Assembly: GCA_011375345.1 (NCBI GenBank)
Contig: DRLM01000062.1
Location: forward strand, 1-47,706
DNA from: Gammaproteobacteria bacterium
GTDB taxonomy: Bacteria; Pseudomonadota; Gammaproteobacteria; DRLM01
DNA length: 47,706 nucleotides
Direction: 5' to 3'
Part shown: piece by piece, positions 1-47,706 of the stretch
Numbering within the stretch: position 1 is the stretch's first letter
Layout of the letters: each line of letters starts with the position of its first letter
The notes under the pieces: model-generated
Told to the model about the DNA's origin: nothing
Databases searched by the model: none
What the model saw: only the letters and a program-made list of their open reading frames with translations
Translations under genes and position numbers: made by a program

Positions 1-1518
1 ATGAACATCGCCCCTTCATTGATCCGGAACTTGCTCGACCCGGCCGCCTATGACCATCCGGTGGCGGCGGTGGAACTGTTGGAGACCCACATTTCCTGGT
101 TGCTGCTCACAGGTGAGTACGCTTACAAAATCAAAAAACCAGTGGACTTCGGCTTTTTGGATTTCTCTACGCTGGCCCAGCGCCGTCACTATTGCCAGGA
201 AGAACTGCGCCTCAACCGGCGCCTGGCCCCGGCGCTGTATCTGGCGGTGGTGGCCATCACCGGGAGTCCCGCCGCGCCGCGGCTGAGCGGCCCCGGCAGC
301 GCCATCGAATACGCCGTAAAGATGCGGCAGTTTTCCCAGGAGAGCCTCATGACGCGGGTGCTGGCGCGCGGCCGTTTGCAGCCGGAACAACTGGATACCC
401 TGGCCGGGCATATTGCCGCCTTTCACGCCCAGGCTGAGCGCGCCGGACCCGACTCACCTTATGGCACGGCGGAGAATGTCTGGCAGCCGGTGGCGCAAAA
501 CTTCGCCCAAATCCGCCCCCACCTTTCAAACCCCGACCAACTGGCCCGCCTCCAAAGCCTGCAAGGGTGGAGTGAGGCCGCATACCACAGGCTGCGCGAT
601 ACCCTGGCCCAACGGAAGGCCCAGGGTTTCATCCGCGAATGCCATGGCGATCTGCATCTGGGCAATATGGTGCTGCTGGACGGGCGCATCACCCCGTTCG
701 ACTGCCTGGAGTTCAACGCCGGGCTGCGCTGGATAGACGTCATGAGCGAGGTGGCCTTTCTGACCATGGATCTCCATGCCCGTGGCCATCCCGCCCTGGC
801 CCACCGCTTCCTCAACCGCTATTGCGAAAGCAGCGGCGACTATAGCGGGCTGCGCCTGCTGCGCTTCTACCAGGTCTACCGCGCCCTGGTCCGGGCCAAG
901 GTGGCCTGCCTGCGGCTGACCCAGAGCGGCCTGAACGAGACGGAAGCGGCGGCCACGCGCCGCGACGCCCACCGCTATCTGGCGCTGGCCCAGGACTACA
1001 CCCGCAGCACCCCCCGTCCCCTGCTCATCACCCACGGCCTGTCGGGCTCGGGCAAAACCCACAACACCCAAGACCTGGTGGAAACCCACGGCGCGGTGCG
1101 TATTCGCTCCGACGTGGAGCGCAAACGCCTGTTCGGCCTCCCTCCCGGGGCGCGCAGCCACGCCGGCCTGGACCAGGGCCTGTACCGGCCCGAGGCCAGC
1201 CGGCGCACCTACGAGCGCCTGGCGGCGCTGGCCCAAGAGGTGCTCGAGGCCGGCTTGCCGGTCATCGTGGACGCCACGTTTTTGAAGCGCGAGCAACGGG
1301 CGGCCTTCCGCGCCCTGGCGCGGCGTCTGGGCCTGCCTTTCATCATTTTGGATTTCCAGGCACCGCCGGCCCTGCTGCGCCAGCGCATCAAGGCCCGCGC
1401 CGCCGCGGAGCGGGACGCCTCCGAGGCCACGGTGGCCGTGCTGGAACGGCAGCTGGCCACGGCGGAACCCTTAGGCAAAAACGAGGCCGACCAGATCCTC
1501 ACCGTCACCCAGTCCTGA
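1..1518 (+). CDS. Bifunctional APH-like kinase / P-loop ATPase fusion protein
   Basis: This 505-residue protein joins two nucleotide-binding modules. The first half resembles aminoglycoside/choline kinase-type phosphotransferases, with the catalytic-loop motif HGDLHLGN at residues 215-222 and the metal-binding segment PFDCLEF shortly after. The second half begins with a Walker A motif, GLSGSGKT at 346-353, and resembles small P-loop kinases (zeta-toxin/gluconate-kinase-like). Proteins with this layout are widespread in proteobacteria and are annotated as bifunctional aminoglycoside phosphotransferase/ATP-binding proteins. Their substrate is not known, and antibiotic resistance should not be assumed. 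The window begins exactly at the ATG, so an upstream start cannot be excluded, though the length fits the family. The gene stands alone on the plus strand, 73 bp before the CPXCG gene. Confidence 0.85.
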   Translation: MNIAPSLIRNLLDPAAYDHPVAAVELLETHISWLLLTGEYAYKIKKPVDFGFLDFSTLAQRRHYCQEELRLNRRLAPALYLAVVAITGSPAAPRLSGPGSAIEYAVKMRQFSQESLMTRVLARGRLQPEQLDTLAGHIAAFHAQAERAGPDSPYGTAENVWQPVAQNFAQIRPHLSNPDQLARLQSLQGWSEAAYHRLRDTLAQRKAQGFIRECHGDLHLGNMVLLDGRITPFDCLEFNAGLRWIDVMSEVAFLTMDLHARGHPALAHRFLNRYCESSGDYSGLRLLRFYQVYRALVRAKVACLRLTQSGLNETEAAATRRDAHRYLALAQDYTRSTPRPLLITHGLSGSGKTHNTQDLVETHGAVRIRSDVERKRLFGLPPGARSHAGLDQGLYRPEASRRTYERLAALAQEVLEAGLPVIVDATFLKREQRAAFRALARRLGLPFIILDFQAPPALLRQRIKARAAAERDASEATVAVLERQLATAEPLGKNEADQILTVTQS

Positions 1519-1591
1519 AGCCGGTCCTTGCCCGGTTGCCACAATGCCTTACACTGAAAGACAGGTCCCGACAAGAAGGGAGGGAAGCGCG

Positions 1592-1849
1592 ATGGACTAC
1601 GACATGCCGCGACGTCCACGGCCGCGTCCCAACAAGCCGGTGCAGGGCGGCAGCGTGCCGCTGGTGTACCCGGTGGAAGTGAGCTGCCCCTACTGCGGCG
1701 AAAGCTTCTCTACTGTGGTGGACGGCTGGGGCGGCTCGCAGACCTGTGTGGAAGACTGCGCGGTGTGCTGCCGCCCCGTCCTGCTGACCTTGGACATCGA
1801 CGCCAACGGCACCCTGCAGGCCCTGCACATTGCCCGGGAAGACGACTGA
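1592..1849 (+). CDS. CPXCG motif-containing cysteine-rich protein
   Basis: A small protein of 85 residues with the motif CPYCG followed by a second cysteine cluster, CVEDCAVCCRP, which suggests that it binds one zinc ion. It matches the CPXCG cysteine-rich family, whose function is unknown. I chose the ATG at 1592 rather than one at 1544 because a purine-rich ribosome binding site (GAAGGGAGGGAAG) lies just before it. The N-terminus is proline- and arginine-rich. It may be cotranscribed with the upstream fusion protein, as no terminator separates them. Confidence 0.8.
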   Translation: MDYDMPRRPRPRPNKPVQGGSVPLVYPVEVSCPYCGESFSTVVDGWGGSQTCVEDCAVCCRPVLLTLDIDANGTLQALHIAREDD

Positions 1850-1862
1850 GCCGAAGCGGCCT

Positions 1863-2720
1863 TCACGCGGCAATCAAATCCCGCGCCAGGTCCTGCACGT
1901 GGGCAAAACCGGCGGCGATGCGCTCGGAGGTGGCCAGGGCGGCCGCCACATCCAGATCCAGCCGGCCGGCCAGGCGGCGGCAGAGTTCCAGATCCACGTC
2001 ACACTGTTGCTCGTAGCAGCGGGCGTAATGGTCGGCGAACATGAGCACGGCCAGGTGGGCGAGGTGGTCACCGTGGTAGTCGGGATTGTGGTGCTGGCGC
2101 ACCGCCGTGATCAAATCCGCCGGCATATTCCACTTGCGCAGCAAAAAGGTACCGCTTTCGGTGTGGTCAATACCGAACATGCGTTGTTCCACGTCCGCCA
2201 GGGACGCATCAGGATCATCCTCCAGCGCGCGGTTGAGGCTGCGGATATGGGCGGGATACAGATGGCCCAGCAGCAGCAGGCCGATATCCTGAAACAGGCC
2301 GGCCAGGTAACACATCCCCGGCGCGGGGCGCAGCGCCTGTGGCACCTCTGCGGCCAGGGCGTGGGCCAGGGTGGCGGTGGCCAGACCGTGGGTCCACACC
2401 GCCAGGCGTCCCACCGGCCCGTCGTTGGGACCGAGAAAGGTCTTGCCGGCGGCCAGGCCGAAGACCAGCTCTATGGCCCGCTCCACCCCCAGCACCCGGC
2501 TCACCGCCGCCTGCACGGAATGAATCTTCCCCCGGTAGCCGAAAAACGGCGACAGGGCATAGCGCATGATCTGCCCCGCCATGGCCGGGTCTTTGTCCAC
2601 CACCCGGGCCAGTTCCTGAGCGCTGGGCTCCGGCCCCAGGGCCATGATTTCACGGGCCATTTCCGGCATGGGTGGAAACTCCACCAAGCCTTCAATCTCG
2701 GTGCGTAAGTCCTGGATCAT
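1863..2720 (-). CDS. HDOD domain-containing protein
   Basis: This 285-residue protein resembles HDOD proteins, which are relatives of HD phosphohydrolases usually lacking the full metal-binding set and acting in signalling. Visible features are the N-terminal helical part (LVEFPPMPEMAREIMAL), the stretch DPAMAGQIMRYALSPFFGYRG, and the segment SVQAAVSRVLGVERAIELV typical of HDOD cores. No receiver or GGDEF domain is attached. The start at 2720 is preferred to one ten codons upstream because translation from MIQDLRTEIE fits the family better; its ribosome binding site is only moderate. It converges with the CPXCG gene, 13 bp away, and is followed upstream on the same strand by the ABC permease gene. 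Confidence 0.8.
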   Translation of the reverse strand: MIQDLRTEIEGLVEFPPMPEMAREIMALGPEPSAQELARVVDKDPAMAGQIMRYALSPFFGYRGKIHSVQAAVSRVLGVERAIELVFGLAAGKTFLGPNDGPVGRLAVWTHGLATATLAHALAAEVPQALRPAPGMCYLAGLFQDIGLLLLGHLYPAHIRSLNRALEDDPDASLADVEQRMFGIDHTESGTFLLRKWNMPADLITAVRQHHNPDYHGDHLAHLAVLMFADHYARCYEQQCDVDLELCRRLAGRLDLDVAAALATSERIAAGFAHVQDLARDLIAA

Positions 2721-2817
2721 GAGCCTTGCCCCCGTGCGCCACATCAACAAGCCAAGCCGCTGTCCGGCTCACTGAGGGATATCGCCCGCACTCGGAATTA
2801 CCTGAGCAGGCATCCCT

Positions 2818-5316
2818 TCAATCACCCCGCAGGCCCGCCACCGGCCCGGCCCGCGCCATGCGCCAGGCAGGATAGGCCCCCGCCACCAGGGCCGCGACCA
2901 GGGCCAAGGCCACGCCCTGCAGCAGCCAGCGGGGATCGACGTGAAAGGCCAGCGACCAGCCAAAGGCCAGCGGATTGATCACTTCGGTCAACACCAGCGC
3001 CAACACCAGCCCCATGGGCACGGCCATCAGGCCGGCGGCCAGGCCCATGAGGGCACATTCCAGGGTCACCATTTGTCCCACCTGGACGGGCGTCAGGCCC
3101 AGGCAACGCAGCACCGCCAGTTCGCGCCGCCGCTCCAGTTGAATGGCCGCCAGGGCGCTGGCGATGCCCACAAAGGCAATCAGCACCGCCAGGGCGCGGA
3201 GCACCTGGGTCACCGAGAAGGTGCGCTCGAACACCTCCATGGCGGCGGCCTGAATGTCACCGTTGGCGCGCACCCGGAAGTGCTCCCCCAGCACCCGGCG
3301 CAAGGTGGCCTGCACCTCCCGCAAGTCAGCCCCGGGAGCAAGGTAGATGCCGGCGGTGTCCACGCCCAGGTCGCGCCAGCCTTGCTGGTAATTGGCGCGG
3401 CTCATGGCCACCACCCCCTGATCGGACCCGTAGTCGGTGTACACCCCGGCGATGCGGTAGGCTGTGTCGCCGCCATCGGTGGTCAGCATCAGGGTATCGC
3501 CCACCCCCACCTGGTGGCGCCGGGCGTAGGGCTCGGATACCAGCACGGCCTGTTCACCCGCAAAAGCAGCGCGGGCCGATTCGGGATCGCCCTGAATGAT
3601 GCGAAAACCGTCCCGACTGCGGGGCGCGCTGTGGAGCACGAACAAGGTGGTGGGGTGGCCATCGGCCATCACCCGGACGCGCCGTCCCGTGCTCACCGCC
3701 GCCACCCCGGCGAGCCCCGACAAACGTGCCGTGTCGGCCACCGTCCAGGTGGCGCCGTCCCGGGGGGAGACGTACACATCCGCTCGCAGGGTCTGGCTCA
3801 GCCACTCGCTCAAGGTGATGCGAAAGCTGTCTATCATCACCGCAATACCCACCGTGGCCGCCACCGCCACCGCCAGGGCGGCCACCGCCACCCCCGTGCG
3901 GCTCAGGGAAAGGGCCGGTCCCCGCGCCGCCATGCGCCCCACGCTCCCCGCCAGGACACCCACCAGGCGGCGGGCGGCCGCCAGAAACAGCACCAGGGCC
4001 GGGGGCGTCAACACAGCCATGCCGATGAGGATCAAAAACAAGGCGGCAAAGGCGCCGAACAAGCTCAAACCAGAATACGCCAGCAAAGCCCCCCCCACGG
4101 CCAGCAGCGCCAGCGCGAGGGGAATGCCCCACAGCAGGCCCCGGCGGCGACGCCCCTCCACCACGGAACGGCTCATGGCGGCACGGGGGGCGACGGCGGC
4201 CGCTTCCCAGGCCGGGAGCAGCGCCGCCGCCACCGTGACAATCAAGCCCAACACGACGCCTTTGAGGAACACCCCGGGTGTGGGAAACAGCCCGGCCGCG
4301 CTGACAGACAGGTACAAATCGCTCATGGTGCGGGTCACCGGCCCGATCAACACCCCCGCCAGGACCGTGCCCAGCGCCAGACCGGCCAGCAGGCCCACCG
4401 TCCCCACCGCCAGCGCTTCGCCGATCACGAGGCCGAACACCTCGCGGCGGGTCACCCCCAGGGCCCGCAACAGCCCCAGCAACTCCCGCCGCCGCACCAC
4501 GGAAAACACCATGGCGTTGTAGACTAGGAAGGCGCCCACCAACAAGGCCAGCAAACCGAGGGCCTGCAGGTTGAGGCGGAAAGAGGCGGTGAGCTGGGCG
4601 AGTTCGCCGCTGCGCTCATTGGCGGCGCCCAAGCGGAGTCCGGCGGGCAGCTGTTGTTGCACCCGGGCCGCCTGCTCCGCCGAAAGCACCAGATCCACCC
4701 GGGACAGCCGGCCCACGCTGTCCAGCACCTCCTGGGCCGTGGCGATGTCCATCACCAAGGTGTCCTGGAAAGCGGCCCGGGCGAGACTGCCGGGCGGGTC
4801 GAACACGCCGATGACGGTGATCCGGTGCTCACGCCCACCCGCCGCCACCGTGATCCGGCTGCCTGGCACAATGCCGAGATCGTGAGCCGCATCGGCGCTC
4901 AGAAGCGCCGAACCCGCTTCCGTCAGCAGCCGCCCGCTGTTCCCGCCCTCGACTGTAACGGCGGCGGCACCACGCGCCCCCCCGTCGGCAAAGGGATCCA
5001 CACCCAGGATGTTCAAACGGGCATCCTGATGATCCGGCACGCGCCCCTGTCCTTCCACCACCGGCGCGATACTGCGCAGGCCCTGTTTGCGCAGCGCCAC
5101 ATAGACGGCGTCGGGCACCCCCTCCCGCCCGCCGCTCAGGCTGTGGGTGGCCTTTCCGCTCAGCAACTCCGCGGTAGCCTCGAAACTGCTGAGGGCACTC
5201 CCGGCCGCCAGATCCACCGCCGTCACCACCGCTACGCCCAGCACAATACCCACCACGGAAAAGGCGAACTGCCAGGGGTGGCGCAGGAGTTCTTTGACAA
5301 TGAGGCGTGTTAACAC
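2818..5316 (-). CDS. ABC transporter permease, FtsX/MacB-type, duplicated
   Basis: A large membrane protein of 832 residues with an N-terminal transmembrane helix, an extended periplasmic domain, a central bundle of helices (about residues 250-490), a second soluble domain and three C-terminal helices. This is the layout of tandem FtsX-like permeases such as YbbP of E. coli, thought to export or extract lipophilic substrates. I chose a GTG start because AAGGA lies five bases upstream; an ATG 14 codons earlier has no better site. The gene lies 60 bp downstream of its ATPase on the same strand, so they should form one transporter. The substrate is unknown. The tesA gene often found beside ybbAP is not present here. 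Confidence 0.85.
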   Translation of the reverse strand: MLTRLIVKELLRHPWQFAFSVVGIVLGVAVVTAVDLAAGSALSSFEATAELLSGKATHSLSGGREGVPDAVYVALRKQGLRSIAPVVEGQGRVPDHQDARLNILGVDPFADGGARGAAAVTVEGGNSGRLLTEAGSALLSADAAHDLGIVPGSRITVAAGGREHRITVIGVFDPPGSLARAAFQDTLVMDIATAQEVLDSVGRLSRVDLVLSAEQAARVQQQLPAGLRLGAANERSGELAQLTASFRLNLQALGLLALLVGAFLVYNAMVFSVVRRRELLGLLRALGVTRREVFGLVIGEALAVGTVGLLAGLALGTVLAGVLIGPVTRTMSDLYLSVSAAGLFPTPGVFLKGVVLGLIVTVAAALLPAWEAAAVAPRAAMSRSVVEGRRRRGLLWGIPLALALLAVGGALLAYSGLSLFGAFAALFLILIGMAVLTPPALVLFLAAARRLVGVLAGSVGRMAARGPALSLSRTGVAVAALAVAVAATVGIAVMIDSFRITLSEWLSQTLRADVYVSPRDGATWTVADTARLSGLAGVAAVSTGRRVRVMADGHPTTLFVLHSAPRSRDGFRIIQGDPESARAAFAGEQAVLVSEPYARRHQVGVGDTLMLTTDGGDTAYRIAGVYTDYGSDQGVVAMSRANYQQGWRDLGVDTAGIYLAPGADLREVQATLRRVLGEHFRVRANGDIQAAAMEVFERTFSVTQVLRALAVLIAFVGIASALAAIQLERRRELAVLRCLGLTPVQVGQMVTLECALMGLAAGLMAVPMGLVLALVLTEVINPLAFGWSLAFHVDPRWLLQGVALALVAALVAGAYPAWRMARAGPVAGLRGD

Positions 5317-5376
5317 TTGGTTCCTTGTTGCATTGATTCCCCACCCGCTGTTTCTCAAAGCAGGGACTTCCCCGAT

Positions 5377-6060
5377 TCACTCCCCCTCCACCAAACACCC
5401 GCCCTGCATACGCAACACCCGGTCGGCACCGGCGGCCAGTTCCAGACTGTGGGTGGCCAGTACCACGGTGAGCCCTTCCTCCCGGCAGCGCCGGGTGAGT
5501 AATTCGACCACCACGGCCCCGGTGTCCGCGTCCAGATTGCCGGTGGGCTCGTCCGCCAGCAGCAGATCGGGACCGTGCACCAGGGCGCGGGCGATGGCGA
5601 CCCGTTGTTGCTGGCCGCCGGAGAGCCGGTCAGGATATCGGTGAGCGAAAGCCTCCACGTCCACCTGCGCCAATGCGGCTTCGGCCCGCGCCACAGCCGC
5701 GCGGCCACGTATGCCGTTGAGATCCAGGGGCAAAAGCAGGTTCTCCAGCACGGTCAGCGTTGGAATCAAATTGAAGGACTGGAACACAAAGCCCATGTGG
5801 CGACGGCGGAACAGGGTACGCTGGTGCTCGCCCAGGGCGCTCAGGTCCACACCCTTGACCATGACTTGTCCGCCGCTGGCGCGGTCCACACCGCTCACGA
5901 TGTTCAGCAAGGTGGATTTGCCCGAGCCACTGCGCCCGAGCAAGGCGAGCATCTCCCCGGCCGGGACGCTCAGGTTCAGATCCGTGAACACGGCCTGGCT
6001 GCGGCCCTCGTCCTGGTAAGCCTTGGACAGGCCGCTGAGCTGGATCAAGGGCGGGTTCAT
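5377..6060 (-). CDS. ABC transporter ATP-binding protein (LolD/YbbA type)
   Basis: A 227-residue ATPase with Walker A GRSGSGKS at 42-49, the ABC signature LSGGQ at 146-150 and Walker B LLLADE at 166-171, followed by the D-loop GNLD. The length and sequence fit the MacB/LolD/YbbA group that works with FtsX-type permeases. The start at MNPPLIQLSG matches family length; the reading frame stays open about 100 codons upstream, but that part shows no homology. No strong ribosome binding site is visible. It is the first gene of a two-gene operon with the permease downstream. Confidence 0.9.
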   Translation of the reverse strand: MNPPLIQLSGLSKAYQDEGRSQAVFTDLNLSVPAGEMLALLGRSGSGKSTLLNIVSGVDRASGGQVMVKGVDLSALGEHQRTLFRRRHMGFVFQSFNLIPTLTVLENLLLPLDLNGIRGRAAVARAEAALAQVDVEAFAHRYPDRLSGGQQQRVAIARALVHGPDLLLADEPTGNLDADTGAVVVELLTRRCREEGLTVVLATHSLELAAGADRVLRMQGGCLVEGE

Positions 6061-6469
6061 GGCATTTGACTGCGCGGTGCACATTCCCTGGCTGAAGCCT
6101 CTGCGTCGATCAAAAACCTGACCCCCGCTGCTTGAGACAAGGCGGTTTCCGCCGGCACCCCCCGTCCTCAAAGGGCAGATACCGAAACACGCGCTCAATG
6201 GGGCGCAGCGGCGGCATCGTCTTCCTGGCCGAAGCAGCATTGCAGCAGGACATCCAGCTTTTCCATGGCGATAGTGGTTTAGTGCTCCGCTCGGGAGTGG
6301 ATATCTGAACATGTCCGTCCCCTTCTTGCAAAGGGCGGGGATGACCGCCACGGCGCTCAACGGGCGGAGAATTTTTCCGGCAATGGGACTATGCTAGGCG
6401 CATGACGGTAATCGACGATGCCTTGCGCCAGGCCGGCTTGTGGGACAGGCTCCGCCAGGAGGAGGCAGC
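6061..6469. other. Intergenic region between divergent ABC and antiporter genes
   Basis: About 400 bp separate the ABC ATPase gene from the divergently transcribed antiporter. Both promoters should lie here, but I see no convincing sigma-70 pair. The short reading frames do not look coding, and no strong palindrome or terminator is evident. Confidence 0.4.
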
Positions 6470-7921
6470 TTGAACCGGCCGGCCCCCTGGCTCCTGTTCG
6501 GCGCCGCCAGCCTGGCCCCCTGTTCCGCCTGGGCCGCGGGCGGCCCCAGCCACATGGATCCCGTGGCGCCGGTGTTGTTGGGCGTGACCGGCATTTTGTT
6601 TTTTGCCGTGCTCGGCCGTTACGTCGCGCGAAAACTCGGTCAGCCCTCCGTGCTGGGCGAGCTGCTTATGGGCATGGCGCTGGGCAACGGCCTGTACTAC
6701 CTGGGTTTTGCCAGTATCACGGTGTTGCGCGAAGGCCCCGCCATCTTCGACATGGTGGCGCTGGCGCTGCAAGGACACAGCTATGCCGAGGCCGCCGCCC
6801 TGGCGCTGCCGCCGGCATCGGTGGCCCAGGTGCTTAGCGCCATCCAGGGCCCGGACGGGGCGGATATTTTGAAAGTGGCGGAGACGGTGGATGTGTTCTC
6901 CCGCTACGGCGTTATCTTTTTGCTGTTCCTGGTGGGACTGGACACCAGTGTGGCGGAGCTGCGCCGGGTCGGCGGCAGCTCCCTCAAGGTGGCGGTGGCC
7001 GGGGTGCTGCTGCCCTTCGTGCTGGGCTTTATCACCGCCCGCCTGCTCATGCCCGAGGCCTCGCTGAACACGGATCTGTTCATTGCCGCCACCCTGGGCG
7101 CGACCTCCATCGGCATCACCGCGCGGGTGCTGCGGGATTTGGGACAACTGCGCACCCCCACCAGCCACATCATCCTCGGCGCCGCAATCATCGACGATAT
7201 CCTGGGACTCATCATGCTGGCGGTGGTCTCGGGCATCATTGTCTCGGGCGGGGTGTCCCTGAGCAATATTTCCGCCATCATCGCCTTAAGCGCCCTGTTC
7301 CTTGCCGCCACCTTCGTGCTGGGACCGCACTTTTTGCGCCTGACCATTGGGCTGGTGCGACATCTCGACGTGGCGGAAGCCAAGCTGTTCATCTCTTTTC
7401 TGTTCGTCATGGCTCTGGCCTGGTTCGCCAACCTGGTGGGCCTGGCCACCATAGTGGGCGCCTTCGCCGCGGGCGTCATCCTGCACGACGCCTACTTCAA
7501 GCACTGGGGCAACCACCACCGACATCGCGCAAGCATCCGCGATCTTGTCCAACCCATAGAAGCCATCCTCGCGCCCATTTTCTTCGTATTGATGGGCATC
7601 CAGGTCAAACTGGAATCTTTCTTCGATGCGCATGTGGTGCTGGTGGCGCTGGGCCTGCTGATCACCGCCGTGGCCGGAAAAATCGCCGCCGGCTGTCTCG
7701 CCGGCCGCGGCGCCCAGCGCCTGGCCATCGGCATCGGCATGGTGCCGCGGGGAGAAGTGGGTTTGATTTTCGCCTCGGTGGGCAAAAGCCTGGGTGTGAT
7801 CAATGATGCCTTGTTTTCCGCGGTGGTGTTGATGGTCATCATCACCACCATAATGACACCCCCGCTGCTGAAGCGGGCACTCGCGAAACCCACTCAGCAG
7901 GACAAGACTGCCAGCAGGTGA
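6470..7921 (+). CDS. CPA2-type cation:proton antiporter
   Basis: A 483-residue integral membrane protein of the Na+/H+ exchanger (CPA2, Kef-like) family, probably exchanging K+ or Na+ for protons. It has about a dozen hydrophobic segments; the stretch IIDDILGLIML around residues 240-250 holds the paired aspartates typical of the ion-binding site of these antiporters. The C-terminus ends shortly after the last helix, so no TrkA-N regulatory domain is attached. The TTG start at 6470 is preferred to a GTG at 6440 because a strong AGGAGGAGG site lies just before it. It also gives a clean N-terminal hydrophobic segment ending in AWA. It appears monocistronic. Confidence 0.85.
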   Translation: MNRPAPWLLFGAASLAPCSAWAAGGPSHMDPVAPVLLGVTGILFFAVLGRYVARKLGQPSVLGELLMGMALGNGLYYLGFASITVLREGPAIFDMVALALQGHSYAEAAALALPPASVAQVLSAIQGPDGADILKVAETVDVFSRYGVIFLLFLVGLDTSVAELRRVGGSSLKVAVAGVLLPFVLGFITARLLMPEASLNTDLFIAATLGATSIGITARVLRDLGQLRTPTSHIILGAAIIDDILGLIMLAVVSGIIVSGGVSLSNISAIIALSALFLAATFVLGPHFLRLTIGLVRHLDVAEAKLFISFLFVMALAWFANLVGLATIVGAFAAGVILHDAYFKHWGNHHRHRASIRDLVQPIEAILAPIFFVLMGIQVKLESFFDAHVVLVALGLLITAVAGKIAAGCLAGRGAQRLAIGIGMVPRGEVGLIFASVGKSLGVINDALFSAVVLMVIITTIMTPPLLKRALAKPTQQDKTASR

Positions 7922-8062
7922 GACAACGATCTCCTATTGCAAATCAGAAACAGGCTGAACGGGGCTGGTGCTCACACCAGAAGCAGCGCCAAGGCCTGCT
8001 ATCGCGTCGAAACGATATACTGCGCAGCTCACCGCGTCCTACGGCACTGGCGCGGACAGGGA

Positions 8063-9160
8063 TCACGCCGCGAAATCCTTCAACCGCACCGGCTGCCGCC
8101 GGGCACCCCAGTTTCCATGAGATCCTTCGAACACGCCATGAACGCGGCCACCGCAATGAGCGCAATGCCCGGTCTCGGTAAGGTGCCACTCAGTCAGTTC
8201 GTACCAGTCCCGGCCGATCACTTTTTTTCCGCAATGAGGGCAATAGGTGCTGTCGCCGGTCTCGAAATGGACGTTGCCCGTGTAGGCATAACGCACCCCA
8301 CTGTCGACGGCGATCTGGCGGGCACGAATCAAGGTGGACAAAGGTGTGGCAGTTTTATCCAGCATTTTCCAGTCGGGATGAAAGGCGCTGAAATGCCATG
8401 GCACGTCGGTGCCCAGGTTTTCCACCACCCAGCGGCTCATGTCTTTCAGTTCTTCATTGCTGTCGTTCTCACCGGGAATGAGCAATGTCGTCATCTCCAG
8501 CCAGACATCGGTTTCGTGCTTGAGATACATCAGGGTATCCAGCACGGGCTGCAGGCGGCCGCCGCAGATTTTGTGATAAAAACTGTCGGTGAACGCTTTG
8601 AGATCAACATTGGCGGCATCCATGTAGCGAAAGAACTCTTCCCGTGGTTCTTCGCAAATGTATCCCGCGGTGACAGCGACGGATTTCACTCCCACGGCAT
8701 GGCAGGCTTTGGCCGCGTCCACGGCATACTCCATAAAGATAACGGGATCGTTATAGGTGTACGCCACACTTTTGCAGTCGAGTTTTTGAGCCGCGCGGGC
8801 GATGAGTTCCGGCGGCGCCTGGTCGGCCAGGATGTCCATTTCCCGCGCTTTGCTCATGTCCCAGTTCTGACAGAATTTGCACGCCAGGTTGCAACCGGCG
8901 GTGCCGAAAGACAACACGGGCGTGCCCGGCAGGAAATGGTAGAGCGGCTTTTTTTCGATGGGATCAATACAGTAACCGCTGGAACGGCCATAGGTGGTCA
9001 ACACAATCTGATTGTTCTGGCAGGCCCGCACGAAACACAGGCCCTGCTGGCCTTCGTGCATTTTGCAGTAGCGGGGACAAAGATCACATTGGACACGAGC
9101 ATCGTCCAGCCGGTGCCAATATTTGGTGGGAACGACGGTTGGCATAGTCTGCGCGGCCAT
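8063..9160 (-). CDS. amrS: AmmeMemoRadiSam system radical SAM enzyme
   Basis: A 365-residue radical SAM protein. The iron-sulfur motif is CNLACKFC (Cys90, Cys94, Cys97), a CX3CX2C arrangement. An N-terminal cysteine set (Cys25, 28, 32 and 42) and a C-terminal zinc-ribbon-like region (CPHCG and CAHCG) are also present, as in the AmrS family. The reaction is unknown; the family is defined by occurring with MEMO1-like and AMMECR1-like proteins, both encoded just upstream on the other strand. The start at 9160 has a good GGGAGGT site; an ATG 14 codons earlier lacks one. The divergent layout with amrB, across 126 bp, suggests shared control. Confidence 0.9.
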   Translation of the reverse strand: MAAQTMPTVVPTKYWHRLDDARVQCDLCPRYCKMHEGQQGLCFVRACQNNQIVLTTYGRSSGYCIDPIEKKPLYHFLPGTPVLSFGTAGCNLACKFCQNWDMSKAREMDILADQAPPELIARAAQKLDCKSVAYTYNDPVIFMEYAVDAAKACHAVGVKSVAVTAGYICEEPREEFFRYMDAANVDLKAFTDSFYHKICGGRLQPVLDTLMYLKHETDVWLEMTTLLIPGENDSNEELKDMSRWVVENLGTDVPWHFSAFHPDWKMLDKTATPLSTLIRARQIAVDSGVRYAYTGNVHFETGDSTYCPHCGKKVIGRDWYELTEWHLTETGHCAHCGGRVHGVFEGSHGNWGARRQPVRLKDFAA

Positions 9161-9233
9161 GGGCACCTCCCGTGTATTCGCTGACCTTCGATACACTGAC
9201 ACTGCTATTATTCAGTATAGACTCCCCCCGGCA

Positions 9234-9248
9234 CACTCCCCGGGAGTG
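9234..9248. promoter_or_regulatory. Inverted repeat in the amrS/amrB divergent promoter region
   Basis: CACTCCC and GGGAGTG form a perfect 7-bp inverted repeat around one base, 13 bp after a possible minus-10 (TATAGA at 9216-9221) reading towards amrB. It could be an operator shared by both directions or a structure in the amrB leader. No regulator gene is adjacent. The role is an inference from position only. Confidence 0.3.
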
Positions 9249-9286
9249 AAGCTTCGCCGGCACCCGGAGAGGGAAAGGAGCGCTCC

Positions 9287-10075
9287 ATGTCATCCGCAAT
9301 TCGCGAGCCGGCCGTGGCCGGCATGTTCTATCCCGACGATCCCGAGGCGCTGCACGCGGCCGTGCACCACTGGCTGGAGGAACACCGCAGCGCCGATCCC
9401 CCTCCCAAGGCGGTGATCGCCCCGCACGCCGGTTACATGTACTCGGGCGCCATCGCCGCCAGCGCCTATGCCCGGGTGGCCAACGGCCGTGGCACCATTA
9501 CCCGCGTGGTCCTGCTGGGGCCTTCTCACCGCGTGCCTGTGGAAGGCCTGGCGGCCAGCGGCGCGCACGCCTTTCGCACGCCGCTGGGCCTTGTTCCGGT
9601 AGACACGGGAGCGCTGCAGTCGGTATTGTCCCTGCCCCAGGTGCAGCGGATCGAATCCGCCCACGCCTACGAGCATTCCCTGGAGGTGCACCTGCCTTTT
9701 TTGCAGGAGGCCCTGGGGAAGTTCTCCCTGGTACCGCTGGTGGTGGGCGACGCCAGCGCCGAAGACGTGGCCGAGGTGCTGGACCGCTTGTGGGACGGGC
9801 CGGAGACTCTGATCGTGGTCAGTTCCGACCTCAGCCATTATCACGATTATCAAACGGCGCGCCGCCTGGACCAGGCCACTTCCAACGCCATCCTGGCCCT
9901 GAAACCGGAGGCCATCCACTACGAACAGGCCTGCGGCCGCAATCCCGTCAACGGCTTGCTGCTGGCCGCCAGGCGCCACGGCCTGCATGCCGAGCTGCTG
10001 GATTTGCGCAATTCCGGCGACACCGCCGGGCCGCGGGATCAGGTGGTGGGTTACGGCGCCTATGTCTTCCACTGA
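9287..10075 (+). CDS. amrB: AmmeMemoRadiSam system protein B (MEMO1 family)
   Basis: A 262-residue protein of the MEMO1 family, which is structurally related to class III nonheme-iron dioxygenases. Conserved features are REPAVAGMFYP near the N-terminus, APHAGYMYSG (with the histidine that lines the metal site), AHAYEHSLEVHLPFLQ, and VVSSDLSHYHDY. It lies 126 bp from the divergent amrS gene and overlaps the next gene by 14 bp, so it is translationally coupled to amrA. The start is supported by AAAGGAG six bases upstream. The biochemical role in bacteria is not established. Confidence 0.92.
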   Translation: MSSAIREPAVAGMFYPDDPEALHAAVHHWLEEHRSADPPPKAVIAPHAGYMYSGAIAASAYARVANGRGTITRVVLLGPSHRVPVEGLAASGAHAFRTPLGLVPVDTGALQSVLSLPQVQRIESAHAYEHSLEVHLPFLQEALGKFSLVPLVVGDASAEDVAEVLDRLWDGPETLIVVSSDLSHYHDYQTARRLDQATSNAILALKPEAIHYEQACGRNPVNGLLLAARRHGLHAELLDLRNSGDTAGPRDQVVGYGAYVFH

Positions 10076-10643
10076 GCAGCAGCCGTTGAGCGAAGAAGAA
10101 CGGGGCGCCCTCTTGGGCCTGGCCCGCGCCGCCATCCGCTCCGGGCTGGAGCAAGGCAGGCGTCTGGAGGTCGCCCCGGGCACACTGCCACCGCGCCTCG
10201 CCCGGCCGGGCGCCGCCTTCGTCACCTTGCAGCGCCACGGAGCACTGCGTGGCTGCATCGGCAGCCTGGAGGCGCGCCAGAGCCTGGCCCGGGACGTGGC
10301 GGAAAACGCCTTCAACGCCGCCTTCCGCGACCCCCGCTTTCCGCCCCTGCAACAGGAAGAATTCGGGTCCGTGCGCCTCAGCATTTCCGTGCTCAAACCC
10401 GCCGAACCCCTGGCCGTCACCAGCGAAGAAAACCTGCTCCGCCAGCTCCGGCCCGGCCAGGACGGCCTCATCCTGGAACTGGACGACAGTCATCGCGCCA
10501 CCTTTCTCCCGGCAGTGTGGGACAGCCTGCCCGAGCCCCGGCGCTTCGTCGCCGAACTCAAACGCAAAGCGGGCCTGCCGGCGGATTTTTGGTCACCGGC
10601 CTTGCGCTTTTACCGCTATGGCGCGGAAACCGTGAAAGAATGA
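10062..10643 (+). CDS. amrA: AmmeMemoRadiSam system protein A (AMMECR1 family)
   Basis: A 193-residue protein of the AMMECR1 family, recognised from the invariant motif LRGCIG (inside HGALRGCIGSLEA) and the following segment RFPPLQQEEFGSVRLSISVL. The frame could begin earlier at 9987, but the ATG at 10062 places the start inside the end of amrB, a usual overlap, and gives normal length. It completes the three-protein set with amrB and the radical SAM enzyme. The human homologue is known but no enzymatic function is agreed; the exposed Arg-Gly-Cys has been suggested to be catalytic. Small hairpins follow the stop codon. Confidence 0.92.
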   Translation: MSSTEQQPLSEEERGALLGLARAAIRSGLEQGRRLEVAPGTLPPRLARPGAAFVTLQRHGALRGCIGSLEARQSLARDVAENAFNAAFRDPRFPPLQQEEFGSVRLSISVLKPAEPLAVTSEENLLRQLRPGQDGLILELDDSHRATFLPAVWDSLPEPRRFVAELKRKAGLPADFWSPALRFYRYGAETVKE

Positions 10644-10877
10644 CCCCGAGCCCGCGGGGTGGCAGCGCCGGCCACATCACCGCGCAGCGGTGACGCCACG
10701 CCCGCAAGCGGGCAGCAGGCCTCAGCACCGGAATACGGCGTATCGAGTGCTGACCCCGCTTCGCTCGCCCCCCCGTCCGCGCCCTCTCGGACAAACCGGA
10801 ATAAAACGCTCACCGGCTAAAATACCGGCCACAACCGATGCGGTATACTTGACCGTCATCGCCGGAGGGGATGCGCT
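10643..10877. other. Intergenic hairpin cluster between amrA and mtaD
   Basis: Three short hairpins follow each other: 10643-10660 (ACCCCG with CGGGGT), 10677-10693 (TCACCGC, loop GCA, GCGGTGA) and 10700-10713 (GCCCGC, loop AA, GCGGGC). None has a clear T-run. The block may end amrBA transcription in either direction or be a decayed repeat. The mtaD ribosome binding site (GGAGGGG) is at the end. Confidence 0.4.
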
Positions 10878-12197
10878 ATGGAACAGGTGGACACGCTGAT
10901 CAACGCCCGCTGGATCATTCCGGTGGAGCCGCACGAAACAGTGCTGGAGCACCACAGCCTGGCGCTGCGGGACGGCCGCATTGCGGCGCTGCTGCCCCGG
11001 GCCGAGGCGGCGGCCCGCTACCGCGCGGCAGCGGTGGTGGAGCTGGCGGCGCACGCCCTCATACCCGGTCTGATCAATGCCCACACCCACGCCGCCATGT
11101 CGCTGCTGCGTGGTCTGGCGGACGATCTGCCCCTGATGGAGTGGCTCCAGGAACACATCTGGCCGGCGGAAGGAGCCTGGGTAAGTCCCGAGTTCGTGCG
11201 CGACGGCACCGAACTGGCGGTGGCCGAAATGCTCAGGGGCGGCACCACCTGCTTCAACGATATGTATTTTTTCCCCGACGAGACCGCCCGCAGCGCCGCC
11301 GCCGCAGGCATGCGGGCGGTGGTGGGCATGATCCTCATCGACTTCCCCACGGCCTGGGCCCAAAACGCCGATGACTACCTCAGCAAGGGCCTGGCCGTGC
11401 ACGACGAATTCCGCCACCACCCTCTGATCAGCACCGCCTTCGCCCCCCACGCCCCCTACACCGTCTCCGACGCCCCCTTGCAGCGGGTGCAGACACTGGC
11501 GGAAGAACTGGATGTGCCCATTCACATGCACATTCACGAAACGGAACACGAAGTGACGGAGGCGGCGCAGCAAAACGGCCTGCGCCCCCTGGCCCGCCTG
11601 GAACAACTGGGACTGCTGTCACCGCACCTGCTGGGCGTCCACATGACCCAGCTCAGCGACGGCGAGATCAACGCCTACGGCCGCGCCGGCGGCCACGTGG
11701 TGCACTGCCCCGAGTCCAATTTGAAACTGGCCAGCGGCTTTTGCCCGGTGCAGCGGCTGCTGGAAGCCGGCGTCAACCTGGCCCTGGGCACCGACGGCGC
11801 CGCCAGCAACAACGACCTGGACATGTTCTCAGAGATGCGCAGCGCCGCCCTGCTGGCCAAGGCAGTGGCCAGGCGGGCCAGCGCCGTGCCCGCCGCCCGC
11901 GCCCTGGCCATGGCCACCCTGGGCGGCGCCCGCGCCCTGGGGCTGGAGGAAGAAACCGGCTCCCTGGTCGCGGGCAAGGCGGCCGATGTGGTGGCCGTCA
12001 ATCTGGGAGAGGCGGAGACCCAGCCCGTCTATCACCCCGTTTCCCAACTGGTCTACGCCTGCGGGCGCGACAAAGTCACCGATGTCTGGGTGGCCGGCCG
12101 CCACGTGCTCAAAGACCGGGTTCTGACCACCGTGGACGAACACGATATCCTGGCCAAGGCCCAGGCCTGGCAGCAAAAAATCCGCCAATACGATTGA
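10878..12197 (+). CDS. mtaD: 5-methylthioadenosine / S-adenosylhomocysteine deaminase (TRZ/ATZ family hydrolase)
   Basis: A 439-residue amidohydrolase. Metal ligands are visible as the NAHTH motif (His69 and His71), the later [10 protein letters not shown] segment, and the catalytic aspartate in [14 protein letters not shown]. Enzymes of this group deaminate methylthioadenosine and S-adenosylhomocysteine to the inosine forms. The position directly before ubiG and gph is a recurrent gammaproteobacterial arrangement, and fits removal of the homocysteine adduct left by methyltransferases. The start is supported by GGAGGGG eight bases upstream. It is the first gene of a three-gene operon. The exact substrate among adenosine, MTA and SAH derivatives cannot be read from sequence. 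Confidence 0.88.
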
Positions 12198-12204
12198 ACC
12201 GACC

Positions 12205-12912
12205 ATGACCGGAACCAACAACATCGACCCGGCCGAAGTGGCCAAATTCGACGCCAGCGCCACCCGCTGGTGGGACCCCGAGGGGGAATACAAGCCGCTC
12301 CATGAGATCAACCCCTTAAGGTTGCGCTACATCCAACAACGGGTGGACCTGGCCGGCAGGCGGGTGGCGGACATCGGCTGCGGCGGCGGCATCCTGGCGG
12401 AAGGCCTGGCGCGGGCCGGCGCCCGGGTCACCGCCGTGGACATGGCCGGCGGCGCCCTGGCGGTGGCGCGGCTGCATGCCCTGGAATCCGGAGTGGAGGT
12501 GGACTACCGGCAAATGACCGGGGAAGCGCTGGCGCAACAGGAAGGCGGGACCTTCGACGCAGTCACCTGCATGGAACTGTTGGAACACGTGCCCGACCCG
12601 GCCTCGCTCATCGCCGCCTGCGCCGCGCTGGTCAAACCGGGCGGCGATGTGCTCCTCTCCACCCTGAACCGCAACCCCAAAGCCTACCTGCACGCCATCA
12701 TCGGCGCAGAGTACCTGCTAAAGCTGCTGCCCAAGGGCACCCACGATTACGCCAAATTCATCCGCCCGGCGGAACTGGCCCGCTGGCTGCGCGCCGCCGG
12801 CCTGGAACTGGACGACCTCACCGGGCTGCACTACAACCCCCTTACCCGCCGCTACCGCCTGGGCGGCGACATCGATGTAAACTATCTTGCCCACGCCCAA
12901 AAGCCCCTGTGA
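12205..12912 (+). CDS. ubiG: Ubiquinone biosynthesis O-methyltransferase UbiG
   Basis: A 235-residue class I SAM-dependent methyltransferase that performs both O-methylations in ubiquinone synthesis. Evidence includes the N-terminal [18 protein letters not shown], typical of UbiG, the SAM-binding motif VADIGCGGG (around 54-62), and the later segments [16 protein letters not shown] and [10 protein letters not shown]. It begins seven bases after mtaD ends and overlaps the next gene by four bases (GTGA), so the three genes form one operon. Confidence 0.95.
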
Positions 12913-13583
12913 GCCCATGTCCCCACTTACACACCGTGCTGTTCGATCTGGATGGCACCCTGGCCGACACCGCCCCTGACCTCGCCTGGGCCCTGAACAC
13001 GCTGCGGCAGGAGCAGGGCCTGCCCCCCCTGCCCTTCGCCGCCATCCGGCCGGTAGTGTCGCACGGCGCCAACGCCCTGCTGCAAACCGGTTTTGGCCTA
13101 ACACCGGAGGAGCCGGGGCACACCGCCCTGCGGCAGCGCTACCTCGCCCTCTACCGCGACAACATCTGCCGCAAGACCCGGCTCTTTCCGGGGATGGCGG
13201 CACTGCTCGACTTCATCGAAGGGCACGGAAAGAACTGGGGCGTGGTCACCAACAAACCGGCCTTCCTCACCCAGCCCCTGCTGGCGGCCCTGGGACTGAC
13301 GGCCCGGGCTGCCTGCATCATCAGCGGCGACAGCCTACCCCAGCGCAAGCCGCACCCCGCCCCTCTGCTGGCGGGGTGCGCCCAGGCGGGCAGCACGCCG
13401 TGCCAGTGTCTGTACGTGGGTGATGCCCGGCGGGACATCCAGGCGGGACGGGCCGCCGGCATGGCCACCGCCGTCGCCCTGTTTGGCTACCTGGATCCGG
13501 CAGACGCCCCGGCAGACTGGGGCGCCGACGTCCTGGCCGACAGCGCGGCTGCGCTAAAGAGCTACCTCGCCGGCGGGCAGTAA
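12909..13583 (+). CDS. gph: Phosphoglycolate phosphatase-type HAD hydrolase
   Basis: A 224-residue HAD phosphatase. Motif I is [11 protein letters not shown], with the nucleophile Asp13 and Asp15; motif II is VVTNKP; motif III is the lysine in [10 protein letters not shown]; motif IV is [12 protein letters not shown]. It could be phosphoglycolate phosphatase or the related MupP, which acts on N-acetylmuramic acid 6-phosphate in the ubiG-linked position of many gammaproteobacteria. Sequence alone does not decide. The GTG start overlaps the ubiG stop codon, and no in-frame ATG lies nearby. Confidence 0.85.
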
Positions 13584-14024
13584 TCCCGGCTGCTCCACTC
13601 GCGGCGGCACTTCGCATTGGCGCCGCAAACGCGCCCAGAACACCCCTGCCAATCCTGGCCGGCCTTCCAGTTTCAGCGGACGGGCGTACCAGTCGAGAGC
13701 TGCCTTCCGCCGCCCCGGCTCCCGGCTCAGACGCGCCCGGCATGAAAGTGGCCGGAAAGTGGCAGGATGCGCGGGGCGCGGTTTCCGCTCCATCACCGCC
13801 AGCGCGTCACGAAGCAGGGTCAGCGCCGCTTCGGGGTGGCTGGGGGGCGATGGCAGTGCCTTTGAACGTTGACATGACATAGGCTTACTCCGCCCGGGTA
13901 CGGCCACACCCAGCGGCCCGCCATCCACCCTGACGCCACCTGCTTTGTATATGCTGAGCGGAGTTGTAAGATATCTTCAGCTACCAGGGGGTAGTGCATT
14001 AACACCATAAATTGAGGGGGAACA
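13584..14024. other. Intergenic region before the beta-propeller gene
   Basis: Besides the TPR remnant on the minus strand, this 440-bp stretch holds a weak possible promoter for the downstream gene (TTGTAT at 13945-13950, 16-base spacer, TAAGAT at 13967-13972). The ribosome binding site GAGGGGG lies just before the ATG at 14025. Nothing else is recognisable. Confidence 0.4.
13617..13838 (-). pseudogene. Remnant of a kinesin-light-chain-type TPR protein
   Basis: The minus-strand translation contains HPEAALTLLRDALAVMERKP, RPAHPATFRPL and, further on, KAALDWYARPLKLE. This resembles the repeated unit of kinesin-light-chain-like TPR proteins (ALxxxEKxLGPDHPxTAxSLNNLAxLYxxxGRYEEALPLYERALxIxE), but several small helix positions are replaced by arginine and proline. 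No good ribosome binding site or start precedes it, and only about two repeat units remain. I read it as a decayed fragment, facing the gph operon tail to tail. The assignment rests on pattern resemblance only. Confidence 0.4.
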
Positions 14025-15146
14025 ATGAAGCGCATCAATTCGCTCACTGTTGTTCGGCGCTGTCTGGCGGGGTTGTCCATGGGGGCACTGGGCTCACTCG
14101 CCATGGCGGCACCACAAACACCGGCCGGCCCTGAAGGCAAAGAGGTGGAGTACGTCTTTTCCGCCAACCAGGCCAGCCACAGCGTCTCGGCCTATCGCAT
14201 CGACACCGCCACGGGCATGCTGCAAGCCTTGACAGGCAAGGCGCCCACCGTCGGCCGCTATCCCGTTTCCATCGCCGCAGCACCGGACGGCCGCACGGTA
14301 TACGTCGCCAACCAGGGATCCAACTCAATTTCGGCGTTCCGGGTGGACCCCGCCACCGATTCGCTGCGCCCCATCCCCGGGTCGCCCTTTGCCGTGGGTC
14401 AATACCCGGACGCGGTGATCATACACCCCAGCGGCGCCTGGGCCTTCGTCAGCAACGAGGATGCCGACACGCTGCAGGTCTACGCTCTCGATAAAAACAC
14501 CGGCGCCCTGGGTGCGCAGCAAGATGATGCAAAAACAGGGCGCCATCCCATTGACGTCACGGTCTCGCCCAACGGCCGCTTTGTGTATGTGAGCAATTTT
14601 TACGACCATTCCGTCAGCGCGTACCGCTTCGATGAAACCACCGGTTCGCTCACGCCTCTCGCTCAGAAAGCACAAACCGAAGACCGGCCGATCTACATTT
14701 CCGTGACGCCGGACAACCGCTATGCCTTTGTCGCCAACTACGGTTCCGTGACCGTCTCGGCGTTTCGCATCAACAACGACAGCGGCGAGTTGACACCGGT
14801 GCCCGGCTCGCCCTTCACCGCCGGGGCCCAACCTTATTCCGTTACGGTGGATCCCAGCGAGCGCTACGTCTATGTGGCCAACTGGGGCAGCCATGACGTC
14901 TCCGCCTTCCGGCTGGACAACAACACCGGCACTCTCCATGAAATCGGCGGTTCACCCTATGCCGCCGACTGGTTCCCCTACGCCGTAGTGGTGGATCCCA
15001 GCGATCACTTCGTCTACGTGGCCAACAACGGCGCAGGCAATATCAGCGCCTACACCATGAGCCCGCAGACCGGCGCGCTGTCACTCCTGCAGACGGCGAA
15101 AAGCGGCCTGGGGCCCTATGGACTGATCGCGACCCGGCTTCGTTGA
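14025..15146 (+). CDS. Secreted YVTN-type beta-propeller (lactonase-like) protein
   Basis: A 373-residue protein with a signal peptide ending near AMA (residues 27-29) and a repeated blade motif. Each repeat of about 45 residues reads roughly YPxxVxVxPxGRFVYVANxxSxSVSAFRxDxxTGxLTPxPGSPF. At least seven repeats can be counted, enough for a complete seven-bladed propeller. It belongs to the 6-phosphogluconolactonase/YVTN group, but exported members are not known to be lactonases and some are thought to be binding or adhesion proteins. It appears monocistronic, with a promoter-like pair upstream and a strong hairpin downstream. Function unknown. Confidence 0.8.
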   Translation: MKRINSLTVVRRCLAGLSMGALGSLAMAAPQTPAGPEGKEVEYVFSANQASHSVSAYRIDTATGMLQALTGKAPTVGRYPVSIAAAPDGRTVYVANQGSNSISAFRVDPATDSLRPIPGSPFAVGQYPDAVIIHPSGAWAFVSNEDADTLQVYALDKNTGALGAQQDDAKTGRHPIDVTVSPNGRFVYVSNFYDHSVSAYRFDETTGSLTPLAQKAQTEDRPIYISVTPDNRYAFVANYGSVTVSAFRINNDSGELTPVPGSPFTAGAQPYSVTVDPSERYVYVANWGSHDVSAFRLDNNTGTLHEIGGSPYAADWFPYAVVVDPSDHFVYVANNGAGNISAYTMSPQTGALSLLQTAKSGLGPYGLIATRLR

Positions 15147-15158
15147 GCCCACGCTGGT

Positions 15159-15193
15159 AACACGGCCGGGGGACAGCACCCCCGGGCCGTGTT
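15159..15193 (+). terminator. Strong GC-rich hairpin after the beta-propeller gene
   Basis: An inverted repeat just past the stop codon pairs AACACGGCCGGGGG with CCCCCGGGCCGTGTT (one bulged G) around a short ACAGCA loop. No T-run follows, so it would be an atypical terminator or an mRNA-stabilising end. Confidence 0.55.
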
Positions 15194-15492
15194 CGTTCAA
15201 CGCCGCACGGCAACCGGGCCGCAACAGCACTTTTCCTTCACCTTATCAATCCGGCGATTGAGATTGTCAGGGAACGGCGGGCGGATTTCGCAGGCGGCCA
15301 TCAAACAGCCCAGGACGCGCTGTTTGATGGCCCAGTCAATAGTTGAGTCCATTCCCTCCCTGCCTGTATTCCCCCTGCTATGATCCAGCCTCAAGGGCGC
15401 TGGCCTTCGAGAGAGCCGCCTAAGGCGATATGTTATAGTGGCTCACTACGAAACAGCCCTCAGACAATGGCCAATATCGTAAGGAATACCCC
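15194..15492. other. Intergenic region upstream of slyD
   Basis: This region holds one copy of the interspersed palindromic repeat (15265-15340). A TATAGT hexamer at about 15434, with no convincing minus-35 partner, may serve slyD. GTAAGGAATA before the ATG at 15493 is the likely ribosome binding site. Confidence 0.4.
15265..15340 (+). repeat. Interspersed palindromic repeat, copy A (partial)
   Basis: This copy matches the second half of copies at 41674-41812 and 42337-42475. At its core a 14-bp arm, GGCCATCAAACAGC, pairs with GCTGTTTGATGGCC around a nine-base loop (15296-15332), a perfect stem. The motif GCGGGCGGATTTCGCAGG precedes it. The first half of the repeat is replaced by unrelated sequence, except for a 12-mer, GCCGCAACAGCA, at about 15219 that is the inverse of TGCTGTTGCGGC in copy C. 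Confidence 0.85.
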
Positions 15493-15978
15493 ATGAAGAT
15501 CGCCCAGCACAAAGTCGTCACCCTTGACTACACCTTGACCGGTGATGACGGAAATATTATCGATCAGTCCCAGGATGGGAATTTCACTTACCTGCACGGT
15601 GCTGGCAATATCATCCCCGGCCTTGAAAGGGCACTCGCCGACAAAGCGGCGGGCGATACCCTGCAGGTTTCTGTAGCGCCTGAAGAGGCCTATGGCGCAC
15701 GCAATGAATCCCTGACACAGGTGGTCCCCCGCAGCGCTTTTGCCACCACCGACGATGTCCAGGTAGGCGGCCGCTTTCGCGCCCAGGCGCCCGACGGACA
15801 GGAACTCATCGTCACCGTCGTCCGTATCGAGGGCGACCAGGTCACCCTGGACGGCAATCATCCCCTGGCCGGCGAACAGTTGAATTTCGATGTAAAAGTG
15901 CTGGACGTCAGAGACGCCACCCAGGAAGAAATCGACCACGGCCATGTGCACGGCGCAGGAGGGCACCCTCACGAATGA
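15493..15978 (+). CDS. slyD: FKBP-type peptidyl-prolyl isomerase SlyD
   Basis: A 161-residue protein with an FKBP domain interrupted by an insert-in-flap chaperone domain, the SlyD pattern: start MKIAQHKVVTLDYTL, then LHGAGNIIPGLERAL, then the flap region QVSVAPEEAYGARN. SlyD catalyses proline isomerisation, chaperones folding, and in E. coli delivers nickel to hydrogenase. The metal-binding tail is short here (HGHVHGAGGHPHE), with five histidines and no cysteines, so metal binding would be weaker than in E. coli. A copy of the interspersed repeat lies just upstream. Confidence 0.9.
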   Translation: MKIAQHKVVTLDYTLTGDDGNIIDQSQDGNFTYLHGAGNIIPGLERALADKAAGDTLQVSVAPEEAYGARNESLTQVVPRSAFATTDDVQVGGRFRAQAPDGQELIVTVVRIEGDQVTLDGNHPLAGEQLNFDVKVLDVRDATQEEIDHGHVHGAGGHPHE

Positions 15979-16263
15979 GAGGCAAAAACCACTCAAGACC
16001 CTGCTGTTTCCCCGCCCCCCGGCAGATTTTGTTGTAAAGAGCCGTCTTTCCCCCTGGGGGATTTGCCCGGAAACATTAACGATTACAACGCCTCATTCCA
16101 CAAGTCTCCGGACGGTCAGGCCGCAAGGCGCGGTGGCACCGGCCCTGGCGGGAGCGGTTTCCCGCAGTGGCGAGACGACACTGCTTCACCGGACACCGGC
16201 ACGAGCAATCGTCCGGGGCCAGAGATTGCGGAATCCGTGAAGAGCGGGCAAGGCGAGGGAAAA

Positions 16264-16341
<78 letters not shown>

Positions 16342-16383
16342 TGGATGAGCCATTGATGGGCCGCAACGGCCCGGGAGCCCGGT

Positions 16384-16413
16384 ATGATACTAGAGAAGGG
16401 GATGGAAATTCAA
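16384..16413 (-). promoter_or_regulatory. Likely tRNA-Pro promoter
   Basis: On the minus strand, TTGAAT (16408-16413) and TATCAT (16384-16389) are separated by 18 bases and followed by a GC-rich stretch, as is usual before tRNA genes. It sits between the MerR stop codon and the tRNA. Confidence 0.5.
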
Positions 16414-16426
16414 AGCCTAAAGGGCG

Positions 16427-16789
16427 TCAATCTTTGAGAAATTCTAACAGTTCCTCAAGTTCCTGACGCAGCTGGCGCACCAATTCTTTGGACTGGGTGG
16501 TCTCGTTTTTGACTTTGTTGCCGGACAGGCGCTGACGCGCGCCGCCTATGGTGAAACCCTGGTCGTACAACAAGCTGCGAATCTGGCGGATGGTCACCAC
16601 ATCGTGATGCTGGTAGTAACGCCGGTTGCCGCGCCGCTTGACCGGTTTGAGCTGGGGAAACTCCTGCTCCCAGTAACGCAGCACATGAGGCTTCACGTCA
16701 CACAGATCGCTCACTTCACCGATGGTGAAATAGCGTTTGCCCGGTATGGGCGGTAAATCGCTAGGATTGCTGTTCACCGTTTCCAGCAT
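16427..16789 (-). CDS. MerR family transcriptional regulator
   Basis: A 120-residue regulator with an N-terminal winged helix-turn-helix of MerR type: [20 protein letters not shown], then [20 protein letters not shown]. The C-terminal coiled-coil helix is short ([16 protein letters not shown]), and no metal- or ligand-binding cysteines are present. It overlaps the end of ihfA by 29 bp, so the two are coupled. This position after ihfA is conserved in gammaproteobacteria, but the target genes are unknown. Confidence 0.88.
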
Positions 16790-17069
16790 AAGCCTCGACC
16801 CGAGCTTTCAGTTTTTGGCCGGGATGAAAGGTGACCACCCGGCGGGCGGTAATAGGAATTTCTTCCCCGGTCTTGGGATTGCGCCCCGGGCGTTCCTTCT
16901 TGTCACGCAGGTTGAAATTGCCAAAACCGGACAGCTTTACCTGTTCCCCCCGCTCCAGAGACTGACGGATTTCCTCGAAAAAGGCTTCGACGAAATCCTT
17001 TGCCTCCCGTTTGTTCAGCCCCAGCTCTTCAAACAATCTTTCCGCCATATCCGCTTTGGTCAACGCCAT
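16761..17069 (-). CDS. ihfA: Integration host factor subunit alpha
   Basis: A 102-residue DNA-bending protein of the HU/IHF family. The alpha-subunit pattern is visible: [20 protein letters not shown], the core [33 protein letters not shown] with the DNA-intercalating proline in the GRNPKTG arm, and the C-terminal helix VEAYAG. It follows pheT by five bases in the usual pheST-ihfA arrangement. The ribosome binding site is weak (GAGAG). Confidence 0.95.
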
Positions 17070-17074
17070 TTCTG

Positions 17075-19456
17075 TTATTCTCTCAAGATAGCCCCGAAAC
17101 GATCATGGAGCGTTGCCACTATCTGCCTGGTAAGCTTGTCCACATCTTCATCGATAAGGGTGCGCGAAGAATCCTGCAAGGTCAAGCCCAAGGCCAGGCT
17201 TTTTTTCCCGGATTCAATGCCTTTGCCGCGATACACGTCAAAAAGTTGAAGATCCTGCAGCAACGGGCCGGCACTTTCGCGGACGCAGCGCAAGACTTCG
17301 GCGGCAGCCACCTCCTCCCCCACAATCAGGGCAAGGTCGCGGCGGATGGAGGGAAACCGGGACAACTCACGAAAAACGGGCAGCCGGGACCGGCTTGCCA
17401 GCCCCATGTCCAACTCAAACAGCAGAGGCGGGTGGGTCAGGTCCAGACGCTTTACCCAATCCGGGTGCAAGCGCCCCACAAGCCCCACCACTTCACCCGA
17501 AAGGGTGCGAATACGGGCGGACTGGCCGGGATGCAGCGCGGGATGGTCCGCAGCTTCGAACACATAGTCCTCGCCCATCCCCCCCCGGGACAACACATCC
17601 TCCACATCTCCCTTGGCATCGAAGAAATCCACCTCCCGGCCCGGCAGCCCCCACTGCTCCGGCTCCACGCGGCCCACGACCAAACCGGCCAGAACCTGGG
17701 GTTCGCTGAGCCGGCCGGCGCGCTGACGAAAACACGCCCCCATTTCGAACACCCGCACCCGCGACTGCTGGCGATGCAGATTATGGCGCAGCACCTGAAT
17801 CAGGCCCGGCCACAGGCTGGTACGCATCTCGGCCAGCTCGGAGGACAGGGGATTGGCCAGCGCCAAAGCCGGCTCGCCGGGCATCAACATGCTCTGCAGC
17901 GCCGCATCCACAAAGCTGTACGTCACCACTTCGGAATAACCGCGCGCCACCAGCACCTCACGCAGCTCATCGGGGCTCACCCTGGTTTCGCTTTGCGCCG
18001 GAATGCTCAGGCGCACCGCGGGCCGCCGGGTGGGCAATTCAGTATAGCCGTGAATGCGCGCCACTTCTTCAATCAAATCCGCTTCGATGGCCAGGTCAAA
18101 GCGATAACTCGGCGGCGTGACGCACCACTCACCGTCCCCCGTCACCACGTCCAGGCCCAGCCGCTGCAGTATTTCCGTAACCTCACCGGGTGAAAATTCC
18201 GCGCCCAGCACCGCGCTCAGACGCTGGGCACGAAGCACTATCTCACTCCGAACCGGCAGATGCCCGCTATGATCGACGCCCGTCACCGGACCCGGCTCGC
18301 CACCGACAATGCCCCGTAACAGGGCCGTCGCCCGCTCCATGGCGCGCCGGGGCAAACCGGGATCCACCCCGCGCTCAAAACGATGGGACGAATCCGTGTG
18401 CAAACCATAGCGGCGGGCGCAGCCCGCCAGGTGTTGGGGAGAGAAGAAGGCACACTCCAGAAACAAATCCCGCGTCTCACTGCTGACAGCACTGTCCAGT
18501 CCGCCCATGACGCCCGCCAGGGCCAGCGCCTTCTCTTCGTCGGCAATCACAAGGGTGCGCTCATCCAAGGTCACGGTCTGGCCGTCCAACAAAGTCAGTG
18601 CCTCGCCGCCGCGGGCCAGGCGCACCACAATGCCACCGCTTAAACGGGCCAAATCGAAAGCGTGCATGGGTTGCCCCAGTTCCAACATCACGTAGTTGGT
18701 CACGTCCACCACCGGACTGATGGGCCGCAGCCCGGCCCGGCGCAGGCGTTCGCGCATCCACAACGGCGTTTCGGCGCTGGCGTCGACACCGCGCACGACC
18801 CGGCCCAAGTAGCGCGGGCAGGCCTCACCATGGTCAACGCGAACGGGAAAACGGTCGTCGATCGTGGGCGTCACCGCTGCCATGGCCGGTGCCTGCACCG
18901 CCATGCGGTTCAACGCCCCCACTTCCCGCGCCACCCCGGCGATACTCAGGCAGTCACCGCGGTTGGGCGTCAGACCCAGCTCAATGCTGACATCGTTGAG
19001 ACGAAGATAATCACGCAGATCCCGGCCCGGCTCAGCATCGGAATCCAAAGGCATCAAAGTGTCGGCGCTGTCCGCCAAACCCAGTTCCCTGGCTGAACAC
19101 AACACACCCTCGGAGGTCACGCCGCGGAGTTTGCTTTTTTTGATCTTGATTCCACCCGGCAGCACTGCGCCGACACGCGCCAGCGGAACGCGCATCCCCG
19201 CGGAAACATCGGGTGCGCCGCATACGATCTCCAACACTTCACCCTGGCCGGCATTGACCCGGCATACCCGCAGGCGATCCGCATTGGGATGCGGCGCGAC
19301 TGTCATCACTTCGGCAACCACCACCCCTTCAAAAAACGGCGCCACGGGTTCAACGGCGTCCACTTCCAGACCCGCCATGGTGAGTTGATGGGCCAAATCC
19401 GCCGTGGAGACATCAGGGTTCACCCACTCGCGCAACCATTGTTCGTTGAATTTCAT
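17075..19456 (-). CDS. pheT: Phenylalanyl-tRNA synthetase beta subunit
   Basis: A 793-residue subunit of the alpha2-beta2 enzyme that charges tRNA-Phe. Domain order is complete: the N-terminal segment [14 protein letters not shown], a tRNA-binding OB domain (about 39-150), the B3/B4 editing domain, B5, the catalytic-like core and the C-terminal anticodon-binding FDX-ACB domain (from about residue 698, [21 protein letters not shown]). The start is fixed by the conserved N-terminus although almost no Shine-Dalgarno sequence lies before it. A 169-bp spacer separates it from pheS, longer than usual. Confidence 0.95.
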
Positions 19457-19625
19457 AGTGTGACAGCTTGTATTAGTGGTAACCGTGCAAAAAAACCTGT
19501 CTCAAACTTCCGTCCCTTTCCTTTGGGAAGAAAAAGAAATCGGGTGGCGCAGCACCGTATTTGTTTGAAGACAACGCGGATCTGCCCCTGGCATCCGACC
19601 AACACACCGGCCTTTTGAATCCGCT

Positions 19626-20854
<1,229 letters not shown>

Positions 20855-20900
20855 GGAAAAAACAATAAAAAAGGGGAAAGGTGTCGGGCCTTTCCCCTTT
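20855..20900 (-). terminator. Rho-independent terminator after rplT
   Basis: On the minus strand, AAAGGGGAAAGG pairs with CCTTTCCCCTTT around a CCCGACA loop, followed by TTTATTGTTTTTT. Together this is a strong intrinsic terminator ending the thrS-infC-rpmI-rplT transcript. Confidence 0.9.
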
Positions 20901-20960
20901 CGCACCCGGGCGCGGCCCCCGCTTTCGCGGTCCGGTGCCCCTAGCAGTGATCGCTGACGA

Positions 20961-21320
20961 TCAGGCCGAAAGACCCGCTTTTGCTTTGTCTGCCAAGGCC
21001 GCAAACGCGGCCTTGTCATACACGGCCAGATCGGCAAGCACCTTGCGGTCCACCTCGATGGCGGCCTTGTTCAAACCGTCCATCATGCGGCTGTAAGACA
21101 AGCCACACTCACGAGCCGCCGCATTGATACGTGTAATCCACAGGGCGCGGAACACGCGCTTGCGCTGACGGCGGTCACGATAAGCATACTGGCCGGCTTT
21201 GGTCACCGCCTGGGTGGCAACGCGATAGACGTTTTTGCGGCGTCCACGATAACCCTTGGCTTGTTCCAGCACCTTCTTGTGGCGGGCACGGGCAACGACA
21301 CCTCGTTTTACTCTGGGCAT
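20961..21320 (-). CDS. rplT: 50S ribosomal protein L20
   Basis: A 119-residue ribosomal protein, highly basic, with the L20 signature [25 protein letters not shown]... and [11 protein letters not shown]-type end. It binds 23S rRNA early in 50S assembly and in E. coli represses its own operon by binding the rpmI leader. It lies 19 bp downstream of rpmI on the same strand and is followed by a strong terminator. Confidence 0.97.
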
Positions 21321-21339
21321 GAAATGAATCCTCTAACAC

Positions 21340-21537
21340 TTAAACGTTGGGCAGCATTTTACGCACGGCGGCGGTATCCGCGACATGCACCAGGGTGTTG
21401 TTACGCAGCTGGCGCTTACGCTTGGAACTTTTCTTGGTCAGAATGTGCCGCTTGAAACTCTGGGCCCGTTTGAATTTGCCCGAGCCCGTACGGGCAAAGC
21501 GCTTGGCGGCGCCGCGATGGGTTTTCAATTTTGACAT
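21340..21537 (-). CDS. rpmI: 50S ribosomal protein L35
   Basis: A 65-residue ribosomal protein starting [20 protein letters not shown], with the typical [22 protein letters not shown]. The longer open frame to 21600 is not used. The 75-bp leader between infC and this gene includes a hairpin (CCTCCGCGAGG) and a G-rich stretch on the sense strand, where L20 repression would act; that role is inferred from other bacteria. Confidence 0.97.
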
Positions 21538-21612
21538 TACCGAACTCCAAAATTTAAGAAACCCCCGCACCTCGCGGAGGCTTCCAGGATTGATCAGCAC
21601 CGCTGGCGGGCT

Positions 21613-22194
21613 TCAAGAAGAGGCGTGCGGTCTTTTCTCGCCCCTGCCGGCGGCCTGCGCAGGGGCTGGGTGAGTCGCCTTTTTGGGCGCCAACACCATC
21701 ACCATCACCCGGCCTTCCAGCCTGGGATATTGCTCCACGGCCGCGTAGTTTTCCAAATCGCCCTCGATGCGCTTGAGCAGCTTCGCACCCAGGGACTGAT
21801 GGGCCATTTCCCGCCCCCGAAACCGCAGGGACACTTTGGCCTTGTCACCATGTTCCAGAAAGCCGATCAGCTTGCGCAGTTTCACCTGGTAATCGGCCTC
21901 TTCCGTACCGGGACGGAATTTGACCTCTTTCACCTGAATCTGCTTCTGCTTTTTCCTCGCTGCCTGCCGTTTTTTGCTCTCTTCGAACAAAAACTTCCCA
22001 TAGTCCATGACGCGGCACACCGGGGGCGCCGCCTGCGGGGCCACTTCCACGAGATCAAGCCCTTTTTCTTCGGCAAAAGCCAACGCCTTGGCGATGGGCA
22101 CCACACCCACCATTTCTCCATCAGGGCCAACCAGGCGCACTTCCGGCGCGGTCACTTCGTCGTTGATCCGCGTATCACGTTTATCGGCAGCGAT
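21613..22194 (-). CDS. infC: Translation initiation factor IF-3
   Basis: A 193-residue factor that prevents subunit joining and checks start codons. The N-terminal domain runs from [19 protein letters not shown]; the C-terminal domain contains [42 protein letters not shown]. The first in-frame ATG/GTG/TTG (GTG at 22155) would cut the conserved RINDE region. The true start is most likely ATC at 22194, seven bases after a GGAGGA site that lies over the 3-prime end of thrS. This fits the rare AUU/AUC starts of infC through which IF-3 represses itself. The stop of thrS is three bases before. It is the second gene of the operon. Confidence 0.95.
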
Positions 22195-22207
22195 ATTTTA
22201 GTCCTCC
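22195..22207 (-). promoter_or_regulatory. Ribosome binding site deciding the AUC start of infC
   Basis: GGAGGA at 22202-22207 (minus strand) is followed by seven bases that include the thrS stop codon, then ATC, GCT, GCC. It is the only strong Shine-Dalgarno sequence before the conserved part of infC and supports initiation at AUC. Confidence 0.8.
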
Positions 22208-24123
22208 AAAACAAGTAGGCCGCGGCCCGCGATGTCAGCGGCGAGCCTGGCGGAAAACGCGTCCAGCGTCATCCGGCCCAGATCCTCGCCGCTCCGCGTG
22301 CGCACGGCCACCGAGTGGTCGTTGACCTCCTGGTCGCCCACGATCAAGAGGTAAGGTACGCGCAAAAGCGTATGTTCGCGGATTTTAAATCCTATTTTTT
22401 CGTTTCTCAAGTCCGACGCCACCCGGAATCCTTTTTCGGCCAACACTTTTTCCACTTCCCGGGCATAATCGGCCTGATTGTCCGTAATATTAAGGATCAC
22501 CACCTGCCGGGGCGCCAGCCAGGCGGGAAAACAGCCGCCGTAGTGCTCGATCAAAATACCGATGAAGCGTTCCAGGGAACCGAGGATGGCCCGGTGCAAC
22601 ATCACCGGCGTGCGCCTGGCACCGTCCTGCGCCACGTAAGTCGCCCCCAGCCGCCCGGGCATGGAGAAATCCAGCTGGATGGTGCCCAACTGCCACACCC
22701 GGTCCAGGCAATCACGGAGGGAAAATTCGATTTTCGGCCCGTAAAACGCCCCCTCCCCCGGCTGCAGCTGCCAATCCAGCCCCTTGGCGCCCAAACAGGC
22801 TTCCAGGGCCTGTTCAGCCTTGTCCCACAGCGCCTCTTCGCCCACGCGCATTTCGGGGCGGGTGGACAGGGCGACGATGACGTCCTCAAAACCGAAATCC
22901 CGGTACACCTGATAGACCAGATCGATGAAATCGGAGACTTCCGATTCGATCTGCTCCTCGGTGCAGAAAATATGGGCATCGTCCTGGACGAAATTACGCA
23001 CCCGCATCAGCCCGTGCAAGGTGCCGGACGGCTCGTTGCGGTGACAGGAACCAAATTCGGCCAGCCGCAGGGGCAAATCCCGGTAGCTTTTCAGACCCTG
23101 GTTGTAAATCTGGACGTGGGCCGGACAGTTCATGGGCTTGACGGCGTAGGCCCGGTTTTCCGATTCGGTAGTGAACATCATCTCCTGGAACTTGTCCCAA
23201 TGGCCCGATTTTTCCCACAGGCTGCGGTCGATGATAGCCGGGGTGTGTACCTCCTGATAGCCGTGGCGGCGCAGCAGCTTGCGGATGTAGTCCTGAATGA
23301 TCACGTACACCCGCCAGCCGTTGTCGTGCCAAAACACCATGCCGGGAGACTCTTCCTGGGTGTGAAACAGGTCCATCACCCGGGCCAGACGACGGTGGTC
23401 ACGCTTTTCTGCTTCTTCCAGACGGTGCAAATAGGCTTTGAGCTGCTTCTTGTCCGGCCAGGCCGTACCGTAAATCCGCTGCAGCATGGGGTTTTTGGGA
23501 TCACCGCGCCAGTAGGCCCCTGCCACCTTCATTAACTTAAAGGCTTTGATCCGGCCGGTGGACGGCACGTGGGGACCGCGACAAAGATCAATGAAATCGC
23601 CCTGTTCATACAGGGAAATGTCCTCCTCCGCGGGAATGTCGGCAATGATCCGCGCCTTGAATTCCTCGCCCAGGCCGCGGAAAAAGCGCACGGCCTCATC
23701 CCGCGGCATGAGTTTGCGCTCTAGCGGGTAATCCGCCCTGGCCAGTTCCCGCATTTTCTTTTCAATGGCCTTGAGATCCTCCGGGGTGAAGGGGCGCTGG
23801 TAATCAAAATCATAGTAAAAACCGTTTTCGATTACCGGACCGATGGTCACCTGGGCCTCGGGAAACAGGGATTTCACCGCATGCGCCAGCAAATGGGCGC
23901 AGGAATGGCGCAGAATCTCCACCCCTTCCTCGTCCTTGTCGGTGATCAGGCGCAGCCGCACATCCCGGTCGATACTGTAAGAGATATCCACCAGCTGGCC
24001 GTCCACCTCTCCGGCCAGCGCCGCCTTGGCCAGCCCCGGGCCGATGTCCATCGCCACAGCGCGGACCGTTACCGGCCCGTCAAAGCGGCGTTCCGAGCCA
24101 TCGGGCAATGTTACACGCGGCAT
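22198..24123 (-). CDS. thrS: Threonyl-tRNA synthetase
   Basis: A 641-residue class II synthetase. Domains in order: TGS ([16 protein letters not shown] onwards), the editing/SAD domain with [12 protein letters not shown], the catalytic core with zinc-binding MNCPAH, and the anticodon-binding domain at the C-terminus ([16 protein letters not shown] onwards). The start overlaps the last 13 bp of the upstream transposase ORF; its site AAGGGAAGG is good. In E. coli thrS is controlled by a tRNA-like operator upstream; here that space is filled by the RAYT gene, so I cannot identify one. Confidence 0.97.
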
Positions 24124-24872
24124 AGCCTTCCCTTAGCGTTCGAAAGTGACCGGAACTTTAAGGGGTCAGAGCCCTTTTTCGCCAGGCCTTTACTGGGGCG
24201 GCCGCGCCGGTCCTGGCCCACGCTTGTCTTGAGCTTGGATTCCACCTGCTTTTTGAAGCGGTCGTTGCCGAGCGGCGTGCCGGTCTGCCAGGCCGCACGA
24301 ATACTGTGAAGCGCCTTCTCGTCATCAATATGGGCTTTGAACAGCGCCCGATAGGCCTGTTTGCGCTGCTGGGCGGTGCGCCCCAAGGCAAGGTAGGCCT
24401 GCTGGGGCCTCAGCACGGCATCGGCCCGCCCCTCTGCATTGGCCCGGTAGCTGGACCAGCGGTACGCGCGGGGATGTTTCACCATGCCGGCACGCACCGG
24501 ATTGAGTTCGATGTAGCGCATGCAGGCCAGCAGATAGCCCTCCTCCTGCACCAGGCTGGCTTTGTAGCGCCCTTCCCACAGGGAACCGCTGCCGCCGTAA
24601 TGGTGGTTGACGTAGGGCACGTAGCGCCGGCCGACGTATTGCATCATACGGCTGATGCCCTCCGCGTCTGCGGGCGTGGCCAGCACATGGATGTGGTTGG
24701 TCATCAATACATAGGCGTGAACGGCGCACTGATAGCGCTCGGCGCCTTCCTGCAGCCAGCCCAGGTAGGCGCGGTAGTCAGCCTCGTCGTAAAACACCGC
24801 CTGATGGCCGCGGCCGCGCTGAACGGCGTGGACGGGGAGGTCCGGGAGGTAGAAGCGGGGTTTTCTGGGCAT
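24111..24872 (-). CDS. REP-associated tyrosine transposase (RAYT, Y1_Tnp)
   Basis: A 253-residue HUH transposase of the IS200-like RAYT group. It starts [20 protein letters not shown], has the histidine pair HIH at 60-62 (in [11 protein letters not shown]), a catalytic tyrosine candidate at 84 or 87 (YVGRRYVPY), and SLWEGRYKA and [14 protein letters not shown], which are family hallmarks. RAYTs are thought to move or maintain REP palindromes and are usually single copy. Inverted REP-like copies lie on both sides, and one of them encodes part of its tail (KKGSDPLKF). The stop lies inside the thrS coding region. It looks intact. Confidence 0.92.
24156..24179 (+). repeat. REP-like palindrome at the 3-prime end of the RAYT gene
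   Basis: GGGGTCAGAGCCCTTT (24162-24177) is an imperfect palindrome. The same 16 bases occur in the opposite orientation at 24930-24945, on the other side of the transposase gene. It is read through as coding sequence for the RAYT C-terminus. Confidence 0.85.
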
Positions 24873-24925
24873 TGGACCGGCACCGGTAACTGAGCTGCAA
24901 GGGAAGATAGCATGGCCCGACGGGC

Positions 24926-24949
24926 TTTTAAAGGGCTCTGACCCCTTTG
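24926..24949 (-). repeat. REP-like palindrome between RAYT and rlmB
   Basis: The inverse copy of the palindrome at 24156-24179. It includes the last six codons and the stop of rlmB, so the tail of that protein is encoded by the repeat. Confidence 0.85.
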
Positions 24950-25707
24950 TCAGAGGCCTGCTGCCGGCGCGCCTCAAACAAACACACTCCGGTGGCAACA
25001 GACACGTTCAGGCTCTCCACCGCCCCGCGCATGGGGATGTGCACCAGGGTGTCGCAAAGGTCGCGGGTGAGGCGGCGCAGGCCTTCTTGTTCCGCGCCCA
25101 CCACGATGGCCAGGGGGCCGGTCAAGTTCGCGCTGTAGAGGCTGTCCCGCGCATCACCCGCAGCGCCGAGCAGCCAGATGCCCTGGTCTTTCAAGTTGCG
25201 CAGCGCGCGGGCGAGATTGGTGGCCTGCACCAGTGGCAGGGTCTGGGTGGCACCGCAGGCGGTTTTGTGGACTACCGGCGTCAGCCCGGCGGCGCGGTGG
25301 CGGGGGATGATAACGGCGTTCACGCCGGCGGCGTCGGCGGTGCGCAAGCAGGCGCCCAGGTTGTGGGGATCCTGGACGCCGTCGAGTACCAAGAGCAGGG
25401 GTGGCCCGGTGAGCCGGTCCAGCAGTTCCGGCAAGGCGCTTTCGTCCACCACCCGGGCGGGGCGGATATCGGCAACCAAGCCCTGGTGCACGCCGCCTTC
25501 AGCCAGGCGCGCGAGCTGCTCACGGGTGGCGCGGGTGACGGGAATGTCAAAGCGCCTGGCCTCGGCCAGTACGGTGGCAAGGCGGGAATTGGCACCGGCG
25601 GCGGATTCCAGGATGTGCAGATGCAACACCCGCTCGGGCGCGCGCTCAAGCAGGAGGCGCACGGCATGAATGCCGTGCAGACGCGCGGGAGCCGATTTGT
25701 TTTTCAC
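24928..25707 (-). CDS. rlmB: 23S rRNA (guanosine-2251-2-prime-O)-methyltransferase RlmB
   Basis: A 259-residue SpoU-family methyltransferase that modifies G2251 in the P-site loop of 23S rRNA. The N-terminal L30e-like domain (LHGIHAVRLLLERAPERVLHLHI) is followed by the SPOUT knot segments LLVLDGVQDPHNLGACLRTADAAG, GAEQEGLRRLTRDLCD and IPMRGAVESLNVSVATGV. The GTG start overlaps the rnr stop codon by four bases, so the two genes are coupled, as in E. coli. The last residues (DKGVRAL) come from the REP-like palindrome, and the ancestral ending may have differed. Confidence 0.95.
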   Translation of the reverse strand: MKNKSAPARLHGIHAVRLLLERAPERVLHLHILESAAGANSRLATVLAEARRFDIPVTRATREQLARLAEGGVHQGLVADIRPARVVDESALPELLDRLTGPPLLLVLDGVQDPHNLGACLRTADAAGVNAVIIPRHRAAGLTPVVHKTACGATQTLPLVQATNLARALRNLKDQGIWLLGAAGDARDSLYSANLTGPLAIVVGAEQEGLRRLTRDLCDTLVHIPMRGAVESLNVSVATGVCLFEARRQQASDKGVRAL

Positions 25708-27920
25708 GCGGCGCGCCGGCGGCGGCGCCGGGAGGGTTGGCGCGTTTGCGCCAGTTCAAAGTCGATTTTGCGCTCGTCGAGATCAACCCGCACCACTTGC
25801 ACGCGCACGGTGTCGGCCAGGCGGTAGACGGTATGGCTGCGCTCGCCGATGAGCGAGTGTTTGACGGGATCGAAGTGGAAATAGTCTTTCCCTAAAGCGG
25901 TCACGTGAACCAGGCCCTCGACGAAGATGTCTTTGAGCTCCACAAACAAGCCGAAACTGGTGACGGAGGTGATTACCCCCTCGAATTCGTCGCCCACTTT
26001 GTCACGCATGTATTCGCATTTGAGCCAGTCCACGGCGTCACGGGTGGCTTCGTCGGCGCGCCGTTCGGTCATGGAACAATGTTCGCCGGCGGCGAGCATG
26101 TCGGCGTAGCCGTATGCGAAGTTGTGGGCTTCACCGCCCGAGAAGGCGTGGCGCAAGGCCCGGTGCACGAGGAGGTCGGGGTAGCGGCGGATGGGTGAGG
26201 TGAAGTGGGTGTAAGCGGGAAAAGCCAATCCAAAGTGGCCGCTGTTGTCCGGAGTGTATACCGCCTGGCTCAAGCTTCTGAGCAACACCGTCTGGATGAG
26301 GTGGGCATCAGGCCGTCCGCGCACGGCATTCAGAAGCTTCGCGACGTGGCGGGCTTCGGGTTCGTCTCCGCCGCCCAAACGCAGCCCCAGTTCCGCCAGA
26401 AACGCCCGCAGGCCCGCCAGTTTTTCAGCGCTGGGGCCGGAGTGAACGCGATACAAGGCGGGCAGTTGCCGCTCCAGCAAAAATTCGGCGGCCGCGACAT
26501 TGGCAACGATCATGCACTCTTCGATGATGCGATGGGCAACGGTGCGCTCCACCGGAACAATGCGTTTGATTTTGCGGTGCGCGCCGAATTCAATCCGGGT
26601 CTCCGTGGTATCAAAGTCGATGGCGCCGCGCTGCTCGCGCCGGTGCCTCAGGGCCTGATAGAGCCCGTGCAAGGTTTCAAGATGGGGTACCAGCGCGCTG
26701 CGCCCGCGTTGCGCTGCGGCCTCACCGGCCAATACTTTGGCAACTTCGGTATAGGTCAGGCGGGCGGCGGAACGCATCACGGCATCGAAGAAGCGAAAGC
26801 GGCGCACACCCCCGGCCGCGGTTAAAATCAGCTCACAGGCCATGCACAGGCGGTCCACGTCAGGATTGAGCGAACACAGGCCGTTGGACAAGGCCTCGGG
26901 CAGCATGGGGATCACACGATCAGGGAAATAAACTGAATTGCCCCGTTCACGGGCGACCCGGTCCAGGGCAGTGCCGGGCTGCACGTAGGCGGACACATCA
27001 GCGATGGCCACGATGAGCCGCCAGCCCTTGCCGTGCGGTTCACAATAGACCGCATCATCGAAATCGCGGGAGTCTTCACCGTCAATGGTCACCAAAGGCA
27101 GGCCGCGCAAGTCCTCCCGGCCGGTGACCGCCGCCTCCGGCACCTCCCCGCCCAAGGCCGCCGCCTCGCGCAACACTTCCGGCGACCACTCGTGGGGAAG
27201 TTCGTATGTACGTATGGCAATGTCCGTTTCCATGCCCGGCGCCATGTGGTCGCCCAGCACCTTGGTGATGCGGCCTATGGGCTGGCTGCGGGGGCTGGGT
27301 TGCTCCACCAGCTCTGCTTCAACGATCTGCCCCGGCGCCGCGCCGGCCTGGTGCTCGGGTGGAACGAGGATGTCCTGATTGATGCGGGTGTTGCTGGGAA
27401 TCACAAAACCCAGGCCATGCTCCGTACGAAAACGCCCCACGACCAGATGATTGGCCCGCTCCAGCACTTCCACCAGGGCGCCCTCGCGCCGGCCCCGGCG
27501 GTCCACACCTGTGATGCATACCATGGCCCGGTCGCCGTGGAGCAGACTGCGCATGTGCCGGGCGCTGAGAAACACATCGTCCCCCCCGTCCTCGGGCACT
27601 AAAAAGCCGTAGCCGTCGGGGTGCCCGATAATCCGGCCGCGGACCAGATCCATTTTTGATACCGGACCATAGTCGCCGCGGCGGTTACGGATGAGCTGGC
27701 CGTCACGTTCCATGGCCCGCAGCCGGCGGCGCAGGGCTTCCAGCTGTTCTTCGTCATCAAGCTGCAAGGCCTGCGCGACCTGGGCCATGGGCGCCGGCGC
27801 CGGCTGGCTTTCGAGGTATGCCAGGATGCATTCCCGGCTGGGAATGGGGTGGTCGTATTTGCTGGCCTCCCGTTCACGATACGGGTCGTCTATCACTGTT
27901 TTATCTTGGCTTTCAGCCAT
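25704..27920 (-). CDS. rnr: Ribonuclease R
   Basis: A 738-residue 3-prime to 5-prime exoribonuclease of the RNB family that degrades structured RNA. It has an N-terminal helix-turn-helix, cold-shock-like domains, the RNB core with catalytic aspartates in TIDGEDSRDFDDAVYCE and the FPDRVIPMLPEALSNGLCSLNP segment, an S1 domain near the end (DEFEGVITSVTSFGLFVELKD), and a very basic tail (RQPSRRRRRRAA). It is a little shorter than the E. coli protein. A tRNA-Leu gene lies divergently upstream. Confidence 0.95.
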   Translation of the reverse strand: MAESQDKTVIDDPYREREASKYDHPIPSRECILAYLESQPAPAPMAQVAQALQLDDEEQLEALRRRLRAMERDGQLIRNRRGDYGPVSKMDLVRGRIIGHPDGYGFLVPEDGGDDVFLSARHMRSLLHGDRAMVCITGVDRRGRREGALVEVLERANHLVVGRFRTEHGLGFVIPSNTRINQDILVPPEHQAGAAPGQIVEAELVEQPSPRSQPIGRITKVLGDHMAPGMETDIAIRTYELPHEWSPEVLREAAALGGEVPEAAVTGREDLRGLPLVTIDGEDSRDFDDAVYCEPHGKGWRLIVAIADVSAYVQPGTALDRVARERGNSVYFPDRVIPMLPEALSNGLCSLNPDVDRLCMACELILTAAGGVRRFRFFDAVMRSAARLTYTEVAKVLAGEAAAQRGRSALVPHLETLHGLYQALRHRREQRGAIDFDTTETRIEFGAHRKIKRIVPVERTVAHRIIEECMIVANVAAAEFLLERQLPALYRVHSGPSAEKLAGLRAFLAELGLRLGGGDEPEARHVAKLLNAVRGRPDAHLIQTVLLRSLSQAVYTPDNSGHFGLAFPAYTHFTSPIRRYPDLLVHRALRHAFSGGEAHNFAYGYADMLAAGEHCSMTERRADEATRDAVDWLKCEYMRDKVGDEFEGVITSVTSFGLFVELKDIFVEGLVHVTALGKDYFHFDPVKHSLIGERSHTVYRLADTVRVQVVRVDLDERKIDFELAQTRQPSRRRRRRAA

Positions 27921-27978
27921 GCTTTCATTCCAAATAGTTAAAGTTCACGCGGCGGGCCAGGATACCTAGAGGGAGCAA

Positions 27979-28007
27979 TTGACAAGCGCCAGGTTGGGCT
28001 GTAAAGT
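27979..28007 (+). promoter_or_regulatory. Near-consensus sigma-70 promoter of tRNA-Leu
   Basis: TTGACA (27979-27984) and TAAAGT (28002-28007) are 17 bases apart and followed by a GC-rich discriminator (GCGCCGCG), the arrangement of growth-rate and stringently controlled stable-RNA promoters. The tRNA begins 37 bp downstream of the minus-10. Confidence 0.85.
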
Positions 28008-28043
28008 GCGCCGCGTCTCGAAGCGAACCGCTTGGAGCCACCT

Positions 28044-28130
28044 GCCGAGGTGGCGGAATTGGTAGACGCGCAAGTTTCAGGTACTTGTGGGGGAAACCCC
28101 GTGGAGGTTCAAGTCCTCTCCTCGGCACCA
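28044..28130 (+). tRNA. tRNA-Leu (anticodon CAG)
   Basis: 87 bases fold as a class II tRNA: acceptor GCCGAGG/CCTCGGC, D-arm GCGGAATTGGTAGACGC, anticodon stem CAAGT/ACTTG with loop TTCAGGT, a long variable arm (TGGGGGAAACCCCGT), T-arm GGAGG-TTCAAGT-CCTCT, and encoded CCA. It converges with purA, whose stop codon is 30 bp away. Confidence 0.97.
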
Positions 28131-28160
28131 TTCATCTTTAGCATCTCCCCCGTCGGGTGT

Positions 28161-30678
<2,518 letters not shown>

Positions 30679-30725
30679 GAGATGTCATCTCTGACGGCAA
30701 ACGGTGTTCTGCGGACCTGGCCTGG

Positions 30726-30914
30726 TCAACGCAACAGATAAAGCAGCGTCACCCCCGCGACCATGCAGACACTGCCGCTGAGGCGCAAAGAGCGGTCGTC
30801 CATCTGGCTGATCAGCCAACCGGCCTGCCGCATGCGCGCCGGACTCATAAAGGGAAGGATCCCCTCTATCACCAACATGAGAGCCAACGCAACAAACAAA
30901 TCCTGCCAAGACAT
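30726..30914 (-). CDS. DUF2065 family small membrane protein
   Basis: A 62-residue protein with two hydrophobic helices (FVALALMLVIEGILPFM and VCMVAGVTLLYLL) separated by a basic loop with ARMRQAGWLISQMDDRSLRL. It fits the DUF2065 family, always found next to hflC and hisZ. Function unknown; the link suggests a part in the HflKC membrane complex, but that is inference. The start at 30914 is preferred to the longer frame because the protein then begins MSWQDLFVALALML, as in relatives. Confidence 0.85.
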   Translation of the reverse strand: MSWQDLFVALALMLVIEGILPFMSPARMRQAGWLISQMDDRSLRLSGSVCMVAGVTLLYLLR

Positions 30915-30997
30915 TTCCCGACGCCATGTGGACGGAGCGCGCCGCTTGCGGGGAATCACCCCCACTCACGCGACGCGGCCCGGTGACAAGCCTGGAA

Positions 30998-31037
30998 GCA
31001 AAAACGGGAAAGACCCGGCCGCCCCACTGCGGCCGGG
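30998..31037 (-). terminator. Hairpin between hflC and DUF2065
   Basis: On the minus strand, CCCGGCCGC pairs with GCGGCCGGG around AGTGGG, followed by TCTTTCCCGTTTTT. It may be a partial terminator lowering expression of DUF2065-hisZ-purA compared with hfl genes. Confidence 0.5.
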
Positions 31038-31056
31038 ATTATAGCAGATGCAGCCC

Positions 31057-31950
31057 CTATGGCTGCGGCGCGGCCGGCACCGTGGCCCGCTGCTGGTTAA
31101 AGTATTTGAAAAAGTCCGCCTTGGGGTCGATGACCAACACGTCGTTGGCCGAATTGAAGGTATTGCGATAGGCCTGCAAGCTCCGGTAGAAGGAAAAGAA
31201 CTCCCTGTCCTGATCAAAGGCGGCAGCGTAAATTTCCGCCGCTTTCGCATCCCCTTCACCGCGGGCCCGCTCGGCATCACGATAGGCGTTGGCGACAATT
31301 TCCGTGCGCCGCCGGTCGGCGTCCGCGCGAATCCGCTCCGCCTCCTCGGACCCTTCCGAGCGCAGCTCTCTGGCCACGCGGGAACGCTCCGCCTCCATCC
31401 GGCGGTATACGGCTTCGCTGACCGCTTCCGGCAAATCAATTCGTTTCAAGCGGACGTCCACCAGTTTGATGCCAAACTCCTGCGCCTGTTTGTTGGCGTT
31501 GACCGTTACCAAATTCATGATCATGGAACGCTCGCCGGACACCACTTCCTGAATAGTGCGCTTGCCAAACTCGCCCCGCAGGCTGTCCTTGATAATCTGC
31601 GACAGACGCAGGGCGCCCTGACGCTCGTCACCACCCGCCGCCTTGTAAAAGGCGGCGACATCGGCAATACGCCATTTCACGAAGGCATCCACGATGACGT
31701 TTTTCTTCTCACTGGTCAGGTAGCGCTCGGACTCCACGTCCAAGGTCAGTATCCGTGAATCAAAAGTGCGGACATTGTTGATGAACGGCACTTTGAAATG
31801 CAGCCCCGGTTCGTAGTCTGTGCGGACAATCTCACCCAAACGAAGCAAAACGGCCTTTTCAGTTTCCTTGACGGTGAACACGGAAAACCCGGCAATCACC
31901 AGCAGCAGAACCGCCGCCAGCACACCGAGGGATTTCATCTGTTGTGACAT
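31057..31950 (-). CDS. hflC: Protease modulator HflC
   Basis: A 297-residue membrane protein with one N-terminal helix (SLGVLAAVLLLVIAGFSVF), followed by an SPFH/band-7 domain (KAVLLRLGEIVRTDYEPGLHFKVPF) and a helical region. With HflK it forms a large periplasmic cage around the FtsH protease. The ATG at 31950 starts two bases after the hflK stop; a TTG two codons upstream is less likely. Confidence 0.95.
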   Translation of the reverse strand: MSQQMKSLGVLAAVLLLVIAGFSVFTVKETEKAVLLRLGEIVRTDYEPGLHFKVPFINNVRTFDSRILTLDVESERYLTSEKKNVIVDAFVKWRIADVAAFYKAAGGDERQGALRLSQIIKDSLRGEFGKRTIQEVVSGERSMIMNLVTVNANKQAQEFGIKLVDVRLKRIDLPEAVSEAVYRRMEAERSRVARELRSEGSEEAERIRADADRRRTEIVANAYRDAERARGEGDAKAAEIYAAAFDQDREFFSFYRSLQAYRNTFNSANDVLVIDPKADFFKYFNQQRATVPAAPQP

Positions 31951-31952
31951 GA

Positions 31953-33179
31953 TCAACGTACCTCCCGGCTGAGGCCGCGGGAGCTGCGGCTGCTGCTGCG
32001 CGGCTGCGACGAAGAAGGATGCTCCTCCATCAAGGTGGCCGGCGCCATGCGGACCGGCGCAACCGGCGGGGCGGCCGCGGTGTCATCAGGCGCAGACTTG
32101 CCCAGCTGATCCAGCGGCAGGTAGAGCAGGTTGTTGCTGTTCTCCACATCCACCACGATTTTGCTGGACCGGGTCAGCACCGATTCCAGGGTTTCCAGAT
32201 ACAGACGCTCGCGGGTGACATCGGGCGCTTTTTTGTATTCCGCCAACACCTGGGTGAAGCGGCTGGCATTACCTTCGGATTCGGCGACCACCCTGGCCCG
32301 ATAGGCGTTGGCATCTTCGATGATACGTGCCGCTTCACCACGCGCTTTGGGTATCACTTCATTGGCGTATGCCTCAGCCTGCTTGATGAAGCGTTCCCGG
32401 TCTTCACGCGCGCGAATGGCATCGTTGAACGCTTCCTGCACCGGCTCGGGCGGCTGGGCGTCCTGCAGATTCACGCTGGTGACCAGCAAGCCGGTACGAT
32501 AGCGGTCAAGAATGGCCTGCGCCACTTCCTGGGTGCGCGCCGCCACGGCCGCGCGGCCTTCACCCACCACGAAATCCATTTTGTTCTTGCCCACCACCTC
32601 ACGAATGGCGCTTTCCGCGGCCTTGCGCAGGGTCAGGTCCGGACCACGGTCCCGGAACAGGTAGTCGGCGGGGTCTTTCACTTTGTATTGCACCGCCAGT
32701 TTGATGTCGACGATGTTTTCATCCTGCGTCAGCATCAGTGACTCGTTCAATACCGAACTGGCCTGGCGTCCCTCGGCCCGATAACCGATCTCCAGGGTGC
32801 GAATCTGATCAACGTCGACGCGGGTGACGGTTTCAATGGGACGAGGCAGGCGGATGTTGGGACCGGGCTGCAAGGTGGCCACATACTTTCCAAAACGCTG
32901 CACCACGCCACGCTCGGCGGGCTGGATAATGTATACGGAGTCGTAGGCCACCCACCCCAGCACGACCACCGCGAGCAGCGCCCCCACCCCGGCGACAGCG
33001 CCCTTGGGTGCACCCCCGCCGCCGCTCCTGCCGCCGCCGGCCCCGCCGCCACCGAACAGGCCCTTCAGCTTTTGTTGCAGCTTGCGTATCGCCTCATCCA
33101 GATCTGGCGGGCCTTGATCCTGTTTGCGGCTGCCCCAGGGATCTTTGTCATCGGGGCCACCCGGCTCATTCCAGGCCAT
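31953..33179 (-). CDS. hflK: FtsH protease activity modulator HflK
   Basis: A 408-residue partner of HflC. Order: a polar N-terminus with a glycine-rich stretch (GLFGGGGAGGGRSGGGGA), a transmembrane helix (VGALLAVVVLGWVAYDSVYII), the SPFH domain (GVVQRFGKYVATLQPGPNIRLPRPIE) and a long helical C-terminus with the family segment GEAARIIEDANAYRARVVAESEG. The tail is serine- and arginine-rich. It is tightly coupled to hflC. Confidence 0.95.
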   Translation of the reverse strand: MAWNEPGGPDDKDPWGSRKQDQGPPDLDEAIRKLQQKLKGLFGGGGAGGGRSGGGGAPKGAVAGVGALLAVVVLGWVAYDSVYIIQPAERGVVQRFGKYVATLQPGPNIRLPRPIETVTRVDVDQIRTLEIGYRAEGRQASSVLNESLMLTQDENIVDIKLAVQYKVKDPADYLFRDRGPDLTLRKAAESAIREVVGKNKMDFVVGEGRAAVAARTQEVAQAILDRYRTGLLVTSVNLQDAQPPEPVQEAFNDAIRAREDRERFIKQAEAYANEVIPKARGEAARIIEDANAYRARVVAESEGNASRFTQVLAEYKKAPDVTRERLYLETLESVLTRSSKIVVDVENSNNLLYLPLDQLGKSAPDDTAAAPPVAPVRMAPATLMEEHPSSSQPRSSSRSSRGLSREVR

Positions 33180-33230
33180 TCCTTCACTCCGTTTTACGTT
33201 GTGTGAACTGAGTAGGTCATTGTAGGAGGC

Positions 33231-34586
33231 TTAGCGGCCGTTTCGCAACAACCGGGGTGCTGCGCAAGCGGCTTGTTCCCCCCTCTCGCGCGCGCACTGC
33301 CAGTTCATGCACAGCTTGTCGATATCTTGCGGCCAGGCCTCTATTTCCACCCACCATCCCCCCTGGGCAGATTCCTCTTCTCCACGAACCCACGCCTTTT
33401 CATAAAGCTGCGCACGCACTTTACCCGCACTGGGCGGAAGGTAAATCCGGGCGCACGCTTTCTTTGGCGCCGGACCGTGGGCTTTTTCCGCAAACTGAAG
33501 GTGCTCCGCTATGGCTTCAAGCAACTCCAGCCCACCTTCTCCCGTGACTGCCGACACCCAAATCCGGCGCACGCGGCCCGCCTCGTCCCTGTCGACACGG
33601 GCACCTTGCCGTGGCAGGCAATCTATCTTGTTGAACACTTCGATACAGGGCAGGGCGCCGGCATCGATTTCATCCAATACCGTACGCACCTGATCAATGC
33701 GGGCCTGGCGCTCCGTGTCGGTCACGTCGATGACGTGCAGCAACAAATCGGCCTCGCGGGTCTGCTCCAGGGTGGAGCGAAACGCGGCCACCAGGCTGTG
33801 GGGCAGATGTCGGATGAATCCGACGGTATCCGCCAGAATGACCGGCTGCCCACCCGGCAGTTCCACCCGGCGCAGCGTGGGATCCAAAGTGGCGAACAAC
33901 AGGTCCGCCGCATAGGCGCCTGCCTTGGTCAGACGGTTGAACAGGGTGGATTTACCGGCATTGGTATAACCCACCAGTGACACGGTGGGTACGCCAGCTC
34001 TGCGTCGGGCCCGCCGTTGTTCACCCCGTTGGCGGCGGACTTTGTCCAGACGCTTGTTGAGCTGTTTGATGCGCTGACCGATCAGACGACGATCGGTTTC
34101 AAGCTGGGTTTCACCGGGACCGCGCAAGCCGATACCGCCTTTTTGCCGTTCCAGGTGTGTCCAGCCGCGCACCAGCCGCGTGGACAAGTGACGGAGCTGG
34201 GCCAACTCGACCTGCAGTTTGCCTTCAAAGGAGGTGGCGCGCTGGGCGAAGATATCCAATATAAGCCCCGTCCGGTCCACCACCCGGCATTTGAACAGGC
34301 GTTCGAGGTTGCGTTCCTGGGTGGGGGAAAGCGTGTGATTGAACACCACCAGCTCTGCGCCATGGTCAGCGACCTGCTGTTGGATCTCCGCGGCCTTTCC
34401 CTGGCCGACGAAGAATCTGGCGTCCGGCACCCGCCGCCTCGCCGCAATCAGGGCGACGGACTCAGCACCGGCCGAACGAATCAGCTCTAGAAACTCACTG
34501 CAATCCTCCCTTGCTTGCGCAACTTGCAGGTCAACATGCACGAGCACGGCGCGCTCGCCTGCGCGGGGACGTTCGATAAAATGCAC
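33231..34586 (-). CDS. hflX: Ribosome-associated GTPase HflX
   Basis: A 451-residue GTPase that splits or rescues ribosomes under stress. An N-terminal nucleotide-binding domain precedes the coiled coil (QRIKQLNKRLDKVRRQRGEQRR), then the G domain with G1 GYTNAGKST, G3 DTVGFIRHLPH and G4 NKID. The position between hfq and hflK is the usual one. The distal end is rich in arginine. Confidence 0.95.
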   Translation of the reverse strand: MHFIERPRAGERAVLVHVDLQVAQAREDCSEFLELIRSAGAESVALIAARRRVPDARFFVGQGKAAEIQQQVADHGAELVVFNHTLSPTQERNLERLFKCRVVDRTGLILDIFAQRATSFEGKLQVELAQLRHLSTRLVRGWTHLERQKGGIGLRGPGETQLETDRRLIGQRIKQLNKRLDKVRRQRGEQRRARRRAGVPTVSLVGYTNAGKSTLFNRLTKAGAYAADLLFATLDPTLRRVELPGGQPVILADTVGFIRHLPHSLVAAFRSTLEQTREADLLLHVIDVTDTERQARIDQVRTVLDEIDAGALPCIEVFNKIDCLPRQGARVDRDEAGRVRRIWVSAVTGEGGLELLEAIAEHLQFAEKAHGPAPKKACARIYLPPSAGKVRAQLYEKAWVRGEEESAQGGWWVEIEAWPQDIDKLCMNWQCARERGEQAACAAPRLLRNGR

Positions 34587-34607
34587 GTGTTTCTAGCGCA
34601 CCTCGTA

Positions 34608-34853
34608 TCAGCTGTTGCCCGGGCTGTCTTCCGCCGGAATGTGGATCTTCACCGGGCGGGACGGGACAACGGTGGAAATCGCGTGTTTGTAAACCATCTG
34701 GCTGACGCTGTTTTTCAGCAGCACGGCGAACTGGTCGAAAGACTCCACCTGCCCCTGCAGCTTGATACCGTTCACCAGATAGATCGACACGGGAACTTTT
34801 TCTTTTCGTAAGGTGTTCAAAAAAGGGTCTTGGAGAAATTGCCCTTTACTCAT
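34608..34853 (-). CDS. hfq: RNA chaperone Hfq
   Basis: An 81-residue Sm-like protein that forms hexamers and pairs small RNAs with mRNAs. It carries [29 protein letters not shown], the Sm1 motif with [20 protein letters not shown] and the Sm2 YKHAIST. The C-terminal tail is short (PAEDSPGNS). AGGAG eight bases upstream supports the start. Confidence 0.97.
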
Positions 34854-34978
34854 AACCGGGTCTCCTGAAATTATCCTTCTTGTAAGCGAAATTGGGTTGG
34901 TTGTATCGGCAGGAAGAAACCCGCTGGTTACCCTCCCTGCTTAACATGACAAGAGTAGCATATTCCCAGGGGCAACTC

Positions 34979-35911
34979 TCAAAGAATCTTCCCCAGACAG
35001 GCCGCAACCCGCTCGGCAAGTGCAGGGTCTGCACTGTCAAAGTGGTGCAACCCCCGCTCCCGCCGCAGCCAGGTCAATTGCCGCTTGGCCAGTTGACGGG
35101 TGGCGATGACGGCGCCGGCGACCGCTTCCTCGCGGCTGCTGTCACCGGCAAGATGGCGCCACAATTGACGGTAGCCCACGCAGCGTATGGCCGGCAGGCC
35201 CGGATGCAGGTCACCGCGGTGATAGAGACCACGGACCTCTTCCAGCAGGCCCTGCGCCATCATGGCTTGAAAACGCTGCGCAATCCGGGCGCGCAGGATA
35301 TGGCGTTCGCCGGGGATCAGGGCCAGCTTCGCGACCTGGAAAGGCAAGGGCGCTTGCGCGGAGTGCGCACACAGTTCTGTGAGCGTGCGCCCGGACAGCG
35401 CAAAGACCTCCAGCGCCCGCTGAATACGCTGGGGGTCGTTGGGGTGAATGCGCCCTGCGGCTTGGGGGTCCACATCCCGCAAGCGGCGGTGCAGCGCCTC
35501 CCAGCCCACCTCGGCGGCCTCAGCGGCGAGACGGGCGCGCACTGTTTCATCAGCCGTGGGCAGGGGAGCCAGGCCCCGCTCGAGGGCGCGGAAATACAGC
35601 ATGGTGCCCCCCACCAGCAGCGGAATCCGCCCGGCACGGGTGATGGCCTCCATTTCGCGGCGGGCATCGGCCGCGAACCGGGCGGCCGAATAGCGTTGCG
35701 CGGGGTCGCGGATATCGATCAGGCGGTGGGGTGCGACGCGGAGCGTTTCGGCATCGGGCTTGGCGGTGCCGATGTCCATCCCCCGATAGATCATGGCGGA
35801 ATCCACGCTGATGATGTCACAGGGAAAACGCTGTACCAGCGCCAGAGCCAGCGCGGTCTTGCCCACAGCCGTTGGACCCATAAGAAAGATGGCGGGAGGA
35901 AGTGATGTCAC
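34979..35911 (-). CDS. miaA: tRNA dimethylallyltransferase MiaA
   Basis: A 310-residue enzyme that prenylates A37 of tRNAs reading UNN codons. Visible motifs are the P-loop [27 protein letters not shown], and [16 protein letters not shown]. The start is GTG at 35911, without a strong ribosome binding site. It heads the hfq cluster, with 125 bp to hfq. The gene before it is a lipoprotein, not mutL as in many relatives. Confidence 0.95.
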
Positions 35912-35956
35912 GGGAATTCAGGTGGAATCCGCTGCTGACCCTGGTAACGGGACCGC

Positions 35957-36970
35957 TCAATGCGCGCCGGCAAATTCCAGCAGGGTGTCCCGCAAGCCGC
36001 TTCGGATCAACGCCGTGGCCGCCGCCACCGCCCGCTGCCGCGCCAGCTCCCGCCGGGTGGCCGATTCTTTGATGGGCCAGCTCCGGCGGCCGCGCACCGC
36101 ACCGGCGGCATCCCGCAACACCAGATCCAGGGAACCGGCCAACCAGTACCACCCCTCTCTGAGCCCGAGGTCCCGCCAGCTCAGCTTGGCTTCCACCACG
36201 TAAGCCGCCGCCCCCCCGGAGCGGGCCAGAAACCCCGCCTCCGCCAGGGCTCCCGCCAGGGCCTGTTCCACCACCCCCGGGGCACGGCCGCTGGCCACGG
36301 GCGCCACGGTAATGCGGCCGGCCAGCCCGGTGAGGCGGGTTTGCAGCTGCTGGTGCGTCCATGGCGCCGGGATGCCCAACCCCGTCTGATCCACCACACG
36401 CAGCATCGACTGGGTCCGGCCCCGCTCCTCCTGGGCGGCCACCGCCCTGGCAGTCCAGGCGATTTTCCTCAGCATATCATTCTCGCTCTCAGCACTGGCC
36501 AGGTAACGCTGCGTCACCTCGTCCAGAGCATGAATTTTTTCCGCCAGCGCCGTTTCCGCTTTACGCCGTTCCAAGACCGCCAGGGCATAGTACCGGCGGG
36601 CAGCGCGGTCATGCCAGCTTTCCGCGATGGTGACACCGCTCAGCACGCCCTCGGTGCGCGTGCGCACACTGCTGCTGGCGGCACTGCTGTGCCGGGTCGC
36701 CCCCTGGGACGGCCGCTCGACCCTTTCCACAAAGCGGCTTTCCTCCCTCACCTCCACGCGGAAGATCTTCGCCAGATCGGCCCGGGCCCGGTCTTGGGCT
36801 TCGTCCAGGGTATCGCCACTGCCCACCCCTGTCAGATACAGGCCGGCGGAATAGCGGCCGGGCCCGCCGTCCACCCAGCCGGGTCTGCCAGTGGTTTTCG
36901 TGGCCGCGACGCAGGCACTGATCAAGAGGGGCAACAGCAAAACCACCAAGTGCTTGTTTATTCGCTTCAT
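35957..36970 (-). CDS. LPP20-like lipoprotein
   Basis: A 337-residue predicted lipoprotein. The signal peptide MKRINKHLVVLLLPLLISAC ends with a lipobox cysteine at 20. The next part (VGSGDTLDEAQDRARADLAKIFRVEVREES) resembles the LPP20 domain, which is found in FlgP-type and other outer-membrane lipoproteins. A second module from about residue 200 (LQTRLTGLAGRITVAPV and beyond) resembles the repeated beta-helical part of the same group. It overlaps the upstream COG3014 gene by four bases, so they are coupled. Function unknown. Confidence 0.75.
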   Translation of the reverse strand: MKRINKHLVVLLLPLLISACVAATKTTGRPGWVDGGPGRYSAGLYLTGVGSGDTLDEAQDRARADLAKIFRVEVREESRFVERVERPSQGATRHSSAASSSVRTRTEGVLSGVTIAESWHDRAARRYYALAVLERRKAETALAEKIHALDEVTQRYLASAESENDMLRKIAWTARAVAAQEERGRTQSMLRVVDQTGLGIPAPWTHQQLQTRLTGLAGRITVAPVASGRAPGVVEQALAGALAEAGFLARSGGAAAYVVEAKLSWRDLGLREGWYWLAGSLDLVLRDAAGAVRGRRSWPIKESATRRELARQRAVAAATALIRSGLRDTLLEFAGAH

Positions 36971-38331
36971 TGGCCTCTCCGGCGGCCCTGCAGGCGCAAA
37001 TCGATGACGGTTCTGGGGGGCGGGCCGCCCGTGGGCCGCAAATCCGCCACTGATACGACGTGCACACCGAAAAAACGCTTTCGGCCGGCGGTGACCGTGA
37101 CCCCTTTGAACACCCGCCGGGCTTCTCCATCGTCGCGCCACGACAGCGTGACATCATAGCGGCCGGGGGCAAGGGGCAGGCGCGCCATGAAAATCCGGTT
37201 GGGCAGGGTGGACCAGCTCCGGGTGTCCGCCCGCTCACTGACCAGGCCGGCGATGTTGATGGCAGCGCCCAGCAACGGGCCGCCGTCTTCTTCCGCCTTT
37301 TTCGCCGCTTGGTACTTGGCCACGGCCCGGGCCACCGCGCGGGCGGTGATGGCAGGCATGTTCCGCTCCAGGGCCTGCACGGCCAGGGTGTTTACATCCA
37401 CCATCATTTCCGCCGGCGCCGTGGCACCGGCGGCGCCCACCCGGGCGGCGGCAACGGCGGCGCGGCGGGTCTCCACATAGGGCAGGGCGACGCTCACCAG
37501 GCGACCGGCGCCGCTGTAGACCGGCACCACCACGTCCCGCTTCACCGGTGCCAGGCCGGCGCACAGGAAAACCACGACTTCGCCCCCCGCCAGCGCGGCA
37601 TCCGCCCCGGCCGCCACCGCGTCACCGAAGCGGCGGCGGTAATCCTGCCATTCCGCCTCCCGCCCCAGTTGTCGGGTCAAGCGCAGCAGATCGCGCTGAA
37701 GATAAAGGGGCACGCCGCCACCGGCGCGGCTGTAGGCCTGGTAACTTTTCCGGTAGGCGATAAGGGCATCATCCCATTCATGCAGCGACTCATAGATCAA
37801 ACCGGCGAGGTAGCGCGCCACGCCGGCGGCGTCCGGCGCATCCTCGGGAAGCTGCCGCAACAACAGGTCCAGTTGCAATGCTTCCACCCGGGCGTCGGGC
37901 AGGCGGTCCTGCTGCAGGTAATTCAGGGCCTCGAACACGTGTATGAAGACCCGCTCATACGGCTCGCCGGCATAGGCGCGCAACGCGTCGTTCACCGTCA
38001 GGGCGCCGGCCTGCTCGCTGACGCTCAAGGTGGCAAAGTGCTCCGAGAGCCGCTTGGCCGCCTCCAGGGACGCCGTGCTGGCAGCGTAGTCGCCTTTCAT
38101 GCGCTGCAATATGGCCCGGTTGAGCAAAGTGAGCAGCGCGTCACGGCCCTGCTCATCCTCCTCTTCCAGCAGCCTCAAGGCGCGTTCGGGGTGACCGGTG
38201 GCGATCATGCGCTCCATAGTGCCGACCCGGTCGCTGTAGCCGGCGCAGCCCGCCAGGAGCACCATCGCGACGGCGGCCAGCAGGACTCTCACGGCTCTGA
38301 CCACACCAACCAACCGGGCTTGCGCCGGCAC
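36967..38331 (-). CDS. COG3014 family lipoprotein
   Basis: A 454-residue protein with an N-terminal hydrophobic segment ending in LLAGC (lipobox, Cys29), then a helical, TPR-like half (residues about 40-220, with GHPERALRLLEEE and DDALIAYRKSYQAY) and a beta-rich C-terminal half. It fits the COG3014 family, often encoded between LpoB-like and LPP20-like genes. The GTG start at 38331 has no clear ribosome binding site; GTGs at 38304 and 38292 would give a shorter, more usual n-region. It lies nine bases after the LpoB-like gene. Confidence 0.75.
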   Translation of the reverse strand: MPAQARLVGVVRAVRVLLAAVAMVLLAGCAGYSDRVGTMERMIATGHPERALRLLEEEDEQGRDALLTLLNRAILQRMKGDYAASTASLEAAKRLSEHFATLSVSEQAGALTVNDALRAYAGEPYERVFIHVFEALNYLQQDRLPDARVEALQLDLLLRQLPEDAPDAAGVARYLAGLIYESLHEWDDALIAYRKSYQAYSRAGGGVPLYLQRDLLRLTRQLGREAEWQDYRRRFGDAVAAGADAALAGGEVVVFLCAGLAPVKRDVVVPVYSGAGRLVSVALPYVETRRAAVAAARVGAAGATAPAEMMVDVNTLAVQALERNMPAITARAVARAVAKYQAAKKAEEDGGPLLGAAINIAGLVSERADTRSWSTLPNRIFMARLPLAPGRYDVTLSWRDDGEARRVFKGVTVTAGRKRFFGVHVVSVADLRPTGGPPPRTVIDLRLQGRRRGQ

Positions 38332-38340
38332 AGATCGTCA

Positions 38341-38928
38341 TCACGGCCGGAGCTTGGCACCGGTGATATATTTCTTGATTTTCTTCTGACCCACCCAGAC
38401 CTTGCGGTTGTCCGCCAGGCTGATCAGTGTCAGGTCCACCTGGTAAAAACGCACTTGGCGCCTGCCTTCAACATCCACGATGGTGCTGATATCCCCCTTC
38501 AGCATAAAATCCGCGCCCCGCTCCCGCCCCATGGGCTTGCGGGTGACACTGGCGGCATTGAGATCCTGGTCGGCGCGCTCGGCCCGGATATCATCCCGCT
38601 CTTCACGGGAGGCGACAAAATCCACCTTGCCGGAATTGATCAGAGCGCGCTCAATATCGTTAATGAAAGTGACAACATTGATGTGCTCATGACTGAGATT
38701 GCGGATGCCCCCGACAATCACCGCCGGCTGCGCGCCCCGCTCGCGCCTGAATGCCGCCAGCCAATCACGGGACAACAGGTCCGCCACCATTTCCTCGGAA
38801 ACCAGACGGGAATCCGTATCATTCCATGCGCCGCTCAGATCGCGTACCGCTTCCACGTCCAAACGCTCCACCGTGGTGCCACAGGCCGCCAGCAGCAACA
38901 CCCCCGTCAACCATGCCGTCTTTTTCAT
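38341..38928 (-). CDS. Penicillin-binding protein activator LpoB-like lipoprotein
   Basis: A 195-residue lipoprotein (lipobox cysteine at 16 in LLLAACGTT). The mature part resembles COG3417/LpoB: VVGGIRNLSHEHINVVTFINDIERALINSGKVDFV, then RKPMGRERGADFMLKGDIS. In E. coli LpoB reaches through the peptidoglycan to activate PBP1B, but this protein sits with COG3014 and LPP20 genes, a cluster seen in several proteobacteria whose role is not known. GGAGG nine bases upstream supports the start. Confidence 0.8.
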   Translation of the reverse strand: MKKTAWLTGVLLLAACGTTVERLDVEAVRDLSGAWNDTDSRLVSEEMVADLLSRDWLAAFRRERGAQPAVIVGGIRNLSHEHINVVTFINDIERALINSGKVDFVASREERDDIRAERADQDLNAASVTRKPMGRERGADFMLKGDISTIVDVEGRRQVRFYQVDLTLISLADNRKVWVGQKKIKKYITGAKLRP

Positions 38929-39092
38929 TGCCAGCCTCCGTCTGCGCTCCAGGCCACACCCGCTTTTGAGCCGGATCAAGACGCGATGATACACAAATCC
39001 TTTTGCCACCGACGCCGGGAGGATGCTGCCGTCAGGCCGATAAGCTGTCACACTTTCACCACCGGCTTTTCCCCAGCACAGGAGTCATCATT

Positions 39093-39587
39093 GTGACCGT
39101 GGAACTCGACCAATGTTTTCGCCAGATCCGGCTCGCCGTATTCGATTTCGACGGCGTGTTCACCGATAACCGGGTATTCGTCCTGGAAGACGGCCGCGAG
39201 GCAGTGGCCTGCAACCGCTCTGACGGCCTGGGCCTGGAATTGTGTAAAAAAGCCGGCTTCGACATGCTGGTCCTGTCCAAGGAGCGCAACCCGGTGGTCG
39301 GGGCCCGCTGCCGCAAACTGGGCCTGGAATGCATCCAGGGCTGTGAAGACAAAGGCACGCGGCTGCGGCAGGAAGTCGCCGGACGCGGCCTTGTCATGGC
39401 CCAGGTGGCCTATCTGGGCAATGACATCAACGACCTGCCCTGCCTGGAGCAAGTGGGCCTGCCCGCCTGCGTGGCGGACGCCTACCCTGAGGTGATCGAG
39501 CGCTGCGTGTACATCACCCGGCGTGCGGGCGGCCATGGCGCCGTGCGGGAGTTTTGCGACCGGTGGCGGGCAGCCAACAGCGCATAA
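39093..39587 (+). CDS. KdsC-like HAD phosphatase
   Basis: A 164-residue HAD phosphatase of the KdsC type (C0 class, without a cap). Motif I is FDFDGVFTDN, then SDGLGLELCKKAGFDMLVLSKERNPVV and YLGNDINDLPCLEQVGLPACVADAYPEV. Such proteins act on KDO-8-phosphate or N-acylneuraminate-9-phosphate. It is not next to kdsA, kdsD or neu genes, so the substrate is open. GTG at 39093 is chosen because AGGAG lies eight bases upstream. Confidence 0.85.
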   Translation: MTVELDQCFRQIRLAVFDFDGVFTDNRVFVLEDGREAVACNRSDGLGLELCKKAGFDMLVLSKERNPVVGARCRKLGLECIQGCEDKGTRLRQEVAGRGLVMAQVAYLGNDINDLPCLEQVGLPACVADAYPEVIERCVYITRRAGGHGAVREFCDRWRAANSA

Positions 39588-39775
39588 GCCCTCACCGGAC
39601 AGCCACAAGACCGGAAACAGGCTGGACGAAAAACCGACAGCGCGGCAAAGTTGTAAATATCTCTCCGTCGCCTTTCCCGGCCGGGCGGAGCACCGCCGAT
39701 CAGCGGACATCCAACAAAGAGCGTGCACCTACGATGAAATACCCCGCCGCCGTTCTCGGCCCCATTGTTCTTTTT
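39588..39775. other. Gap between the KdsC-like gene and the IS element
   Basis: No gene is certain here. A short open frame starts at 39734 (MKYPAAVLGPIVLF) with a hydrophobic, signal-like beginning and runs straight into the IS. It may be the beginning of a gene interrupted by the insertion, or chance. Confidence 0.3.
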
Positions 39776-41173
39776 GGCTCTTCGGCAGAATTCGTGGGTA
39801 GAAGGGGGTTGTAAATGAGAGATTGAGGGCAGAGGAGGAGTAGCGCATCCCGCCCCGCCTCTGAGAAGATGATAGTTGCTAAGGCCATCATCAATCGGAG
39901 GGAAAGGAGCGGGATGCTGGTTAAGACTATCCTCAATCGTGTCCAGAAATTCAAATCTTTTGTGTATGGCGCGGTCCGCTGGATTGATCATGAGGGGGCG
40001 CCGGCCCTGGAAGTGGAACTGCGGGCGCGGGCCAACAGCCGGCCGCTGTGCAGCGGCTGTGGCCGGGCGAGGCCTGGCTATGACCGGTTGCCGGCACGGC
40101 GCTTTGAGTTTGTGCCCCTTTGGGGTCTCAAGGTATTCTTCCGTTATGCACCGCGGCGGGTGGACTGTCCTGGGTGCGGCGTACGGGTTGAGCATCTGCC
40201 GTGGGCCTTGGGCAAGAGCCGCCTGACGCAGGCCTATGCCTGGTTTCTGGCGCGCTGGGCAAAGCGGCTGAGCTGGAAAGAGGTGGCGGAGGCCTTTCGC
40301 ATGAGCTGGGAGGCGGTCTACCGTTCTGTGGAGATGGCCGTTGCGTGGGGTCGGGCGCATCAGGACCTTTCTGGGATTCGGTCCATTGGTGTGGATGAGA
40401 TCCAGTGGCAGCGGGGGCATCGTTATCTGACGCTGGTCTACCAGATCGACAGTGGCTGTAAACGGCTGCTGTGGGTGGGAGAACGGCGGACGGTGAGGAC
40501 TCTGCTGAAGTTCTTCCGCTGGTTTGACAGGGAGCGCAGCCAGTCCCTGAGGTTCATCTGCAGCGACATGTGGCGGCCCTACCTGAAGGTGATCGCCAGG
40601 AAGGCAGGGCAGGCCATTCATGTGCTGGATCGTTTTCACATCATGGCTCACCTGAGCAAGGCCATTGACGAGGTCCGGGCACAGGAGGCCAAGGCGCTGA
40701 AGGCGCAGGGCTACGAGCCGGTGTTGACCAAGACGCGATGGCTGTTGCTCAAGCGCCCTGAGCACTTGACTGAGCACCAGGAGGCGCGCTTGGCGGAGCT
40801 GTTGCAATATAATCTGAAGAGTGTGCGCAGCTATCTGCTGAAGGAAGAGTTCCAGTTCTTCTGGACCTACAAGTCGCCCTACTGGGCCGGTGAATTCCTG
40901 GAACGCTGGTGTAGGAAGACCATGCGCTCGAAGATTGAACCGATGAAGAAAGTGGCGAGAATGTTGCGCAGGCATCGTCCGCTGCTGATGAACTGGTTTC
41001 GCGCCAAGGGACAGCTTTCCAGCGGCGTAGTGGAGGGCTTTAACACCAAGGCAAAACTGACTGTCAGAAAAGCCTTTGGCTTTAGAACCTATCACGCTAT
41101 GGAAATCGCTTTGTATCATACACTTGGCGCCTTACCTGAACCGGAATCTACCCATAGATTCTGCTGACGAGGC
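39776..41173 (+). mobile_element. ISL3-family insertion sequence
   Basis: Ends are marked by imperfect inverted repeats of about 27 bp: the left begins GGCTCTTCGGCAGAATTCG and the right, read inward, GCCTCGTCAGCAGAATCTA; about 20 of 27 positions agree. The element carries one transposase gene. The eight-base sequences just outside (TTCTTTTT and AAGAAAAA) are not identical, so I see no target duplication; the element may be old or have taken part in a rearrangement. Confidence 0.85.
39914..41167 (+). CDS. ISL3 family transposase
   Basis: A 417-residue transposase. An N-terminal zinc-finger region (Cys46, Cys49, Cys85, Cys88) is followed by a helix-turn-helix and the DDE catalytic domain. Candidate catalytic residues are Asp161 (IGVDEIQ), Asp218 (CSDMW) and Glu374 (GVVEGFNTKAK). 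It appears intact and full length. The start at 39914 has AAGGAGCGGG just before it; upstream in-frame ATGs at 39869 have none. The gene stops six bases before the right end of the element. Confidence 0.92.
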   Translation: MLVKTILNRVQKFKSFVYGAVRWIDHEGAPALEVELRARANSRPLCSGCGRARPGYDRLPARRFEFVPLWGLKVFFRYAPRRVDCPGCGVRVEHLPWALGKSRLTQAYAWFLARWAKRLSWKEVAEAFRMSWEAVYRSVEMAVAWGRAHQDLSGIRSIGVDEIQWQRGHRYLTLVYQIDSGCKRLLWVGERRTVRTLLKFFRWFDRERSQSLRFICSDMWRPYLKVIARKAGQAIHVLDRFHIMAHLSKAIDEVRAQEAKALKAQGYEPVLTKTRWLLLKRPEHLTEHQEARLAELLQYNLKSVRSYLLKEEFQFFWTYKSPYWAGEFLERWCRKTMRSKIEPMKKVARMLRRHRPLLMNWFRAKGQLSSGVVEGFNTKAKLTVRKAFGFRTYHAMEIALYHTLGALPEPESTHRFC

Positions 41174-41221
41174 AAGAAAAATCAGCGGCGGGCAAGCGCA
41201 TTCAGGGGTCTCGCATTCACT

Positions 41222-41240
41222 AAAGGGGTCTGACCCCTTT
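41222..41240. repeat. Solo REP-like palindrome
   Basis: AAAGGGGTC, one base, then GACCCCTTT: a perfect 9-bp inverted repeat, clearly related to the two palindromes beside the RAYT gene. Here no RAYT is adjacent; it lies 50 bp downstream of the IS. Confidence 0.8.
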
Positions 41241-41267
41241 TTGACCTGTCGGCGCCGCGTAAGCGGT

Positions 41268-41314
41268 CCCCCGCCGCGGTGAAGCGCCCGGGCGGAACGC
41301 TTCGCGGCGGGGGG
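41268..41314 (-). terminator. Very stable hairpin downstream of the histidine-rich gene
   Basis: CCCCCGCCGCG(GT)GAAGCG pairs with CGCTTCGCGGCGGGGG, a 17-bp stem with a two-base bulge and a loop of twelve bases. It follows the stop codon of the histidine-rich gene on the minus strand. It lacks a T-run, so it may be a terminator or a transcript-protecting structure. Confidence 0.5.
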
Positions 41315-41345
41315 ATGCCGCGGCTACAGCGGGGTGCCGAACACG

Positions 41346-41612
41346 TTAGTGATGGTCATGTTCGTGCGGTTCGGCGTCATGACCCGGGTGCTTGTGTTCA
41401 TGCCCCTCCAGTTCATTTTCTTCATGTTGGTGATCGTGTCCGCTGCCGGTGTCGTGACTGTGGCTGTGTTCATGCTCATGGCTGTGCGTGTGGCTGTGGG
41501 TGTGCCCATGGGGGTGTTTGTGCTGCGTGCCGTCTCCGTGAGTGTGTTCATGCTCGTGCTGATGACTGTGTTGATGGTCGTGTTCGTGAGCGTGTTTGTG
41601 TTTTCCTTCCAT
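41346..41612 (-). CDS. Histidine-rich small protein, probable metal binder
   Basis: An 88-residue protein in which 34 residues (39 percent) are histidine, mostly in alternating patterns such as HEHDHQHSHQHEHEHTH and HTHSHTHSHEHEHSHSH, and with no cysteine. The gene starts with MEGKHKHAHEHDHQH after an excellent ribosome binding site (TTAAGGAG, seven bases before the ATG), so I regard it as real. Histidine-rich stretches of this type bind nickel, cobalt, zinc or copper, as in Hpn-like storage proteins or the loops of ZIP/CDF transporters. No membrane segment or signal peptide is seen. Because the repeats are low complexity, homology to a named family cannot be claimed. No metal transporter or hydrogenase gene is nearby. 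Confidence 0.75.
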   Translation of the reverse strand: MEGKHKHAHEHDHQHSHQHEHEHTHGDGTQHKHPHGHTHSHTHSHEHEHSHSHDTGSGHDHQHEENELEGHEHKHPGHDAEPHEHDHH

Positions 41613-41673
41613 TGCAAATCTCCTTAAAATGTCTGCCAAAACTTCAACCCGGCAACCCAAATTGTCGCCTTAC

Positions 41674-41812
41674 TGTCGCGGCACCGGGAGGTGCCGCCAT
41701 CGGCGTCAGCCAAGGGGAGCCCGCGAACTCCCCGCCCTGTCGCCAAATGGCGGGCGGATTTCGCAGGTGACCATCAAACAGCTCAGGGCAGCCTGTCTGA
41801 TTGCCGCGTTAA
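41674..41812 (+). repeat. Interspersed palindromic repeat, copy B
   Basis: 139 bp that align without gaps to copy C at 42337-42475. Shared blocks are GGGAGGTGCCGCCAT, GCGGATTTC and CATCAAACAGCTCAGG/CGTCAAACAGCTCAGG. The 3-prime palindrome arm is degenerate here (CTGTCTGATTGCC). Confidence 0.9.
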
Positions 41813-42089
41813 CAGTATATAGCGGCCATTGCCGGCGCGCCGCCCCCTTGACGGCCCAGCTAACGGGCTGTCGCCGCAAAACTTTAGTCATCTCCGGTTT
41901 GGCGCGCGGCCGCGAGTAACACTATAAATATCGCAACACCAGCACAACGCGCTGCTTGGCCGGCGTCCGGTTGAAGTTGAGAAAACACAGTCTCTGCTAC
42001 ATATCAACAAAGGGAGGCACCGTGCTTTCAGTGGGCTTGCACTCGCCCGCTGGAAATAGTCTCATGGTGGCTTCCAGGGTGGGAATACT

Positions 42090-42109
42090 CCACCGGCTAA
42101 AGCCGGTGG
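42090..42109. repeat. Perfect hairpin CCACCGGC-TAAA-GCCGGTGG
   Basis: An 8-bp perfect stem with a TAAA loop. This shape and sequence resemble subterminal hairpins of IS200/IS605-type elements and derived MITEs; no transposase is attached, so it could be a solo end. The surrounding sequence (41956-42192) has an open frame but no gene-like start. Confidence 0.45.
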
Positions 42110-42158
42110 CGTCATGTTACGGCAATACGCCGAAGTGGGCGGCCGTACGGCCGGTTGT

Positions 42159-42262
42159 CCCCTCTCCCAAGACCGGGAGAGGGCCAGGGTGAGGGTTCAG
42201 GTTTCAACCCCGGCGTGTGTTCACCCCTCACCCTGTCCCTCTCCCCTCAAGGGGAGAGGGGG
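42159..42262. repeat. Inverted pair of CCCTCTCCC palindromes
   Basis: CCTCTCCC-AAGACC-GGGAGAGG followed by AGGGTGAGGG, and then the reverse order CCCCTCACCC with CCCTCTCCCCTCAAGGGGAGAGGG. The two units face each other across about 30 bp. Such blocks are common intergenic repeats in several proteobacteria. Confidence 0.8.
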
Positions 42263-42336
42263 TAATAGCAACGATGCCACCCAACGGCGGGGGATTTAGT
42301 GATCCCCTGTCAAAGAAATTAAAATTACCGGGTTGC

Positions 42337-42475
42337 TGTTGCGGCACAGGGAGGTGCCGCCATTGGCGCCAGCCGCTGGGCGCCCGCGCCCTATCCGCCA
42401 TGTCGCAAAATGGCACGCGGATTTCTCGGGTGGCCGTCAAACAGCTCAGGACGAACTGTTTGATGGCCGAGTCAA
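42337..42475 (+). repeat. Interspersed palindromic repeat, copy C
   Basis: Full-length copy matching copy B over 139 bp. The core stem GGCCGTCAAACAG/CTGTTTGATGGCC (42432-42468) has one G-T pair. It ends 14 bases before the cytochrome start codon and so must be in its leader. Confidence 0.9.
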
Positions 42476-42489
42476 TAAGGCGAAACAAG

Positions 42490-42834
42490 ATGATTAGATC
42501 TACGACACTTCCGGCGGCGCTGTTGATGGCGACGTTGCTGGCCGCTTGTGACTATCACAGTGGGGAACCGGAACAGGGTCCGGCCGGGACCGGGCCGGGA
42601 GGAGGGCAGAGAGTGGTGGCGGCACCGCAAGACCGGTCCCCGGCTGCCGAGGCGTTCCGTCAACACTGCAGCAAGTGCCACGGCCTGCCCGAGCCTGAGA
42701 GCCACACTGCCGGCCAATGGCCGCTGGTGGTAGTCCGTATGCGTCAGCACATGCGCGACGGGGCGGATACACCCTCCGATGAGACCTTGCAGGAAATCGT
42801 GAGTTATCTGCAGGCCCGGGCCGGCCCGGACTGA
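42490..42834 (+). CDS. Small c-type cytochrome lipoprotein
   Basis: A 114-residue protein with a lipoprotein signal (LLMATLLAACDYH; lipidated Cys20), a flexible Gly/Pro-rich linker, and a single heme-binding motif CSKCH at 60-64. Met84 or Met88 (VVVRMRQHM) is a candidate axial ligand. It should be anchored to the periplasmic face of a membrane and carry electrons; the partner is not in this window. AATAAGGCGAAACAAG precedes the ATG and gives a reasonable ribosome binding site. The longer open frame to 42217 is repeat-derived. Confidence 0.85.
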   Translation: MIRSTTLPAALLMATLLAACDYHSGEPEQGPAGTGPGGGQRVVAAPQDRSPAAEAFRQHCSKCHGLPEPESHTAGQWPLVVVRMRQHMRDGADTPSDETLQEIVSYLQARAGPD

Positions 42835-43046
42835 GGACCAAAGTCTGCCGGGAAGCATGAAGATGAGAATATCCGGTTGATTGGAAAATTTCCCCGGCCC
42901 TTGTCCAGGGCCGACAGAAACATCTCCCGCGCCAGGGACTTGCCGCGCAAGACGCCGTCGATATTAACCACCGGCCTTGATAAACCCGGGTCGCGCGCTT
43001 CCACCGGCTGGCGGGCCTGGCGGTCCGTGATGATTCTCATATCCAC
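42804..43046 (-). CDS. Small hypothetical protein downstream of tsaB
   Basis: An 80-residue frame (MDMRIITDRQARQPVEARD, then VVNIDGVLRGKSLAREMF and LSALDKGRGNFPIN) on the same strand as tsaB, 25 bp after it. The GTG start at 43046 has AGGAAA seven bases upstream, better placed than for the ATG two codons later. I do not recognise a family. The end runs 31 bp into the convergent cytochrome gene, so the true protein may be shorter or the frame may not be used. No signal peptide or membrane helix. Confidence 0.4.
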   Translation of the reverse strand: MDMRIITDRQARQPVEARDPGLSRPVVNIDGVLRGKSLAREMFLSALDKGRGNFPINRIFSSSCFPADFGPQSGPARACR

Positions 43047-43071
43047 GGGCGTTTCCTGCAAAACGTCATGT

Positions 43072-43770
43072 CTACCAGGTGGCCTTGTTCCGGGACGTTT
43101 TTTCCGCCACCCGCTCGCGCAGATACACCGGCAGAGCCTGCTCCGGCGGCAGGATAACGCCGGCCCGGCAGGCGCTGGCGCCCAGGTGGGCCAGATCCAC
43201 GGCATGGGGATAACAGGCGCCGTGCACTGCGGTCACTTTGCCGGCGAGCCGGGCATGCAAAGAGCCGCCCCAGGCCCCCCAGCCGGTGCCGGCACCGCAC
43301 CATCCCCCGCCTGCGGGGAGGGGAACCGCTTCCGGTGCTACCACCCGCTCCTCCCCCTGCAGAATGACTTGCCCCATTCCCTGGACCTCGTAGGCCGCCC
43401 AGTACACCTGTCCCATGCGGGCGTCCAGGGCCGCCAGCACCCGCTGCCGGCCCTGCTGACGGAAGATGCCGTGGGCCAGGGCCGCGAGGGAAGAGACGGG
43501 CACCACCGGCAGGCCGGCTCCAAAGGCGACCCCCTGGGCCACCCCCACGGCGATGCGCACGCCGGTGAAAGCCCCCGGCCCCCGGCCGAAGGCCAGGGCA
43601 TCCAGCTGGGCAGGGGCCAGGCCGGCTTCCTTTAGCAGGCTGTCCAGCATGGGCAGGATCAGGGCGGCGTGGCGCCGGGGGGCCAGTTCGAAGCATCCCC
43701 GCACTTCGCCGTCCAGGTAGAGCGCGGCGGAACAGGCTTCAGTGGAGGTGTCCAGGGCCAGCAGCTTCAC
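43072..43770 (-). CDS. tsaB: tRNA threonylcarbamoyladenosine synthesis protein TsaB
   Basis: A 232-residue protein of the ASKHA fold, partner of TsaD and TsaE in making t6A37 in ANN-decoding tRNAs. It begins MKLLALDTSTEACSAALYLDG and has PMLDSLLKEAGLAPAQLDALAFGRGPGAFTGVRIAVGVAQG, a TsaB signature. The GTG start overlaps the helicase stop by four bases (GTGA), giving translational coupling. Confidence 0.93.
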   Translation of the reverse strand: MKLLALDTSTEACSAALYLDGEVRGCFELAPRRHAALILPMLDSLLKEAGLAPAQLDALAFGRGPGAFTGVRIAVGVAQGVAFGAGLPVVPVSSLAALAHGIFRQQGRQRVLAALDARMGQVYWAAYEVQGMGQVILQGEERVVAPEAVPLPAGGGWCGAGTGWGAWGGSLHARLAGKVTAVHGACYPHAVDLAHLGASACRAGVILPPEQALPVYLRERVAEKTSRNKATW

Positions 43771-45707
43771 CGGCCCGGCTCGCCCGCGGCCGCCGGGTGG
43801 GCGTCTTCCCGGGCAAAAAACGCCCTCACGGCGGCAATATCCCGGCTGCGCGGCATGGGCGGCAGGCTGCGCAAGAAGACCTTGCCATAGGCTTTGCTCA
43901 CCAGGCGCGGATCGCACAGCATCAACACCCCCCGGTCGTGCACGTCCCGCAACAGCCGCCCCACGCCCTGTTTCAGGGCGATGGCCGCCTGGGGGAGTTG
44001 GTAGTCAGTGAAGGGCTGACCGCCCTCGCGCCGCAGGGCGTCGATGCGGGCGCTGAGCACAGGATCACCGGGAGCGGCGAAGGGGAGTTTGTCGATAATC
44101 ACCAGCGACAGGGCCGGGCCGCGCACATCCACCCCTTCCCAAAAACTGCCGGTACCCAACAGCACGGCATTGCCCAGGCGGCGAAAACGCGCCAACAGCT
44201 CGCCCCGGGGCGCCTCCCCCTGCACCAAGAGGGGATAGTCCACCGCACGGCGCAGGATTTCCGCCGCCTCCCGCAGGGCGCGGTGGCTGGTGAACAGGAA
44301 AAAAGCCCGCCCGCCGCTGGCCGCCAGCGCGGGCACGGCGGCCGCGACCACCGCTTTGGTATAACCGGGCGCCGCGGGCAGGGGCAGGTTCCGGGGCACA
44401 TAAAGCAGGGCGTTGCGGGCATGGTCGAAGGGGCTGTCCCAGCGGGCGGTGCGGGGATCCGCCAGGCCCGCGGCGGCGCAAAAGTGCGCAAAACTGTCGG
44501 CCACCGCCAGGGTGGCGGAGGTAAACACCCAGGCCGCCTGGAAACGCAGCATGTGGGCGGCCAGGGCGGGACCCACCCGCAGGGGTGTGCGATGGAACAC
44601 CACGCTTTTGGGGTAGGTCTCGAACCATTGCACATGGCCGTCCTGCTCCGCCGCCAGCAAGGCCGCCAGGCGCTCCCCCAGATGGAGGCTGCGGCGATGG
44701 CAGTTGTCCAGGCCCTTGCCCCGCTCGGCGGCCGCCTCCAGCAGGGTCTGCAAACGCCCCAAAGCCTGCCGTACTTCATCCAGGGCGGCGCGGGGCCCAC
44801 CGGTCAGTGCGCTCCAGGGAGCGCGGCGGCTGGCCAGGCCAAAGGCCAGCCGGGCGTCCCGGGCACTTTTTTCCAGCGCCTCCGCCGCCTCTTTGACTTC
44901 GGGCATGTCGCCCGCTTCCGTCAGGTATTCGGCGATGCTGTCCCGGGCCAGCTCAACAAGCTGGCGCGTGCCCACGCTGGCGCCCAGAAAACCCGAAGCC
45001 ACCTCGGGCAGTTGGTGGGCTTCGTCGATGATGAAGGCATCGGCGCCGGGCAACAGATCGCCGAAGCCCTCTTCCTTCAGCACCATGTCCGCCAGCAGCA
45101 GATGATGATTGACCACCACCAGCGCCGCTTTTTGCGCGGCCCGCCGGGCCTTGACCACGTAGCAGTCCTTGAAGTGCCCGCAGTCCTGGCCCAGGCAGTT
45201 GTCGGCGGTGGAGGTAACCTGAGGCCAGAGCGGGGACTGTTCCGGCACTTCCTCCACCTCGGCGATGTCCCCGGAGCGGGTCCGGCGGGCCCACTCCCGC
45301 AGCCGGCCCAGACTGGCCAGCTCCCGGGGCGTGCCCAGCACCCCGTCCGTTTCCGCCCGGGCCAGGCGGTGGAGGCATAAATAGTTGGCCCGGCCCTTGA
45401 GCAAACTTACCGCCACGGGAACGTCCAGTGCCCGCCGCACGGCGGGCAGGTCACGGTGGAAAAGCTGGTCCTGCAGGGTCTTGGTCCCGGTGGAAACAAT
45501 CACCCGCCTGCCGGACAGCAGGGCGGGCACCAGATAGGCGAAGGTTTTCCCGGTGCCCGTGCCCGCCTCGGCCACCAGGGTCTCACCGGCCGCCAGGGCC
45601 GCCTCCACCGCCGCCGCCATCGCCTGCTGGCTGGCCCGCGGGGCGAAACCGGCCAGGGTGGCCGCCAGGGGGCCGTGGGGACCGAGCACCTCCGCCGCCC
45701 GGACCAT
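43767..45707 (-). CDS. yoaA: ATP-dependent DNA helicase YoaA (DinG/XPD family)
   Basis: A 646-residue superfamily 2 helicase. Walker A is EAGTGTGKT (47-55), and the DEAH box lies at 228-231 (IIDEAHQLPEV). Four cysteines (Cys111, 171, 176 and 182, the last three in DNCLGQDCGHFKDCY) form the iron-sulfur cluster typical of XPD-like helicases. In E. coli YoaA works with the clamp-loader subunit HolC in replication repair. The gene is coupled to tsaB, as in E. coli, and its start is directly next to the hydrolase stop, so all may share a transcript. Confidence 0.93.
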   Translation of the reverse strand: MVRAAEVLGPHGPLAATLAGFAPRASQQAMAAAVEAALAAGETLVAEAGTGTGKTFAYLVPALLSGRRVIVSTGTKTLQDQLFHRDLPAVRRALDVPVAVSLLKGRANYLCLHRLARAETDGVLGTPRELASLGRLREWARRTRSGDIAEVEEVPEQSPLWPQVTSTADNCLGQDCGHFKDCYVVKARRAAQKAALVVVNHHLLLADMVLKEEGFGDLLPGADAFIIDEAHQLPEVASGFLGASVGTRQLVELARDSIAEYLTEAGDMPEVKEAAEALEKSARDARLAFGLASRRAPWSALTGGPRAALDEVRQALGRLQTLLEAAAERGKGLDNCHRRSLHLGERLAALLAAEQDGHVQWFETYPKSVVFHRTPLRVGPALAAHMLRFQAAWVFTSATLAVADSFAHFCAAAGLADPRTARWDSPFDHARNALLYVPRNLPLPAAPGYTKAVVAAAVPALAASGGRAFFLFTSHRALREAAEILRRAVDYPLLVQGEAPRGELLARFRRLGNAVLLGTGSFWEGVDVRGPALSLVIIDKLPFAAPGDPVLSARIDALRREGGQPFTDYQLPQAAIALKQGVGRLLRDVHDRGVLMLCDPRLVSKAYGKVFLRSLPPMPRSRDIAAVRAFFAREDAHPAAAGEPGR

Positions 45708-47141
45708 TCATTCAGGGCCCAGCAATTGCGCCGGCGTCACCTGCTCCGCCTCCAGCTCCCGTGCCAGACTGGCCAGCAACACCAGCTGGCGGATGAAGCC
45801 GATGATCCGGGGATCGTCCATATCGTTGTGATCGCGGATCAGGGCCTTGTCCACTTTCACCACCAGGTACGGATTGCGGCCGGCGGAAGTCTGGGAGCGC
45901 GTCAGGCGGGCGCCGTGGAACTGGATGACATTGCCCGGCGCGTCGTTTCGCCATTCTTCCACGGTGTTAAACAGCAGCTTTAGGTCTTCCGCCATTGCAA
46001 CCGGCGCAAGGGCCTCCCGCCCGACAGTGGCCGTGGCGCTGAGGCGGTGGGTCTGATAGGGCGCGAAATGGCCCACGGCGGTAACGTTGGCCCGGCCCTG
46101 GTCGATGGTTTCCCGCTTGCCGGTCAGGCCGTTTTTGCGGCTGGCCTCGTGTTCTTTTTCAAACAGGGTGGAAAACCAGCGGCCCAGGGGGAAGGCCAGC
46201 TTGGTGGCGTAGTCGGCTTGCGATGTGAGCACCGCCAGTACCGGCAGCTGGCTGGGGAAATACGTGCCCCGTTCGGTCGCCATGTCGCTGAGGACGGCAT
46301 AGCGCGCCGCCTCGAAAGCGGGGTTGATCAACACCACCAGGTCGCCGAAACCCCGGACGTCGCTGACCACCCCCAAGGGACCGGTGGTGTCCACAAAACG
46401 CATTTCCAGGATTTGCGACAAAGCGGAAAACACCACCGCCCCGCCGAAGCTGTGCCCGATCACCACCAGCCGCGTGCGGCTTTTCGCGCCGGCGGGACCG
46501 GAGGCATCCCGGGCGGCCATGGCGTCTTTGGTTTTCTGGACCAGCTCCAGCCGCGCCAGCACTTCTGTCACGCCACCGTAGCCGACTTTGTGGGCCACGT
46601 TCTTGCGGTCCCAGAAAGACAGCTCTTTCACCACCGGCACCGTCACCGAGCCGCCCCGCCAGCCCAGGTACACCCCCACCACTTTCCGCGGGGCGAGGCC
46701 GGCGGCGGCGCTGATGCGGTTTTCCAGGGCCGCCAGCCGCCCCAGCACCCCGCGAAAGGTGTTCACATTGCCATCCCCGGGGGCGGCGCTGTGTTTCCAG
46801 CCGTGCACAAAAACCAGCAGCAGCAGATCCTTGTCGGCCGCTTCGGCGTTGATCCGGCCCAGCACCGCATCCATCTGCGCCCGGTCCCAGAGCTGACCCT
46901 GGTCGTCAAATTCCACGAACCCCAGCAGATAGCGGGCCGCGGGATCGGCGCTGTCGGCGGTCTCCTGCAAGGCCGCGCGGGGGCAGGCCTGCTCGGGCCG
47001 GGCGTCGCGGCACAAGGTGTAATCGCTGCGGTAAACCTGGTGCGGCGCGCAGGCGGCGACCAGAAGGACCACCACGGCCCCAACCGCCCAGCGCGGCAGG
47101 CGTTGCCCTTTTCCCTTGCTGAACTGTCTTTCCCTGACCAT
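45708..47141 (-). CDS. Alpha/beta-hydrolase fold lipoprotein
   Basis: A 477-residue predicted lipoprotein (signal WAVGAVVVLLVAAC, lipidated Cys31). The serine-hydrolase elbow GHSFGG lies at 229-234 with nucleophile Ser231, and the oxyanion-type stretch FVHGWKHS at 111-118. The catalytic acid and histidine cannot be placed with certainty; His in VGHFAPYQTHR is a candidate. Resembles large esterase-like proteins of unknown substrate. The start is supported by GGGAGGG five bases upstream, and the frame is one base overlapped with the upstream gene. Confidence 0.75.
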   Translation of the reverse strand: MVRERQFSKGKGQRLPRWAVGAVVVLLVAACAPHQVYRSDYTLCRDARPEQACPRAALQETADSADPAARYLLGFVEFDDQGQLWDRAQMDAVLGRINAEAADKDLLLLVFVHGWKHSAAPGDGNVNTFRGVLGRLAALENRISAAAGLAPRKVVGVYLGWRGGSVTVPVVKELSFWDRKNVAHKVGYGGVTEVLARLELVQKTKDAMAARDASGPAGAKSRTRLVVIGHSFGGAVVFSALSQILEMRFVDTTGPLGVVSDVRGFGDLVVLINPAFEAARYAVLSDMATERGTYFPSQLPVLAVLTSQADYATKLAFPLGRWFSTLFEKEHEASRKNGLTGKRETIDQGRANVTAVGHFAPYQTHRLSATATVGREALAPVAMAEDLKLLFNTVEEWRNDAPGNVIQFHGARLTRSQTSAGRNPYLVVKVDKALIRDHNDMDDPRIIGFIRQLVLLASLARELEAEQVTPAQLLGPE

Positions 47142-47647
47142 CACGCCCTCCCCTGGTTGTCCCAGATCTCGTCCTCGATGCCGTTTTCGCGGGTCCACAC
47201 CAGGCGGCTGATGATTTTGAACTTGGCCACCGAAAGGGCCCCCCGCCGGCTGCGCTTGCTGCCGGCGGACTCGGCCACCGCCGCCATTACCTCATCCCGT
47301 TCCGCTTCATAGATCTCAAAGGGCTCGTAGGCCTCGTCCATGAGCACCAGCACGACACTGTCCCAGTCCTGCTCGGTCTTAAGCTGGCCGATGCGCTGGC
47401 CGCCCCTGCCCTCGTCAAAAATCGCCCGGCCCTTGATCTGGATGCGCTTGCCGTCCCAACGCCCCTGGCCGAGCGCGTCGTAACCCACCGTCCCCGCCGG
47501 CGCGGGCCTGAGATCCAGCAGGCGGATGGCATCGTGCACCGCCAGTTCGGCACTGATGCCCGCCAGGGGCTTGCCCATGGCGCTGCGGTAATCCCGGGCG
47601 AGACGGCGCGCCTCGCTCATAAGCTTGTCGACCTTGTAGACGGTCAA
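47141..47647 (-). CDS. Hypothetical protein, possible PD-(D/E)XK nuclease-like fold
   Basis: A 168-residue protein of unknown family. The arrangement SAELAV (Glu34), GYDALG (Asp57) and RIQIKGR (Gln70, Lys72) resembles the spaced E...D...(E/Q)xK motif of restriction-endonuclease-like folds, such as DUF6998-type proteins, but this is pattern resemblance. The later part includes DWDSVVLVLMDEAYEPFEIYE. I chose TTG at 47647 (GGAGG ten bases upstream); another TTG at 47674 has no site, and an ATG nine codons downstream is also possible. Its stop overlaps the ATG of the hydrolase lipoprotein by one base. Confidence 0.55.
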   Translation of the reverse strand: MTVYKVDKLMSEARRLARDYRSAMGKPLAGISAELAVHDAIRLLDLRPAPAGTVGYDALGQGRWDGKRIQIKGRAIFDEGRGGQRIGQLKTEQDWDSVVLVLMDEAYEPFEIYEAERDEVMAAVAESAGSKRSRRGALSVAKFKIISRLVWTRENGIEDEIWDNQGRA

Positions 47648-47706
47648 TGGCCTGCGCCCTCCGCCAGACAGCAAAGAGGTTATTATGCCCGCAAAAGACC
47701 CGCCCC

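Follow-up and report, generated by a model that had tools for sequence, protein, structure and literature searches.

The window, the whole stretch of DNA analysed here, is 47,706 nt long. On its minus strand lies an open reading frame (ORF) for a small His-rich protein, surrounded by the following features:

41346-41612, minus strand: ORF of the His-rich protein, 88 aa plus stop, with ATG at 41612-41610 and TAA at 41348-41346; homologues with synonymous codon change occur in seven other loci

41620-41625, minus strand: Shine-Dalgarno sequence AAGGAG, 7 nt from the ATG

41659-41812, no strand assigned: one copy of a dispersed repeat, 154 nt long, immediately upstream of the His ORF; the genome has at least 41 matches to it

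41268-41313, minus strand: strong GC-rich hairpin without a T run, 3' of the stop codon (-52.2 kcal/mol, z -2.87)

39869-41167, plus strand: ISL3-family transposase gene (PF01610, 4.1e-72), a neighbour outside the system

The protein contains 34 His in 88 residues (38.6%), 19 acidic and 4 basic residues, and no Cys. Over all frames of the window, the runner-up among 88-codon stretches reaches 22% His, as compared with 39% for this ORF. Its longest alternating run comprises 12 His, a length attained by 0.015% of residue shuffles (mean 4.2). These values bear out an earlier note on this DNA, which had described a Cys-free protein with 39 percent His and an excellent ribosome binding site. The interval it gave is right, as translation yields 88 aa plus stop; the strand, which it had left unstated, is minus. 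V/M-rich plus-strand frames over 41346-41612 were rejected as the antisense of the His codons. The insertion-sequence and repeat island that the note placed beside the gene is also present, with the ISL3 transposase gene at 39869-41167 and a second copy of the repeat at 42322-42475. Several of the genome matches to this repeat lie at contig ends. The other neighbours are a HAD-type phosphatase, a small cytochrome c-like ORF and TsaB, so that, as had been stated, no metal pathway gene stands next to the ORF. No sigma-70-type promoter for it was found in 41150-42150, and a terminator scan found no minus-strand terminator after it.

The protein itself has no match in Pfam, NCBIfam or PDB sequences. 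A tblastn search against plasmids was also negative, which is weak evidence because BLAST masks low complexity. A related-locus search of genome contigs matched 595 stretches, none confirmed by tblastn, and no family member in relatives came to light by synteny from the TsaB and cytochrome neighbours. A profile-type search of relatives matched G005 (E 4.0e-5) and, more weakly, G003, both free-standing His-rich ORFs. Within the GTDB family of the source genome (G000), members occur in three of six genomes (G000, G003 and G005). None was found in G001, G002 or G004; single HxH matches at G001 C54 and at G002 C111, C121 and C122 were left aside. When 369 genomes of the class were searched for ten alternating His codons, 70 gave a match of at least 10 alternating His. 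Many of these matches are tails of HypB, NikO or CDF proteins, or simple DNA repeats. This survey led to G183, G309 and G081, which come from among the matches listed and do not amount to a census. An HxH-DGT-HxH DNA pattern, searched in named genomes, returned at least 118 loci, among whose frames 20 of 119 are short and His-rich. L151, L205 and L239 fit the family among the pattern loci listed. Because L239 and G081 are one and the same contig sequence, eight distinct loci are counted.

Several ORFs from the pattern search stand outside the family count: L141, L179, L136, and the Mycobacterium and Firmicutes ORFs. Those of Mycobacterium (L145, L166, L207, L214, L240, L249 and L251) are short, free-standing HxH proteins with a layout unlike that of the family (MTEQHTHDAPHAHEH...DDGTEHTHQHVHQ). 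In those of Firmicutes (L139, L164, L182 and L232), a His-rich N-terminus is joined to a helical-looking tail that recurs among them (LLxYMLxHNxHHAEEL-like). In Brachymonas (L154, 5122-5502), HTHADGTxHxH units alternate with CCGKTDCC units in a mixed His/Cys repeat protein.

The same free-standing protein is encoded at all eight loci (G000, G003, G005, G081, G183, G309, L151 and L205). Each member is 77-90 aa long and contains 30-38 His but no Cys, and every one of the genes has a ribosome binding site. Each protein also has two alternating-His arms, of 11-13 and 11-12 His, the first of which is interrupted in L205 (7+4). The arms are separated by a short turn, which reads DGT in six of the eight, and are followed by a His-containing tail with His columns that are conserved across the aligned members. 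The Cys-rich clusters that characterize metallothioneins are lacking, as there is no Cys in any of the eight. To compare the members beyond composition, the window's protein was used as the reference, His positions were set aside, and each relative was shuffled 5000 times. G309 and G183 are each identical at 26 of 54 positions, L205 at 25 of 54 and L151 at 20 of 54, values reached by 0 of 5000 shuffles in each case; G081 is identical at 16 of 50 (p 0.0002). Shuffling predicts about 6 identities for these five clear relatives. Because DGT was part of the search pattern behind L151 and L205, up to three of their identities were selected for. The match to G005 is weak (10 of 45, p 0.02), and that to G003 is non-significant by itself (9 of 48, p 0.11); G003 was retained for synteny. 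Likeness beyond composition is therefore clear in five of seven relatives; the earlier view that homology cannot be assigned because of low complexity is overturned. Synonymous codons differ at 44% to 66% of identical residues between members, as expected for a protein under selection. Judged from sequence, the ORF belongs to an apparently unnamed family of small, Cys-free, free-standing His proteins.

The architecture of the window's protein was modelled with AlphaFold2 from eight sequences. Its parts are as follows:

41535-41600, minus strand: first alternating-His arm, residues 5-25, 11 His; AlphaFold2 strand 3-24

41523-41537, minus strand: turn G-D-G-T-Q, residues 26-30; DGT in six of eight members

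41454-41522, minus strand: second alternating-His arm, residues 31-53, 12 His; AlphaFold2 strand 30-51

41349-41453, minus strand: tail HDHQH...ELEGHEHKHPGHDAEPHEHDHH, residues 54-88; pLDDT 45-56, conserved His columns in family alignments

The model is a single beta-hairpin with strands 3-24 and 30-51, a turn at DGT and pLDDT of 80-93 over residues 1-50; high AlphaFold2 scores on repeats may mislead. If the strands pair as predicted, their ends (sum 54) imply that the His of both arms would face one side, opposite each other. A fold search of the PDB with the hairpin model gave nothing at E <= 0.001, and the matches listed are unrelated long hairpins.

The neighbourhoods of the relatives point to a metal-related setting. 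In five of the eight loci (G003, G081, G183, G309 and L205), the His gene directly adjoins the outer-membrane-protein (OMP) gene of a DUF4198 operon. In G003, it is followed on the same strand by the OMP gene, DUF4198, a membrane protein with a Met/His stretch and a fourth gene; in G081, by an OprB-type OMP, DUF4198 and the membrane protein. In G183, the genes for a Phenol_MetA_deg-type OMP, DUF4198 and the membrane protein run divergently from the His gene; the divergent unit of L205 has the OMP and DUF4198 together with the fourth gene, and no membrane protein was detected in it. In G309, the divergent OMP gene is cut by the contig end, so DUF4198 itself falls outside the visible sequence. 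No DUF4198 adjoins the His genes of G000, G005 and L151. The L151 gene adjoins an FTR1 iron permease, and the G005 gene has TonB-ExbB-ExbD, ABC and TonB-receptor genes downstream. With adjacency in only five of eight, the OMP-DUF4198 operon is not a defining feature of every member. As a control, DUF4198 homologues (E <= 1e-5, pieces of at most 8 kb) were sought in the at least 118 pattern loci; of the loci listed, L205 and L239 have one, both of them among the three family members, whereas the other 115 have none.

Each of the six genomes in the source genome's GTDB family has a single DUF4198 gene. In the source genome its operon (OMP, DUF4198, membrane protein, fourth gene) lies on contig C139, away from the His ORF, with a small ORF that contains His and Cys ahead of it. 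The position in related species that the earlier note singled out for comparison is thus kept in part: the OMP/DUF4198 adjacency holds in five of eight loci, and the window's own copy lies elsewhere. A fold search with the fourth operon gene gave RnfG as the best match (E 1.1e-3, TM 0.37), which is suggestive only of an RnfG-like protein. Ahead of the OMP-DUF4198 operon in G000, G183 and G001, and ahead of the His gene in G005, stand small ORFs starting M-x-C-D-x-T (L111, 7310-7552; L095, about 4427-4612; L112, about 3930; L019, about 10930-11133).

A link to nickel is suggested by published work on DUF4198. The DUF4198 protein from Ideonella binds Ni with a Kd of 18 nM, and TonB receptors and NikR are among the gene neighbours of the family, as described in excerpts of PMC12537917. 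Delta-proteobacterial NikR half-sites are given in part of PMC545781 as GTGTTAC, inverted or everted, with 13 or 14 nt between them. Upstream of the source genome's DUF4198 operon are two NikR-like direct pairs, GTGNYAC-N13-GTGNYAC. Half-site pairs also lie upstream at G183 and G309, and at G081 as an everted pair with one mismatch; the half-site scan is strong in only these three and the source genome's DUF4198 operon. Benanti and Chivers reportedly found that NikR of Geobacter uraniireducens binds tandem sites. G001 and G002 have one exact match each to GTGNYAC-N(12-14)-GTGNYAC, located about 0.5 kb upstream of the OMP-DUF4198 operon; both genomes were outside the pattern design, whereas the matches in G000, G183 and G309 are circular because their sites inspired the pattern. 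Across nine genomes, the exact pattern has 21 matches, 7 at an OMP-DUF4198/His locus and 14 elsewhere. The candidate sites are mostly direct repeats, as opposed to the inverted or everted delta-proteobacterial sites described in the same part of PMC545781.

The window's own His ORF has one candidate site:

41916-41939, minus strand: GTGTTGC-N10-GTGTTAC, about 0.3 kb upstream of the ORF; spacing 17 versus 20 in tandem sites elsewhere; non-significant

In the half-site scan, the best site upstream of this ORF has three mismatches, and 10% of shuffles are as good. The scan gave no convincing pair here or at G005, G003, L205 and L151. No half-site pair was found at the DUF4198 operon of G004, and the nikR-ECF operon of the source genome has no exact half-site match. 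A genome-wide search with two mismatches gave 97+86 matches versus 161+181 for the reversed pattern, which renders such loose matches meaningless; with three mismatches, the window has 26 matches versus 43.6 expected.

The gene for the candidate regulator, nikR, is present in seven of the nine genomes searched, G004 and G309 being those without it, and in five of the six searched genomes that carry the family (G000, G003, G005, G081, G183 and G309). G309 has the best sites yet no NikR_C match; in G183, nikR is on the same contig as the His gene, 6.4 kb away. The source genome encodes NikR and, for a Ni/Co transporter, a NikL-family subunit and CbiM-type and ATPase ECF components. Its NikO-type ECF ATPase and NikR (L102, 3672-4646 and 6887-7336) both end in His-rich tails. 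It also has a gene for the large subunit of a [NiFe]-hydrogenase, in which the Cys motifs RICGIC and DPCISC are both present, beside a small-subunit-like ORF (L254). A PF00374 search gave no match in G003, G005 and G183, and matches without the Cys motifs in G081 and G309. Among the six member genomes searched for hydrogenase, only G000 thus has a verified nickel enzyme.

These data allow us to propose a role for the His protein. It may be a cytoplasmic acceptor or buffer for divalent metal, most likely nickel, that is tied to a metal-uptake locus and has been displaced in this genome, a reading in which we place middling confidence. The two arms would pair into a beta-hairpin with most His on one face, and this face, together with the acidic His-bearing tail, would bind several divalent metal ions weakly and exchangeably. 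The protein would accept or retain metal (most likely nickel) entering the cell through the neighbouring uptake route, and would buffer it until metalloenzyme maturation. In the source genome, the gene would have left the uptake locus, the operon of which is on another contig, and come to stand beside the ISL3 element and the dispersed repeat. An uptake-linked role is suggested because most relatives adjoin the uptake operon of OMP, DUF4198, membrane protein and RnfG-like gene. We infer the cytoplasmic location, since no signal peptide is visible by inspection, as well as the binding of metal, its identity as nickel, regulation by NikR and release to enzymes. Nickel is the likeliest metal, short of established, because Ni binding by DUF4198, the half-sites and nikR are set against missing sites, few hydrogenases and Fur-regulated DUF4198 genes. 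The earlier suggestion of an Hpn-style metal reservoir or buffer therefore stands in part: it agrees with the relatives' OMP-DUF4198 adjacency and half-site pairs, and the window's own copy has neither such a neighbour nor a convincing operator.

The same architecture could serve a different metal. HxH motifs bind several divalent metals, and a cytoplasmic buffer for iron, zinc or cobalt, linked to an uptake locus of the Fur or Zur type, is a reading that we regard as rather unlikely but weightier than the other alternatives. It draws on this metal range, on the FTR1 gene beside L151, on the TonB-ExbBD and TonB-receptor genes at G005, and on the finding that, of the six member genomes searched for hydrogenase, a single one has a verified nickel enzyme. 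DUF4198 genes of Caulobacter also respond to Fur (parts of PMC3751524 and PMC11870441), being listed among its targets, and a zur mutant shows a change in one of them (parts of PMC3751524 and PMC4176598). Against these metals speak the NikR-type half-sites upstream of the G001, G002, G183, G309, G081 and source-genome DUF4198 units, and the presence of nikR in five of six member genomes, within 6.4 kb of the His gene in G183.

A second question is whether the protein accepts incoming metal or disposes of an excess. Hpn, which the protein resembles in composition, sequesters nickel, is confined to gastric Helicobacter and is upregulated by NikR with nickel (excerpts of PMC4671568); the NikR regulon, as listed in part of PMC7055735, includes hpn beside uptake genes and exbB/exbD. 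An Hpn-like detoxification sink, induced by excess metal, is nevertheless improbable, as the relatives adjoin uptake-type genes and no efflux genes. Less probable still is that the window's gene is a displaced, silent and functionless remnant. The loss of its uptake neighbour, the adjoining ISL3 element and dispersed repeat, and the lack of a promoter match and a convincing operator would fit such a fate, whereas the frame is intact, the ribosome binding site is good, and the full architecture is kept with arm lengths as in the relatives.

The nickel-acceptor reading can be extended to a bolder one, which we consider doubtful. The family might represent a new class of metal protein, present in several gammaproteobacterial families: a histidine-ladder beta-hairpin, the near-equal arms of which would stack His-His pairs on one face as a row of exchangeable sites and accept nickel from OMP-DUF4198 import under tandem-site NikR control. 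If true, this would be a second, unrelated-looking design for nickel storage, tied to DUF4198 uptake, where free-standing storage proteins are otherwise described mainly from gastric Helicobacter, and would offer a testable answer as to the fate of nickel past the inner membrane. Two HxH arms and a turn would also provide a simple sequence rule for finding such proteins despite low complexity. In the one open-access literature collection searched, no publication was found that joins DUF4198, nickel and histidine-rich, and one was found that joins DUF4198 and NikR.

Several known systems share features with this family. Free-standing HxH proteins of Mycobacterium and other organisms are likewise short, with HxH runs and DGT, but they differ in arm layout and tail, have no DUF4198 homologue in their loci and are not counted as members. 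The His-rich tails and loops of HypB, NikO, NikR, CDF and GTPase proteins are of the same alternating HxH metal-binding type; there the His part belongs to a larger protein, whereas here it is the whole protein. DUF4198 (PF10670), a NikK-type periplasmic Ni-binding protein, is a neighbour in several genomes and likely shares a metal route with the His protein, but it is secreted and folded, carries an N-terminal His and is not homologous to it. Closest in working, with no kinship claimed, may be Hpn and Hpn-2 of Helicobacter, which are likewise small, of cytoplasmic type, extremely His-rich and tied to a NikR-type nickel regulon. Hpn has His clusters, plus Cys; the family described here has two alternating HxH arms joined by a turn, no Cys and a link to DUF4198.
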